IMG/VR virus record: IMGVR_UViG_3300022752_000266
Location: 1-31,077 of that record
Reading direction: 5' to 3' (one strand)
Length of the DNA: 31,077 bases
DNA from: a virus
A program made the position numbers and the translations under genes. The notes under the pieces are model-generated. The model made no database searches and was not told the origin of the DNA. It worked only from the letters and a program-made list of their open reading frames with translations. Shown here in pieces: positions 1-31,077 of the stretch (position 1 is the stretch's first letter; the number at the start of each line of letters is the position of its first letter).

Positions 1-36
1 ATAGAACGCATAAACCCGCATTTCAGCCCTTTTTAG
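1..36 (+). CDS. 3' end of a junction-spanning small gene (if the sequence is circular)
   Basis: The first 36 bases read as eleven sense codons and a TAG stop (34-36). They have no start codon of their own. They matter because the open gene at the right end (ATG at 30994) holds exactly 28 complete codons at base 31077 and continues here in the same frame, giving a 39-residue protein ending in IERINPHFSPF. This fits a circular or circularly permuted molecule. On its own the fragment has no recognisable function. The continuity is an inference, since an in-frame join has a one-in-three chance of occurring randomly. Confidence 0.4.
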   Translation: MERINPHFSPF

Positions 37-80
37 GTGTTAGGCTTGTTTTACCGAGCATCTACGAGTTTGGAGTTGTT

Positions 81-524
81 ATGCCTAATCCCCCGAAGCC
101 TATTGAGCAGAAGAGACTGCTTGGTAATCCTGGTAAGCGGGCTTTACCGAAGAATACGGTTGATTTGCCTAATTTGGGTCATAGTCCTGAGCCTTTGCGC
201 CCTTTGGGTGTTGTTGGTGAAGCGTTTTGGGTGGAAGCTTGGGGTAAGGGTCAGTTGTGGTTGGGGCGGACTGATGCTTGGCTTGTGCAGTTGACTGCTG
301 AAATGTTTGATGAGCGTGAAGAGTTGAAGGCTATTTTGGCTGAGAAGGTGGCTGCTAATGATGATAATGCTTGGCGTGACCGTAGGCAGTTGCGTGATTT
401 GGAGCGTTCGCTTGTAACTAACTTGAGTTTGATGGCTTGGACTCCTGTTGACCGTTCTAAGTATGGTTTGGCTGAAGTGAAGGCTAAGAGTAAGTTGGCT
501 GAGTTTATGGAGAAGCATGGCTAG
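81..524 (+). CDS. terS: Terminase small subunit (P27-like)
   Basis: This 147-residue protein is probably the DNA-recognition subunit of the packaging terminase, which marks phage DNA for cleavage and feeds it to the large subunit. The N-terminus carries the LLGNPGKRAL motif (residues 14-23) typical of P27-family small terminases. The remainder is charged and helical, as expected for an oligomeric DNA-binding protein. The start is ATG 81, with TTTGGAG a few bases upstream. Its stop overlaps the large-subunit start by 8 bases, the classic terS-terL arrangement. The family call is by motif and position, and length is normal for the family. The pac or cos site it would recognise was not identified. 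Confidence 0.8.
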   Translation: MPNPPKPIEQKRLLGNPGKRALPKNTVDLPNLGHSPEPLRPLGVVGEAFWVEAWGKGQLWLGRTDAWLVQLTAEMFDEREELKAILAEKVAANDDNAWRDRRQLRDLERSLVTNLSLMAWTPVDRSKYGLAEVKAKSKLAEFMEKHG

Positions 525-2028
525 TTGGCCACCTGCTTGGTTGACCCCTGTTTCTGATGAGCAGATTGCTAATGGTAAAGGGGATGCTGTTATTGCGTTT
601 GCTGAGACTTTTGGCATTATTACGAAGGATAGTGTTGCTGGTTCGGCTGGTTCGCCTTTGGTGTTGCGTGATTGGCAGAAGGAGTTGTTGCGCCATGTGT
701 TTGCTTATGATGAGAAGGGTTTGAAGCACCGTATCAATTTGATTGGTATGCCGAGAAAGCAGGGTAAGTCGGCTTTGGCTTCTACTTTGGGTATTTATGG
801 GTTGTTGGCTCAGGGTATCAATGGTGCTGAAGTTTATTCTTGTGCTGCTGATAGGGACCAGGCTCGTATTGTGTTTGCTGATGCTAAGAAGATGATTGAA
901 GCTAACCCTGATTTGTTGGAGATGGTGAAACTTTATCGGGATGCTATTGAAGTTCCTTCTACTGGCAGTATTTATCGTGTTTTATCGAGTGAAGCGTTCA
1001 CTAAGGAAGGTCTTAGTCCAACATTAATTGTGCTGGATGAGCTCCATGCTCAACCTAATCGTGAACTTTTTGATGTTATGTCGTTAGCTCAGGGCGCTCG
1101 TGGCAACATGGCTTCTATGATTGCGATTACTACTGCTGGTGTGAAAACGGATTCTACTGGTCAGGACAGTATTGCGTATTCGTTGTATCAGTATGGTCAG
1201 CGTGTGGCTCGTGGTGAGATTGATGACCCAACATTTTTTATGGCTTGGTATGAAGCCCCTATTGAAGCAGACCATAGGTTAGAAGAGACTTGGCGGATGG
1301 CTAATCCTGGTATAGACGATATTTGTGCTTTATCGGACTATAAGTCTGCCGTGTTGCGGACACCTGAATCAGAGTTTAGAACTAAGCGTTGTAATCAATG
1401 GGTATCTAGTGCTATTTCTTGGTTGCCTACTGGTGTTTGGGATGCGTGTGCTGACCCTGTGGAACTTGACCCTGATGCAGAGTATGTGTTGGGTTTTGAT
1501 GGTTCGTTCTCTGGAGACACGACTGTTATTGTTGGTTGCCGTAAACCAAAGGATGAAGAAGATAAACCTTACATTTTTTTGGTGAAGGCTTGGGAGAAAC
1601 CTGTTGATGCTGATGATTCTTGGCGTGTGGACATTTTGGATGCTGAAAACGCTATAAGAGACTTTTGCGCTAAATATAAGGTTAGGGAAGTCGCTTGTGA
1701 CCCTTATCGTTGGCAAAGGTCTATGGAAGCATTGGCTGATGCTGGCGTGCCTATCGTTGAGTGGCCTTCTACTTCTGCGAAGCGTATGATTCCTGCTTGC
1801 GCTAATTTTTTTGATGCTGTGGTGGAGAAGCGGGTCACGCATGACGGTAATCCGTTGTTGGCTAGGCATCTGTCTAACGCTGTGGTTAAGACAGATAGTT
1901 TGGGTGTTCGTATTGTCAAAGAGAATCGAGCAAGTAATCGTAGAATAGATGCTGCGGTTGCCGCTATCTTGGCGTATGACAGAGCAGGCGCTAAAATGGA
2001 AAAGCGGATAGTGCCAAAGTTTTTGTGA
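517..2028 (+). CDS. terL: Terminase large subunit (ATPase and nuclease)
   Basis: This 503-residue packaging motor drives DNA into the prohead and cuts the concatemer. The ATPase half has a Walker A-like GMPRKQGKS (about residues 77-85) and a Walker B segment LIVLDELHA (about 170-178) with the catalytic Glu after the Asp. The C-terminal half is an RNase H-like nuclease with likely metal-binding acids at Asp328 (in GFDGSF), Asp395 (in ACDPYRW) and Asp478 (in RRIDAAV). Full length and all expected motifs suggest it is functional. It overlaps terS by 8 bases and is followed by a small membrane gene and the portal gene. Its sequence style is the HK97/Terminase_1 type common in actinophages. Confidence 0.95.
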   Translation: MASWPPAWLTPVSDEQIANGKGDAVIAFAETFGIITKDSVAGSAGSPLVLRDWQKELLRHVFAYDEKGLKHRINLIGMPRKQGKSALASTLGIYGLLAQGINGAEVYSCAADRDQARIVFADAKKMIEANPDLLEMVKLYRDAIEVPSTGSIYRVLSSEAFTKEGLSPTLIVLDELHAQPNRELFDVMSLAQGARGNMASMIAITTAGVKTDSTGQDSIAYSLYQYGQRVARGEIDDPTFFMAWYEAPIEADHRLEETWRMANPGIDDICALSDYKSAVLRTPESEFRTKRCNQWVSSAISWLPTGVWDACADPVELDPDAEYVLGFDGSFSGDTTVIVGCRKPKDEEDKPYIFLVKAWEKPVDADDSWRVDILDAENAIRDFCAKYKVREVACDPYRWQRSMEALADAGVPIVEWPSTSAKRMIPACANFFDAVVEKRVTHDGNPLLARHLSNAVVKTDSLGVRIVKENRASNRRIDAAVAAILAYDRAGAKMEKRIVPKFL

Positions 2029-2038
2029 TAGGTGAATA

Positions 2039-2179
2039 ATGATTTCTTCAATAATTCAAGCGGTAGGCATCCTTACGATTTCGGTTGGGGTTAGCCTTAT
2101 CTATCTGCCAGCAGGTTTGATTACTTTAGGTGTTGGTGTTCTGCTGTTTGGTCTGGCTCTTGGAACGGATAAGAAGTAA
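2039..2179 (+). CDS. Small two-helix membrane protein between terminase and portal
   Basis: A 46-residue ORF that starts at ATG 2039, with GATAGGTG just upstream, and ends in TAATG, sharing two bases with the portal start. Nearly the whole protein is hydrophobic: one segment is about residues 5-23 and a second about 25-42, separated by a Pro-Ala-Gly turn and followed by a short TDKK tail. This is a small membrane hairpin. Similar tiny membrane ORFs sit between terminase and portal in other actinophages, without known function. The tight coupling on both sides argues that it is translated. A role in head assembly at the membrane would be a guess. Confidence 0.65.
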   Translation: MISSIIQAVGILTISVGVSLIYLPAGLITLGVGVLLFGLALGTDKK

Positions 2180-3450
2180 TGCTTGAAAGACTTTTAAATA
2201 CTCGGTCAATTTCGTATCAGAGTATTTTTTCTCTTGGCGGTGATTTGACTACTGAAAGTCAAGCTGGTGTCGCTATCAATAGTAAGAACGCTTATGAAGT
2301 AGTTGCTTTCTTCTCAGCAGTAAGCCTTATCAGCGACACTATTTCTACTTTGCCTGTTGATGCTTACATTCGTGTTGATGGTGAACGCAGACCGTATAGA
2401 CCAAAGCCAGCGTGGATTGACCAACCTGATGTTGACACTACTCGTCAAGCACACTTTGGTTCTGTCGTTGCTTCTCTACTTGTCTCAGGTAATGCTTATA
2501 CTCGTGTATTTAGAGATAATCGTGGCGAAGTTGTAAACCTTGTTGCGTTAGACCCTAGCAAGATGACTGTTCAGCGTTCGGCTATTGGTCGCAAGATTTT
2601 TATTTATGCTGATGAACCTAAACCTTTGAGTTCTGATGAAGTTATCCACATTATTGATTTGGCTACACCTGGTTCGCTGACTGGTTTGAGTCGTGTAGAG
2701 AAACTGAAAGATGCTCTTGGTGTGGCTACTGCTTTGCAGGCTTACGCAGCTAGATTCTTTAGTCAGGGTTCTACTACTCAGGGAATAATTGAATATCCTG
2801 GTGAGTTAACTCCTGAAGAAGCAAAAGATTTGCGGGATAGTTTTGATTCACGCCATAGGGGTTTCAAAAAGGCTCACAGAACAGGTATTTTGTCTGGTGG
2901 TGCTAAGTATGTTGACACTACGGTTCCTAATGACCAAGCACAGTTCTTAGATTCTCGTAGGTTTGCGGTTGAAGAGATTGCTAGAGCGTTCAACATTCCG
3001 CTACACATGCTTGGTGTTCCTGATACTGCTAGTTATGCTTCAGTTGAACAAAATAACCTTCAGTTCATTTCTCACACGCTTCGCCCTATCCTAGAGAAGA
3101 TTGAGTGGTCTTATAGCAGATTGCTACCTAATTCTGCGTTCATAAAATTTAATTTCTCTGCTTTGCTTCGTGGAGATTTGAACTCACGCTATCAGGCTTA
3201 TAGCGTTGCTTTACAGTCTGGTTTCAAGTCAATCAATGAGATAAAGAAACTGGAAGATGAACCTGCTGTTCAAGGTGGAGATGTCTTTAGAGTGCCTTTG
3301 GCAAATGTGAATTTGAGTGCTGCTGATTTGAGTGAAACTCAAGCTAAGGTGAAGATGGCTGAAACGCTTGTCGCTACTGGCTATGACCCACAGGAAGTTT
3401 TGAAGATGCTTGGTTTACCTGCTCTTACTTTTGTTGGGGGTGGACAATGA
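2179..3450 (+). CDS. Portal protein (HK97-type)
   Basis: This 423-residue protein would form the dodecameric ring at one capsid vertex, through which DNA enters and leaves and to which the tail attaches. Family features include the N-terminal region with VVAFFSAVSLISDTISTLP (about residues 41-59), the SLLVSGNAYTRVFRDNRGEV stretch (about 93-112), and the later RRFAVEEIARAFNIPLHMLG segment (from about 260) that is highly characteristic of HK97-family portals. Length is normal for the family. It follows the large terminase after one small ORF, and its stop overlaps the next gene as ATGA. No prohead protease follows directly; three fibre-like genes are inserted first. Confidence 0.93.
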   Translation: MLERLLNTRSISYQSIFSLGGDLTTESQAGVAINSKNAYEVVAFFSAVSLISDTISTLPVDAYIRVDGERRPYRPKPAWIDQPDVDTTRQAHFGSVVASLLVSGNAYTRVFRDNRGEVVNLVALDPSKMTVQRSAIGRKIFIYADEPKPLSSDEVIHIIDLATPGSLTGLSRVEKLKDALGVATALQAYAARFFSQGSTTQGIIEYPGELTPEEAKDLRDSFDSRHRGFKKAHRTGILSGGAKYVDTTVPNDQAQFLDSRRFAVEEIARAFNIPLHMLGVPDTASYASVEQNNLQFISHTLRPILEKIEWSYSRLLPNSAFIKFNFSALLRGDLNSRYQAYSVALQSGFKSINEIKKLEDEPAVQGGDVFRVPLANVNLSAADLSETQAKVKMAETLVATGYDPQEVLKMLGLPALTFVGGGQ

Positions 3451-3794
3451 TAAATCCAGCAACTTATAACATTACCTGTCCACAAGGTGTAACTTTTGAT
3501 AAAACCTTTACCGTAACAGTAAACGGATTACCTATGAACTTTACTGGTTATACAGCTGCCATGCAGGTTCGAGAAACCTTTGACTCTACTAGCACAGTTG
3601 TTTCTTTAACAAATGGTTCTGGCATTACTTTAGGTGGAACTGCTGGAACTATTCTTATTACTATCGCTTCCACAGCAACTAGCGCAATCGCTGATGGTTA
3701 TTATTCTTATGACCTTGAAATTATTTCAGGCGGTGGAATAACTGACCGTTTATTAGAAGGCAAATTTGTTGTCACTCCGCAGGTGACTAGATGA
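3447..3794 (+). CDS. Beta-rich virion accessory protein, BppU-N-like
   Basis: A 115-residue protein starting in an ATGA overlap with the portal stop. The sequence is beta-rich, with the pattern FTGYTAAMQVRETF, then ITLGGTAGTILITI, then YYSYDLEII and a closing GKFVVTPQVTR. This resembles a small widespread family of phage structural proteins whose fold is related to the N-terminal domain of baseplate upper proteins, and which often precedes tail-fibre genes. It is followed by two fibre-type genes, which supports a role as an adaptor or attachment domain for appendages. No signal peptide or transmembrane segment is visible. The call rests on pattern recognition and context. Confidence 0.5.
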   Translation: MINPATYNITCPQGVTFDKTFTVTVNGLPMNFTGYTAAMQVRETFDSTSTVVSLTNGSGITLGGTAGTILITIASTATSAIADGYYSYDLEIISGGGITDRLLEGKFVVTPQVTR

Positions 3795-4369
3795 GTGAAA
3801 CTTCTATAGTTGTTGTCGAGAATAATCCAGTCATTACGACTGTAAATAATGCTGTTAATGTTGCTATTACAGAAAATACGGTTGAAGTTGTTGATGCTCC
3901 GTTCAAAAAGTATGGGGCTTTTGAATTTAATGGTAGGCAACAAATTGCAGATACAACTGCTGTTTATGCTATGCCGTTAGATACAACAGATTTTTCTGGT
4001 GATGTCTACATTTCAAATACAAGTCGAATAAATTTTCCTACTGCTGGTTTATATAACATTCAATGGTCTGGACAATTTCAAAACACTTCAAACTCAATCG
4101 AAAACATTTATGTTTGGTTGAGAATAAATGGTGTAGATGTTCCTGGTTCAACTGGTTTTATCTCTATTAACGCTAGAAAATCTGCTACTGAAGTTGCACA
4201 CAATATTATTGGCTGGAACTATTTTCTAAGATTTACACCTAATCAATACGCTGAACTTGTTTGGTCTGCCACAAATACAACTGTAAGCTTGGAGTCTTAT
4301 TCTGCTTTGACTAATCCAATTAGACCAAGCACCGCAGCTATAATTTTGACTGCTCAACAGGTGGCGTAA
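3791..4369 (+). CDS. C1q/TNF-like jelly-roll fibre-head protein
   Basis: A 192-residue protein overlapping its predecessor by four bases (ATGA). Residues 1-40 are a low-complexity Val/Asn/Thr-rich lead with repeated VVVENN and NAVNVAI strands. The remainder resembles C1q-like jelly-roll domains in phage appendages: FPTAGLYNIQWSGQFQN, then IYVWLRINGVDVPGS, then IGWNYFLRFTPNQYAELVW, ending in AAIILTAQQVA. Such domains trimerise and often form receptor-binding tips. It sits directly upstream of the long fibre-like gene at 4369, joined by TAATG. Base composition is richer in A and C than the surrounding head genes, consistent with independent exchange of host-range genes. Confidence 0.6.
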   Translation: MSETSIVVVENNPVITTVNNAVNVAITENTVEVVDAPFKKYGAFEFNGRQQIADTTAVYAMPLDTTDFSGDVYISNTSRINFPTAGLYNIQWSGQFQNTSNSIENIYVWLRINGVDVPGSTGFISINARKSATEVAHNIIGWNYFLRFTPNQYAELVWSATNTTVSLESYSALTNPIRPSTAAIILTAQQVA

Positions 4370-6531
4370 TGCCTATACCTTATCCTTCTAGTCCAACTGT
4401 AGGTCAAACTTTTATTTACGGTGGGATTACTTACACTTGGAATGGTGTGGCGTGGGTTTACACAAAAACTAAAACTCCTGCCGTTGTTGGTTCTGTTGCT
4501 GTTACTGCGCCTATAACTAATACTGGAACTCCTACTGCTCCTGTTATTGGCATTAATCAGTCAGCTCTTGTTTTGGCTCAGTCTCAGGTAACTAATCTTG
4601 TTTCTTCTTTGGCTGGTAAAGCTAATCTTGCTGGCGGTAATAGTTTTACTGATGCTCAAGTTATTGGAACTAATGGCACAGCGAATATTGGTTTGGTTGT
4701 TATTGGAACTGCAAGCCAGTCTGCTGATTTGATGCAGATTAGAAATAGTGCTGGCACAAATCTTGTTACGGTAAATAATCTTGGTTCAGTTTTGTGGGGT
4801 TCTGGTAGCGGTTCATTTTTATCGGGAACTAATGGTCGTATTTTCTTGCAAAGTTCTGACCCTGCTGTAGTTTCTATGACTGTTCGTGGTGCTGCTTCTC
4901 AATCAGCATATTTAACTGAATGGCAAAACTCTAGCGGTGGAACTGTTATTGGAATTGATTCGTCAGGTGTATTACAAGCGTTCAATGGTGTTCGTTCAAA
5001 CTCTTTGACTAACACAACGACATTCAATAACGCAAGAATTCAAACAGGTAATACTGGAACGATTATTGATACAGGTATTTTCACTAACCCTGCTTTGCGT
5101 GTTCAAAACACAAATTCCACAGCAACAGCCAACTTAACTGAATGGTTGAGTTCTACTGGTGGCACAGTAGCCTATGTTGCTTCTACAGGCTTTCTAAACA
5201 TCAATAATGCTAGTTTGCGTGTAAATACTGCTGGCGCAACCTATGGCGCAAGAATACAAACAAGCACAGATGGAACTGCTGTTATTGGAATTGTTGTTAG
5301 GGGTGTCGCATCACAGTCAGCAAACTTACAAGAATGGCAGGACTCAACTGGTGGAACTCTCGCTTATATGGGTCCAGGTGGAGCCTTTAGAGCTGCTGTT
5401 TTGCAAACTTCAGGTGCGGCTGTTGATGCTCGTTTGCGTAACTCTGGTGGAGAAATAACTTTTACTAGAACTACAGCAGCAGCACCTAATCCTGGTGCTA
5501 ACTTAGCAAGAATTTATGTTCGTGATGGCACTCTTGCTGGAACATTACGCTTTGTATCTATTACAGGTGCAAGCGGTTTAGAAGAAACGCTTATAGATAA
5601 TATTTCTAGCACTTCTGCGGTTGCTTCTTCTCGTTTTGTTGGTGCTGGCGGTGTAAATACTGCTGGTTCTATTGTTTCTTCTGCTGGTTTAGCGGTTTCT
5701 GGAACTACCGCACCTATCTTGTTGAATGGTTCTGCTGGAACTACTGGCCAGGTTTTGACTTCTGCTGGTCCAGGTGCTTCTCCTACTTGGAATACTGTTT
5801 CTGGTGGTTCATTTACTGGTGGAACATTAACAAGCAATTTAACGCTTGTTGCTGGTGGAACTGCAACTTCTCCGCTTACTTTCCAGTCAGGAACGGCTTT
5901 AAATACTGCTACTGCTGGTGCAAGAGAGTATGACGGAACTGTTTTCTATGAAACATCTAACGCTACGACTGGTAGGGCGCTTGATGTTCAAGAATATTAT
6001 TGGACTGCCCCTACTGCTGGTGTGGCTTTAGATTTTTCTGCTACTACAACAGGTAAAAGCATTATTAATGGTGGAACAAAAGGTTTGGTGCTTGTTGCTG
6101 GAACAACCTATGAGTTTGAACTATATATGACTGTTACACACACATTTGTTTTGGGTTCAACTCAAGCAGGAACTTTTGGTCTAAACTTTACTACTGTTTC
6201 TGGAACACCTACAAATAGCCCGCTTTATCAATATGATTTTGCGAGCAATACTACTGGTTTCAATAACGCTATGACTTTGACAACTTTAGCCACTCAATCA
6301 ACAGGAACACACACATTTTCAGCTGCTATAACAAGCGGTAGCAGATTCTCTATTATTAGAGCTAAAGGCATTATTCGTGTTACTGGAACTGGAACGACAA
6401 GATTTTACCCATTTGTTTCTGTCAATAATACTAACGCTGATAATGGTTGGTCTATAGGTAATGGTTCTTTCCTAAAAATTAAACCTGTAGGAAATGGAAC
6501 TGTAAGCGAAGTTGGAAGTGCGTGGTCATAA
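4369..6531 (+). CDS. Long repetitive fibre or virion appendage protein
   Basis: This 720-residue protein is rich in Gly, Ser, Thr, Ala and Asn, with little charge, as in beta-helical or triple-beta fibre shafts. The N-terminus (PYPSSPTVGQTFIYGGITYT, about residues 4-23) resembles short attachment modules of phage structural proteins. Imperfect repeats centred on ASQSADLMQ, ASQSAYLTEWQNSSGG, TATANLTEWLSSTGG and ASQSANLQEWQDSTGG occur at about residues 114, 175, 250 and 313. A later region has GQVLTSAGPGASPTWNT, a common fibre motif, before a beta-rich C-terminal domain from about residue 520. It probably contacts host surface glycans. It lies unusually within the head module, between portal and protease. 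Confidence 0.75.
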   Translation: MPIPYPSSPTVGQTFIYGGITYTWNGVAWVYTKTKTPAVVGSVAVTAPITNTGTPTAPVIGINQSALVLAQSQVTNLVSSLAGKANLAGGNSFTDAQVIGTNGTANIGLVVIGTASQSADLMQIRNSAGTNLVTVNNLGSVLWGSGSGSFLSGTNGRIFLQSSDPAVVSMTVRGAASQSAYLTEWQNSSGGTVIGIDSSGVLQAFNGVRSNSLTNTTTFNNARIQTGNTGTIIDTGIFTNPALRVQNTNSTATANLTEWLSSTGGTVAYVASTGFLNINNASLRVNTAGATYGARIQTSTDGTAVIGIVVRGVASQSANLQEWQDSTGGTLAYMGPGGAFRAAVLQTSGAAVDARLRNSGGEITFTRTTAAAPNPGANLARIYVRDGTLAGTLRFVSITGASGLEETLIDNISSTSAVASSRFVGAGGVNTAGSIVSSAGLAVSGTTAPILLNGSAGTTGQVLTSAGPGASPTWNTVSGGSFTGGTLTSNLTLVAGGTATSPLTFQSGTALNTATAGAREYDGTVFYETSNATTGRALDVQEYYWTAPTAGVALDFSATTTGKSIINGGTKGLVLVAGTTYEFELYMTVTHTFVLGSTQAGTFGLNFTTVSGTPTNSPLYQYDFASNTTGFNNAMTLTTLATQSTGTHTFSAAITSGSRFSIIRAKGIIRVTGTGTTRFYPFVSVNNTNADNGWSIGNGSFLKIKPVGNGTVSEVGSAWS

Positions 6532-6689
6532 TGGATGAGATTAGACAATTATTGAAGGATTGGGAAGAAAATAATTACATTAATCCTGATGGTTTGATTG
6601 CAGCTCATCAAGCCGTAACTATCTTGCTTGAAAAGATAGAATTGTTAGAGAGTGAATTAGCCGATTTGAAAGCGAATCTAGGTAAATAA
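6531..6689 (+). CDS. Small coiled-coil protein
   Basis: A 52-residue ORF whose ATG shares two bases with the fibre-gene stop (TAATG). It is acidic and helical. Residues 26-50 (HQAVTILLEKIELLESELAD region) show a leucine-heptad pattern suggesting a short coiled coil. No known domain was recognised. Position between the fibre and protease genes and strict coupling support real translation. It could be a fibre chaperone or a small assembly factor, but nothing in the sequence decides this. Confidence 0.6.
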   Translation: MDEIRQLLKDWEENNYINPDGLIAAHQAVTILLEKIELLESELADLKANLGK

Positions 6690-6692
6690 CTT

Positions 6693-8264
6693 ATGCCTTA
6701 TTACATTAGCGATAAGCAAGATGATTGTTCTGGTTGGGCTACCGTCAAGATTGAAGATGATAAGCCTGTGACCATTGGTTGTCACACTTCTAAGCAGGAT
6801 GCTGTTAAGCAGATGGTTGCGGTTTCGTTGTCTGAGAAGATTGAGCCTGGTGGCGAATATACTCGTGCTTTACCTAACTATCCTATCGCTGAAGGTGATT
6901 ATGTGATGGGTTTGACTACTGAAGGTCCTGTAGTTGGTTTAGTTGAACACATTATGTCCGAAGGTGGAGTTTATGGCGTTGAAGGCTCTGAATACGCTAT
7001 TGAGTCAACTCCTGAGAATCCTGCTATGGCTGTTCGTATTTTTGAAATGGAAGATGGTGAGTGGCAGCCAACTGCTTACACTATCGGGATGTTGATGTCT
7101 GATGCTAAGAAGATTGTTCTTAAAGAAATGATGGAAGAGCCTGAAGATGTCGAAGAAGATAGGGCTTTAGCGACCTATAAACCTACTGTTGGTATGAAGC
7201 GAGCTGCTGCTAGGGCTTTGCGTTGGAAAAAAGAAGGTAAGGCTACTGGTGCTGGAACTCCTGTTGGTTGGGGTCGTGCTACCGATATTGTTGCTGGTCG
7301 TTCTATGTCTTTAAGTGTTGTGAAACGAATGTATTCATTCTTCAGCAGACATGAAGTAGATAAAAAAGGCAAAGATTTTTATAATACCGAGAATCCTAGT
7401 AACGGAAGAATAATGTGGGATGCTTGGGGCGGGGATGCTGGCTTTACTTGGTCGGCTAGTATTGTAAAGAGAGAATCTGGACAAAGGATGAAGATGACTG
7501 ATGCTCAGGTGAGAGCCACTAATAGAGCCGAGAAAATTGTTGCTACTTTACGCAAGATTAATGGCGTGAAGCCTGCTTCTGAGACTCGTGTTTCTGATGT
7601 TGATTTTGAGATTCGGGCTGACGGAGACAAAATGACTTTCTCTGGTTATGCGGCTGTGTTCAATAGCGACAGCCAACCTTTGCCTTTTACTGAGCGTATT
7701 GCTCCTGGTGCTTTCAAGAGAACTTTGCAGGCTCGGAATGATGTGAAGTTGCTGTGGAATCACGATTCTGGTGAAGTTTTGGCTTCTACTAGGTCTGGAA
7801 CTATGCGCCTGTGGGAAGATACTCATGGTTTGCGTGTTGAAGCCGACCTTGCTCCTACTACTCGTGGTAAGGATTTGAGTATTCTTATGCAGCGTGGAGA
7901 TGTCAATAAGATGTCTTTTGGTTTTACCGTTCAAAAGGATTCTTGGAGTGCGGATGGTCAGGTTAGAACGCTAGAGTCTGTTAGACTTGCTGAAGTATCA
8001 ATAGTGACCTTTCCAGCCTACGAAGCGAGTGTTGCCCAAGTGCGTTCTTTAGATAATGTAAATGTTGAGAAGTTGTCTGATGCTTTATTAGCGTTAGAAA
8101 CTGAAGAGTCTTTGACTCCTGACCAAGCAGATTTGTTGACTAATGTCATTAAGCAGATGTCTAAGGTTGAAGAGAAGTCTGAACAGCCTGTAGAGCAGGT
8201 TGATGAACCTACGGTGATAGACTTGCTGTTAAAGAAACATGAACTTGAAGGAAAGATGCTCTAA
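6693..8264 (+). CDS. Prohead maturation protease with two N-terminal accessory domains
   Basis: A 523-residue multidomain protein. Residues from about 298 to 455 form an HK97-type prohead serine protease (U35), with the probable catalytic His357 in LLWNHDSG and Ser408 in NKMSFGF, and the late family motif LAEVSIVTFPAY. It would cleave scaffold and capsid N-termini after prohead assembly. Residues 1-60 form a small module (YYISDKQDDCSGWATVKI, then GCHTSKQDAVKQM) seen at the N-termini of other actinophage head proteins. Residues about 165-265 are a second conserved but uncharacterised phage domain (KATGAGTPVGWGRATDI, SFFSRHEVDKKG, IMWDAWGGDAGFTW). Typical proteases of this family are near 200 residues, so this is a clear fusion. 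A short acidic tail follows the protease. Confidence 0.9.
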   Translation: MPYYISDKQDDCSGWATVKIEDDKPVTIGCHTSKQDAVKQMVAVSLSEKIEPGGEYTRALPNYPIAEGDYVMGLTTEGPVVGLVEHIMSEGGVYGVEGSEYAIESTPENPAMAVRIFEMEDGEWQPTAYTIGMLMSDAKKIVLKEMMEEPEDVEEDRALATYKPTVGMKRAAARALRWKKEGKATGAGTPVGWGRATDIVAGRSMSLSVVKRMYSFFSRHEVDKKGKDFYNTENPSNGRIMWDAWGGDAGFTWSASIVKRESGQRMKMTDAQVRATNRAEKIVATLRKINGVKPASETRVSDVDFEIRADGDKMTFSGYAAVFNSDSQPLPFTERIAPGAFKRTLQARNDVKLLWNHDSGEVLASTRSGTMRLWEDTHGLRVEADLAPTTRGKDLSILMQRGDVNKMSFGFTVQKDSWSADGQVRTLESVRLAEVSIVTFPAYEASVAQVRSLDNVNVEKLSDALLALETEESLTPDQADLLTNVIKQMSKVEEKSEQPVEQVDEPTVIDLLLKKHELEGKML

Positions 8265-8425
8265 TGGCTACTAAAGAACAGATTGTTGCAGCTATCTTGT
8301 CGGTTGCAGGTAATCCTGCTGCTGGTGAAATTAAGGACTTGTCAGAAGCGTTTGCTGATGCTATTATTGCTATTGACTCCCCTGCCAAAGAAGTCAGGGT
8401 TGTTGAAGTAAAAGAGACTCGCTAG
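8264..8425 (+). CDS. Small acidic protein upstream of the capsid gene
   Basis: A 53-residue ORF starting in a TAATG overlap with the protease stop and ending 24 bases before a strong terminator stem. It is helical, with AAILSVAGNPAAGEIKDLSE followed by AFADAIIAI and a charged C-terminus. No catalytic motif or membrane segment is visible. Comparable tiny ORFs occur next to the capsid gene in many actinophages without known function. It is the last gene of the first operon. It may be a head-assembly accessory factor, which is inference from position only. Confidence 0.6.
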   Translation: MATKEQIVAAILSVAGNPAAGEIKDLSEAFADAIIAIDSPAKEVRVVEVKETR

Positions 8426-8449
8426 TTATTCCCTTTCCTAGCGACTGCA

Positions 8450-8491
8450 CCCCACTAGGTTTACCCCTTTCACCTAGTGGGGTTTTCTTTT
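8450..8491 (+). terminator. Intrinsic terminator ending the packaging/head operon
   Basis: A perfect 11-bp stem (CCCCACTAGGT at 8450-8460 with ACCTAGTGGGG at 8472-8482), an 11-base loop, and a TTTTCTTTT tract. It separates the protease operon from the capsid gene, so the capsid gene probably has its own promoter or depends on controlled readthrough. Confidence 0.9.
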
Positions 8492-8528
8492 AAGCGTATT
8501 ATTTTTGTTTATTAGACTTGTTTATGTA

Positions 8529-8571
8529 GTTGAGTGTCAGCACCGCTACACCTGTTGAGTGTCAGCACCGC
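8529..8571 (+). repeat. Tandem 18-bp direct repeat in the capsid-gene leader
   Basis: The 18-base sequence GTTGAGTGTCAGCACCGC occurs identically at 8529-8546 and 8554-8571, a period of 25 bases. It lies in the 180-base stretch between the terminator and the capsid start, where no convincing promoter could be assigned by eye. It may be a pair of activator sites or a leader RNA element affecting capsid expression. Confidence 0.85.
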
Positions 8572-8605
8572 AGATGTCCCTTATCCCTATTTAAATTGGA
8601 GTTTT

Positions 8606-9772
8606 ATGTCTGACTATATTTTGATTCAGCAAGAAGCTCGTAAGAAGGCTTACGAAGAAGCTAAGGCTCTTCTTGACCAGGCTGCCGCTGAGAAGCGTGA
8701 CCTTTCTGGTGAAGAACAGCAAACTTACGAGCGTATCATGGCTGACATTGACGAGAGAGCGAAAGTTATTGAGTCAATTCGTGCCACCGCAGAGCGTGAG
8801 CAGAGAGCTGCTGAAGCTGCTGCTTCGTTCACCCCAAGTGAAGAGCGTTCAAGCGACTCTGACATTCTTCGTGCTATCGCTTTAGGCGAGCGCAGGAATT
8901 TCGAGTTTGCTCCTGAAAAGCGTTTGCTTGTTGGTTCTAACAACACCGTTCCACAGTCGTTCTACAACCAGGTATTCCAGGTTGCTCGTCTAGTTGGTCC
9001 TATGCTACAGACCAGCCAGATTTTCAACACTACTTCTGGTGAGAACCTGACTATCCCAACTCTAACCGCTCGTTCGACTGCTGCGATTGCTACTGCAACT
9101 GCGGCTATCAACTCTAGCGACCCAACATTCTCATCTATCACTCTTGGTGCTTACAAGTATTCATTCCTTGTCGGCGTGGCCAACGAGTTGATTGCGGATG
9201 CTGGATTCGACCTAACTTCTCTGATTGCAGAGCAGGCAGGTAACGAAATTGGTTTCAGAGTAAACAATGACCTAACTGTTGGAACTGGAACTGTCCAGCC
9301 GACTGGTTTGGTTACTGCTGCTTCGACTGGTGTAACTGGTGGAACAGGTGTCGCAGGTGCTTTCACTTACGACAACTTGATTGACCTTGTTTACAGCATT
9401 GATGGTGCTGCTCGTCAGCTTCCTGGTGTTGGTTTCCAGATGGCTACTTCTTCGCTTGGTGTTCTTCGCAAGCTGAAGGATGGTGCTGGTAACTACATTT
9501 TCGTTCCAGGAACTTCAGGCGCTCCTGACACAGTTCTAGGCTTCCCTGTTTATGAGAACCCTGCTCTAGCTGCTGTCGCTGTGAACGCTCGTTCAGTTGC
9601 TTTCGGTCACCTACCTTCATACAAGGTTCGTATCGCTGGCGGTATTGATATTGCACAGTCTCCTGACTATGCGTTCAACCAGGATGTGACTACCTTCAGA
9701 GTGAAGATGCGTGTTGACGGTAACTTGACTCACGCAAGTCATGTCAAACTCTTCAGGGGTGGCGCAAGCTAA
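8606..9772 (+). CDS. Major capsid protein (HK97 fold)
   Basis: This 388-residue protein should assemble the icosahedral shell. The start is ATG 8606, preceded by TTGGAG at good spacing; an in-frame upstream GTG (8534) would run through the repeat and is unlikely. Residues 1-80 are charged and helical (QQEARKKAYEEAKALLDQAA), matching the delta or scaffold domain removed by the protease. The body has typical HK97 features: VPQSFYNQVFQVARLVGPML, SDPTFSSITLGAYKYSFLVG, and near the C-terminus VLGFPVYENPAL with AFGHLPSYKVRIAGGI. The gene uses many C-ending codons (AAC, TTC, TAC, GAC), unlike the T-ending style of its neighbours, consistent with selection for high expression. Terminators flank it on both sides. 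Confidence 0.95.
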   Translation: MSDYILIQQEARKKAYEEAKALLDQAAAEKRDLSGEEQQTYERIMADIDERAKVIESIRATAEREQRAAEAAASFTPSEERSSDSDILRAIALGERRNFEFAPEKRLLVGSNNTVPQSFYNQVFQVARLVGPMLQTSQIFNTTSGENLTIPTLTARSTAAIATATAAINSSDPTFSSITLGAYKYSFLVGVANELIADAGFDLTSLIAEQAGNEIGFRVNNDLTVGTGTVQPTGLVTAASTGVTGGTGVAGAFTYDNLIDLVYSIDGAARQLPGVGFQMATSSLGVLRKLKDGAGNYIFVPGTSGAPDTVLGFPVYENPALAAVAVNARSVAFGHLPSYKVRIAGGIDIAQSPDYAFNQDVTTFRVKMRVDGNLTHASHVKLFRGGAS

Positions 9773-9787
9773 TCCTTGATTAGACGG

Positions 9788-9823
9788 AAAACCCCCCAAT
9801 GTGCGTAGGCGTTGGGGGGTTTT
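9788..9823 (+). terminator. Intrinsic terminator after the capsid gene
   Basis: A 12-bp perfect stem (AAAACCCCCCAA at 9788-9799 with TTGGGGGGTTTT at 9812-9823), a 12-base loop, and T residues within and after the 3' arm. The A run before the stem could let it act on both strands. TTGGGG (9812) and TAGTAT (9836) could make a weak promoter for the next gene, but this is not convincing. Confidence 0.88.
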
Positions 9824-9865
9824 CTTATGCTAGTCTAGTATTACCTACGAGAAAAGGAAAGTCCT

Positions 9866-11065
9866 ATGCCAAAATTAAAGGGTATTGTTTCTGTTTTATC
9901 TAATTCGCCTTATACTCCTACTGGGTATGGTGTTCAGGCGGGTTATCTGGTTGACCGTTTGAAGCGTGATGGTGTTAATGTTGCTGCGCTAAGTAATTTT
10001 GGTTTGGAAGGCAGTAATAGTGTTTTAAAGACTCCGCATGGTGAGATTCCGCATTATGCTCGTGGTTTTGAACCGTATTCAAATGATGTTATCCCTATGA
10101 ATCATAAGCATCATGTGAATAGCGTGAATTTTGGCCGTAAGGACTCTTTGAATGATGTCTTATTCACGCTTTATGATGTGTGGGTCCTGAAAGGGAAGGC
10201 TTATGACAACATTGAAAAGATTGCTTCGTGGGTGCCGCTTGACCACATTACTATTCCACCTATGGTTTTAGAGTGGTTGAAGAAACCTAATGTTGTTCCT
10301 ATCGCTATGAGTCCGCATGGTGTCCGTCAGATGGAGCAGAATGGTTTAGTTTGTGAGTATGTTCCACATGCTGTTGATACTAAGAAAATTAAACCTACTT
10401 TTGAGATTAATGGCGTAAAAACTAGAGAGTTTATGGGTTTGACTGATGATGATTTTGTTGTCGGCATGAACGCAGCTAATAAGGCTTCTGGTTTGGTTCA
10501 CCGTAAGGCTTTCGCTGAGAATATTATGGCTTTTAGTATTTTTGCTAAAGATAAGCCTGATGCGAAACTGTATTTACATACTGACCCTTTTGGTGGTGCT
10601 GGTGGTTGGAATTTGTTTGTTTTGTGTGAGTCTTTAGGTATAAAGCCTGAACAAATTATTTTTCCTGACATGGCTGACTATAAGTATGGGATTAGCCAGG
10701 AAGTATTGTCGGCTTTCTATACTGCTATGGATGTGATGCTTGCACCTAGTTTTGGGGAAGGCTTTGGTGTGCCGACTATAGAAGCGCAAGCTTGTGGGAC
10801 AAGGGTGGTTGGCTCTAATTGGGCGGCTACTCCTGACCTTGTTTCGTCTGATTGTTGGCTTGTTGAAGGTCAGCCTGCTTGGGATGCTGGTCAGAACGCT
10901 TGGTGGCAGACTCCTAGTATTCCTGCCATTGTTGAAGCATTAGAACAGGCATATAAGGCTCCTAGAGTGCGTAGTGAAGCGAGTATTGAGTTTGCTAAAA
11001 AGTTTGATGTTGATACTGTTTGGACTGAGCATTGGCTTCCATTATGGAAGAAGTTACTTGCGTGA
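9866..11065 (+). CDS. Glycosyltransferase, GT4-like (GT-B fold)
   Basis: A 399-residue cytoplasmic sugar transferase. The N-terminal half begins with a strand-turn typical of this fold (IVSVLSNSPYTPTGYGVQAG). The C-terminal half has the donor-binding signature LAPSFGEGFGVPTIEAQACG, with the E-x7-E pair at Glu298 and Glu306 that contacts the nucleotide-sugar ribose and phosphate. The start at ATG 9866 follows AAAAGGAAAG. It is the first of three sugar-related genes and its stop overlaps the next gene. No signal peptide or membrane segment was seen. The likely substrate is a phage structural protein, but a host surface polymer or modified DNA cannot be excluded. Confidence 0.88.
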   Translation: MPKLKGIVSVLSNSPYTPTGYGVQAGYLVDRLKRDGVNVAALSNFGLEGSNSVLKTPHGEIPHYARGFEPYSNDVIPMNHKHHVNSVNFGRKDSLNDVLFTLYDVWVLKGKAYDNIEKIASWVPLDHITIPPMVLEWLKKPNVVPIAMSPHGVRQMEQNGLVCEYVPHAVDTKKIKPTFEINGVKTREFMGLTDDDFVVGMNAANKASGLVHRKAFAENIMAFSIFAKDKPDAKLYLHTDPFGGAGGWNLFVLCESLGIKPEQIIFPDMADYKYGISQEVLSAFYTAMDVMLAPSFGEGFGVPTIEAQACGTRVVGSNWAATPDLVSSDCWLVEGQPAWDAGQNAWWQTPSIPAIVEALEQAYKAPRVRSEASIEFAKKFDVDTVWTEHWLPLWKKLLA

Positions 11066-11709
11066 TACCAGTTTTGGGGTTTTTGACTTACTCTAAGTTT
11101 GATTTTGCTGACAGATTATTGGCTTCTATTGATTATCCTGTGAAGGATTTAGTTATTGTTGATAATTCTGGTAAGCAAACTTATAAACCTATAAAACCTG
11201 ATTTGGTTGAGCGTATGTGGCTTATTCAAGTGCCTTATGGTTTGGGTTATGGTGGTGGCTTGAATCTGATTGTCAAGTCCACGCCTTTTGCTCCTTACTG
11301 GGTTTTAGTGAATGATGATAGCGTGTTTGCGCCTGGTGCGTTAGAAACAATAACTAAACAGGTTGATACGACTACTATCAACTTTCTTAGCATTATGCCT
11401 AAATGGTCTGGGTTTGTGTTAGGTGAGAAGGTTGTGGAAGATGTTGGCTTATTTGATGAACGATTCCACCCTATCTATTTTGAAGATAATGATTATGAAC
11501 GCAGAATAATGAAGGCTGGTTTCAAAGCTAATTTTATTCATGCGGCTTTACATCACGATAATAGTTCTACTTTGGCTAGTGGTTTTCATAGCCAGAATAA
11601 CACTACTTTTGCTCGTAATCATTTACTGTATTTGAAGAAAGAAAATGAGCAGGATTTTACTGAAGGTGCTTGGTCTTTACGAATTAGGCGGGATAACTCG
11701 TGGGAGTAG
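11062..11709 (+). CDS. Glycosyltransferase, GT2-like (GT-A fold)
   Basis: A 215-residue protein if started at GTG 11062, which overlaps the previous stop as GTGA; ATG 11044 is the alternative and adds six residues. The N-terminal strand IPVLGFLTYSKFDFADRLL and the later LVIVDNSG are typical of GT2 enzymes. Asn84-Asp85-Asp86 (VNDDSVF) match the metal and nucleotide binding DxD position. The segment YFEDNDYERRIMKAGFKANF fits the catalytic-base region. This resembles rhamnosyltransferase-like GT2 members, though the sugar is unknown. It is sandwiched between a GT4 enzyme and a cytidylyltransferase, suggesting a dedicated pathway for virion glycosylation. Confidence 0.87.
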   Translation: MIPVLGFLTYSKFDFADRLLASIDYPVKDLVIVDNSGKQTYKPIKPDLVERMWLIQVPYGLGYGGGLNLIVKSTPFAPYWVLVNDDSVFAPGALETITKQVDTTTINFLSIMPKWSGFVLGEKVVEDVGLFDERFHPIYFEDNDYERRIMKAGFKANFIHAALHHDNSSTLASGFHSQNNTTFARNHLLYLKKENEQDFTEGAWSLRIRRDNSWE

Positions 11710-12143
11710 TTTATACAGGTGGAACTTTTGACTTATTTCATGCAGGTCATGTGAAGTTTTTGAAGCAATGTAAGAAGATTGCTGGTCAGGATGGGCGTGT
11801 GGTGGTTAGCCTGAATACTGACGAGTTTATTCAAGCCTATAAGGGTAAAGCCCCTGTGATGTCGTTTGCGGAGCGTAAGGCGGTTCTGATGTCTTGTAGG
11901 TATGTTGATTCGGTTGTGGAGAATATTGGTGGTGCTGATAGTAAGCCTGCTATTTTGAATGTTTTGCCTGATTTTGTGGTTATTGGGGATGATTGGGCTA
12001 AGAAAGATTATTATGCTCAAATGCAGTTTACGCAGGATTGGCTGGATGAGTTGAAGATTGTTTTATGTTATGTGCCTTATACTGCTGGTGTTAGCACTAC
12101 TGAGTTGAAGAAGCGTATAGTAAATAGCGATAAAATTGGCTAG
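11700..12143 (+). CDS. TagD-like cytidylyltransferase
   Basis: A 147-residue nucleotidyltransferase of the glycerol-3-phosphate/ethanolamine-phosphate cytidylyltransferase group. It should transfer CMP from CTP to a phosphorylated small alcohol, giving a CDP-activated precursor. Both hallmark motifs are present: GTFDLFHAGH with His14 and His17, and the C-terminal GVSTTELKKRI, a variant of the family (R)TxGISTT signature. Length is close to bacterial TagD (about 130 residues). It starts at GTG 11700, overlapping the GT2 gene by 10 bases. Together with two glycosyltransferases it may add a glycerol-phosphate-type decoration to virions or host teichoic acids. The alcohol substrate cannot be read from sequence. 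Confidence 0.88.
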   Translation: MGVVYTGGTFDLFHAGHVKFLKQCKKIAGQDGRVVVSLNTDEFIQAYKGKAPVMSFAERKAVLMSCRYVDSVVENIGGADSKPAILNVLPDFVVIGDDWAKKDYYAQMQFTQDWLDELKIVLCYVPYTAGVSTTELKKRIVNSDKIG

Positions 12144-12161
12144 TAGATACTAGGAGTGATT

Positions 12162-12773
12162 GTGCCTGTAGTAAATGGTTATGCCACATTAAATGAACTA
12201 AAGACTGCTTTACGCATCCAGGATAGCGTTGATGATGGGCTATTGGAGCTTGCTTTAGAGTCTGCTTCTCGACTTGTTGATGAATACACTATGCGTAGTT
12301 TCTATAATGCTGGAACTGCTACTAGGGTTTTTGTGCCTAGTGATGATTATTGTGTGGCTATTGATGATGCAATCAGTATTTCTTCTGTTGCTGTTTCTAC
12401 TTTATTGAATAAAACTTTTGACCAGGTTTGGACTGTAAATGATTATCAGACTGAGCCTTTGAATGGTGTGGTTGATGGTTTGACTGGTTGGCCTATTACT
12501 CGTGTTCGGGCTGTTGGTGTTTATGAGTTTCCTTATGATTCTGATTATGAAGAAGCTACTGTGCAGATAACTGGAGTGTGGGGTTGGAGTGCTGTTCCTA
12601 CTGCTGTCAAGCAGGCTACTATTATTCAGGCTATGAGATTGTTTAAGCGCCTTGACTCACCTTTAGGTATTATTTCTAGTCCTGATACTGGTTTCTTTAG
12701 GGTTTCTAGCAGGATTGACCCTGATGTGGCTCAGTTGTTGAACTCTTACCGTAAAATTAGGAATGTTGCGTAA
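12162..12773 (+). CDS. Head-tail connector (gp6-like)
   Basis: A 203-residue protein, probably the ring that stacks below the portal. GTG 12162 is favoured because AGGAG lies five bases before it; GTG 12156 overlaps that Shine-Dalgarno sequence. The N-terminus (YATLNELKTALRIQDSVDDG, then LLELALESASRLVDEYT) is the typical helical opening of gp6/gp15-like adaptors, followed by a beta-rich middle and a helical segment WSAVPTAVKQATIIQAMRLF near the C-terminus. It follows the sugar cassette and opens the connector-tail module. The next gene is joined by TAATG. Confidence 0.82.
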   Translation: MPVVNGYATLNELKTALRIQDSVDDGLLELALESASRLVDEYTMRSFYNAGTATRVFVPSDDYCVAIDDAISISSVAVSTLLNKTFDQVWTVNDYQTEPLNGVVDGLTGWPITRVRAVGVYEFPYDSDYEEATVQITGVWGWSAVPTAVKQATIIQAMRLFKRLDSPLGIISSPDTGFFRVSSRIDPDVAQLLNSYRKIRNVA

Positions 12774-13180
12774 TGGCTAGTTTGAGTGAACTGCGTGATG
12801 GTATTGCAACTAATCTTTCTACTATTACTGGTTTGCGTGTTTCAGCGTTTGTCCCTGATAACATAAATCCACCTTTGGCTATAATTACTCCACAAAACAT
12901 TGAGTATCATAAGTCTTTTCAGAATGGTTTGAACACCTATAATTTTATTGTGTCGGTGTTTGTTGGTAGAGTTTCTGAGCGTGTAGCCCAGAATACACTT
13001 GATGCCTATTGCGCTCCAACTGGTTCGTCTAGTATAAAAAGTGCGATAGAATCAGATAGGACACTTCAAGGTCGTGCATTTGATTTGGTTGTGTCTGACA
13101 TGAGAAACTACGGCTCTGTCACAATAGCAGAAAACACTTATTTAACAGCAGAGTTTGACTGTGCTGTCCAAGCTAATTAG
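12773..13180 (+). CDS. Tail completion/terminator-like protein
   Basis: A 135-residue protein joined by TAATG to the connector gene. The sequence begins with a helix (SLSELRDGIATNLSTI), then a beta-rich core (PLAIITPQNIEYHKSF, TYNFIVSVFVG) and a closing helix-strand region, a pattern shared by small tail-terminator or neck proteins. It lies immediately before the tail-tube gene, the usual place for such a protein in siphoviruses. No catalytic motif is present. Assignment is mainly by synteny. It would cap the tail tube and join it to the connector. Confidence 0.6.
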   Translation: MASLSELRDGIATNLSTITGLRVSAFVPDNINPPLAIITPQNIEYHKSFQNGLNTYNFIVSVFVGRVSERVAQNTLDAYCAPTGSSSIKSAIESDRTLQGRAFDLVVSDMRNYGSVTIAENTYLTAEFDCAVQAN

Positions 13181-13191
13181 GAGAAATTACT

Positions 13192-13611
13192 GTGCCAGTA
13201 TATGCTGCAACTGACCACAACATTACAGTCAATGGAACTGCGTTCTCAAATGTCCTTCAGAGCGTTTCCCTTGACCTTTCAATGGATGAAATTGAAACAA
13301 CCGCCTTTGGTTCAAGCTGGAGAACTAGAATTGCTGGTTTGAAGTCTGGTTCTGTAACCCTAAACTTCTTCCAGGACTTTGGTGCTGGAGCCGTAGATTC
13401 AGTTTTGTCTGGTTTGTTTAATGGAACAAACAACTCGTATGCGACTGTTGTTGTAAAGCCAACAAGTTCTGCTACTTCTGCCACCAACCCTGCGTGGACA
13501 GCTGTATGTCTTGTTAGCCAATACCAACCATTCTCGGCTTCTGTCGGGGATATCGCTACACTAAGCGTGACTTGGCCGACTAGCGGCACAGTCTCTCGTG
13601 CAACAGCCTAA
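13192..13611 (+). CDS. Major tail tube protein
   Basis: A 139-residue protein starting at GTG 13192, preceded by AGGAG. The sequence is beta-rich, with the tail-tube-type opening HNITVNGTAFSNVLQSVSLDL, then MDEIETTAFGSSWRTRIAGL and SGSVTLNFFQDF. The motif of an E-T-T-x-F-G segment followed by a G-x-x-x-G-S-V turn is typical of small actinophage tube subunits. The position just before the frameshifted chaperone gene and tape measure supports this. Codon use leans to C-ending codons as in the capsid gene, fitting a protein made in many copies. Confidence 0.8.
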   Translation: MPVYAATDHNITVNGTAFSNVLQSVSLDLSMDEIETTAFGSSWRTRIAGLKSGSVTLNFFQDFGAGAVDSVLSGLFNGTNNSYATVVVKPTSSATSATNPAWTAVCLVSQYQPFSASVGDIATLSVTWPTSGTVSRATA

Positions 13612-13625
13612 TCTAAGGAAAATAA

Positions 13626-13877
13626 ATGAAAATTAACCTACGCATTGAATTTGTTTCTGGCGAAGAAAAAGAAATTACTTGCTCGGCTTCCGATATGGTC
13701 AGATTTGAAACTAAGTTTGACCAGTCGGTTGCTGTGCTTGAATCTAACCCTAAACTTACGCATCTTTTATTTTTAGCGTGGGCATCTGAGAATCGGACTA
13801 AGGGAACTACTAAAGAGTTTGATGTCTGGATTGATGATGTTGTTAGTGTAAAGCCGAGTGAAGCCGACCCAAAATAG
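13626..13877 (+). CDS. Tail assembly chaperone, short (G-type) product
   Basis: An 83-residue acidic protein between the tail tube and tape measure genes, the conserved site of the lambda G/T-type chaperones. It has a beta-strand N-terminus (KINLRIEFVSGEEKEI) followed by helices (ASDMVRFETKF, then THLLFLAWASENRTK). The start at ATG 13626 has AAGGAAA upstream. Its final codons include a canonical -1 slippery heptamer immediately before the TAG stop, and the -1 frame stays open for 52 further codons. This matches the programmed frameshift seen in most siphovirus chaperone genes. The short form should be the major product and bind the tape measure protein during tail assembly. Confidence 0.85.
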   Translation: MKINLRIEFVSGEEKEITCSASDMVRFETKFDQSVAVLESNPKLTHLLFLAWASENRTKGTTKEFDVWIDDVVSVKPSEADPK

Positions 13878-14032
13878 TTGGTTTGGGCGATAGTTCTGCT
13901 CATTGGTATATCGCCTATCTAGCTTGTGAGACTGGGATTAGTCCTAATAGTTTGTTGGAGTGTTCTGACAGAATGTTGTGGACTATGGGCAGGTATTTAG
14001 TTTGGAGAAGCCAGCAACAATCTAACCGATAG
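13626..14032 (+). CDS. Tail assembly chaperone, frameshifted fusion (GT-type) product
   Basis: A -1 shift at 13868-13874 would join the first 83 residues to 52 codons in the -1 frame (13874-14029, stop TAG 14030-14032), giving 135 residues. The extension (GLGDSSAHWYIAYLACETGI, then SLLECSDRMLWTMGRYLVWR) is helical and Trp/Tyr-rich, very like the T domains of other actinophage chaperones. It begins with no ATG, GTG or TTG near the junction, so independent initiation is unlikely. This is a second product of the same gene, needed at a low ratio to recruit tail tube subunits to the tape measure. The frameshift itself is inferred, not observed. Confidence 0.82.
13868..13874 (+). promoter_or_regulatory. 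Programmed -1 ribosomal frameshift site (CCCAAAA)
   Basis: The heptamer reads C CCA AAA in the zero frame, fitting the X XXY YYZ rule: the P-site tRNA can re-pair from CCA to CCC and the A-site tRNA from AAA to AAA. The zero-frame stop TAG follows at once. Confidence 0.85.
13886..13915 (+). promoter_or_regulatory. Stem-loop likely to stimulate frameshifting
   Basis: GGCGATA (13886-13892) pairs perfectly with TATCGCC (13909-13915) around a 16-base loop. A G-U pair can extend it outward. It starts 11 bases after the slippery heptamer, within the usual spacing for a stimulatory structure. Base pairing was found by reading; the folding energy was not computed. Confidence 0.65.
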
Positions 14033-14054
14033 AATAGTTTTAGATTGGTGGTGT

Positions 14055-14726
14055 GTGTTGGCTCAGTTTGTTACTCGTGGTGATAGAAGTGGCCTGTATA
14101 TCACCGATTTTGAAGAGTTGTATGTAGAGTTGGGTCGTATTCAACCTACTTTGGTTACTCAACTTCGTAAAGATTTTAGAGATATCGCTAAACCTGTTCA
14201 ACAGTCTGTTAAAAACGCTATTCCTGATGTTCCGCCTACTTCTGGTATTCACAAGAAGCGTAGAAGGCAAACTAGGAGTGGTTTTTACCCTATTCAGGTT
14301 CCTGGTCGTTTAACTTGGGGTCCTAATGCTCAGAATAGAAATAAACAGGCTGATTCTGTCGCTATTCAGACCGCTAAACCATCTCAGGTTCGTTATCGCA
14401 TGAAAAGCAATAAGATGTCTCAGACTGCTATTGCTCGTTTGAAGGTTGATAATGCTGCGACTGTTTTGGCTGACTTGGCTGGTTCTTCTGGTGCTTGGGT
14501 GAATAGGAGACCTGTTACTAGGGAGTATCAGTATTCTCGGTCTGCTACTGGTTATAGGGTTCACCGTATTAATGGTCAGGGTGTCGCTATGATTAGGGCT
14601 TTGAAGGGTAAGGGTTCTCGTTTTGTTTGGCCTGCCGCTAGGCAGAGTGTCCCTAAGACTTATCGTAAAACTCAGGATGTTTTATCTAAGGCGTATGCTC
14701 GTATTAATCAAGATTTGAGGTCATAG
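14055..14726 (+). CDS. Minor virion protein between tail chaperones and tape measure
   Basis: A 223-residue basic protein rich in Arg, Lys, Gln and Ser. The N-terminal helical part (ELYVELGRIQPTLVTQLRKD) followed by VQQSVKNAIPDVPPTSG resembles HK97-gp10-like or minor tail components. The middle is strongly basic (IHKKRRRQTRSGFYP). The start is GTG 14055 (TTG 14058 is possible), and the stop shares one base with the GTG start of the tape measure gene. Placement of a gp10-like protein here, after the chaperones rather than before the tail tube, is uncommon but known in actinophages. A neck or tail-assembly role is inferred from position; no enzymatic motif was seen. Confidence 0.55.
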   Translation: MLAQFVTRGDRSGLYITDFEELYVELGRIQPTLVTQLRKDFRDIAKPVQQSVKNAIPDVPPTSGIHKKRRRQTRSGFYPIQVPGRLTWGPNAQNRNKQADSVAIQTAKPSQVRYRMKSNKMSQTAIARLKVDNAATVLADLAGSSGAWVNRRPVTREYQYSRSATGYRVHRINGQGVAMIRALKGKGSRFVWPAARQSVPKTYRKTQDVLSKAYARINQDLRS

Positions 14727-16921
14727 TGGCTGGTTCCATTTTTATTCCGATTATTTCGGCTTTTGATGCTAAGGGTATTCGCCAGGCTCAGAGTGCGACT
14801 AAGGGTTTTACGGCTGTTCTAAAGAACCTTAAGACTACTGCTGCTTTAGCTGCTGTTTCTTTTGCGACTGTTGGTGCTGGTCAGTTCATTAAGGATGCTA
14901 CTGGTGCTGCTCGTGACCTTGACCGTAACCTTGTTGGTTTGCAAGGTGTTTTTGGTGACATGACTCCTGTGATGGAACAGTTCACTAAGGATGCTAAAGA
15001 TATTGGTTTGAGTCAGGTTGATGCGGCTAGGTCATCTACTTTCTTGGGTTCGGTTTTGAAGCAGTCTGGTTTTGACATGGCTACTACTGCTAAGGAAACT
15101 AAAAATCTTGTTGGTTTGGCTTCGGACCTTGCGGCTACTTATGGTTATGATGTTTCTGAAGCTTTGACTGGTATGACGGCTTTGTTTCGTGGTGAGTATG
15201 ACCCGATAGAAAAGTTCGGTGTTGCTATGAAGCAGGCTGAAGTTAATGCTTTGCTTGCTGCTCGTGGTCAAAAGAATTTAACTGGTGCCGCTTTGCGCCA
15301 TGCTCAGGCTCAGGCTCGTCTTGATTTACTTTATTCTCGTTCTCAGGATGCTCAGGGTGCTTATGCCCGTCAATCGGATAGTTTGTTTGTTGCTCAAAAG
15401 AATTTATCTGCCGCTTTTGAGAATTTGAAGGCCGCTTTGGGAACTGCTTTGCAGAAGCCTTTAGCCACCCTTCTTGACTCTTTGACTCCGCTTATTGAAA
15501 AAATGGGGCCACAACTGACCCCTATTTTTGAGACTTTTGGTAAGGTTGTGCAGGTTCTTAGTCCTTTGTTTGAACCTTTATCTGAGTTGTTTATGTTGTT
15601 GTGGGAAGCGATAAGTCCAATTATTGATGTTTTGATTGATTTGATTAAGCCTTTGATGGTGCCGCTTGTCGAAATATTGAAACTTCTTATCCAGCTTTTT
15701 AAGCCTTTAATTCCTATTATTGAGTTTTTTGCAAGGACTGTGGGTGTTGCGCTTGTCCCTATTTTGACTGTTTTAGGTTGGGTTTTGACTCTTGCGGTTA
15801 AAGCGGTTGTCGCTTTTGTTGATGCTTTGGCGAGTATTCCTTTTATTGGAGATTTCTTTAAAGATGCTAATAAAGTTTTAAAGGAAACTACTGACGGTTT
15901 TAATGGTTTGAATGACTCGGTGCTTGAAGTTGACGGCAATGGCAAAGAGATGATTAATACTTTGTCTAAGAAGATTCCATTTAATGCTATTGATGATATT
16001 AAGGGTAGTGCTAAAGCTGCAACTACTCAAGTTGAGAAAACTACTGATGCTATTGATGCTTTGATTGACAAGGCTAAAGGTGTTCAAAGTGATTTGATTA
16101 GTGCTTTCGATATAAATTCGGTATTGGATGACAATAAGAAATCTATTGTTGAAAGTGTCACTTATGTTGCTGGAAAGTTTAAGGTTGTTGCTTCTGGTGT
16201 AGTTAAGGGGACAGGCAATATTGCTGATACTTTCCGTAAGAATTTAGGAAAGTTGAAGGGTTTTGCTGAAAATCTGACTCGTTTGGTGAAGGCTAATCTT
16301 GACCCTGAGTTGATTCAGCAGATTGTTTCTGCTGGCCCTGATGCTGGTAATGCTACTGCTGAAGCTATTTTGGCTTCTGGTAAAGAAGGTATTACAAGTT
16401 TAAATAAGACTTTTAGTGGTATTCGTAAGGTTTCTGGCGATATTGGGGCTAAGGTTGCACAGAAAATGGAGTCTGTCGGTGAGCGCATGGGTAATGGGCT
16501 TATTGACGGGTTTCTTTCTCAGAGACAAGCGTTAATTGATGCTATTGATTCTATGGGTGATGATGCAGTTGAAGTTTTCAATAAAAATATTAAGAGCGGT
16601 ATTTTGAATTTGGCTAATGTTACTCAAGAGATTAGAGCGCCTTTTATCGGTAGTCAAATTGCTGGAATGCGACCTGGAACTAATGTGACTCTTTTGCCTG
16701 ACTATTTGAAGCCTAGTTTGTTTACTGCTAGACAACTTCGTAACCCTTTTGCTGAAGGGACAAGTCAATATCAGACTTTCCAAGAAGCTAAGTCGAAGGC
16801 TATTAGTTACAATATTTCGATTAGTGTTGCGCCTGGTGCTAGTGGAACTATGATTGGTAAAGCTTTGGTTTCTGCTATTCAAGAGTATGAGCGTATTGCT
16901 GGCGATACTTGGAGAAGGTAA
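14726..16921 (+). CDS. Tail tape measure protein
   Basis: This 731-residue protein should set tail length and be ejected before DNA. Typical tape-measure features: a helical N-terminus with AKGIRQAQSATKGFTAVLKN, the ATGAARDLDRNLVGLQGVFG region, the family-characteristic YGYDVSEALTGMTALFRGEY (about 142-161), long Ala/Gln-rich helices, and a strongly hydrophobic central block at about residues 280-385 (for example LMVPLVEILKLLIQLFKPLI). No lytic transglycosylase or peptidase domain was recognised. Using the usual rule of about 0.15 nm per residue, the tail would be near 110 nm, an estimate only. It starts at GTG 14726, overlapping the previous stop by one base. Confidence 0.92.
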   Translation: MAGSIFIPIISAFDAKGIRQAQSATKGFTAVLKNLKTTAALAAVSFATVGAGQFIKDATGAARDLDRNLVGLQGVFGDMTPVMEQFTKDAKDIGLSQVDAARSSTFLGSVLKQSGFDMATTAKETKNLVGLASDLAATYGYDVSEALTGMTALFRGEYDPIEKFGVAMKQAEVNALLAARGQKNLTGAALRHAQAQARLDLLYSRSQDAQGAYARQSDSLFVAQKNLSAAFENLKAALGTALQKPLATLLDSLTPLIEKMGPQLTPIFETFGKVVQVLSPLFEPLSELFMLLWEAISPIIDVLIDLIKPLMVPLVEILKLLIQLFKPLIPIIEFFARTVGVALVPILTVLGWVLTLAVKAVVAFVDALASIPFIGDFFKDANKVLKETTDGFNGLNDSVLEVDGNGKEMINTLSKKIPFNAIDDIKGSAKAATTQVEKTTDAIDALIDKAKGVQSDLISAFDINSVLDDNKKSIVESVTYVAGKFKVVASGVVKGTGNIADTFRKNLGKLKGFAENLTRLVKANLDPELIQQIVSAGPDAGNATAEAILASGKEGITSLNKTFSGIRKVSGDIGAKVAQKMESVGERMGNGLIDGFLSQRQALIDAIDSMGDDAVEVFNKNIKSGILNLANVTQEIRAPFIGSQIAGMRPGTNVTLLPDYLKPSLFTARQLRNPFAEGTSQYQTFQEAKSKAISYNISISVAPGASGTMIGKALVSAIQEYERIAGDTWRR

Positions 16922-18112
16922 ATGGCTAATAATCTTAAAGTTTGGCTTTATAGTTCTGACCCTTCTGTTTATCAAGATGTTACTTCTTATGTAATTTCTT
17001 TGAGTTCTTCTAGGGGAAAGACTAGAGAACTTGATTATTATGAACCTGGAACTATAAGTATTAGTTTTAATAATCAAGATAGGGCTTTTGACCCAACTAA
17101 TACTTCTTCTCCGCTTTATGGTTATGTCAAACCTAAACAGCGTGTTTATGTGTCTGCTTTTGGTTTCGCTGTTTTTTCTGGTCTGATTGATGATTGGACT
17201 TTAACCTATGATGTGAATGGAAATTCTATTGCTTCATTAGCGGCTAGTGAAAAAACTAATCTATTTTCTAACCAATATTTGATTGGTCAAACTTTTCCTA
17301 GTGAACTTTCTGGTGCTAGAGTTTCTCGTATTCTAAATGATGACATGGTTCAATGGCCTACTGCTTGGGGTTCACGGGTTATTGATGCTGGAACTCAAGT
17401 TCTTGATGCTGACACCATTGAAGATGGAACGAATGTTTTAGAGTATTTACAAAAAATTCAATCTTCCGAGCAGGGTCAGTTGTTTATTGATGGCACAGAT
17501 TCTTTGAAGTTTCAGGATAATAGTCGTAGCGTAATGGGTTCGGCTACTATAACTACTTTTGCTGACGATAATACGACCTATATTTCTGCTGGTTCTGCTA
17601 TTCCTGCTTGGAAATACGATTATCTTGATGTTAGTTATTCAACTACTTTGCTTTATAACCGTATTCAAATAAATAGTTGGGATGGAGTTTCTCAGGGTAA
17701 TGCACATGACCCTTCTTCTATAGCAGCTTATCAACCTTTTGACTATGTTTTAGATGATGTTTTGTATTCAGATAAGTTTAGATTGGGTAATCTTGCTACT
17801 TATATTGGTGGGAAGTATTCGCAACCTGAATACCGTTTTAACAGTATTAGAGTCAATTTTTATGAATTAAATAGTTATGACCAAGCGACTTTATTAAATG
17901 AAGTGCTTTTAAATGGTTTTGCTAGAGTTAGATTTAAGCCAAATAATACTGGCAATACTATTGACCGTTTTGTGCGTATTATTGGTGTGCAACATGAAGC
18001 TGCTCCTGGTAGCCATGATGTCACTTACTTGTTAGAAAGCATTAAAATTCCTGCTTTGGTGTTGAGTGATGCTGATTTTGGTAAACTAGATGTAAATGTG
18101 TTAGGTCTTTAG
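16922..18112 (+). CDS. Minor tail protein (tail-tip/hub type)
   Basis: A 396-residue protein starting one base after the tape measure stop. The opening pattern, a short strand then DVTSYVISLSSSRGKTREL, GTISISFNNQDRAFDPTNTS and PKQRVYVSAF, is widely seen in siphovirus tail-tip proteins following the tape measure. It continues with FSGLIDDWTLTYD and a mostly beta body, ending in a domain resembling the hub-like region (RIIGVQHEAAPGSHDVTYLL). No separate distal tail gene is present before it, so it may combine distal-tail and hub functions. It forms the connection between tube and host-contact proteins. The assignment is by order and sequence pattern. Confidence 0.78.
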   Translation: MANNLKVWLYSSDPSVYQDVTSYVISLSSSRGKTRELDYYEPGTISISFNNQDRAFDPTNTSSPLYGYVKPKQRVYVSAFGFAVFSGLIDDWTLTYDVNGNSIASLAASEKTNLFSNQYLIGQTFPSELSGARVSRILNDDMVQWPTAWGSRVIDAGTQVLDADTIEDGTNVLEYLQKIQSSEQGQLFIDGTDSLKFQDNSRSVMGSATITTFADDNTTYISAGSAIPAWKYDYLDVSYSTTLLYNRIQINSWDGVSQGNAHDPSSIAAYQPFDYVLDDVLYSDKFRLGNLATYIGGKYSQPEYRFNSIRVNFYELNSYDQATLLNEVLLNGFARVRFKPNNTGNTIDRFVRIIGVQHEAAPGSHDVTYLLESIKIPALVLSDADFGKLDVNVLGL

Positions 18113-18120
18113 GAGTTTAG

Positions 18121-18612
18121 ATGCCTGGTTCGGGTCGTAAAGTTTTTGCAGCTAGTAGCGTATTGAGTTCTAGTGATGTGCAGAATTATCTTCAGGACCA
18201 GGCTGTGATGGTCTTTGCGGGGACTGCTGCTCGTGGGTCTGCTTTAGGGGCTGGAACGGTCTCTGCGGGCATGGTTTCTTATTTGACTGATGTTGACCAG
18301 ATTCAGCATTATGACGGCTCTAAATGGCTTCCTTTGCCTTATGCGGTTGCTGTTGGGACTGCTTCTGCGACTACTGGTGCTTTAGGAATTAATACTCAGG
18401 TTGCTGTGAATGTTACTTTCCCAACTAACCGTTTTAGTATTGCTCCTGTTGTTTTTGCTTGGACTACTGGCCCTAGATACATTGCTTTTGCTAGCACCGT
18501 TGCAGCTGGTTCAGCAACTATTACTGTGCGAAATGTGTCTGATGCTACTGGTGCTGATGAGACTGTTTACTATCAGGCTATCCAAATGAGTGCTTCGAGT
18601 GCGGTGGGATAA
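18121..18612 (+). CDS. Tail-tip protein with beta-sandwich C-terminus
   Basis: A 163-residue protein, ATG 18121 preceded by AGGAG. The N-terminus (GRKVFAASSVLSSSDVQNYL then DQAVMVFAGTAARGSAL) is a conserved module of actinophage minor tail proteins. It ends in a phrase like SYLTDVDQIQHYDGSKW, which recurs in such proteins as a display segment. The C-terminal half is beta-rich (QVAVNVTFPTNRFSIAPVVF, then ITVRNVSDATGADETVYYQA) and resembles H-type-lectin-like sandwich domains. It may bind host surface sugars. It is the last tail gene before the lysis region and overlaps the next gene by one base (TAATG). Confidence 0.62.
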   Translation: MPGSGRKVFAASSVLSSSDVQNYLQDQAVMVFAGTAARGSALGAGTVSAGMVSYLTDVDQIQHYDGSKWLPLPYAVAVGTASATTGALGINTQVAVNVTFPTNRFSIAPVVFAWTTGPRYIAFASTVAAGSATITVRNVSDATGADETVYYQAIQMSASSAVG

Positions 18613-18860
18613 TGTCTGAAGTCAAGCGCCCTAATAATAGTGAACTTCTCCAAAGAATAGTTAGCGATATGGCTGAAATTAAAACTGACCTTGCGGTTAT
18701 CAAGCGGGATGTTTCTAGCCATGCTGATTTGGTTATTGACCATGAAGCTCGTATTCGTGAGTTGGAAAAGGCTCGCTGGAAGTCTGCTTGGGTTACTGGC
18801 GTTTTGTCTGCTGTTATTACATCAGTTTTTGTTGGTTTTCTTATTAAATTGATTCAATAG
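18612..18860 (+). CDS. Holin-like protein, coiled coil plus one membrane helix (XhlA-like)
   Basis: An 82-residue protein. The first 55 residues are helical and charged with heptad spacing (LLQRIVSDMAEIKTDLAVIK, then HADLVIDHEARIRELEKARW), followed by a single membrane helix at about residues 58-80 (SAWVTGVLSAVITSVFVGFL) and a short IKLIQ tail. This layout matches XhlA/haemolysin-type lysis accessory proteins and some phage anchors. It starts as TAATG with the upstream tail gene and lies at the entry to the lysis region. It probably assists membrane permeabilisation or tethers the endolysin. A tail-anchoring role is an alternative. Confidence 0.6.
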   Translation: MSEVKRPNNSELLQRIVSDMAEIKTDLAVIKRDVSSHADLVIDHEARIRELEKARWKSAWVTGVLSAVITSVFVGFLIKLIQ

Positions 18861-18869
18861 AAAGGTATT

Positions 18870-20000
18870 ATGCCAAAACTTGCAAGAGTTCTGTTTGTTT
18901 TGTTTTTGGCATTTACACCACTTTTAGGCCTTACATCTACGACTCAGGCAGAACCTTTGCAGGGTTTGGGTGTAGATGTCTATACTTTTGACCCTTCAGC
19001 CTTGCCTGAGCATCAAGAGTATGTTTTGTGTCAGTCTGATACTGTTTGGACTTCTGTTTCTAATTTAAATCACGATTGGGGTGGTGATGTTGTTGCTGGT
19101 TGTCAGGCAGATTTTGTTTTGATTCATTATTACGGTTATATTACTTTTGATTTTTCTGGTGATGTGTTTTTTCAGTCGTTGGCTGATGATGGATTTTTTA
19201 TGTCTATTGGTGAGCAGACTGTAATTGATAATTGGTGGTTGAAGGGTTGTTCTGGGGGTTCTGGTGTTCATACTTTTGAAGCTGGTGTTCCACAGAAGTT
19301 TGATGCTTGGTGGTATGAGTATGGTGGCGGGGCTTGTAATGTTTTGTATGCTTCGTTTGGTGATTCTGCTTTTACTGTTGTTCCTGATTCAGCGTTTTCT
19401 AAAAATTTAGAGCCTGTAGTTCCACCTGTTGAACCTACTCCACTTCCTACTCCTGAGCCGCCTATAGTTGAACCACCAATAGTGGAGCCACCTGTTGTCG
19501 AACCACCTATTGTTGAGCCACCAATAGTAAAACCACCTATAATTCTTCCACCTGTAATAGAACCTGAACCTGTTGTGGAACCTGAGCCTATAGTTGTTCC
19601 TGAGCCTTCTATAACAGATGTAGATTTGAACTCTATTGACCCGCAAACACTTACTGACAGCGATTTGCAGATTTTGATAGAAGATGCCTATAACACTTTA
19701 GAAACTGCTGTGCCTGGTTCTGAAGAATACGATTTAGCGTTGGAACAGTTGATGCTGGTTGCTCAGGCTGATGATTTAGTTGTGCCTGAAGAAATCGCTG
19801 ATATTCCTGTTTTGGGTGCAACTATTGTTGGTTTGACTAATGCGTTTAATGCTTTAGGTAATTTTGGTGCAGATATGTCACCGAAGGTAAGAGAAAAGGC
19901 TGAAAAAACTGTTGTTGCAGCTGTGATTGTTACTCAGGTAGCAACTGCGGCTGTTGGCTTGTCTATTTCAGCACCGTCATCTATTAGGAGAATAAAGTGA
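18870..20000 (+). CDS. Secreted PA14/GLEYA-like protein with proline-rich stalk
   Basis: A 376-residue protein with a clear signal peptide (residues 1-27: Lys/Arg start, hydrophobic core, TQA cleavage motif). Residues about 30-170 resemble PA14/GLEYA carbohydrate-binding domains: the pattern YGYITFDFSGDVFFQSLADD, GFFMSIG, then VPQKFDAWWYEYGGG. Residues about 185-250 are a repetitive PPIVEPP/EPEP stalk. The C-terminal part is acidic and helical, ending with a hydrophobic stretch (TVVAAVIVTQVATAAVGLSI) and a basic SSIRRIK tail that may act as a membrane anchor. It has AGAAAGG upstream. Its place in the lysis region is odd for an adhesin-like protein. It may alter the infected cell's surface, act in lysis, or be displayed on virions. 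The function is not established. Confidence 0.6.
   Translation: MPKLARVLFVLFLAFTPLLGLTSTTQAEPLQGLGVDVYTFDPSALPEHQEYVLCQSDTVWTSVSNLNHDWGGDVVAGCQADFVLIHYYGYITFDFSGDVFFQSLADDGFFMSIGEQTVIDNWWLKGCSGGSGVHTFEAGVPQKFDAWWYEYGGGACNVLYASFGDSAFTVVPDSAFSKNLEPVVPPVEPTPLPTPEPPIVEPPIVEPPVVEPPIVEPPIVKPPIILPPVIEPEPVVEPEPIVVPEPSITDVDLNSIDPQTLTDSDLQILIEDAYNTLETAVPGSEEYDLALEQLMLVAQADDLVVPEEIADIPVLGATIVGLTNAFNALGNFGADMSPKVREKAEKTVVAAVIVTQVATAAVGLSISAPSSIRRIK
19424..19608 (+). repeat. Imperfect proline-rich coding repeat
   Basis: About a dozen short in-frame units encode alternating PP-I/V-V-EPP and EPEP segments. The wording varies between units (GAACCACCAATAGTGGAG, GAGCCACCTGTTGTC and similar), so it is an old or slippage-prone repeat rather than an exact one. 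It forms the rigid extended stalk between the PA14-like head and the C-terminal region. Confidence 0.8.
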
Positions 20001-20164
20001 GAAACTTTTTGAATGACATTATTGGTCAACTTTGGACTTTGTTGGGTATGTTTGTTGCCTGGATAGTCCTTGAAGGCTCTGCAAAGAGTGTTGTTGGCTG
20101 GTGTATTCTGGTATCACTAGCGGTTTGGATTGTTACTTTCCGCTTACGCAACCCGAAGGAATAG
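19997..20164 (+). CDS. Small two-helix membrane protein, possible holin or antiholin
   Basis: A 55-residue ORF, GTG 19997 overlapping the previous stop as GTGA, with AGGAG at 19986-19990. It contains two membrane segments, about residues 10-26 (LWTLLGMFVAWIVL region) and 31-48 (VVGWCILVSLAVWIVTF region), with a charged C-terminal RLRNPKE. The gene ends one base before the M23 peptidase start. Two-helix size, charged tail and position next to the endolysin suggest a class II holin or its regulator. No family was recognised from sequence. Confidence 0.65.
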   Translation: MRNFLNDIIGQLWTLLGMFVAWIVLEGSAKSVVGWCILVSLAVWIVTFRLRNPKE

Positions 20165-20165
20165 T

Positions 20166-20630
20166 ATGTCTGCTGTGTATTTTGAACCTTTTGACCCTAA
20201 GACTCGTGGTGACGAGTTTGGCAATCTTGCTCCTTACCGTAATGGTAGGCCACATAGGGGTCAGGATTGGTCTCCTAAAGAATTGTCTCCTATCAAGGCT
20301 ATTACTGATGGAACTGTATTTGTAAATACTTGGACTGATGTTTTAGGTTGGATTGTTATTCATTCTGCTAAGGATGGGCATTGGGTTTTGTATGCTCATT
20401 TGGCGGAGCAGTCTCCATTGAAGGTTCAGGATAAGGTTGTAGGCGGTAAGACTGTGTTAGGTCGTGTTGGTGGTGGCCGTAAGACTCCTAGTGGTTCTGC
20501 TTCTACTGGCGCACATTTACATTTGAGCATTGGTAAGGCTAATAAGGCTTGGAGTAATCCGAATATTCATTTGGCTGCTTATGATGATTTAGTTGACCCG
20601 TTGAAGCATATTTTGGAGAATAAGGCGTAA
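20166..20630 (+). CDS. Endolysin-type M23 peptidase
   Basis: A 154-residue zinc endopeptidase expected to cut peptide cross-links in host peptidoglycan. The start is ATG 20166, one base after the upstream stop; the longer in-frame TTG extension (20130) overlaps the upstream membrane gene and is unlikely. Zinc ligands fit the LytM/M23 pattern: His30 and Asp34 in PHRGQDW, and His119 in the GAHLHLS motif with His117 as the catalytic partner; His78 (YAHLAE) is also conserved. There is no signal peptide, so release depends on holins. The protein is a single catalytic domain without a visible wall-binding domain. It is flanked by small membrane proteins in a typical lysis cassette. Confidence 0.88.
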   Translation: MSAVYFEPFDPKTRGDEFGNLAPYRNGRPHRGQDWSPKELSPIKAITDGTVFVNTWTDVLGWIVIHSAKDGHWVLYAHLAEQSPLKVQDKVVGGKTVLGRVGGGRKTPSGSASTGAHLHLSIGKANKAWSNPNIHLAAYDDLVDPLKHILENKA

Positions 20631-20632
20631 TT

Positions 20633-20914
20633 ATGAAGGCTCGTTTGAAAGATGTTTTGGATGTTGTGGCTTCGCTTAGTTGGCGTGGTTTTGGTATCTT
20701 TCTTTATATTCTTGGTGGTTCTATGGGTGTGGGAGCTGCTCTTACAGGTAATTGGCTTACTGGTGTCTTGGTTGCTTGGGGAACGCTAATGTTGGGTGTT
20801 ATTTCGGTTATTGGCTACGCTATTGCTACGACTGGTCGTGCTACTAAGGCTGATGTTGCTCGTGGTGCTAGGGATGCTATTGAAAAGGCAAAGGAAGCTT
20901 CCGAGAAGAAATAA
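20633..20914 (+). CDS. Holin candidate with two membrane helices
   Basis: A 93-residue protein starting two bases after the M23 stop. A short amphipathic N-terminus (KARLKDVLDVVASLSWRGFG) leads to two membrane helices, about residues 20-38 (FLYILGGSMGVGAALTG region) and 42-65 (TGVLVAWGTLMLGVISVIGY region). A charged helical C-terminus (ADVARGARDAIEKAKEASEK) follows, as in many holins. Position next to the endolysin supports the call. Its last 38 bases overlap the 3' end of the WhiB gene on the other strand, so transcripts from both sides converge here. No strong terminator lies between them. Confidence 0.7.
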   Translation: MKARLKDVLDVVASLSWRGFGIFLYILGGSMGVGAALTGNWLTGVLVAWGTLMLGVISVIGYAIATTGRATKADVARGARDAIEKAKEASEKK

Positions 20915-21194
20915 CTCGCATAAATTGTTTGCGTTCTTCTCTGGTTAGTCCACCCCAAATTCCGAATGGTTCATCTGTTTCTATCGCATACATTCGGCAT
21001 TGGTCTATTATTGGACATTCAGCGCATAGGCTTTTAGCGTATCTAGTATCTTCTGCGGCTATTGCCTGGTTTTTGTGTTCTGGAAAGAATAGGTCTGGTG
21101 CGTTTTGGCAGGGAACTTGCCCTTCTTTTAGCACGAGTTCGTGTAATTCAAATAATTTTTGTTGATTTGTTTGCATTTGTCGGTGGGTAGGCAT
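20877..21194 (-). CDS. whiB: WhiB-family iron-sulfur transcription regulator
   Basis: A 105-residue regulator and the only convincing minus-strand gene. The four cluster-binding cysteines are Cys29, Cys57, Cys60 and Cys66 (C-x2-C-x5-C in CAECPIIDQC). They are followed by the beta-turn GIWGG (78-82) and the basic segment LTREERKQF, all WhiB hallmarks. WhiB proteins bind a 4Fe-4S cluster and the primary sigma factor, and are restricted to Actinobacteria and their phages, so this fixes the host phylum. ATG 21194 sits about seven bases from a promoter -10 element and lacks a Shine-Dalgarno sequence, so it is probably leaderless. A second ATG (21176) is possible. Phage copies can repress host whiB genes or exclude other phages. 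Confidence 0.93.
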   Translation of the reverse strand: MPTHRQMQTNQQKLFELHELVLKEGQVPCQNAPDLFFPEHKNQAIAAEDTRYAKSLCAECPIIDQCRMYAIETDEPFGIWGGLTREERKQFMRVISSRKLPLPFQ

Positions 21195-21199
21195 AAGAT
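21171..21199 (+). promoter_or_regulatory. Candidate early promoter for the recombination/replication operon
   Basis: TTGCAT (21171-21176) and TAAGAT (21194-21199) are 17 bases apart. The -35 lies inside the first codons of whiB, and the -10 abuts the whiB -10 on the other strand. It would drive 21243 onward. The match to consensus is moderate. Confidence 0.45.
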
Positions 21200-21200
21200 A

Positions 21201-21229
21201 ACCATACTGACAAATCTACGAAATGTAAA
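21201..21229 (-). promoter_or_regulatory. Promoter of whiB, probably leaderless
   Basis: Reading the minus strand, TTTACA (21229-21224) and TATGGT (21206-21201) are separated by exactly 17 bases. Transcription would begin near the A of ATG 21194, so the mRNA would lack a leader, a common actinobacterial arrangement. Confidence 0.65.
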
Positions 21230-21242
21230 GGAGAAAGGGATT

Positions 21243-22124
21243 ATGTCTAAATTAGAACATCCGTTGTTTGGTAAGGCTGTGCTTATTGGGGACTTTGAGA
21301 ATCAAAGTGCTGAGTGGCATGAGTTGCGTAGTAATGGTATTGGTGGCTCTCAAGTTGGAACTATTCTTGGTTTGAACCAATGGGAGTCTGCCTATACTTT
21401 GTGGGCGAAGTTAAGTGGGAAGATTCCAGAGTCTTTTGAGCAGAATGAAAAAATGTTTTGGGGGACTGTTCTTGAGCCTGTTATTCGTGATGAGTGGGCT
21501 AAACAGAATCCTGCCTACAAGATTTGGTTGACTGGAACTTGGGCTGATGATTACCGTCACGCCAATCCTGACGGTATTCTGCAACTCAATGACCCTATAA
21601 CTGGTGAAGTTGAGTTTGGTTTGCTGGAGATTAAGACTGCTGGTTATCGTTGGGATGAAGTGCCACCACAGTATGTGGCTCAATGTCAATGGTATATGCA
21701 TTTGCTTGGCTTAAAGTGGTGCAAACTTGTTGTTTTGTTTCAAGGCAATAATTTGGTTACTTATGATTTGGATTATGACCAGGAGTTTTCTGAACTTATG
21801 GTGAAGCGTGTGCAGGATTTTTGGGATGGTGTCCAGTCTGATTATGCGCCTAATTGGGATGGTTCTGAGTCTACTTATCAAACGGTTCGAGCTATGCATC
21901 CTGACATTGTGGAAGATGAGATTGAGTTGGGTTCATTTGGTATGCATTTGTTGTTGAAGCAAGCCGAGTTGGAGTCTGCCCAAGAGTCGTTGAATGAAAT
22001 TAAGAGCAGAGTTCTTGACTTTATGGGTAAAGCAAAGTATGGTCTTGTAAATGGAAAGGTTGTTGCTACTCGTTCAGCTCGTTCTGGTGGCACACCATAT
22101 TTGACTATCTCTAAGAAAGGTTAA
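21243..22124 (+). CDS. YqaJ/lambda-exonuclease-type recombination nuclease
   Basis: A 293-residue PD-(D/E)XK nuclease expected to resect double-strand DNA ends 5' to 3' for phage recombination. ATG 21243 follows AAAGGAGAAAGGG; the longer in-frame upstream extension would overlap whiB and lacks support. Family motifs: GIGGSQVGTILGLNQWESAY (about residues 31-50), an upstream acidic site GTVLEPVIRDEW, NPDGIL, then the catalytic LLEIKTA with Glu and Lys, followed by PPQYVAQCQWYMHLLG. The C-terminal 70 residues are helical. It is the first rightward gene of the early operon and is followed within 200 bases by a putative annealing protein, as in Red-like systems. Confidence 0.9.
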   Translation: MSKLEHPLFGKAVLIGDFENQSAEWHELRSNGIGGSQVGTILGLNQWESAYTLWAKLSGKIPESFEQNEKMFWGTVLEPVIRDEWAKQNPAYKIWLTGTWADDYRHANPDGILQLNDPITGEVEFGLLEIKTAGYRWDEVPPQYVAQCQWYMHLLGLKWCKLVVLFQGNNLVTYDLDYDQEFSELMVKRVQDFWDGVQSDYAPNWDGSESTYQTVRAMHPDIVEDEIELGSFGMHLLLKQAELESAQESLNEIKSRVLDFMGKAKYGLVNGKVVATRSARSGGTPYLTISKKG

Positions 22125-22126
22125 AA

Positions 22127-22327
22127 ATGTCAGATGTAAAAGGTTCAAATTTGAGTGTAGGTAATTTAGTCACTCTAAACATTTTCATTCCAGATAAGGT
22201 AAATACGGTCATTGTTGGTCCGATTACTGGTATTCAGGAATGGAACAAGGACACTATTGCTATCCAGATTGCTGGTATTGGCACCTGGTTGGTTTTGGAT
22301 GATAAGACGGAAGTTGGGTTAGTGTAA
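22127..22327 (+). CDS. Small beta-rich protein of unknown function
   Basis: A 66-residue ORF between the exonuclease and the putative annealing protein, two bases after one stop and ending in TAATG into the next. The sequence is beta-rich and neutral (LSVGNLVTLNIFIPDKVNTV, then GIQEWNKDTIAIQI and GTWLVLDDKTEVGLV) and may form a small SH3-like or OB-like barrel. No catalytic motif, cysteine cluster or membrane segment is visible. Its tight position inside the recombination pair suggests a related role, but this is only context. Confidence 0.6.
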   Translation: MSDVKGSNLSVGNLVTLNIFIPDKVNTVIVGPITGIQEWNKDTIAIQIAGIGTWLVLDDKTEVGLV

Positions 22328-22818
22328 TGGCTTTTGACCTTTCACAGTATCAAACTGTTCAGGAAAGAATTGACCTGTTCTGGGCTAAGTTTCCAGAAGG
22401 TCGCTTGAACTTGGAGATTGTTTTGTTGAATGAATCTCAGGTTGTTATGAAGGCTGAAGTGTTTTTAGATAAGGCAGATGAGAAACCTGCTGCTGTTGAT
22501 TTCGCTGAAGAACGCTTAGGCACTAGCCATATCAATAAAACAAGTTTTGTTGAGAATTGTGCTACTTCTGCTTATGGTCGTGCTATTAGTGCGCTTGGTG
22601 GTGAGTTCAGCCCTAAAGGTAAGAGACCTTCCGCTAGTGAGATGGATAAGGTAAATCGTGCTGAATGGGAGTCTTTGTATCAGAAGGCGGGTGAACAGTT
22701 TTACGAGAAAAATTTAGAAGGGTTAAGAACTACTTTTAAGTTGGCTCAAGATGCTGGTATGCCTGCGGATAGGTTAGAGAAGATTCAAGAATGGGGTAAG
22801 CAACTTGGAAATAGTTAG
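22327..22818 (+). CDS. Putative single-strand annealing protein (ERF/Rad52-like)
   Basis: A 163-residue protein right after the exonuclease region, joined by TAATG. The N-terminus (YQTVQERIDLFWAKFPEGRL) and beta strands (LEIVLLNESQVVMKAEVFLD) are followed by the highly characteristic NKTSFVENCATSAYGRAISA helix. That helix resembles the conserved xxTSAxGRAL segment of actinophage ERF/Rad52-like annealing proteins. The remainder (about residues 110-160) is a charged helical tail. Together with the YqaJ nuclease it would form a two-component recombination system. The fold assignment is inference by motif and synteny; a family search would settle it. Confidence 0.6.
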   Translation: MAFDLSQYQTVQERIDLFWAKFPEGRLNLEIVLLNESQVVMKAEVFLDKADEKPAAVDFAEERLGTSHINKTSFVENCATSAYGRAISALGGEFSPKGKRPSASEMDKVNRAEWESLYQKAGEQFYEKNLEGLRTTFKLAQDAGMPADRLEKIQEWGKQLGNS

Positions 22819-23143
22819 TCCTGACCAGGTTATCGCTAAACTCAATGAACTTATCCAGTCTGGCGAAAAGGGGATTAATGCTTTGTATGATGCCGAGTTT
22901 AAGGTTGCTGACAGGGATTTAGCGTATGAGAAGGCTTACCAGTCGGCTTTTCTTGAAGCTCAGGGAACTGTGGCTGATAGGACTGCTGTGGCTCGTCTAA
23001 AGACTGCTGAAGTAAAGTTTGAGTTAGATATGGCTAAAGTTGAGTTGAGTCGTGTCAAGGCGAAAATTAAGCAGATTAGTGATGCTGGAACTTTGACTGC
23101 TGTTATTGCTAAACAGGTGGAGTTGACCTTTAGGCATGGTTAG
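22805..23143 (+). CDS. Helical protein of the recombination operon
   Basis: A 112-residue, almost entirely helical and charged protein, with heptad-like runs in the middle (RDLAYEKAYQSAFLEAQGTV, then RLKTAEVKFELDMAKVELSR). It starts at TTG 22805, with GGGGTAAG upstream, and overlaps the previous gene by 14 bases. No ATG or GTG lies nearby in frame. No domain was recognised. Similar coiled-coil ORFs occur between annealing-protein and HNH genes in actinophages. It might be a partner of the recombinase, but this rests only on position. Confidence 0.55.
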   Translation: MEIVSPDQVIAKLNELIQSGEKGINALYDAEFKVADRDLAYEKAYQSAFLEAQGTVADRTAVARLKTAEVKFELDMAKVELSRVKAKIKQISDAGTLTAVIAKQVELTFRHG

Positions 23144-23474
23144 TAAGGCTGTCTGGTCTAGGGTGGTCAAGCGTGATGTTTGTTGCTGGCATTGTGGCAG
23201 GATAGACGATACGCTTGTCCCCCAACACCGTATAAATCGTGGTATGGGTGGCTCTAAATTGCTGGATGTTCCGTCTAATTTGATTGCTTTGTGTAGTGAA
23301 GCTAATGTTTTGATGGAATCTAATGCTGCTTTTAGGGATAAGGCTTTGGTTTATGGCTGGAAATTGGAGAGATTTAAGTTTCCTGAGCAGACTCCTATCT
23401 ATGATTTTATGAAGGGTGACTGGTTTTTGATTGATAATGATTGGAATAGGACTCTTTATCGTTTGAGTCTGTAG
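23136..23474 (+). CDS. HNH-like nuclease-fold protein with altered third motif
   Basis: A 112-residue protein, ATG 23136 overlapping the preceding stop by 8 bases. It has CCWHCG (Cys17, Cys20), then VPQHRINRGMGGSKL and the NLIALCSEANVLMES segment, a layout shared with phage HNH proteins (CxxC, H-R/H, then N...C). The third element, usually His-containing (CxxCH or HNH), reads CSEANVLMES and lacks the expected His, so catalysis is doubtful. The C-terminal half (about residues 70-112) is aromatic and unrecognised. It may be a degenerate nuclease, a DNA-binding zinc protein, or a distinct HNH subfamily. Confidence 0.6.
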   Translation: MVSKAVWSRVVKRDVCCWHCGRIDDTLVPQHRINRGMGGSKLLDVPSNLIALCSEANVLMESNAAFRDKALVYGWKLERFKFPEQTPIYDFMKGDWFLIDNDWNRTLYRLSL

Positions 23475-23485
23475 AAGGGGTTATT

Positions 23486-23734
23486 GTGGATAGTTTGGAA
23501 AGCGAACGAAATGGTTCGCACATTACAGAGAAACCTGATTTGCGGGTTTTGAAGTCTCACCAGGTTGCTAAGGCTCGTAGGTTTTATGAGTTGGAGATTG
23601 AGCAACTTAGGGCTATTCGGGACCAGAGAGACAAGATTATGTTTAATGCTGGTCGTTTTCAGGCTGGCGATAGGGATGATGTGGCTGTTGCAGCTAAGAA
23701 ACTTTGTGATGCTTTGATGATGGAAGAAGGGTAA
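23486..23734 (+). CDS. Small charged helical protein
   Basis: An 82-residue ORF starting at GTG 23486, preceded by GAAGGGG. A polar, probably disordered N-terminus (about 25 residues) precedes a helical part (HQVAKARRFYELEIEQLRAI, then DDVAVAAKKLCDALMMEEG). No family is recognised. It is linked by TAATG to an 18-codon ORF that leads into the replication initiator. This position, immediately before the initiator, suggests a regulatory or accessory role in replication but nothing in the sequence proves it. Confidence 0.55.
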   Translation: MDSLESERNGSHITEKPDLRVLKSHQVAKARRFYELEIEQLRAIRDQRDKIMFNAGRFQAGDRDDVAVAAKKLCDALMMEEG

Positions 23735-23790
23735 TGGTTATGAACCTACGCAAAAAAGGCTTTGTAAGGCTCGTAGGGGGCTTGAAATGA
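23734..23790 (+). CDS. 18-codon bridging ORF before the replication initiator
   Basis: A basic 18-residue ORF (MVMNLRKKGFVRLVGGLK) begins in a TAATG overlap with the upstream stop and ends in an ATGA overlap with the initiator start at 23787. It exactly spans the gap, so ribosomes could pass from the upstream gene to the initiator without release. AGAAGGG sits just before it. It may be a translational coupling leader rather than a functional peptide. Confidence 0.4.
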   Translation: MVMNLRKKGFVRLVGGLK

Positions 23791-24566
23791 GCGTAGAGAT
23801 GATTTCACTTGTTTTGAACCATTCTCGCTCTGAAGGGCGGGCTAAGGTCGTTTTGATTGGTATTGCTAATCATCATGGCGATAATGGTGCGTGGCCTAGT
23901 ATTGCTACTTTGGCTAAATACGCTAATTCTTCAGAAAGAAGTGTCAAGCGGGATATCAAGTATTTGCAGGAACTTGGTGAGTTGGTTGTTGAACCGCAGG
24001 GTGGTGAAGGTAAGAGCCAATACAAGACGAATAAGTATTGGATTTCGATTTCAGGGGTGACAGATGGTGCAATCAGGGGTGACAGAGTGGGTAAGTCAGG
24101 GGTGACTATATTGGCACACGAAACATCAATAGAACCATATATAACCATATATGCTCAATTTGAAGAATTTTGGAATGTTTATCCGAGAAAGGTCTCTAAG
24201 CGAGCTGCTTTGAAAGCGTTTGAGAGTGCTTTGGCTAGAAGTAGTTTTGATGAGATTTTGGCTGGTGCTATTCGGTTTGGTAATGACCGTAATTTGCCTG
24301 AGCCTGAGTTTATTCCGCATCCGACTACTTGGTTGAATGGCGATAGGTGGTTTGATGGTCCTTTGCCTGAGAGAAAGAAAACTAGAGAAGAGTTGCAGGC
24401 TGAATGGGATTTGGCGGAGCAGGAGCGTAAGGCTAAAGCTGCTGAAGCGCAGAAAGAGCGGGAGCGAATTTATGATGAGCAGATGGCTAAGGTTCAGGCA
24501 GCTCCACCAAAGTTTTGCGAACATGACAAAATCGTGTGGAATTGTCGGCTTTGTAAAAGCGTTTGA
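23787..24566 (+). CDS. Replication initiator with winged helix and in-gene origin
   Basis: A 259-residue protein. Residues 1-88 form a winged-helix domain: VVLIGIANHHGDNGAWPSIA, TLAKYANSSERSVKRDIKYL (recognition helix region) and a wing ending in KTNKYWISI. Residues about 123-190 (YAQFEEFWNVYPRKVSKRAA, LKAFESALAR, HPTTWLNGDRWF) match the C-terminal module of phage replication proteins of the lambda O or DnaD-like class. The tail is charged, then ends with Cys and His (FCEHDKIVWNCRLCKSV), a possible zinc site. Between the domains, codons 89-122 carry three DNA iterons and a tandem AT-rich repeat, like lambda ori inside gene O. No helicase or polymerase gene is in the window, so host enzymes are probably recruited. 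Confidence 0.8.
   Translation: MSVEMISLVLNHSRSEGRAKVVLIGIANHHGDNGAWPSIATLAKYANSSERSVKRDIKYLQELGELVVEPQGGEGKSQYKTNKYWISISGVTDGAIRGDRVGKSGVTILAHETSIEPYITIYAQFEEFWNVYPRKVSKRAALKAFESALARSSFDEILAGAIRFGNDRNLPEPEFIPHPTTWLNGDRWFDGPLPERKKTREELQAEWDLAEQERKAKAAEAQKERERIYDEQMAKVQAAPPKFCEHDKIVWNCRLCKSV
24051..24107 (+). repeat. Three origin iterons (TCAGGGGTGAC) inside the initiator gene
   Basis: Copies begin at 24051, 24073 and 24096, spaced 22 and 23 bases, about two helical turns. Copies 1 and 2 share 14 bases (TCAGGGGTGACAGA); copy 3 shares the first 11. Copy 2 lies in a different reading frame from 1 and 3, so the repeat is kept at DNA level, not protein level. Each has TCA/TGA inverted arms around GGGG. 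Confidence 0.8.
24133..24152 (+). repeat. Tandem AACCATATAT in AT-rich candidate unwinding element
   Basis: Two exact copies of AACCATATAT lie head to tail, 25 bases downstream of the iterons and within an AT-rich stretch. Next to the iterons this resembles the AT-rich melting region of lambda-type origins. Confidence 0.7.
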
Positions 24567-24582
24567 GTTATAGGATTGGGTT

Positions 24583-24858
24583 GTGGATGAGAACAAGGTT
24601 ATTTGTTTCCAATGCGGTTATTCGTGGGTTGTTTCTCCTGATAAGCGTGAGCGGACTGATTTGCTTTGTGTTTCTTGTCGTGCTAAACCCGCTAAGGTTC
24701 TTCAGTATGGGAACCTTAAATGTATTCCGCATCAGGGAGATTATGATGATGACGGAATTACACCAATGTCTGATGGGACTGCTGTCCTGCCAGGTAAAAG
24801 AATATGCAATCATGCCGATTGTGTAAATCCAAAACATATAGAAAAGAAAGAAGGGTAA
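24583..24858 (+). CDS. Zinc-binding, HNH-like small protein
   Basis: A 91-residue protein starting at GTG 24583. The N-terminal half has a four-cysteine zinc ribbon (Cys8 and Cys11 in CFQC, Cys29 and Cys32 in CVSC). The C-terminal half ends in CNHADCVNPKHIEKKEG, whose C-x(n)-CxNPxH arrangement is like the closing segment of HNH_3-type nucleases, with an upstream His (CIPHQGDYDDDG). Catalytic status is unclear. It follows the replication initiator and precedes the SSB-like gene, so a DNA-binding role in replication or recombination is likely. Several zinc proteins cluster in this region. Confidence 0.6.
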   Translation: MDENKVICFQCGYSWVVSPDKRERTDLLCVSCRAKPAKVLQYGNLKCIPHQGDYDDDGITPMSDGTAVLPGKRICNHADCVNPKHIEKKEG

Positions 24859-24859
24859 A

Positions 24860-25153
24860 ATGCCCAATCAAATCCAAGCATCAAATCTGTCGGTTACTAA
24901 GGTTTTTCCTAAGTTTTTTATAGCTCAGGACACTTTTAGGAAGGCTGATGGGACTGAAGGGAAGTTAAATTATAAAATTTGGTCTAGTCATCCTGTGAAG
25001 GTTGGTGAAGTTGTGAATGTTCGTGGTAGTGCTTCAGCGAATGTGAACGAGTTTACTGATAAGGAAGGTAAACCTGTTGTGTATGGTCAGTTGACTATTA
25101 ACGCTAATGAAGTTGTCGTGTTGTCTGCTGGTTCATCTTGGGAAACATTTTGA
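24860..25153 (+). CDS. SSB-like OB-fold protein
   Basis: A 97-residue beta-rich protein. The order of strands (SNLSVTKVFPKFFIAQDTF, LNYKIWSSHPVKVGEVVNVR, GSASANVNEFTDKEGKPVVY, GQLTINANEVVVL) follows the pattern of single-strand binding proteins, including the VGEVVNVRG strand and the basic-acidic FTDKEGKPVV hairpin typical of SSB L45-type loops. It is shorter than bacterial SSB and lacks the long acidic DDDIPF tail, ending in SSWETF. It lies between the initiator and resolvase genes. ATG 24860 follows AAGAAGGG. The OB-fold call is inference from pattern and context. Confidence 0.55.
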   Translation: MPNQIQASNLSVTKVFPKFFIAQDTFRKADGTEGKLNYKIWSSHPVKVGEVVNVRGSASANVNEFTDKEGKPVVYGQLTINANEVVVLSAGSSWETF

Positions 25154-25308
25154 TTGCCGCAATAGCTATTGTTAGTGCAACTATTTTGAGTTTTGTTTGG
25201 TTGGGGCTGAATAGTCCTGACGATAATACGGCTTTGTTGGGCTATGTTATGGCTACTATTTGGTTCCTTGTTCTTTGTGCCACTTATTATAGAAAGTATG
25301 ATAAGTAG
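25150..25308 (+). CDS. Small two-helix membrane protein
   Basis: A 52-residue ORF starting at TTG 25150, overlapping the upstream stop by four bases (TTGA). It has two hydrophobic segments (about residues 2-19 and 29-45) separated by NSPDDNTA, and ends in a basic YYRKYDK tail. Its 3' end overlaps the RusA start by 11 bases. It sits oddly in a replication block. The strict coupling supports translation. No family is recognised. It may be a membrane anchor or superinfection-related protein. Confidence 0.5.
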   Translation: MIAAIAIVSATILSFVWLGLNSPDDNTALLGYVMATIWFLVLCATYYRKYDK

Positions 25309-25681
25309 GTTTGAAGTTGAAGGTTTACCTGCACCGCAAGGCTCTAAAAGGCATGTTGGGAATAATCGTTTTATTGAAGCGAGTAAGAATCTTCCTGCTT
25401 GGCGAGCTGCGATAGAAGAAGAGTGTAGGTCTCTTTTTGATGAGCCTATTGATGGGGCTTTGGAAGTGGAACTTTGGTTTTATCTTCCGAAGCCTTCTTC
25501 TGTTTCTAGGGAGTTTCCGTCTGTGATGCCTGATTTAGATAAGTTGGTTAGAGCTGTTGGGGATGGTTTGACTAAGGGTGGGGCTATTGTAGATGATGCC
25601 AGGATTGTGAATTTGTTGGCTTATAAACGGTATTCGGTTGATGGTTGGACTGGCGTGAAGGTCCAGATTACTCATTTATAA
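25298..25681 (+). CDS. rusA: RusA-type Holliday-junction resolvase
   Basis: A 127-residue protein expected to cut four-way DNA junctions and resolve recombination or replication intermediates. ATG 25298 is preceded by AGAAAG; the longer in-frame ORF (25244) runs through the membrane gene and is not preferred. The opening EVEGLPAPQGSKRHVGNNRF fits the family start (P-x-x-KxR). The core VMPDLDKLVRAVGDGLTKGG then AIVDDARIVNLLAYKRY contains the essential acidic residues (two Asp in PDLD, one in VDD). Length is close to Escherichia coli RusA (120 residues). It closes the replication and recombination block. Confidence 0.88.
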   Translation: MISRFEVEGLPAPQGSKRHVGNNRFIEASKNLPAWRAAIEEECRSLFDEPIDGALEVELWFYLPKPSSVSREFPSVMPDLDKLVRAVGDGLTKGGAIVDDARIVNLLAYKRYSVDGWTGVKVQITHL

Positions 25682-25693
25682 CGATTTCGTTAT
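25678..25693. promoter_or_regulatory. Inverted repeat ATAACGA-TT-TCGTTAT, candidate operator
   Basis: A perfect 16-base palindrome with 7-bp arms and a two-base centre, overlapping the rusA stop. It lies 15 bases upstream of a TTGTGT -35 element. A related pair of ATAACG half-sites lies at the same distance before the promoter at 30.5 kb. Confidence 0.6.
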
Positions 25694-25705
25694 TTATGGT
25701 TTTAC

Positions 25706-25737
25706 TGCTTGTGTCTAAGTGGTTTCTGGTTTAGATT
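25706..25737 (+). promoter_or_regulatory. Candidate promoter TTGTGT-N17-TAGATT
   Basis: TGCTTGTGT (25706-25714, -35 hexamer at 25709) and TAGATT (25732-25737) are separated by 17 bases. The nine-base -35 region is identical to that at 30506-30514. It would drive the small-gene block from 25766. Confidence 0.5.
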
Positions 25738-25765
25738 TGGTTTATACCGAGAGAAAGGGTTATGA

Positions 25766-25894
25766 ATGGCAAAGCATAGAGCCGAGTTTAGTTGGCGTTG
25801 TTTATTGTTTGGTCAGTTTTATCGTTTGCGTAATCGTTGGCGTTTCTTTGTGAAACCTGATTTGAAGAGAAAGGTTCGTAATGTCTTGGGCTGA
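25766..25894 (+). CDS. Small basic protein, Arg-rich
   Basis: A 42-residue ORF starting at ATG 25766 with GAGAAAGGG upstream. It is very basic and aromatic (FSWRCLLFGQFYRLRNRWRF, then VKPDLKRKVRNVLG). It overlaps the next gene by 14 bases. A tiny alternative ATG at 25762 gives only five codons. The composition suggests nucleic acid or membrane contact. No function can be assigned. It is the first gene after the candidate promoter at 25706. Confidence 0.45.
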   Translation: MAKHRAEFSWRCLLFGQFYRLRNRWRFFVKPDLKRKVRNVLG

Positions 25895-26249
25895 ATCTGA
25901 GAAGTTGAATGAGTGGATTCATAGGGCTTATGAGAATGGTCGTGCTGAAGAGCGTGAACGCATCATCAAACTAATAGATGCTTACGCAATAAAAGATTTA
26001 ACTTTAGACCTAGATAATCCTCTTAAAGAATCTTTAGCCTTTGTTGCTAATACATATGCAAATATGGGGCATGATTTTGGGGTTATAGATGAACGTGAAC
26101 GCATCATCAAACTGCTAGAAGAACTAAAAGCTGAAAAACTTACACCAGAGCAAGCATTAGAAAAGGGTTGGTGTTTTGATGAATCTATTGGTAGATGGTG
26201 GTTACCACAAGAAATTCTTATTGCTCTTATCAAGGGAGAAAACAAATGA
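25881..26249 (+). CDS. Acidic helical protein with internal duplication
   Basis: A 122-residue helical protein. An ERERIIKL motif occurs twice (about residues 24-31 and 71-78), encoded by an exact 20-base DNA repeat. It begins WAESEKLNEWIHRAYENGRA and ends with an aromatic segment (CFDESIGRWWLPQEILIALI). The middle (from about 25974) is more A-rich in codon choice than its neighbours. ATG 25881 has AGAAAGG upstream. No enzyme motif was recognised. Similar E-R-E-R-I-I-K-L-L-E units occur in other phage ORFs of unknown role. The stop overlaps the next start as ATGA. Confidence 0.6.
   Translation: MSWAESEKLNEWIHRAYENGRAEERERIIKLIDAYAIKDLTLDLDNPLKESLAFVANTYANMGHDFGVIDERERIIKLLEELKAEKLTPEQALEKGWCFDESIGRWWLPQEILIALIKGENK
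25953..26113 (+). repeat. Exact 20-bp direct repeat (25953-25972 and 26094-26113)
   Basis: CGTGAACGCATCATCAAACT occurs twice, 141 bases (47 codons) apart and in the same frame, coding for RERIIKL. Exact identity at synonymous positions suggests a recent duplication or a selected DNA site. Confidence 0.85.
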
Positions 26250-26332
26250 GTGATTGCACTTGTGATAGATGTAGCGACAGAGATTGTTCATGTCAACAAC
26301 TGTGCGATTCATGTAAAACAAAGGAAAACTAA
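26246..26332 (+). CDS. Cysteine-rich 28-residue miniprotein
   Basis: A 28-residue ORF with seven cysteines (positions 4, 6, 9, 14, 16, 20 and 23), a quarter of the protein. It has an excellent Shine-Dalgarno (AAGGGAGAAAA) and is coupled on both sides: ATGA with the upstream stop and TAATG with the next start. The spacing (C-x-C-x2-C and C-x-C-x3-C-x2-C) suggests a metal-binding knuckle. It is too small for usual gene callers. It could bind zinc and modulate a host protein, but no family is known to me. Confidence 0.6.
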   Translation: MSDCTCDRCSDRDCSCQQLCDSCKTKEN

Positions 26333-26532
26333 TGGAATTTGAAGAATGGATAAAGATTGGTCGGGAAAAGAAGTGGATTAGCAAACCTGTTTGTGAAACA
26401 CATGATGGTTTACCTATGACTAAAGAAGAGTTAGATGCTTGGGATGAAGGGGGAGACCCTTGTATTCACGCTTTGCGTTTGTATCAAGCTGAAGAAGATT
26501 TTGATTCTGCTGAAGGCAGCTCTAATGCTTGA
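26332..26532 (+). CDS. Small acidic phage protein, WDEGGDPC-containing
   Basis: A 66-residue protein with the pattern WIKIGREKKWISKPVCETHD, GLPMTKEELDAWDEGGDPC, HALRLY. This arrangement recurs in actinophages as a short uncharacterised family. Two Cys and two His (Cys21, His24, Cys43 and His46 region) could bind a metal ion. It starts in TAATG with the Cys-rich miniprotein, and its stop overlaps the next gene by 8 bases. No function is known. Confidence 0.65.
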   Translation: MEFEEWIKIGREKKWISKPVCETHDGLPMTKEELDAWDEGGDPCIHALRLYQAEEDFDSAEGSSNA

Positions 26533-26653
26533 ATTATTGGCTTCTATTGGGGTGGTTGGTGTCCTAATGTTAGTGGTTGGATTTTTCACTATCTTATATT
26601 TAGCGAAATTGATTGATGATAAAAATGATTATGAAGGGAATGATGATGAATAA
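26525..26653 (+). CDS. Small single-helix membrane protein
   Basis: A 42-residue ORF from ATG 26525, overlapping the previous gene by 8 bases. It has one long membrane helix (about residues 4-26: LLASIGVVGVLMLVVGFFTI region) and an acidic tail (LIDDKNDYEGNDDE). A longer in-frame start exists (26435) but would run through the previous gene. No family is recognised. It may be a membrane-anchored regulator of host or superinfection. Confidence 0.5.
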   Translation: MLELLASIGVVGVLMLVVGFFTILYLAKLIDDKNDYEGNDDE

Positions 26654-26849
26654 AAAAGCGGAAGATGCAGTTAAGTTTTTGCGTGACGATAATTTGGTTT
26701 GGTCAGCAGATTTTGATGCTGTCAGACATAAGATAGCAGATGTTATTGAAGAAACTAATACAGTAACTCATCCTGTTGTTTTAGCAAGCATTAGGGAGTT
26801 ATGCGCCAATATTACTAGCCCTATTTTATTGGATGGCAAAGATGCTTGA
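26646..26849 (+). CDS. Small helical protein of unknown function
   Basis: A 67-residue ORF. Among three adjacent in-frame ATGs (26640, 26643, 26646) the last is chosen because AAGGGA ends six bases before it. The sequence is helical (KKAEDAVKFLRDDNLVWSAD, then HKIADVIEETNTV and ASIRELCANITSPI). It overlaps the upstream gene by 8 bases and the downstream gene by up to 17. No recognised domain; a compact helical regulator is possible. Confidence 0.5.
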   Translation: MNKKAEDAVKFLRDDNLVWSADFDAVRHKIADVIEETNTVTHPVVLASIRELCANITSPILLDGKDA

Positions 26850-27066
26850 AGATTTGAATATACCAGGCAAGGTATTTTCCTGTAGAGTTAAAAGCATAAA
26901 GAATGATTTATCGGATGCTGATGCCAAGATATTTGAAGAAGCTGTGATGAATCCTAGTTGGCAGTTGACGGTGCTATCACGAGAGTTAAAGAAGCGAAAC
27001 ATAAACATTAGTGATAACAGTATGCGGAGACATAGATTGAAGGCTTGCTCATGTTGGAAAATTTAG
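26833..27066 (+). CDS. Small helix-turn-helix-like protein
   Basis: A 77-residue protein (ATG 26833, or ATG 26842). The C-terminal half (PSWQLTVLSRELKKRNINIS, then DNSMRRHRLKAC) has the form of a short DNA-binding helix-turn-helix: a helix, a turn around Asn-Ile-Asn, then a basic recognition helix with RRHR. It is followed by CSCWKI. Similar ORFs sit directly before metallophosphoesterase genes in actinophages. It may regulate the local operon or bind phage DNA. It overlaps the next gene by 16 bases. Confidence 0.6.
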   Translation: MAKMLEDLNIPGKVFSCRVKSIKNDLSDADAKIFEEAVMNPSWQLTVLSRELKKRNINISDNSMRRHRLKACSCWKI

Positions 27067-28217
27067 CTACTCCTGCACCTAAAATAAATCCACCTTCTGG
27101 TTGGAATCCAGCAGTTGAGTTTGATGGAACTGAAGGTGAAGCAATCTTGCCACCTGTTCAGGATGATGAAAAGCCTGATTTTGACCAATTTTTGGTTGAT
27201 GCTGGTTTTGACCCTGAATTGATTGAGATTGTTGGTGAACCTAGAACTTCTCGCTGGCAGGTTGCTAGACCGTTTCCGCTTGAACCTATGTGGCTAACTT
27301 CCTATAAGTTTCGATTTAGGAAGCGTAATGCTGTAGTTGATTTGCCTTTGTTGTATTCGCAAGCCAAGAAAACTAAAAAGATTGAACCTAAGACTTCAGT
27401 TTCTGGTAAGGCTTTGGTTGTGTTGTGGTCGGATTTACAGGTAGGTAAGGCTGACCATAGGGGCGGAACTGAAGAATTTTTGCAGCGTGTGGAAGAGAAA
27501 AAGAAAGCTCTTATTGCGAAATGTAGGGAAGTAAAACCTGAAAAGATTGTATTTTGTGATGTTGGCGATACTATCGAGAATTTTGGTAATGCCGCTAATT
27601 TGATGCAGTTAAGAACAAATACGCTAAGTATTATGCAACAGGTTGACCTTGCTACTACTCTAGCGTGGGATGTTTTGAAGGAACTTTGTAAGTTTGCTCC
27701 TGTTTCTTATCTTTCGGTTGGTAGTAATCATTGTCAATGGCGTGTATCTAAACAGCGTGTGGGTAATACTTTGGATGATTGGGGTATTCATATTGGTAGG
27801 ACTTTGGCTCGGTTGAGTAATGAAGTTGGTTTGCCTATCAAGTTTTTTGAACCGCAACCTAATGATGAGAGTTTGGCTTACGACATTTTCGGGGATACTA
27901 AACATATTTTGGGGTTGTGGCATGGACATCAAAGTTCCCGACCTGACCAAGTTCCTACTTGGTGGCGGCAACAGGCTTTTGGTAAGCAACCTGTTCACGC
28001 TGCAACTATCGGTGTGAGCGGGCATTTTCATCATTTACGGGTTCAGGAACTTGGTTCTACACCATCTGGTTCTAGCAGGTTTTGGATTCAAGCCGCTACT
28101 TTAGATAATGGTAGTAATTGGTTTAGGCATACTGCTGGTGAAGATAGCCAACCTGGTTTGGTTTGTTTTGCTGTTGAAAAGGGAAAGGATTTTACTGGGA
28201 CTGTCTGGAAGTTGTAA
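27051..28217 (+). CDS. Calcineurin-like metallophosphoesterase
   Basis: A 388-residue enzyme, ATG 27051 with GAAGG upstream. After a Pro-rich, likely flexible N-terminus (about 80 residues), it shows the five phosphoesterase blocks: SDLQVGKADH (Asp128, with Gln replacing the usual His), GDTIEN (Asp173), GSNHCQW (Asn226, His227), HGHQ (His291, His293) and GHFHH (His325, His327). These bind two metal ions. Such phage proteins are thought to be DNA exonucleases or repair phosphatases of the Mre11/SbcD class. The Gln in block one is known in some relatives. It is followed directly by a small zinc-like protein and a DNA methyltransferase. Confidence 0.85.
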   Translation: MLENLATPAPKINPPSGWNPAVEFDGTEGEAILPPVQDDEKPDFDQFLVDAGFDPELIEIVGEPRTSRWQVARPFPLEPMWLTSYKFRFRKRNAVVDLPLLYSQAKKTKKIEPKTSVSGKALVVLWSDLQVGKADHRGGTEEFLQRVEEKKKALIAKCREVKPEKIVFCDVGDTIENFGNAANLMQLRTNTLSIMQQVDLATTLAWDVLKELCKFAPVSYLSVGSNHCQWRVSKQRVGNTLDDWGIHIGRTLARLSNEVGLPIKFFEPQPNDESLAYDIFGDTKHILGLWHGHQSSRPDQVPTWWRQQAFGKQPVHAATIGVSGHFHHLRVQELGSTPSGSSRFWIQAATLDNGSNWFRHTAGEDSQPGLVCFAVEKGKDFTGTVWKL

Positions 28218-28427
28218 ATGGTTCGTGAGCGTTGTTCTTGTGGGGCAGAGTTTGAGACGGATGAGAAGTCTGCTTTGCAGTTGTTGAAGTCTTGGCGGGC
28301 AACGCATATTCATTCGTTGAGTGAGCCTAATACTTTTGTGAATGTTAGTTCGCAGGTTGAGCAGGGTTCACAGGCGATTGTGAGAGAACCTGAGTTGCAG
28401 ATTGGTTTTAGACCAGAAGAAGAGTAA
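28218..28427 (+). CDS. Small putative zinc-binding protein
   Basis: A 69-residue ORF immediately after the phosphoesterase stop. Cys6 and Cys8 (RCSCGAEF) and the two His in THIH (about residues 30-32) could form one zinc site, like a short zinc finger. The remainder is polar and likely disordered (VNVSSQVEQGSQAIVREPEL). It lies two bases before the methyltransferase. No function is established. Confidence 0.55.
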   Translation: MVRERCSCGAEFETDEKSALQLLKSWRATHIHSLSEPNTFVNVSSQVEQGSQAIVREPELQIGFRPEEE

Positions 28428-28429
28428 TT

Positions 28430-29686
28430 ATGAAACCTACGCTTGAGTTAGATAACGCTACTGTGTTTTTGGGTAGTTGTTTAGATGTTTTGCCTACGCT
28501 TGCCGACAATTCGGTTGATGCTATTGTTACTGACCCACCTTATGAACTTGGTTTTATGGGTAAGAGTTGGGATGCTTCTGGGGTTGCCTATAATACGGAT
28601 GTTTGGCGTGAGTGTTTGCGTGTGTTGAAACCTGGTGGTCATTTGTTGGCTTTTGGTGGTTCTCGTACTTGGCATAGGTTGGCTGTTGCTATTGAAGATT
28701 CTGGTTTTGAAGTGCGTGATTCGATTGCTTGGTTGTATGGTTCTGGTTTTCCTAAGTCGCACAATATTAGTAAGGCAATAGATAAGTTGTATGGTGCTGA
28801 GAGAGAAGTTGTTGGTTCTCGCCCTTTGACTGGTAATGGTAAGACTATGAAATCTGGTTTTCATCAACCTGATGGTTCTGGTGCTGGTGAAACTGTGAAG
28901 CAAGATGTTTTTGAATTTACTGCCCCTGCTACTGATGATGCTAAGAAGTGGGATGGTTGGGGAACAGCGTTGAAGCCTGCTTTTGAGCCTATTGTTGTTG
29001 CTCGTAAGCCTTTGGTTGGCACTGTGGCTGAGAATGTTTTAGAGTTTGGAACTGGTGGGCTAAACATTGGTGGTAGTCGTATTGGAACTGAAACCATACC
29101 ACAGTATCAAAGAACAGTTATTGGTGGTAAGGCATTAGGTGGTAAAGGTGTGGGAATCCCACAAGAAACTAATGGTATTACTACTTATACTCTTGGTCGC
29201 TGGCCAGCAAACATTATTTTAGACGAATACACAGCAGACCTTCTTGATGAACAGTCTGGTTTCAGTAAAAGTTCTGGTGTGATAAATCGTTGGGTTGATG
29301 GTGCTAAACCTTTTGGTGGTGGTGCTGGACATCAATACGAGTCTATTCAGGGTGTTGCTGATTCTGGTGGGGCAAGTAGGTTTTTTTATGTTGCTAAGGC
29401 AAATAAGAAAGACCGAAACGAAGGTGAAGTTCAAAACATTCATCCAACAGTAAAGCCAACATCTCTGATGCGTTATTTGGTTCGGCTAGTAACTCCGCCT
29501 AACGGTATTGTTCTTGACCCTTTTACTGGTTCTGGTTCAACAGGTAAGGCTGCGTTGCTGGAAGGGTTTAGGTTTATTGGTGTGGAGTTGACTGAAGAGT
29601 ATTTGCCGATTATTGAAGGTAGGCTAAGGTTTGTTGCCGAGAAAATAGAAGAAGAAAAGGGAGATGATTTGTTTGCCGATTTATGA
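28430..29686 (+). CDS. DNA methyltransferase, N4/N6 amino type (beta class)
   Basis: A 418-residue enzyme. Catalytic motif IV is TDPPYELG (Asp35-Pro-Pro-Tyr38), and the SAM-binding motif I is DPFTGSGSTG (about residues 363-372). The order IV then I defines the beta class of adenine-N6 or cytosine-N4 methyltransferases. A large insert (about residues 120-330) likely carries target recognition. No cognate restriction enzyme is present in the window, so protection from host restriction or a regulatory role is likely. ATG 28430 follows AGAAGAAGAG. The last bases overlap the FmdB-like gene. The target sequence cannot be read from the gene. Confidence 0.93.
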   Translation: MKPTLELDNATVFLGSCLDVLPTLADNSVDAIVTDPPYELGFMGKSWDASGVAYNTDVWRECLRVLKPGGHLLAFGGSRTWHRLAVAIEDSGFEVRDSIAWLYGSGFPKSHNISKAIDKLYGAEREVVGSRPLTGNGKTMKSGFHQPDGSGAGETVKQDVFEFTAPATDDAKKWDGWGTALKPAFEPIVVARKPLVGTVAENVLEFGTGGLNIGGSRIGTETIPQYQRTVIGGKALGGKGVGIPQETNGITTYTLGRWPANIILDEYTADLLDEQSGFSKSSGVINRWVDGAKPFGGGAGHQYESIQGVADSGGASRFFYVAKANKKDRNEGEVQNIHPTVKPTSLMRYLVRLVTPPNGIVLDPFTGSGSTGKAALLEGFRFIGVELTEEYLPIIEGRLRFVAEKIEEEKGDDLFADL

Positions 29687-29846
29687 GTATCAATGTAGTA
29701 ATGGTCATTATTTGGTTGTATCGGCTTCTATAAGTGAGACACCTGAAGTGCCTGTGAAGTGTGTTGAGTGTGGTGAAGATTTGGTTCGTTTGTTTGGTTC
29801 GGTTGGGGTTCAGTTTAAGGGTTCTGGTTGGGGTAAGGATGCGTAA
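29673..29846 (+). CDS. FmdB-like zinc ribbon protein
   Basis: A 57-residue protein. TTG 29673 is preferred since the Met would be followed by PIYEYQCSNGH, the normal start of this family, and AAGGGAG lies nine bases upstream; ATG 29664 lies directly on that Shine-Dalgarno. Zinc ligands are Cys9 and His12 (QCSNGH) and a Cys pair (CVECG), the usual ribbon arrangement. It ends with VGVQFKGSGWGKDA, also family-typical. FmdB-like ribbons are thought to regulate or bind nucleic acids. It overlaps the methyltransferase gene by 14 bases and the next gene by 8. Confidence 0.75.
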   Translation: MPIYEYQCSNGHYLVVSASISETPEVPVKCVECGEDLVRLFGSVGVQFKGSGWGKDA

Positions 29847-30045
29847 TTTGGTTGAAATTTGGTTCAAAATTCGGTTGAAACATACTTGGTGTTCTGGTTG
29901 GGAGAAAGCGTTGTTTTGGTTGAATTTGGTTTTTGCTGTTTTGTTTATTTGGTTTATTTGGTTGAAATTTGGTTGGAATTTGGTTGAGAATTGTTGGGAT
30001 AGGTTTGATACTGAAGTTGATGCGATTAGGAATTGTGAGAAGTGA
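29839..30045 (+). CDS. Trp-rich membrane-associated small protein
   Basis: A 68-residue ORF (ATG 29839) overlapping the zinc ribbon gene by 8 bases. It is unusually rich in Trp, Phe, Leu and Ile (WFKIRLKHTW, then ALFWLNLVFAVLFIWFIWLK as a membrane segment at about residues 25-44). Its aromatic content comes from the repeated ATTTGGTT DNA motif read in different frames. It may be a true membrane protein or a coding shadow of a selected DNA array. Its stop forms GTGA with the HNH gene start, which favours translation. Confidence 0.45.
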   Translation: MRNLVEIWFKIRLKHTWCSGWEKALFWLNLVFAVLFIWFIWLKFGWNLVENCWDRFDTEVDAIRNCEK

Positions 30046-30158
30046 GTAGGTTTCCTAAGCCTTGTTTGGACTGCGGAGTTTTGACTAAGGGTGGTAATAG
30101 GTGTGATGAACACGAAAATTTGGTTAAGAAACTTCATAATGCGAAACGAAATTTGGTT
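29846..30158 (+). repeat. Nine-copy ATTTGGTT array
   Basis: Exact copies begin at 29846, 29857, 29924, 29947, 29956, 29967, 29978, 30118 and 30151, with near copies ATTCGGTT at 29869 and TTTTGGTT at 29914. Three neighbouring pairs are exactly 11 bases apart. A 19-base block (29846-29864) recurs at 29956-29974. Copies fall in all three frames across two genes, so they are not a protein repeat. Confidence 0.75.
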
Positions 30159-30374
30159 AAGAAGCAGACGGGGCAGTATTCGGGGTCTTATCGGGCTAGG
30201 GCGAAGTTGGTTAGAGAAACTGCTTTGGTTTGCCATTTGTGCGGTGATGGGGCTAGGGCTAATGATAGTTGGGTTGCTGACCACGCTGTTCCTAGCGATA
30301 ATGGTGATACTGCTTTATTGTTGCCAGCGCATAAGAGTTGTAATGAAAGGCGGGGCAATAAACCGCTAGAATAG
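30042..30374 (+). CDS. HNH endonuclease
   Basis: A 110-residue nuclease starting at GTG 30042 (GTGA overlap with the previous stop). An N-terminal zinc element (CLDCG at Cys8 and Cys11, then RCDEH at Cys21 and His24) precedes the HNH fold: CHLCG, VADHAVPSDNGDTALLLPA (Asp-His motif) and HKSCNERRGNKP with the conserved Asn. In many HK97-type phages an HNH protein lies beside the terminase and stimulates packaging cleavage. On a circular map this gene is about 780 bases from terS, with three small genes between them. That role is plausible but unproven. Confidence 0.85.
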   Translation: MSRFPKPCLDCGVLTKGGNRCDEHENLVKKLHNAKRNLVKKQTGQYSGSYRARAKLVRETALVCHLCGDGARANDSWVADHAVPSDNGDTALLLPAHKSCNERRGNKPLE

Positions 30375-30378
30375 ATTT

Positions 30379-30429
30379 GCGGTAAAGGGTTTCTAAATGT
30401 TTAGTTGTGATACCTAGCCCCTTTACTGC
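30379..30429 (+). ncRNA. Structured intergenic RNA with nested hairpin (candidate)
   Basis: GCGGTAAAGGG (30379-30389) pairs with CCCTTTACTGC (30419-30429) over 11 bp with one G-U pair. The 29-base loop contains a second hairpin, CTAAA-TG-TTTAG (30393-30404). It follows the HNH stop and precedes the terminator. It could be an mRNA 3' structure, a small RNA end or a protein-binding site. It is not a tRNA. Confidence 0.5.
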
Positions 30430-30435
30430 TTTGCT

Positions 30436-30476
30436 AACCCCCTAAATACCTCTCGTTTAGGGGGTTTTAGCGTTTT
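30436..30476 (+). terminator. Intrinsic terminator after the HNH gene
   Basis: AACCCCCTAAA (30436-30446) pairs with TTTAGGGGGTT (30456-30466), 11 bp with a 9-base loop, followed by TT and then GTTTT. It ends the long rightward operon before the next promoter. Confidence 0.85.
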
Positions 30477-30537
30477 ATAACGGTTTGATAACGAAACTTG
30501 AAATGTGCTTGTGTGGTGTCGTGTCGTGTGTTCTAAT
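30477..30537 (+). promoter_or_regulatory. Promoter TTGTGT-N17-TCTAAT with upstream ATAACG sites
   Basis: TGCTTGTGT (30506-30514, -35 at 30509) and TCTAAT (30532-30537) are 17 bases apart. Two ATAACG half-sites (30477 and 30488, 11 bases apart) end 15 bases before the -35. The spacer holds GTGTC repeats. It would transcribe 30566 through the terminase operon. Confidence 0.6.
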
Positions 30538-30580
30538 CGTTGTGTAGCCGAAAGGGGCTATCTAAATGAAAGGGAAACAA

Positions 30581-30841
30581 ATGAAACTATCGGGATTACA
30601 AGACTTAAAACTTGTATCTGTTGATGAAGAAGTTAATCATTGGGTTAGAGATATCTATTTTGAATTCAATGGCGAAGAACAATATGTTAAGTTGCGTTGG
30701 GAAGAAGGCAATGGCTACGAAATTATTAAAGAAGAACTTACAAATAATTTTAGAAAAGCCTTAGACGCTTGGCATGAAACTACAGACGAATTGTTTGAAA
30801 GTATGCTAGATGACTTAACTTGGGACAAGATAAAGGGATAA
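30581..30841 (+). CDS. Small acidic protein of unknown function
   Basis: An 86-residue protein. ATG 30581 has AAAGGG at ideal spacing; ATG 30566 adds five residues and has its own AAAGGGG, which sits in the loop of a small hairpin (TAGCC/GGCTA, 30545-30560). The protein has a beta-rich first half (LQDLKLVSVDEEVNHWVRDI, YFEFNGEEQYVKLRW) and a helical second half (NFRKALDAWHETTDELFESM). Codons are A-rich compared with the T/G-rich genes to the left, suggesting recent arrival or different expression. It is the first gene after the promoter at 30.5 kb. No family is recognised. Confidence 0.65.
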   Translation: MKLSGLQDLKLVSVDEEVNHWVRDIYFEFNGEEQYVKLRWEEGNGYEIIKEELTNNFRKALDAWHETTDELFESMLDDLTWDKIKG

Positions 30842-30844
30842 CTA

Positions 30845-30994
30845 ATGACTATTTATCGTATTACTGATAACACTAATCAAATCTATAGCTTAGATTTTCC
30901 TGATAGGGATAAGGCTAAGAAGTGGATTTACACTCACCTAAACATAATAGACATTATTGCTTTAGATGTTAGACCTGTTAGGCGGAATAAGTAA
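30845..30994 (+). CDS. Small protein of unknown function
   Basis: A 49-residue ORF three bases after the previous stop, starting at ATG 30845 with AAAGGGATAA upstream. It is mixed alpha/beta (MTIYRITDNTNQIYSLDF, then RDKAKKWIYTHLNIIDIIAL) with a basic end (RPVRRNK). It is followed by TAATG into the gene that runs off the right edge. It shares the A-rich codon style of the gene before it. No motif suggests a role. Confidence 0.6.
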   Translation: MTIYRITDNTNQIYSLDFPDRDKAKKWIYTHLNIIDIIALDVRPVRRNK

Positions 30995-31077
30995 TGGACA
31001 CTTGGAACGCTAATGGTGAATATGGCGGTATGTTTGTTGTCTGCCTTAGACACGATAAAGGGAAAATCAAAATTGCT
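30994..31077 (+). CDS. 5' part of a junction-spanning small gene
   Basis: This ORF starts at ATG 30994 in TAATG overlap with the previous stop and is still open after 28 codons at the window edge. The visible part is MDTWNANGEYGG followed by a beta strand and a basic patch (CLRHDKGKIKI). If the molecule is circular, it continues at base 1 for 11 codons to a stop at 34-36, giving 39 residues. The terminase small subunit begins 44 bases after that stop. The function is unknown. Confidence 0.5.
   Translation, partial: MDTWNANGEYGGMFVVCLRHDKGKIKIA

Follow-up and report, generated by a model that had tools for sequence, protein, structure and literature searches.

Between the genes for its major tail protein and its tape measure protein, a virus record classed by IMG/VR carries a short open reading frame (ORF) that ends inside a second, overlapping frame, and the locus raises the question of whether both frames are translated from a single start. 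The whole stretch of DNA that was analysed, the 31,077 bases of this record, is called the window and is probably a metagenome assembly. A sequence-only reading had proposed a complete -1 frameshift cassette for tail chaperones, with a fusion product that a gene caller would miss. We consider it very likely that the locus is a -1 programmed ribosomal frameshift cassette, from which one start gives two proteins, an 83-aa gpG-like product and a 135-aa gpGT-like fusion. The features on which the argument draws are as follows.

13192-13611, + strand: major tail protein gene, given for context (phrog_4574, E 4.4e-23)
13626-13877, + strand: gpG-like ORF of 83 codons, the putative upstream chaperone gene, with a short product of 83 aa (phrog_6889, E 1.2e-4)
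13854-13861, + strand: weak, marginal Shine-Dalgarno-like stretch upstream of the slip site, based on a family mean z and not on this genome alone
13862-14032, + strand: -1 frame ORF, the gpT-like extension, with 52 codons after the slip and a stop (dN/dS 0.12)
13868-13874, + strand: slippery heptamer CCCAAAA in the register C_CCA_AAA, seen in the sequence and in relatives
13875-13877, + strand: 0-frame stop TAG directly 3' of the heptamer, seen in the sequence
13884-13917, + strand: candidate stimulatory hairpin, in which 13884-13892 pairs with 13909-13917 (predicted 9-bp stem and family folding excess)
14726-16921, + strand: tape measure protein gene, given for context (phrog_991, E 1.7e-22)

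Cassette parts and chance expectation in the window

The 3' end of ORF 13626-13877 reads GAC CCA AAA TAG, with the heptamer in the frame expected of a slip site and the stop immediately behind it, exactly as the sequence-only reading had described. Its 52-codon open extension is likewise present: in the -1 frame no stop occurs between 13862 and the one that ends at 14032, and translation through a -1 slip gives a fusion of 135 residues. The extension had also been said to lack a start, and this holds for its beginning, where a codon scan found no start codon, but not for its interior, where TTG stands at codons 3, 26, 27 and 34 and ATG at codons 33 and 37 (counted from 0). The 7-bp core of the predicted stem pairs GGCGATA (13886-13892) with TATCGCC (13909-13915) and starts 11 nt past the heptamer.

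How much of this could arise by chance differs from part to part. CCCAAAA occurs 11 times in the window against 9.3 expected, and 52 open codons are found at 26% of random plus-strand positions in it. The combination is rarer: among the 30 in-register XXXYYY heptamers (Y = A or T) in the 40 ORFs taken as genes, only CCCAAAA at 13868 is followed by a long -1 run past the ORF's own stop (50 codons; next best, 2). Tested against 200 dinucleotide shuffles, the 113 nt that begin at the slip site outfold 196 of them (z -2.39), and for the 51 nt around the stem alone z is -1.61, with 13 of 200 shuffles as good. The window by itself is thus suggestive of a frameshift cassette, and we take the comparative sequence data described below to be decisive for this reading. 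Elsewhere in the window, ORF 27045-28217 has an in-register GGGAAAG at 28181-28187, 27 nt ahead of its stop; this heptamer is probably a chance occurrence, since the -1 frame closes 2 codons beyond the stop of the ORF.

Architecture and selection among relatives

Three queries were run against IMG/VR: the fusion, the N part by itself and the extension by itself. They yielded 79, 80 and 80 loci, respectively, each set coming from the 80 best among 104, 553 and 487 confirmed stretches, and contigs recur between the searches. In all 239 of these best-matching loci we observed both parts in the -1 register, with an in-frame CCCAAAA or AAAAAAA in the overlap. The pairing of N part and extension was not built into the result, because the N-only and extension-only searches did not require the other half. 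A fourth search led by Pontimonas phage phiPsal1 returned the same architecture in 78 of 80 loci, and in the other two no N part was detected because the match sits at the start of the contig. The sequence-only reading had held that relatives with a disrupted second frame would speak against it, and we found that frame intact in 239/239 loci and in the 78 of 80 further ones. A sequencing or assembly error, or a gene in decay, could mimic a frameshift, the more so in a record that probably derives from metagenome assembly, but the junction is identical in the phiPsal1 record and in 239/239 loci drawn from many samples; together with the strong purifying selection on the extension described below, this makes the likelihood of such an artefact negligible. 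Host or prophage copies of the cassette were sought in genome contigs, where none of 64 pattern matches was confirmed as a relative.

To measure selection we used 76 representatives with less than 90% nucleotide identity, drawn from 241 cassettes (the 239 loci, the window and phiPsal1) and not phylogenetically independent of one another. Sequences too short for the 397-nt comparison were left out, as was EBPR siphovirus 6, because its heptamer is CCCTTTG. At the slip site, Asp is encoded by GAC in 62 of 62 representatives, Pro by CCA in 71 of 71 and Lys by AAA in 76 of 76, against a background usage in the same cassettes (48 representatives) of about 50% for GAC, 29% for CCA and about 51% for AAA. 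Within the CCCAAAA group the base preceding CCA is always C, even where the residue is Ser, Asn or Ala. These alignments indicate that the slippery codons are frozen at synonymous positions. For the extension, the median dN/dS is lowest in the -1 frame, at 0.12, and reaches 1.41 in the 0 frame and 3.72 in the +1 frame (214-229 pairs, not independent), and stops are absent from the -1 frame of 76/76 representatives and present in both other frames of 76/76. This pattern argues that the extension is under purifying selection as a protein only in the -1 frame, and its mean column identity is 72% vs 63% for the N part (17 sequences each). With the register kept, the slippery codons frozen and selection confined to one frame, the proposed -1 cassette is strongly supported.

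The same data bear on how the extension would come to be translated. The downstream frame could be a separate gene with independent or coupled initiation at a non-ATG start, for which the TTG at extension codon 3 (13883-13885) and the later TTG and ATG codons would offer candidates. However, the Leu column at codon 3 uses TTG in only 15 of 73 representatives with Leu, with all six Leu codons represented; the K, I and G residues before codon 3 are conserved as protein; and starting at the conserved internal ATGs would lose a conserved GLGDxSxHW block. A separate gene would also leave the frozen C_CCA_AAA codons unexplained, and we regard it as very improbable.

A fusion could also be produced by transcriptional slippage, in which RNA polymerase adds or skips a base. 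In its favor, some relatives carry AAAAAAA, perhaps long enough for the polymerase to slip. Yet the A run has just 4 bases in the window and in most of its close relatives, whereas runs cited for transcriptional realignment are those longer than 7 (PMC3711429), and the CCC is kept, which is useful to tandem tRNA slippage and not to a polymerase, so that we give this explanation very little credence. AAAAAAA is the heptamer in 26 of 80 loci of the extension-only set and in 54 of 80 of the phiPsal1-led set, one of which also has GGGAAAA. In one subgroup (L057, L172, L177, L195 and relatives), AAAAAAA, in runs of 7-8 A or more, replaces CCCAAAA before the stop, and there slippage by the polymerase could act alongside that of the ribosome or take its place.

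For ribosomal frameshifting, we infer that slippage occurs and that its efficiency is low: most ribosomes would terminate at TAG 13875 and release the 83-aa gpG-like protein, and a minority, with tRNA-Pro and tRNA-Lys on CCA AAA, would slip back to CCC AAA, add 52 residues and complete the 135-aa gpGT-like fusion. The hairpin just 3' of the slip site may aid the slip. C_CCA_AAG is reported to shift very readily in E. coli (PMC5009743), which makes C_CCA_AAA plausible as a slip site. Judged by the titles listed, literature searches on CCCAAAA and frameshifting returned no phage tail paper, and none on the CCCAAAATAR cassette family.

The abutting stop codon and flanking RNA signals

In 69 of the 76 representatives the 0-frame stop directly adjoins the heptamer; the remaining 7 have it at a distance of 3, 9, 12 or 36 nt, and in the phiPsal1-led set it adjoins the heptamer in 64 of 78 members. 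The sequence-only reading had called a stop in the codon after CCCAAAA somewhat unusual; the arrangement is there as described, but it is the rule in this family and no peculiarity of this phage. In the -1 frame the codon that overlaps the stop specifies Ile, as ATA in 69 of 73 representatives; in the strictest set this Ile is ATA in 27 of 30 cases, compared with 25 of 199 (12.6%) at other Ile positions. Because the overlapping Ile is nearly always ATA and ATA is rare elsewhere, the position of the abutting stop seems to be selected. The stop is TAG in 43 cases, TAA in 33 and TGA in none, and the absence of TGA is explained, if Ile is needed, by the fact that an abutting TGA would turn the overlapping Ile into Met.

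These observations permit a refinement of the frameshift reading, rather than an alternative to it, in which the abutting stop is a working part: slippage would take place while the stop waits in the A site, and the level of release factor would set the ratio of short to fused protein. The near-constant placement of the stop and the biased ATA codon that creates it favor this refinement, as does the report that, when the next codon is a stop, -1 slippage at the HIV-1 element faces competition from release factors (PMC4373837). Against it, 7 of the 76 representatives keep the cassette with the stop 3-36 nt away, and an early stop could be selected merely to fix the length of the short protein. 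We treat a working role for the stop as possible and no better than tentative. The sequence-only reading had suggested that the stop may add to the pausing, and here the literature on stops next to slip sites points in both directions: at the HIV-1 site, placing a stop as the next codon lowers -1 shifting (PMC4373837), and in pea enation mosaic virus, where a stop lies 3 nt beyond the site, replacing it by a sense codon has a drastic effect (PMC5009743). More speculatively, the TAR stop in this aquatic phage family might be part of a switch, such that the proportion of short to fused chaperone tracks the availability of RF1 in the host and the host's growth state. We hold this to be rather doubtful; if true, competition between slippage and release-factor decoding would couple tail assembly to the translation status of the host.

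Across the 76 sequences, the region after the heptamer folds more strongly than its synonymous recodings (mean z -1.59). When a 42-nt segment was slid along the gene, the folding profile reached its minimum (mean z -1.66) in the segment starting 5 nt past the end of the heptamer, 12 nt from its first base, and segments not touching the post-heptamer region had mean z values of about 0.3 to -0.85. The minimum stays at the same offset in less related sets (-1.36 in 48 sequences; -1.40 in 31 sequences with <72% identity). The stem that had been noted 11 bases downstream is present, and relatives share its position and not one fold. Stems differ between relatives, with a long GGCGAU/AUCGCC stem in the window's group and compact hairpins in others (e.g. 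CGCUCG/CGAGCG in L031), and the best reading of the comparison is a hairpin held at a fixed distance from the heptamer rather than a fixed fold.

A single conserved RNA structure was also considered; RNAalifold on 25 relatives found only 5 pairs with 0 compensatory changes, 3 of the 5 being broken in 3-4 sequences, and on this result and the differing per-sequence stems the candidate was dropped. A second hairpin is predicted further down the extension at 13945-13978, and the family profile shows a smaller folding dip near +66 nt (mean z -0.84). Some bacterial frameshift sites have a Shine-Dalgarno-like stimulator on their 5' side; in this family, anti-Shine-Dalgarno pairing of the 8 nt ending 6 nt before the heptamer is weak (mean z -1.05).

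Probable chaperone identity and known counterparts

The cassette lies between the major tail and tape-measure genes, and by analogy it is most likely a tail-assembly chaperone of the lambda gpG/gpGT type. The name rests on position and architecture because no characterised chaperone family or solved fold matched. In Pfam, the cassette proteins matched no tail-chaperone family, and phrog_6889 is annotated as of unknown function in 29 of 51 members. The AlphaFold2 model of the cassette protein (listed under the gpG-like ORF 13626-13877) has a pLDDT of 90.5. Foldseek against the PDB gave nothing with E < 0.001; the best VIA-align match was to an unrelated oxidase (Z 4.6, rmsd 3.9, 67 aligned), with no solved tail chaperone among the matches listed; and of 17 BFVD matches at E <= 0.001, 16 are named 'Uncharacterized protein' and the top one has no name.

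Like lambda gpG/gpGT and its counterparts in tailed phages, the cassette consists of a short ORF and a -1 extension between the major tail and tape-measure genes, and, like lambda, it has an XXXYYYZ heptamer and an extension without its own start. The lambda heptamer is GGGAAAG, and the cassette has CCCAAAA in its place. The cassette differs from lambda in having no detectable sequence relation to a characterised chaperone and in the extra gene that precedes the tape measure gene. It also departs from lambda-type chaperones in that its 0-frame stop adjoins the heptamer, the average distance from slip site to stop in tail chaperones being 26 nt in the SEA-PHAGES training data and 36 nt in the Xu set (PMC10885494). 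In lambda, a low level of -1 frameshifting gives rise to gpG and gpGT; the part common to both binds the tape measure protein, whereas the T part binds the tail tube protein. This arrangement is widely conserved even though the sequences show little similarity (PMC5009743). By this analogy, the shared part of the cassette proteins would bind the tape measure protein, and the gpT-like domain would recruit the major tail protein. A stop directly 3' of the slippery sequence is also found in Rous sarcoma virus and barley yellow dwarf virus (PMC4373837); these are unrelated eukaryotic viruses that use eukaryotic ribosomes, alike in this one respect and not members of the family.

The closest named relative found is Pontimonas phage phiPsal1 (MG835450), whose genes 016-017 span a homologous N part and extension (54% identity over 94% of the fusion) and whose tail gene order is that of the window, in a genome of nearly equal length (31,069 bp). 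It differs in its slip site, A_AAA_AAA followed by TAA, and in its annotation, which lists two hypothetical proteins and gives the extension no separate gene, so the expectation that gene callers would miss the fusion was borne out in this phage. The phiPsal1 extension (L081:5231-5407) has no deposited gene, and the start of gene 017 (L081:5344) falls inside it. The paper reporting phiPsal1 states that the phage is not discussed further (PMC6106888). From this relative, the hosts of the cassette family are probably aquatic actinobacteria. A more distant counterpart is gp13 of EBPR siphovirus 6 (JF412301), with a weak match to the extension in the -1 frame downstream of gp13; here the heptamer is CCCTTTG, 24 nt before the stop, and the -1 extension is unannotated (L082:1481-1850). 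Searches with the EBPR and phiPsal1 fusions gave further links that were weak only, among them, with the EBPR query, a match of 30 residues (E 0.1) to gene 13 of Gordonia phage Schiebs, annotated as a tail assembly chaperone, and gene 14.

The cassette is a known kind of system in a large, abundant and mostly unannotated aquatic phage family, and the comparative evidence defines a probable tail-chaperone frameshift that is unannotated in phiPsal1 and of unknown function in its PHROG. For annotators it suggests a usable rule: look for CCCAAAATAR closing a small ORF that lies between the genes for the major tail protein and the tape measure protein. The frameshift trick itself is well known, and only the apparently selected stop next to the slip site goes beyond the routine; the apparent selection on it offers a natural and phylogenetically broad test case for -1 slippage with a stop in the A site.

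Several neighboring genes were also recorded. A 223-aa ORF (14055-14726) lies between the cassette and the tape measure gene and has relatives in 192 of 242 loci, some of which are incomplete; it has no PHROG or Pfam match, and its AlphaFold2 model (pLDDT 84.9) has no confident PDB match. In the head module, a 720-aa ORF (4369-6531) has no PHROG match at E 0.001. Between the major capsid and head-tail adaptor genes, the structural module contains two glycosyltransferase genes and a nucleotidyltransferase-like gene (9866-12143), and phiPsal1 carries sugar and methyl transferase genes at the matching position.

Follow-up and report, generated by a model that had tools for sequence, protein, structure and literature searches.

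A probable replication origin within the initiator gene of a 31-kb phage genome, with a tandem AACC array as a candidate second element

The window analyzed here, a complete IMG/VR virus record of 31,077 bases, very probably carries a theta-type replication origin at 24051-24170, in the linker-coding part of its initiator gene. On the evidence of sequence comparison and structure prediction, the N-domain of the initiator would bind the iterons, the array region would open, and the C-domain would bring in the host helicase. Most phage genomes, and those of uncultured phages above all, are without a mapped origin.

The initiator gene and its iterons

The initiator gene (23787-24566, + strand) encodes 259 amino acids that match the PHROG_270 replication initiation protein profile (2.9e-38, residues 17-240, covering both the N- and C-domains), in agreement with the earlier note, which had called it a replication initiator. 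HTH_36 was the only family above cut-off in a Pfam scan of the protein, which gave no match to PF04492 (Phage_rep_O); relatives are present in Arthrobacter phages and in other phages. The winged-helix N-domain (residues 3-88; 23793-24050, + strand), delineated by an AlphaFold2 model and by its covariation with the iterons, has a pLDDT of 83-94 in most 10-residue blocks. Residues R51, K54, R55 and K58 of the predicted recognition helix (residues 50-63) share one face in the model, which forms the putative base-reading face. The linker that overlies the iterons (residues 92-116) was modeled with low confidence and is predicted to be disordered, and the C-domain is helical at residues 115-184, with a long helix at 200-238. 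The C-terminal part (24147-24563, + strand) consists of a PHROG_270/9327 (primosomal)-type helical domain, a coiled coil and a CxH...CxxC tail, and is the probable recruiter of the host helicase. The tail itself, CEH...CRLC at 24516-24563, forms the C-terminus of the initiator and possibly binds zinc; many relatives keep it with either of the two C-domain types described below. A PDB profile search with the initiator gave no significant match, and Foldseek against the PDB returned generic winged helices only, none at E <= 0.001. RepA_N plasmids have their origin inside rep, and we considered and rejected a kinship with them: there was no Pfam match past the generic HTH, and the structural likeness is that of a generic winged helix only.

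Three identical copies of TCAGGGGTGAC lie on the + strand at 24051-24061, 24073-24083 and 24096-24106, exactly where they had been reported, with spacings of 22 and 23 bp. They are direct, asymmetric repeats, and no fourth exact copy occurs in the 31,077-nt window. The second copy had been said to be out of frame with the other two, and this is so: copies 1 and 3 read SGVT, while copy 2, in a shifted frame, reads IRGD. We recoded the initiator gene synonymously 3000 times with the phage's own codon usage, in which GGG accounts for 6.7% of Gly codons. Three GGGGTGAC copies appeared in none of the 3000 recodings (mean 0.06 per gene), nor did any of them reach the observed 14-nt repeat. Since synonymous recoding fails to yield them, the iterons are no by-product of the protein.

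The pattern TCAGGGGTGAC-N8-16-TCAGGGGTGAC was found in 113 viral-contig stretches, which are non-independent samples, against a chance expectation that arithmetic places well below one for 22 fixed bases; by inspection, ∼106 of the 113 fall within the linker-coding part of an initiator-like ORF. Iteron spacing in the relatives is mostly 21, 22 or 23 bp, the copies read SGVT or RGD, and frames are mixed at the exact 11-mer in ∼16 loci. Clustered at 70% identity, the P0001-matching proteins of all loci form 31 groups, and these iterons are present in ∼20 of the groups. When proteins were retrieved by the N-domain motif alone, independently of the iterons, 14 of the 16 clusters carried the iteron word, one a concerted variant and one GGGGGG(A)TGAC-type repeats. 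The word is also present in HTH-type ORFs of bacterial genomes, all actinobacterial (Microbacterium testaceum StLB037, a Microbacterium MAG and Tersicoccus). Several matches of the iteron scan were set aside: those in L020, L040 and L044 are unrelated tandem repeats, those in L055, L083, L100 and L079 are probably the same, and many in bacterial-genome contigs are intergenic repeats without relation to initiators. The earlier proposal that the repeat is conserved as DNA is borne out by this comparison of related phages, in which the iterons are kept across two frames.

The iterons also covary with the winged helix. The 84 distinct N-domains that accompany GGGGTGAC iterons invariably have R at position 51, and at position 54 they have K, Q or N without exception. 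In the relative L017, all four iteron copies, in both frames, are GGGGGGAC, and this change pairs with K54R; in L344, all four copies, again in both frames, are GGGGTGTC, and this change pairs with R51S. R58 is found in both proteins and in 0 of the 84; the covariation comprises these two events, and the L017 and L344 proteins each differ at a few other N-domain positions too. Identical iterons occur with a PHROG_270/9327 C-domain (the window, L069 and L087) and with a PHROG_1408/3992/1032 C-domain (L072, L064, L080, L105, L117, L043 and L122), and the iterons therefore follow the N-domain. As judged from these sequences, iterons and winged helix change in concert, the iterons at the level of DNA, and the winged helix probably reads them. 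The covariation of recognition helix and iteron amounts to a simple specificity code that is open to experiment.

The AACC array and its distribution

An AACC array with a period of ∼11 bp, conserved across families, lies at 24122-24152 on the + strand. It consists of a degenerate unit, AACATCAATAG (24122-24132), ahead of a pair of AACCATATAT units (24133-24142 and 24143-24152). The array starts 15 nt past the last iteron and the AACCATATAT pair 26 nt past it, so that units stand at +15/+26/+36-38. The earlier note had described a tandem repeat in an AT-rich stretch after the iterons; the pair is present, but it is only part of the array. The array strand has 11 C to 5 G, amid an otherwise G-rich strand. 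The least stable 50-mer of the gene (24121-24170), at the 99.7th percentile of the window, is the probable DNA unwinding element, and AT content is 72% in 75 nt vs 55% in the rest of the gene. Judged on the window alone, AACC enrichment is only suggestive (p=0.036 for the AACC count against synonymous recoding).

Across 24 representative initiators or families, 62 AACC were observed vs 24.0 expected under synonymous recoding, and in representative initiators AACC recurs downstream of the iterons at offsets of about +15, +26/27 and +36-39 nt, counted from the core of the last one. A blind scan for three copies of AACCATYA with gaps of 2-5 nt gave at least 120 matches, and 117 loci, on metagenomic contigs of uneven independence, were analyzed. 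Among these listed loci, 86 of 117 arrays lie mid-gene in an ORF of 180-420 aa and 93 spread their copies over two or more frames, vs 4 mid-gene and 0 mixed-frame among the 29 loci of a reversed-word control. The matches listed reduce to 65 non-redundant representatives (<60% identity), of which 47 match PHROG_270, 45 the O-like PHROG_391 and 43 HTH_36. Most of the array initiators among the matches listed carry iterons of their own directly upstream of the array, for example AAAGGGTGCAA (21-22 bp), CCCCACCCCCGCA (22 bp) and TGCAAATTCTGCAC (15 bp). Three AACCATYA copies were not found in the nine host genomes behind the iteron loci.

Named phages with arrays include Pseudomonas phages MD8, LESphi3, Itty13 and CF54a, Bordetella phage PHB09 and Serratia phage Parlo. 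In Arthrobacter phages AACCGTCC replaces AACCATYA, and Galaxy and Eesa carry the array in its GAACCGTCC form; the arrays of Decurro and Kels consist of two units. By the same test, the array is absent from lambda, KellEzio, Krakatau, TZGordon, Bumble, AbaSPB and mEp554. The HTH_36 cut-off was passed by all 12 array-bearing named phage initiators tested and by 3 of the 7 without an array; AbaSPB, KellEzio and mEp554 have HTH_36 initiators without a clear array.

Some arrays stand in other settings. Kels and Decurro (L167, L168), Arthrobacter phages with genomes of ∼15 kb, have the same N-domain type with a different, cysteine-rich C-terminus, and GGGGGGGTA repeats 25 bp apart accompany their two-unit arrays. 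In L180, L231 and L287, AACCATYA arrays lie beside a 44-bp tandem TCAATATGAACCAACTAGTTAGG repeat, mostly outside large ORFs, and possibly belong to another kind of origin. AACCATCARCC arrays with an 11 bp period, in ORFs reading NHQxTIxQPS and with few or no upstream iterons, are found in L192, L215, L237 and L288; these are possibly a variant from other host phyla.

We lean toward the view that phage origins have a second, broadly conserved element that had gone unrecognized, the AACCATYA array. In this view, the array is a set of helically phased sites that immediately follows the lineage-specific iterons of HTH_36-type initiator genes, in actinobacterial to proteobacterial phages, and at these sites a conserved initiator surface or a universal host factor would seize the opened strand. 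We found no earlier description of the AACCATYA array in the open-access literature, although subscription journals may hold one, and an AACC array common to initiators with different iterons looks new. If this view is correct, the array is a phage counterpart of the DnaA-trio or the plasmid 13-mer, and its sequence could serve to pinpoint the origins of phages that have not been cultured. Iterons vary by lineage and make difficult search targets; a common word repeated about every 11 bp offers a direct way of finding origins. The array also brings an old question within reach of experiment: which protein recognizes the melting region once the iterons have been bound.

A model for initiation and competing readings

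Our model has three steps. In the first, which is well supported, the N-terminal winged helix would bind the GGGGTGAC iterons, which lie on the same side of the double helix at intervals of two turns. In the second, for which position, stability and conservation speak, the complex of protein and DNA would open the adjacent AT-rich stretch. There the AACC array, which keeps register with the iterons, would act as a sequence-specific second site, its units most likely bound on one opened strand, much as plasmid Rep binds the 13-mers of its unwinding element. In the third, the C-terminal domain would deliver the replicative helicase of the host to the opened strand. We infer the recruitment of a host helicase because no phage helicase or loader is recognizable: as had been claimed, none was recognized among the window ORFs scanned, a set that covers not every small ORF. 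The ORFs neighboring the initiator have no PHROG match, and a very divergent P-like loader could escape.

Also as claimed earlier, the layout is lambda-like, with iterons and an AT-rich melting region, here phased mid-gene repeats and the 50-bp stretch of lowest stability in the gene. The GC skew that had been suggested as a check lends no support to an origin: it is positive throughout the window, with no switch at 24 kb, and is no evidence either way. DnaA boxes occur at chance level (8 near-matches vs 9.6 expected), a result that counts little because an origin of this type need not have them.

The array has a live, though unlikely, alternative role in the mRNA, as a Rho-binding site that limits transcription through the origin and not as an unwinding or loading element. 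Rho sites are C-rich and G-poor, with pyrimidine-C pairs ∼11-12 nt apart. The spacing of the array and its excess of C over G (11 to 5) resemble such sites, and Rho, a widespread host protein, would account for conservation across phyla. However, an eight-letter word in fixed registers to the iterons exceeds the known needs of Rho, and the array coincides with the gene's least stable DNA.

A role of the repeats as operators, by which the initiator would repress or time its own transcription while the origin lies elsewhere, we regard as improbable. The winged-helix N-domain does resemble transcription regulators, and binding-site evidence alone is no proof of origin function, but mid-gene, multi-copy, phased sites beside the least stable DNA, together with a fixed second array, fit an origin better, and the iterons of lambda, P22 and L occupy the same place (PMC8022706). 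The idea that the repeats are merely a low-complexity protein linker (SGVT / EPS motifs) with no DNA function was dropped as hardly tenable: they encode a predicted disordered linker, with 21-bp, in-frame spacing in many relatives, but mixed frames, concerted base changes across frames and the synonymous-recoding tests contradict it.

Comparison with known origins

It is instructive to set the proposed origin beside those of known replicons. The closest named genome found is that of Pontimonas phage phiPsal1, which is circular and 31,069 bp long, vs 31,077 bp; because length and map positions are nearly the same, the window record is probably a complete phage genome with a Microbacteriaceae-like host. 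The terminases are 58% identical, and an exonuclease-class gene and a methyltransferase 56-57%. The window encodes a RecE-like recombination exonuclease at 21159-22124 and, at 27045-28217, a second exonuclease-class protein (PHROG_284) that is 56% identical to the phiPsal1 gene. The phiPsal1 initiator, annotated RepO (23804-24610), occupies the same map position as that of the window and has the C-domain in common with it (40% over 98 aa), but the N-domain is replaced, palindromic TTCCACTGTGGA repeats 15 bp apart stand in place of the window iterons, and the AACC array is missing.

The Arthrobacter phages Galaxy, Renna12 and Eesa have PHROG_270-type initiators with ∼33-38% protein identity to that of the window. 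Their 22-bp GGGGTG-type iterons also fall in mixed frames, and a tandem 11-bp GAACCGTCC array occupies the position that the AACC array has in the window; unlike in the window, the iteron is GGGGTGAA or GGGGTGCC and the array is a GC-rich version. Their database records do not call the site an origin. In RK2-type plasmids, too, tandem repeats come after the iterons, within an AT-rich region where the DNA unwinds, but their Rep has two winged helices, the origin lies apart from the gene, and the repeat sequences are unrelated. In these iteron plasmids (RK2, TrfA), Rep binds one strand of the unwinding-region repeats, all of which are needed (PMC4081077).

Lambda, P22 and L have already been reported to carry origins with lineage-specific iterons inside their initiator genes (PMC8022706). 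For mycobacteriophages, it has been suggested that the origin lies in repA or beside it (PMC7157519). Gene 18 of P22 and gene 18 of phage L hold their own distinct repeats, like the window initiator gene, but the repeat sequences differ from those of the window, and the L replication module includes a DnaB-type helicase (PMC8022706). The earlier note, in calling the layout a notable parallel to lambda, overstated the case, for iterons inside the P22 and L initiator genes were known before (PMC8022706).

In lambda, as in the window, the initiator gene holds at its middle both an AT-rich tract and iterons spaced by about two turns; ssDNA from the AT-rich tract of lambda is itself bound by O (PMC7466680). 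The lambda iterons are inverted repeats that bind O dimers (PMC5043065), whereas those of the window are direct and asymmetric. Gene O is without an AACC array, and it is followed by the P loader, whereas none was recognized in the window. The protein scaffold had been thought different from that of lambda, and this holds in part: lambda O matches PF04492 (5.7e-36) whereas the window initiator matches HTH_36, the C-domains differ, and direct hhalign of the window initiator against lambda O gave no match, but the N-domain is a related winged helix, matching the O-like PHROG_678 and PHROG_345 as lambda O does. The window origin thus appears to be of a known kind, that of lambda, P22 and L, with the AACC array as its new feature.
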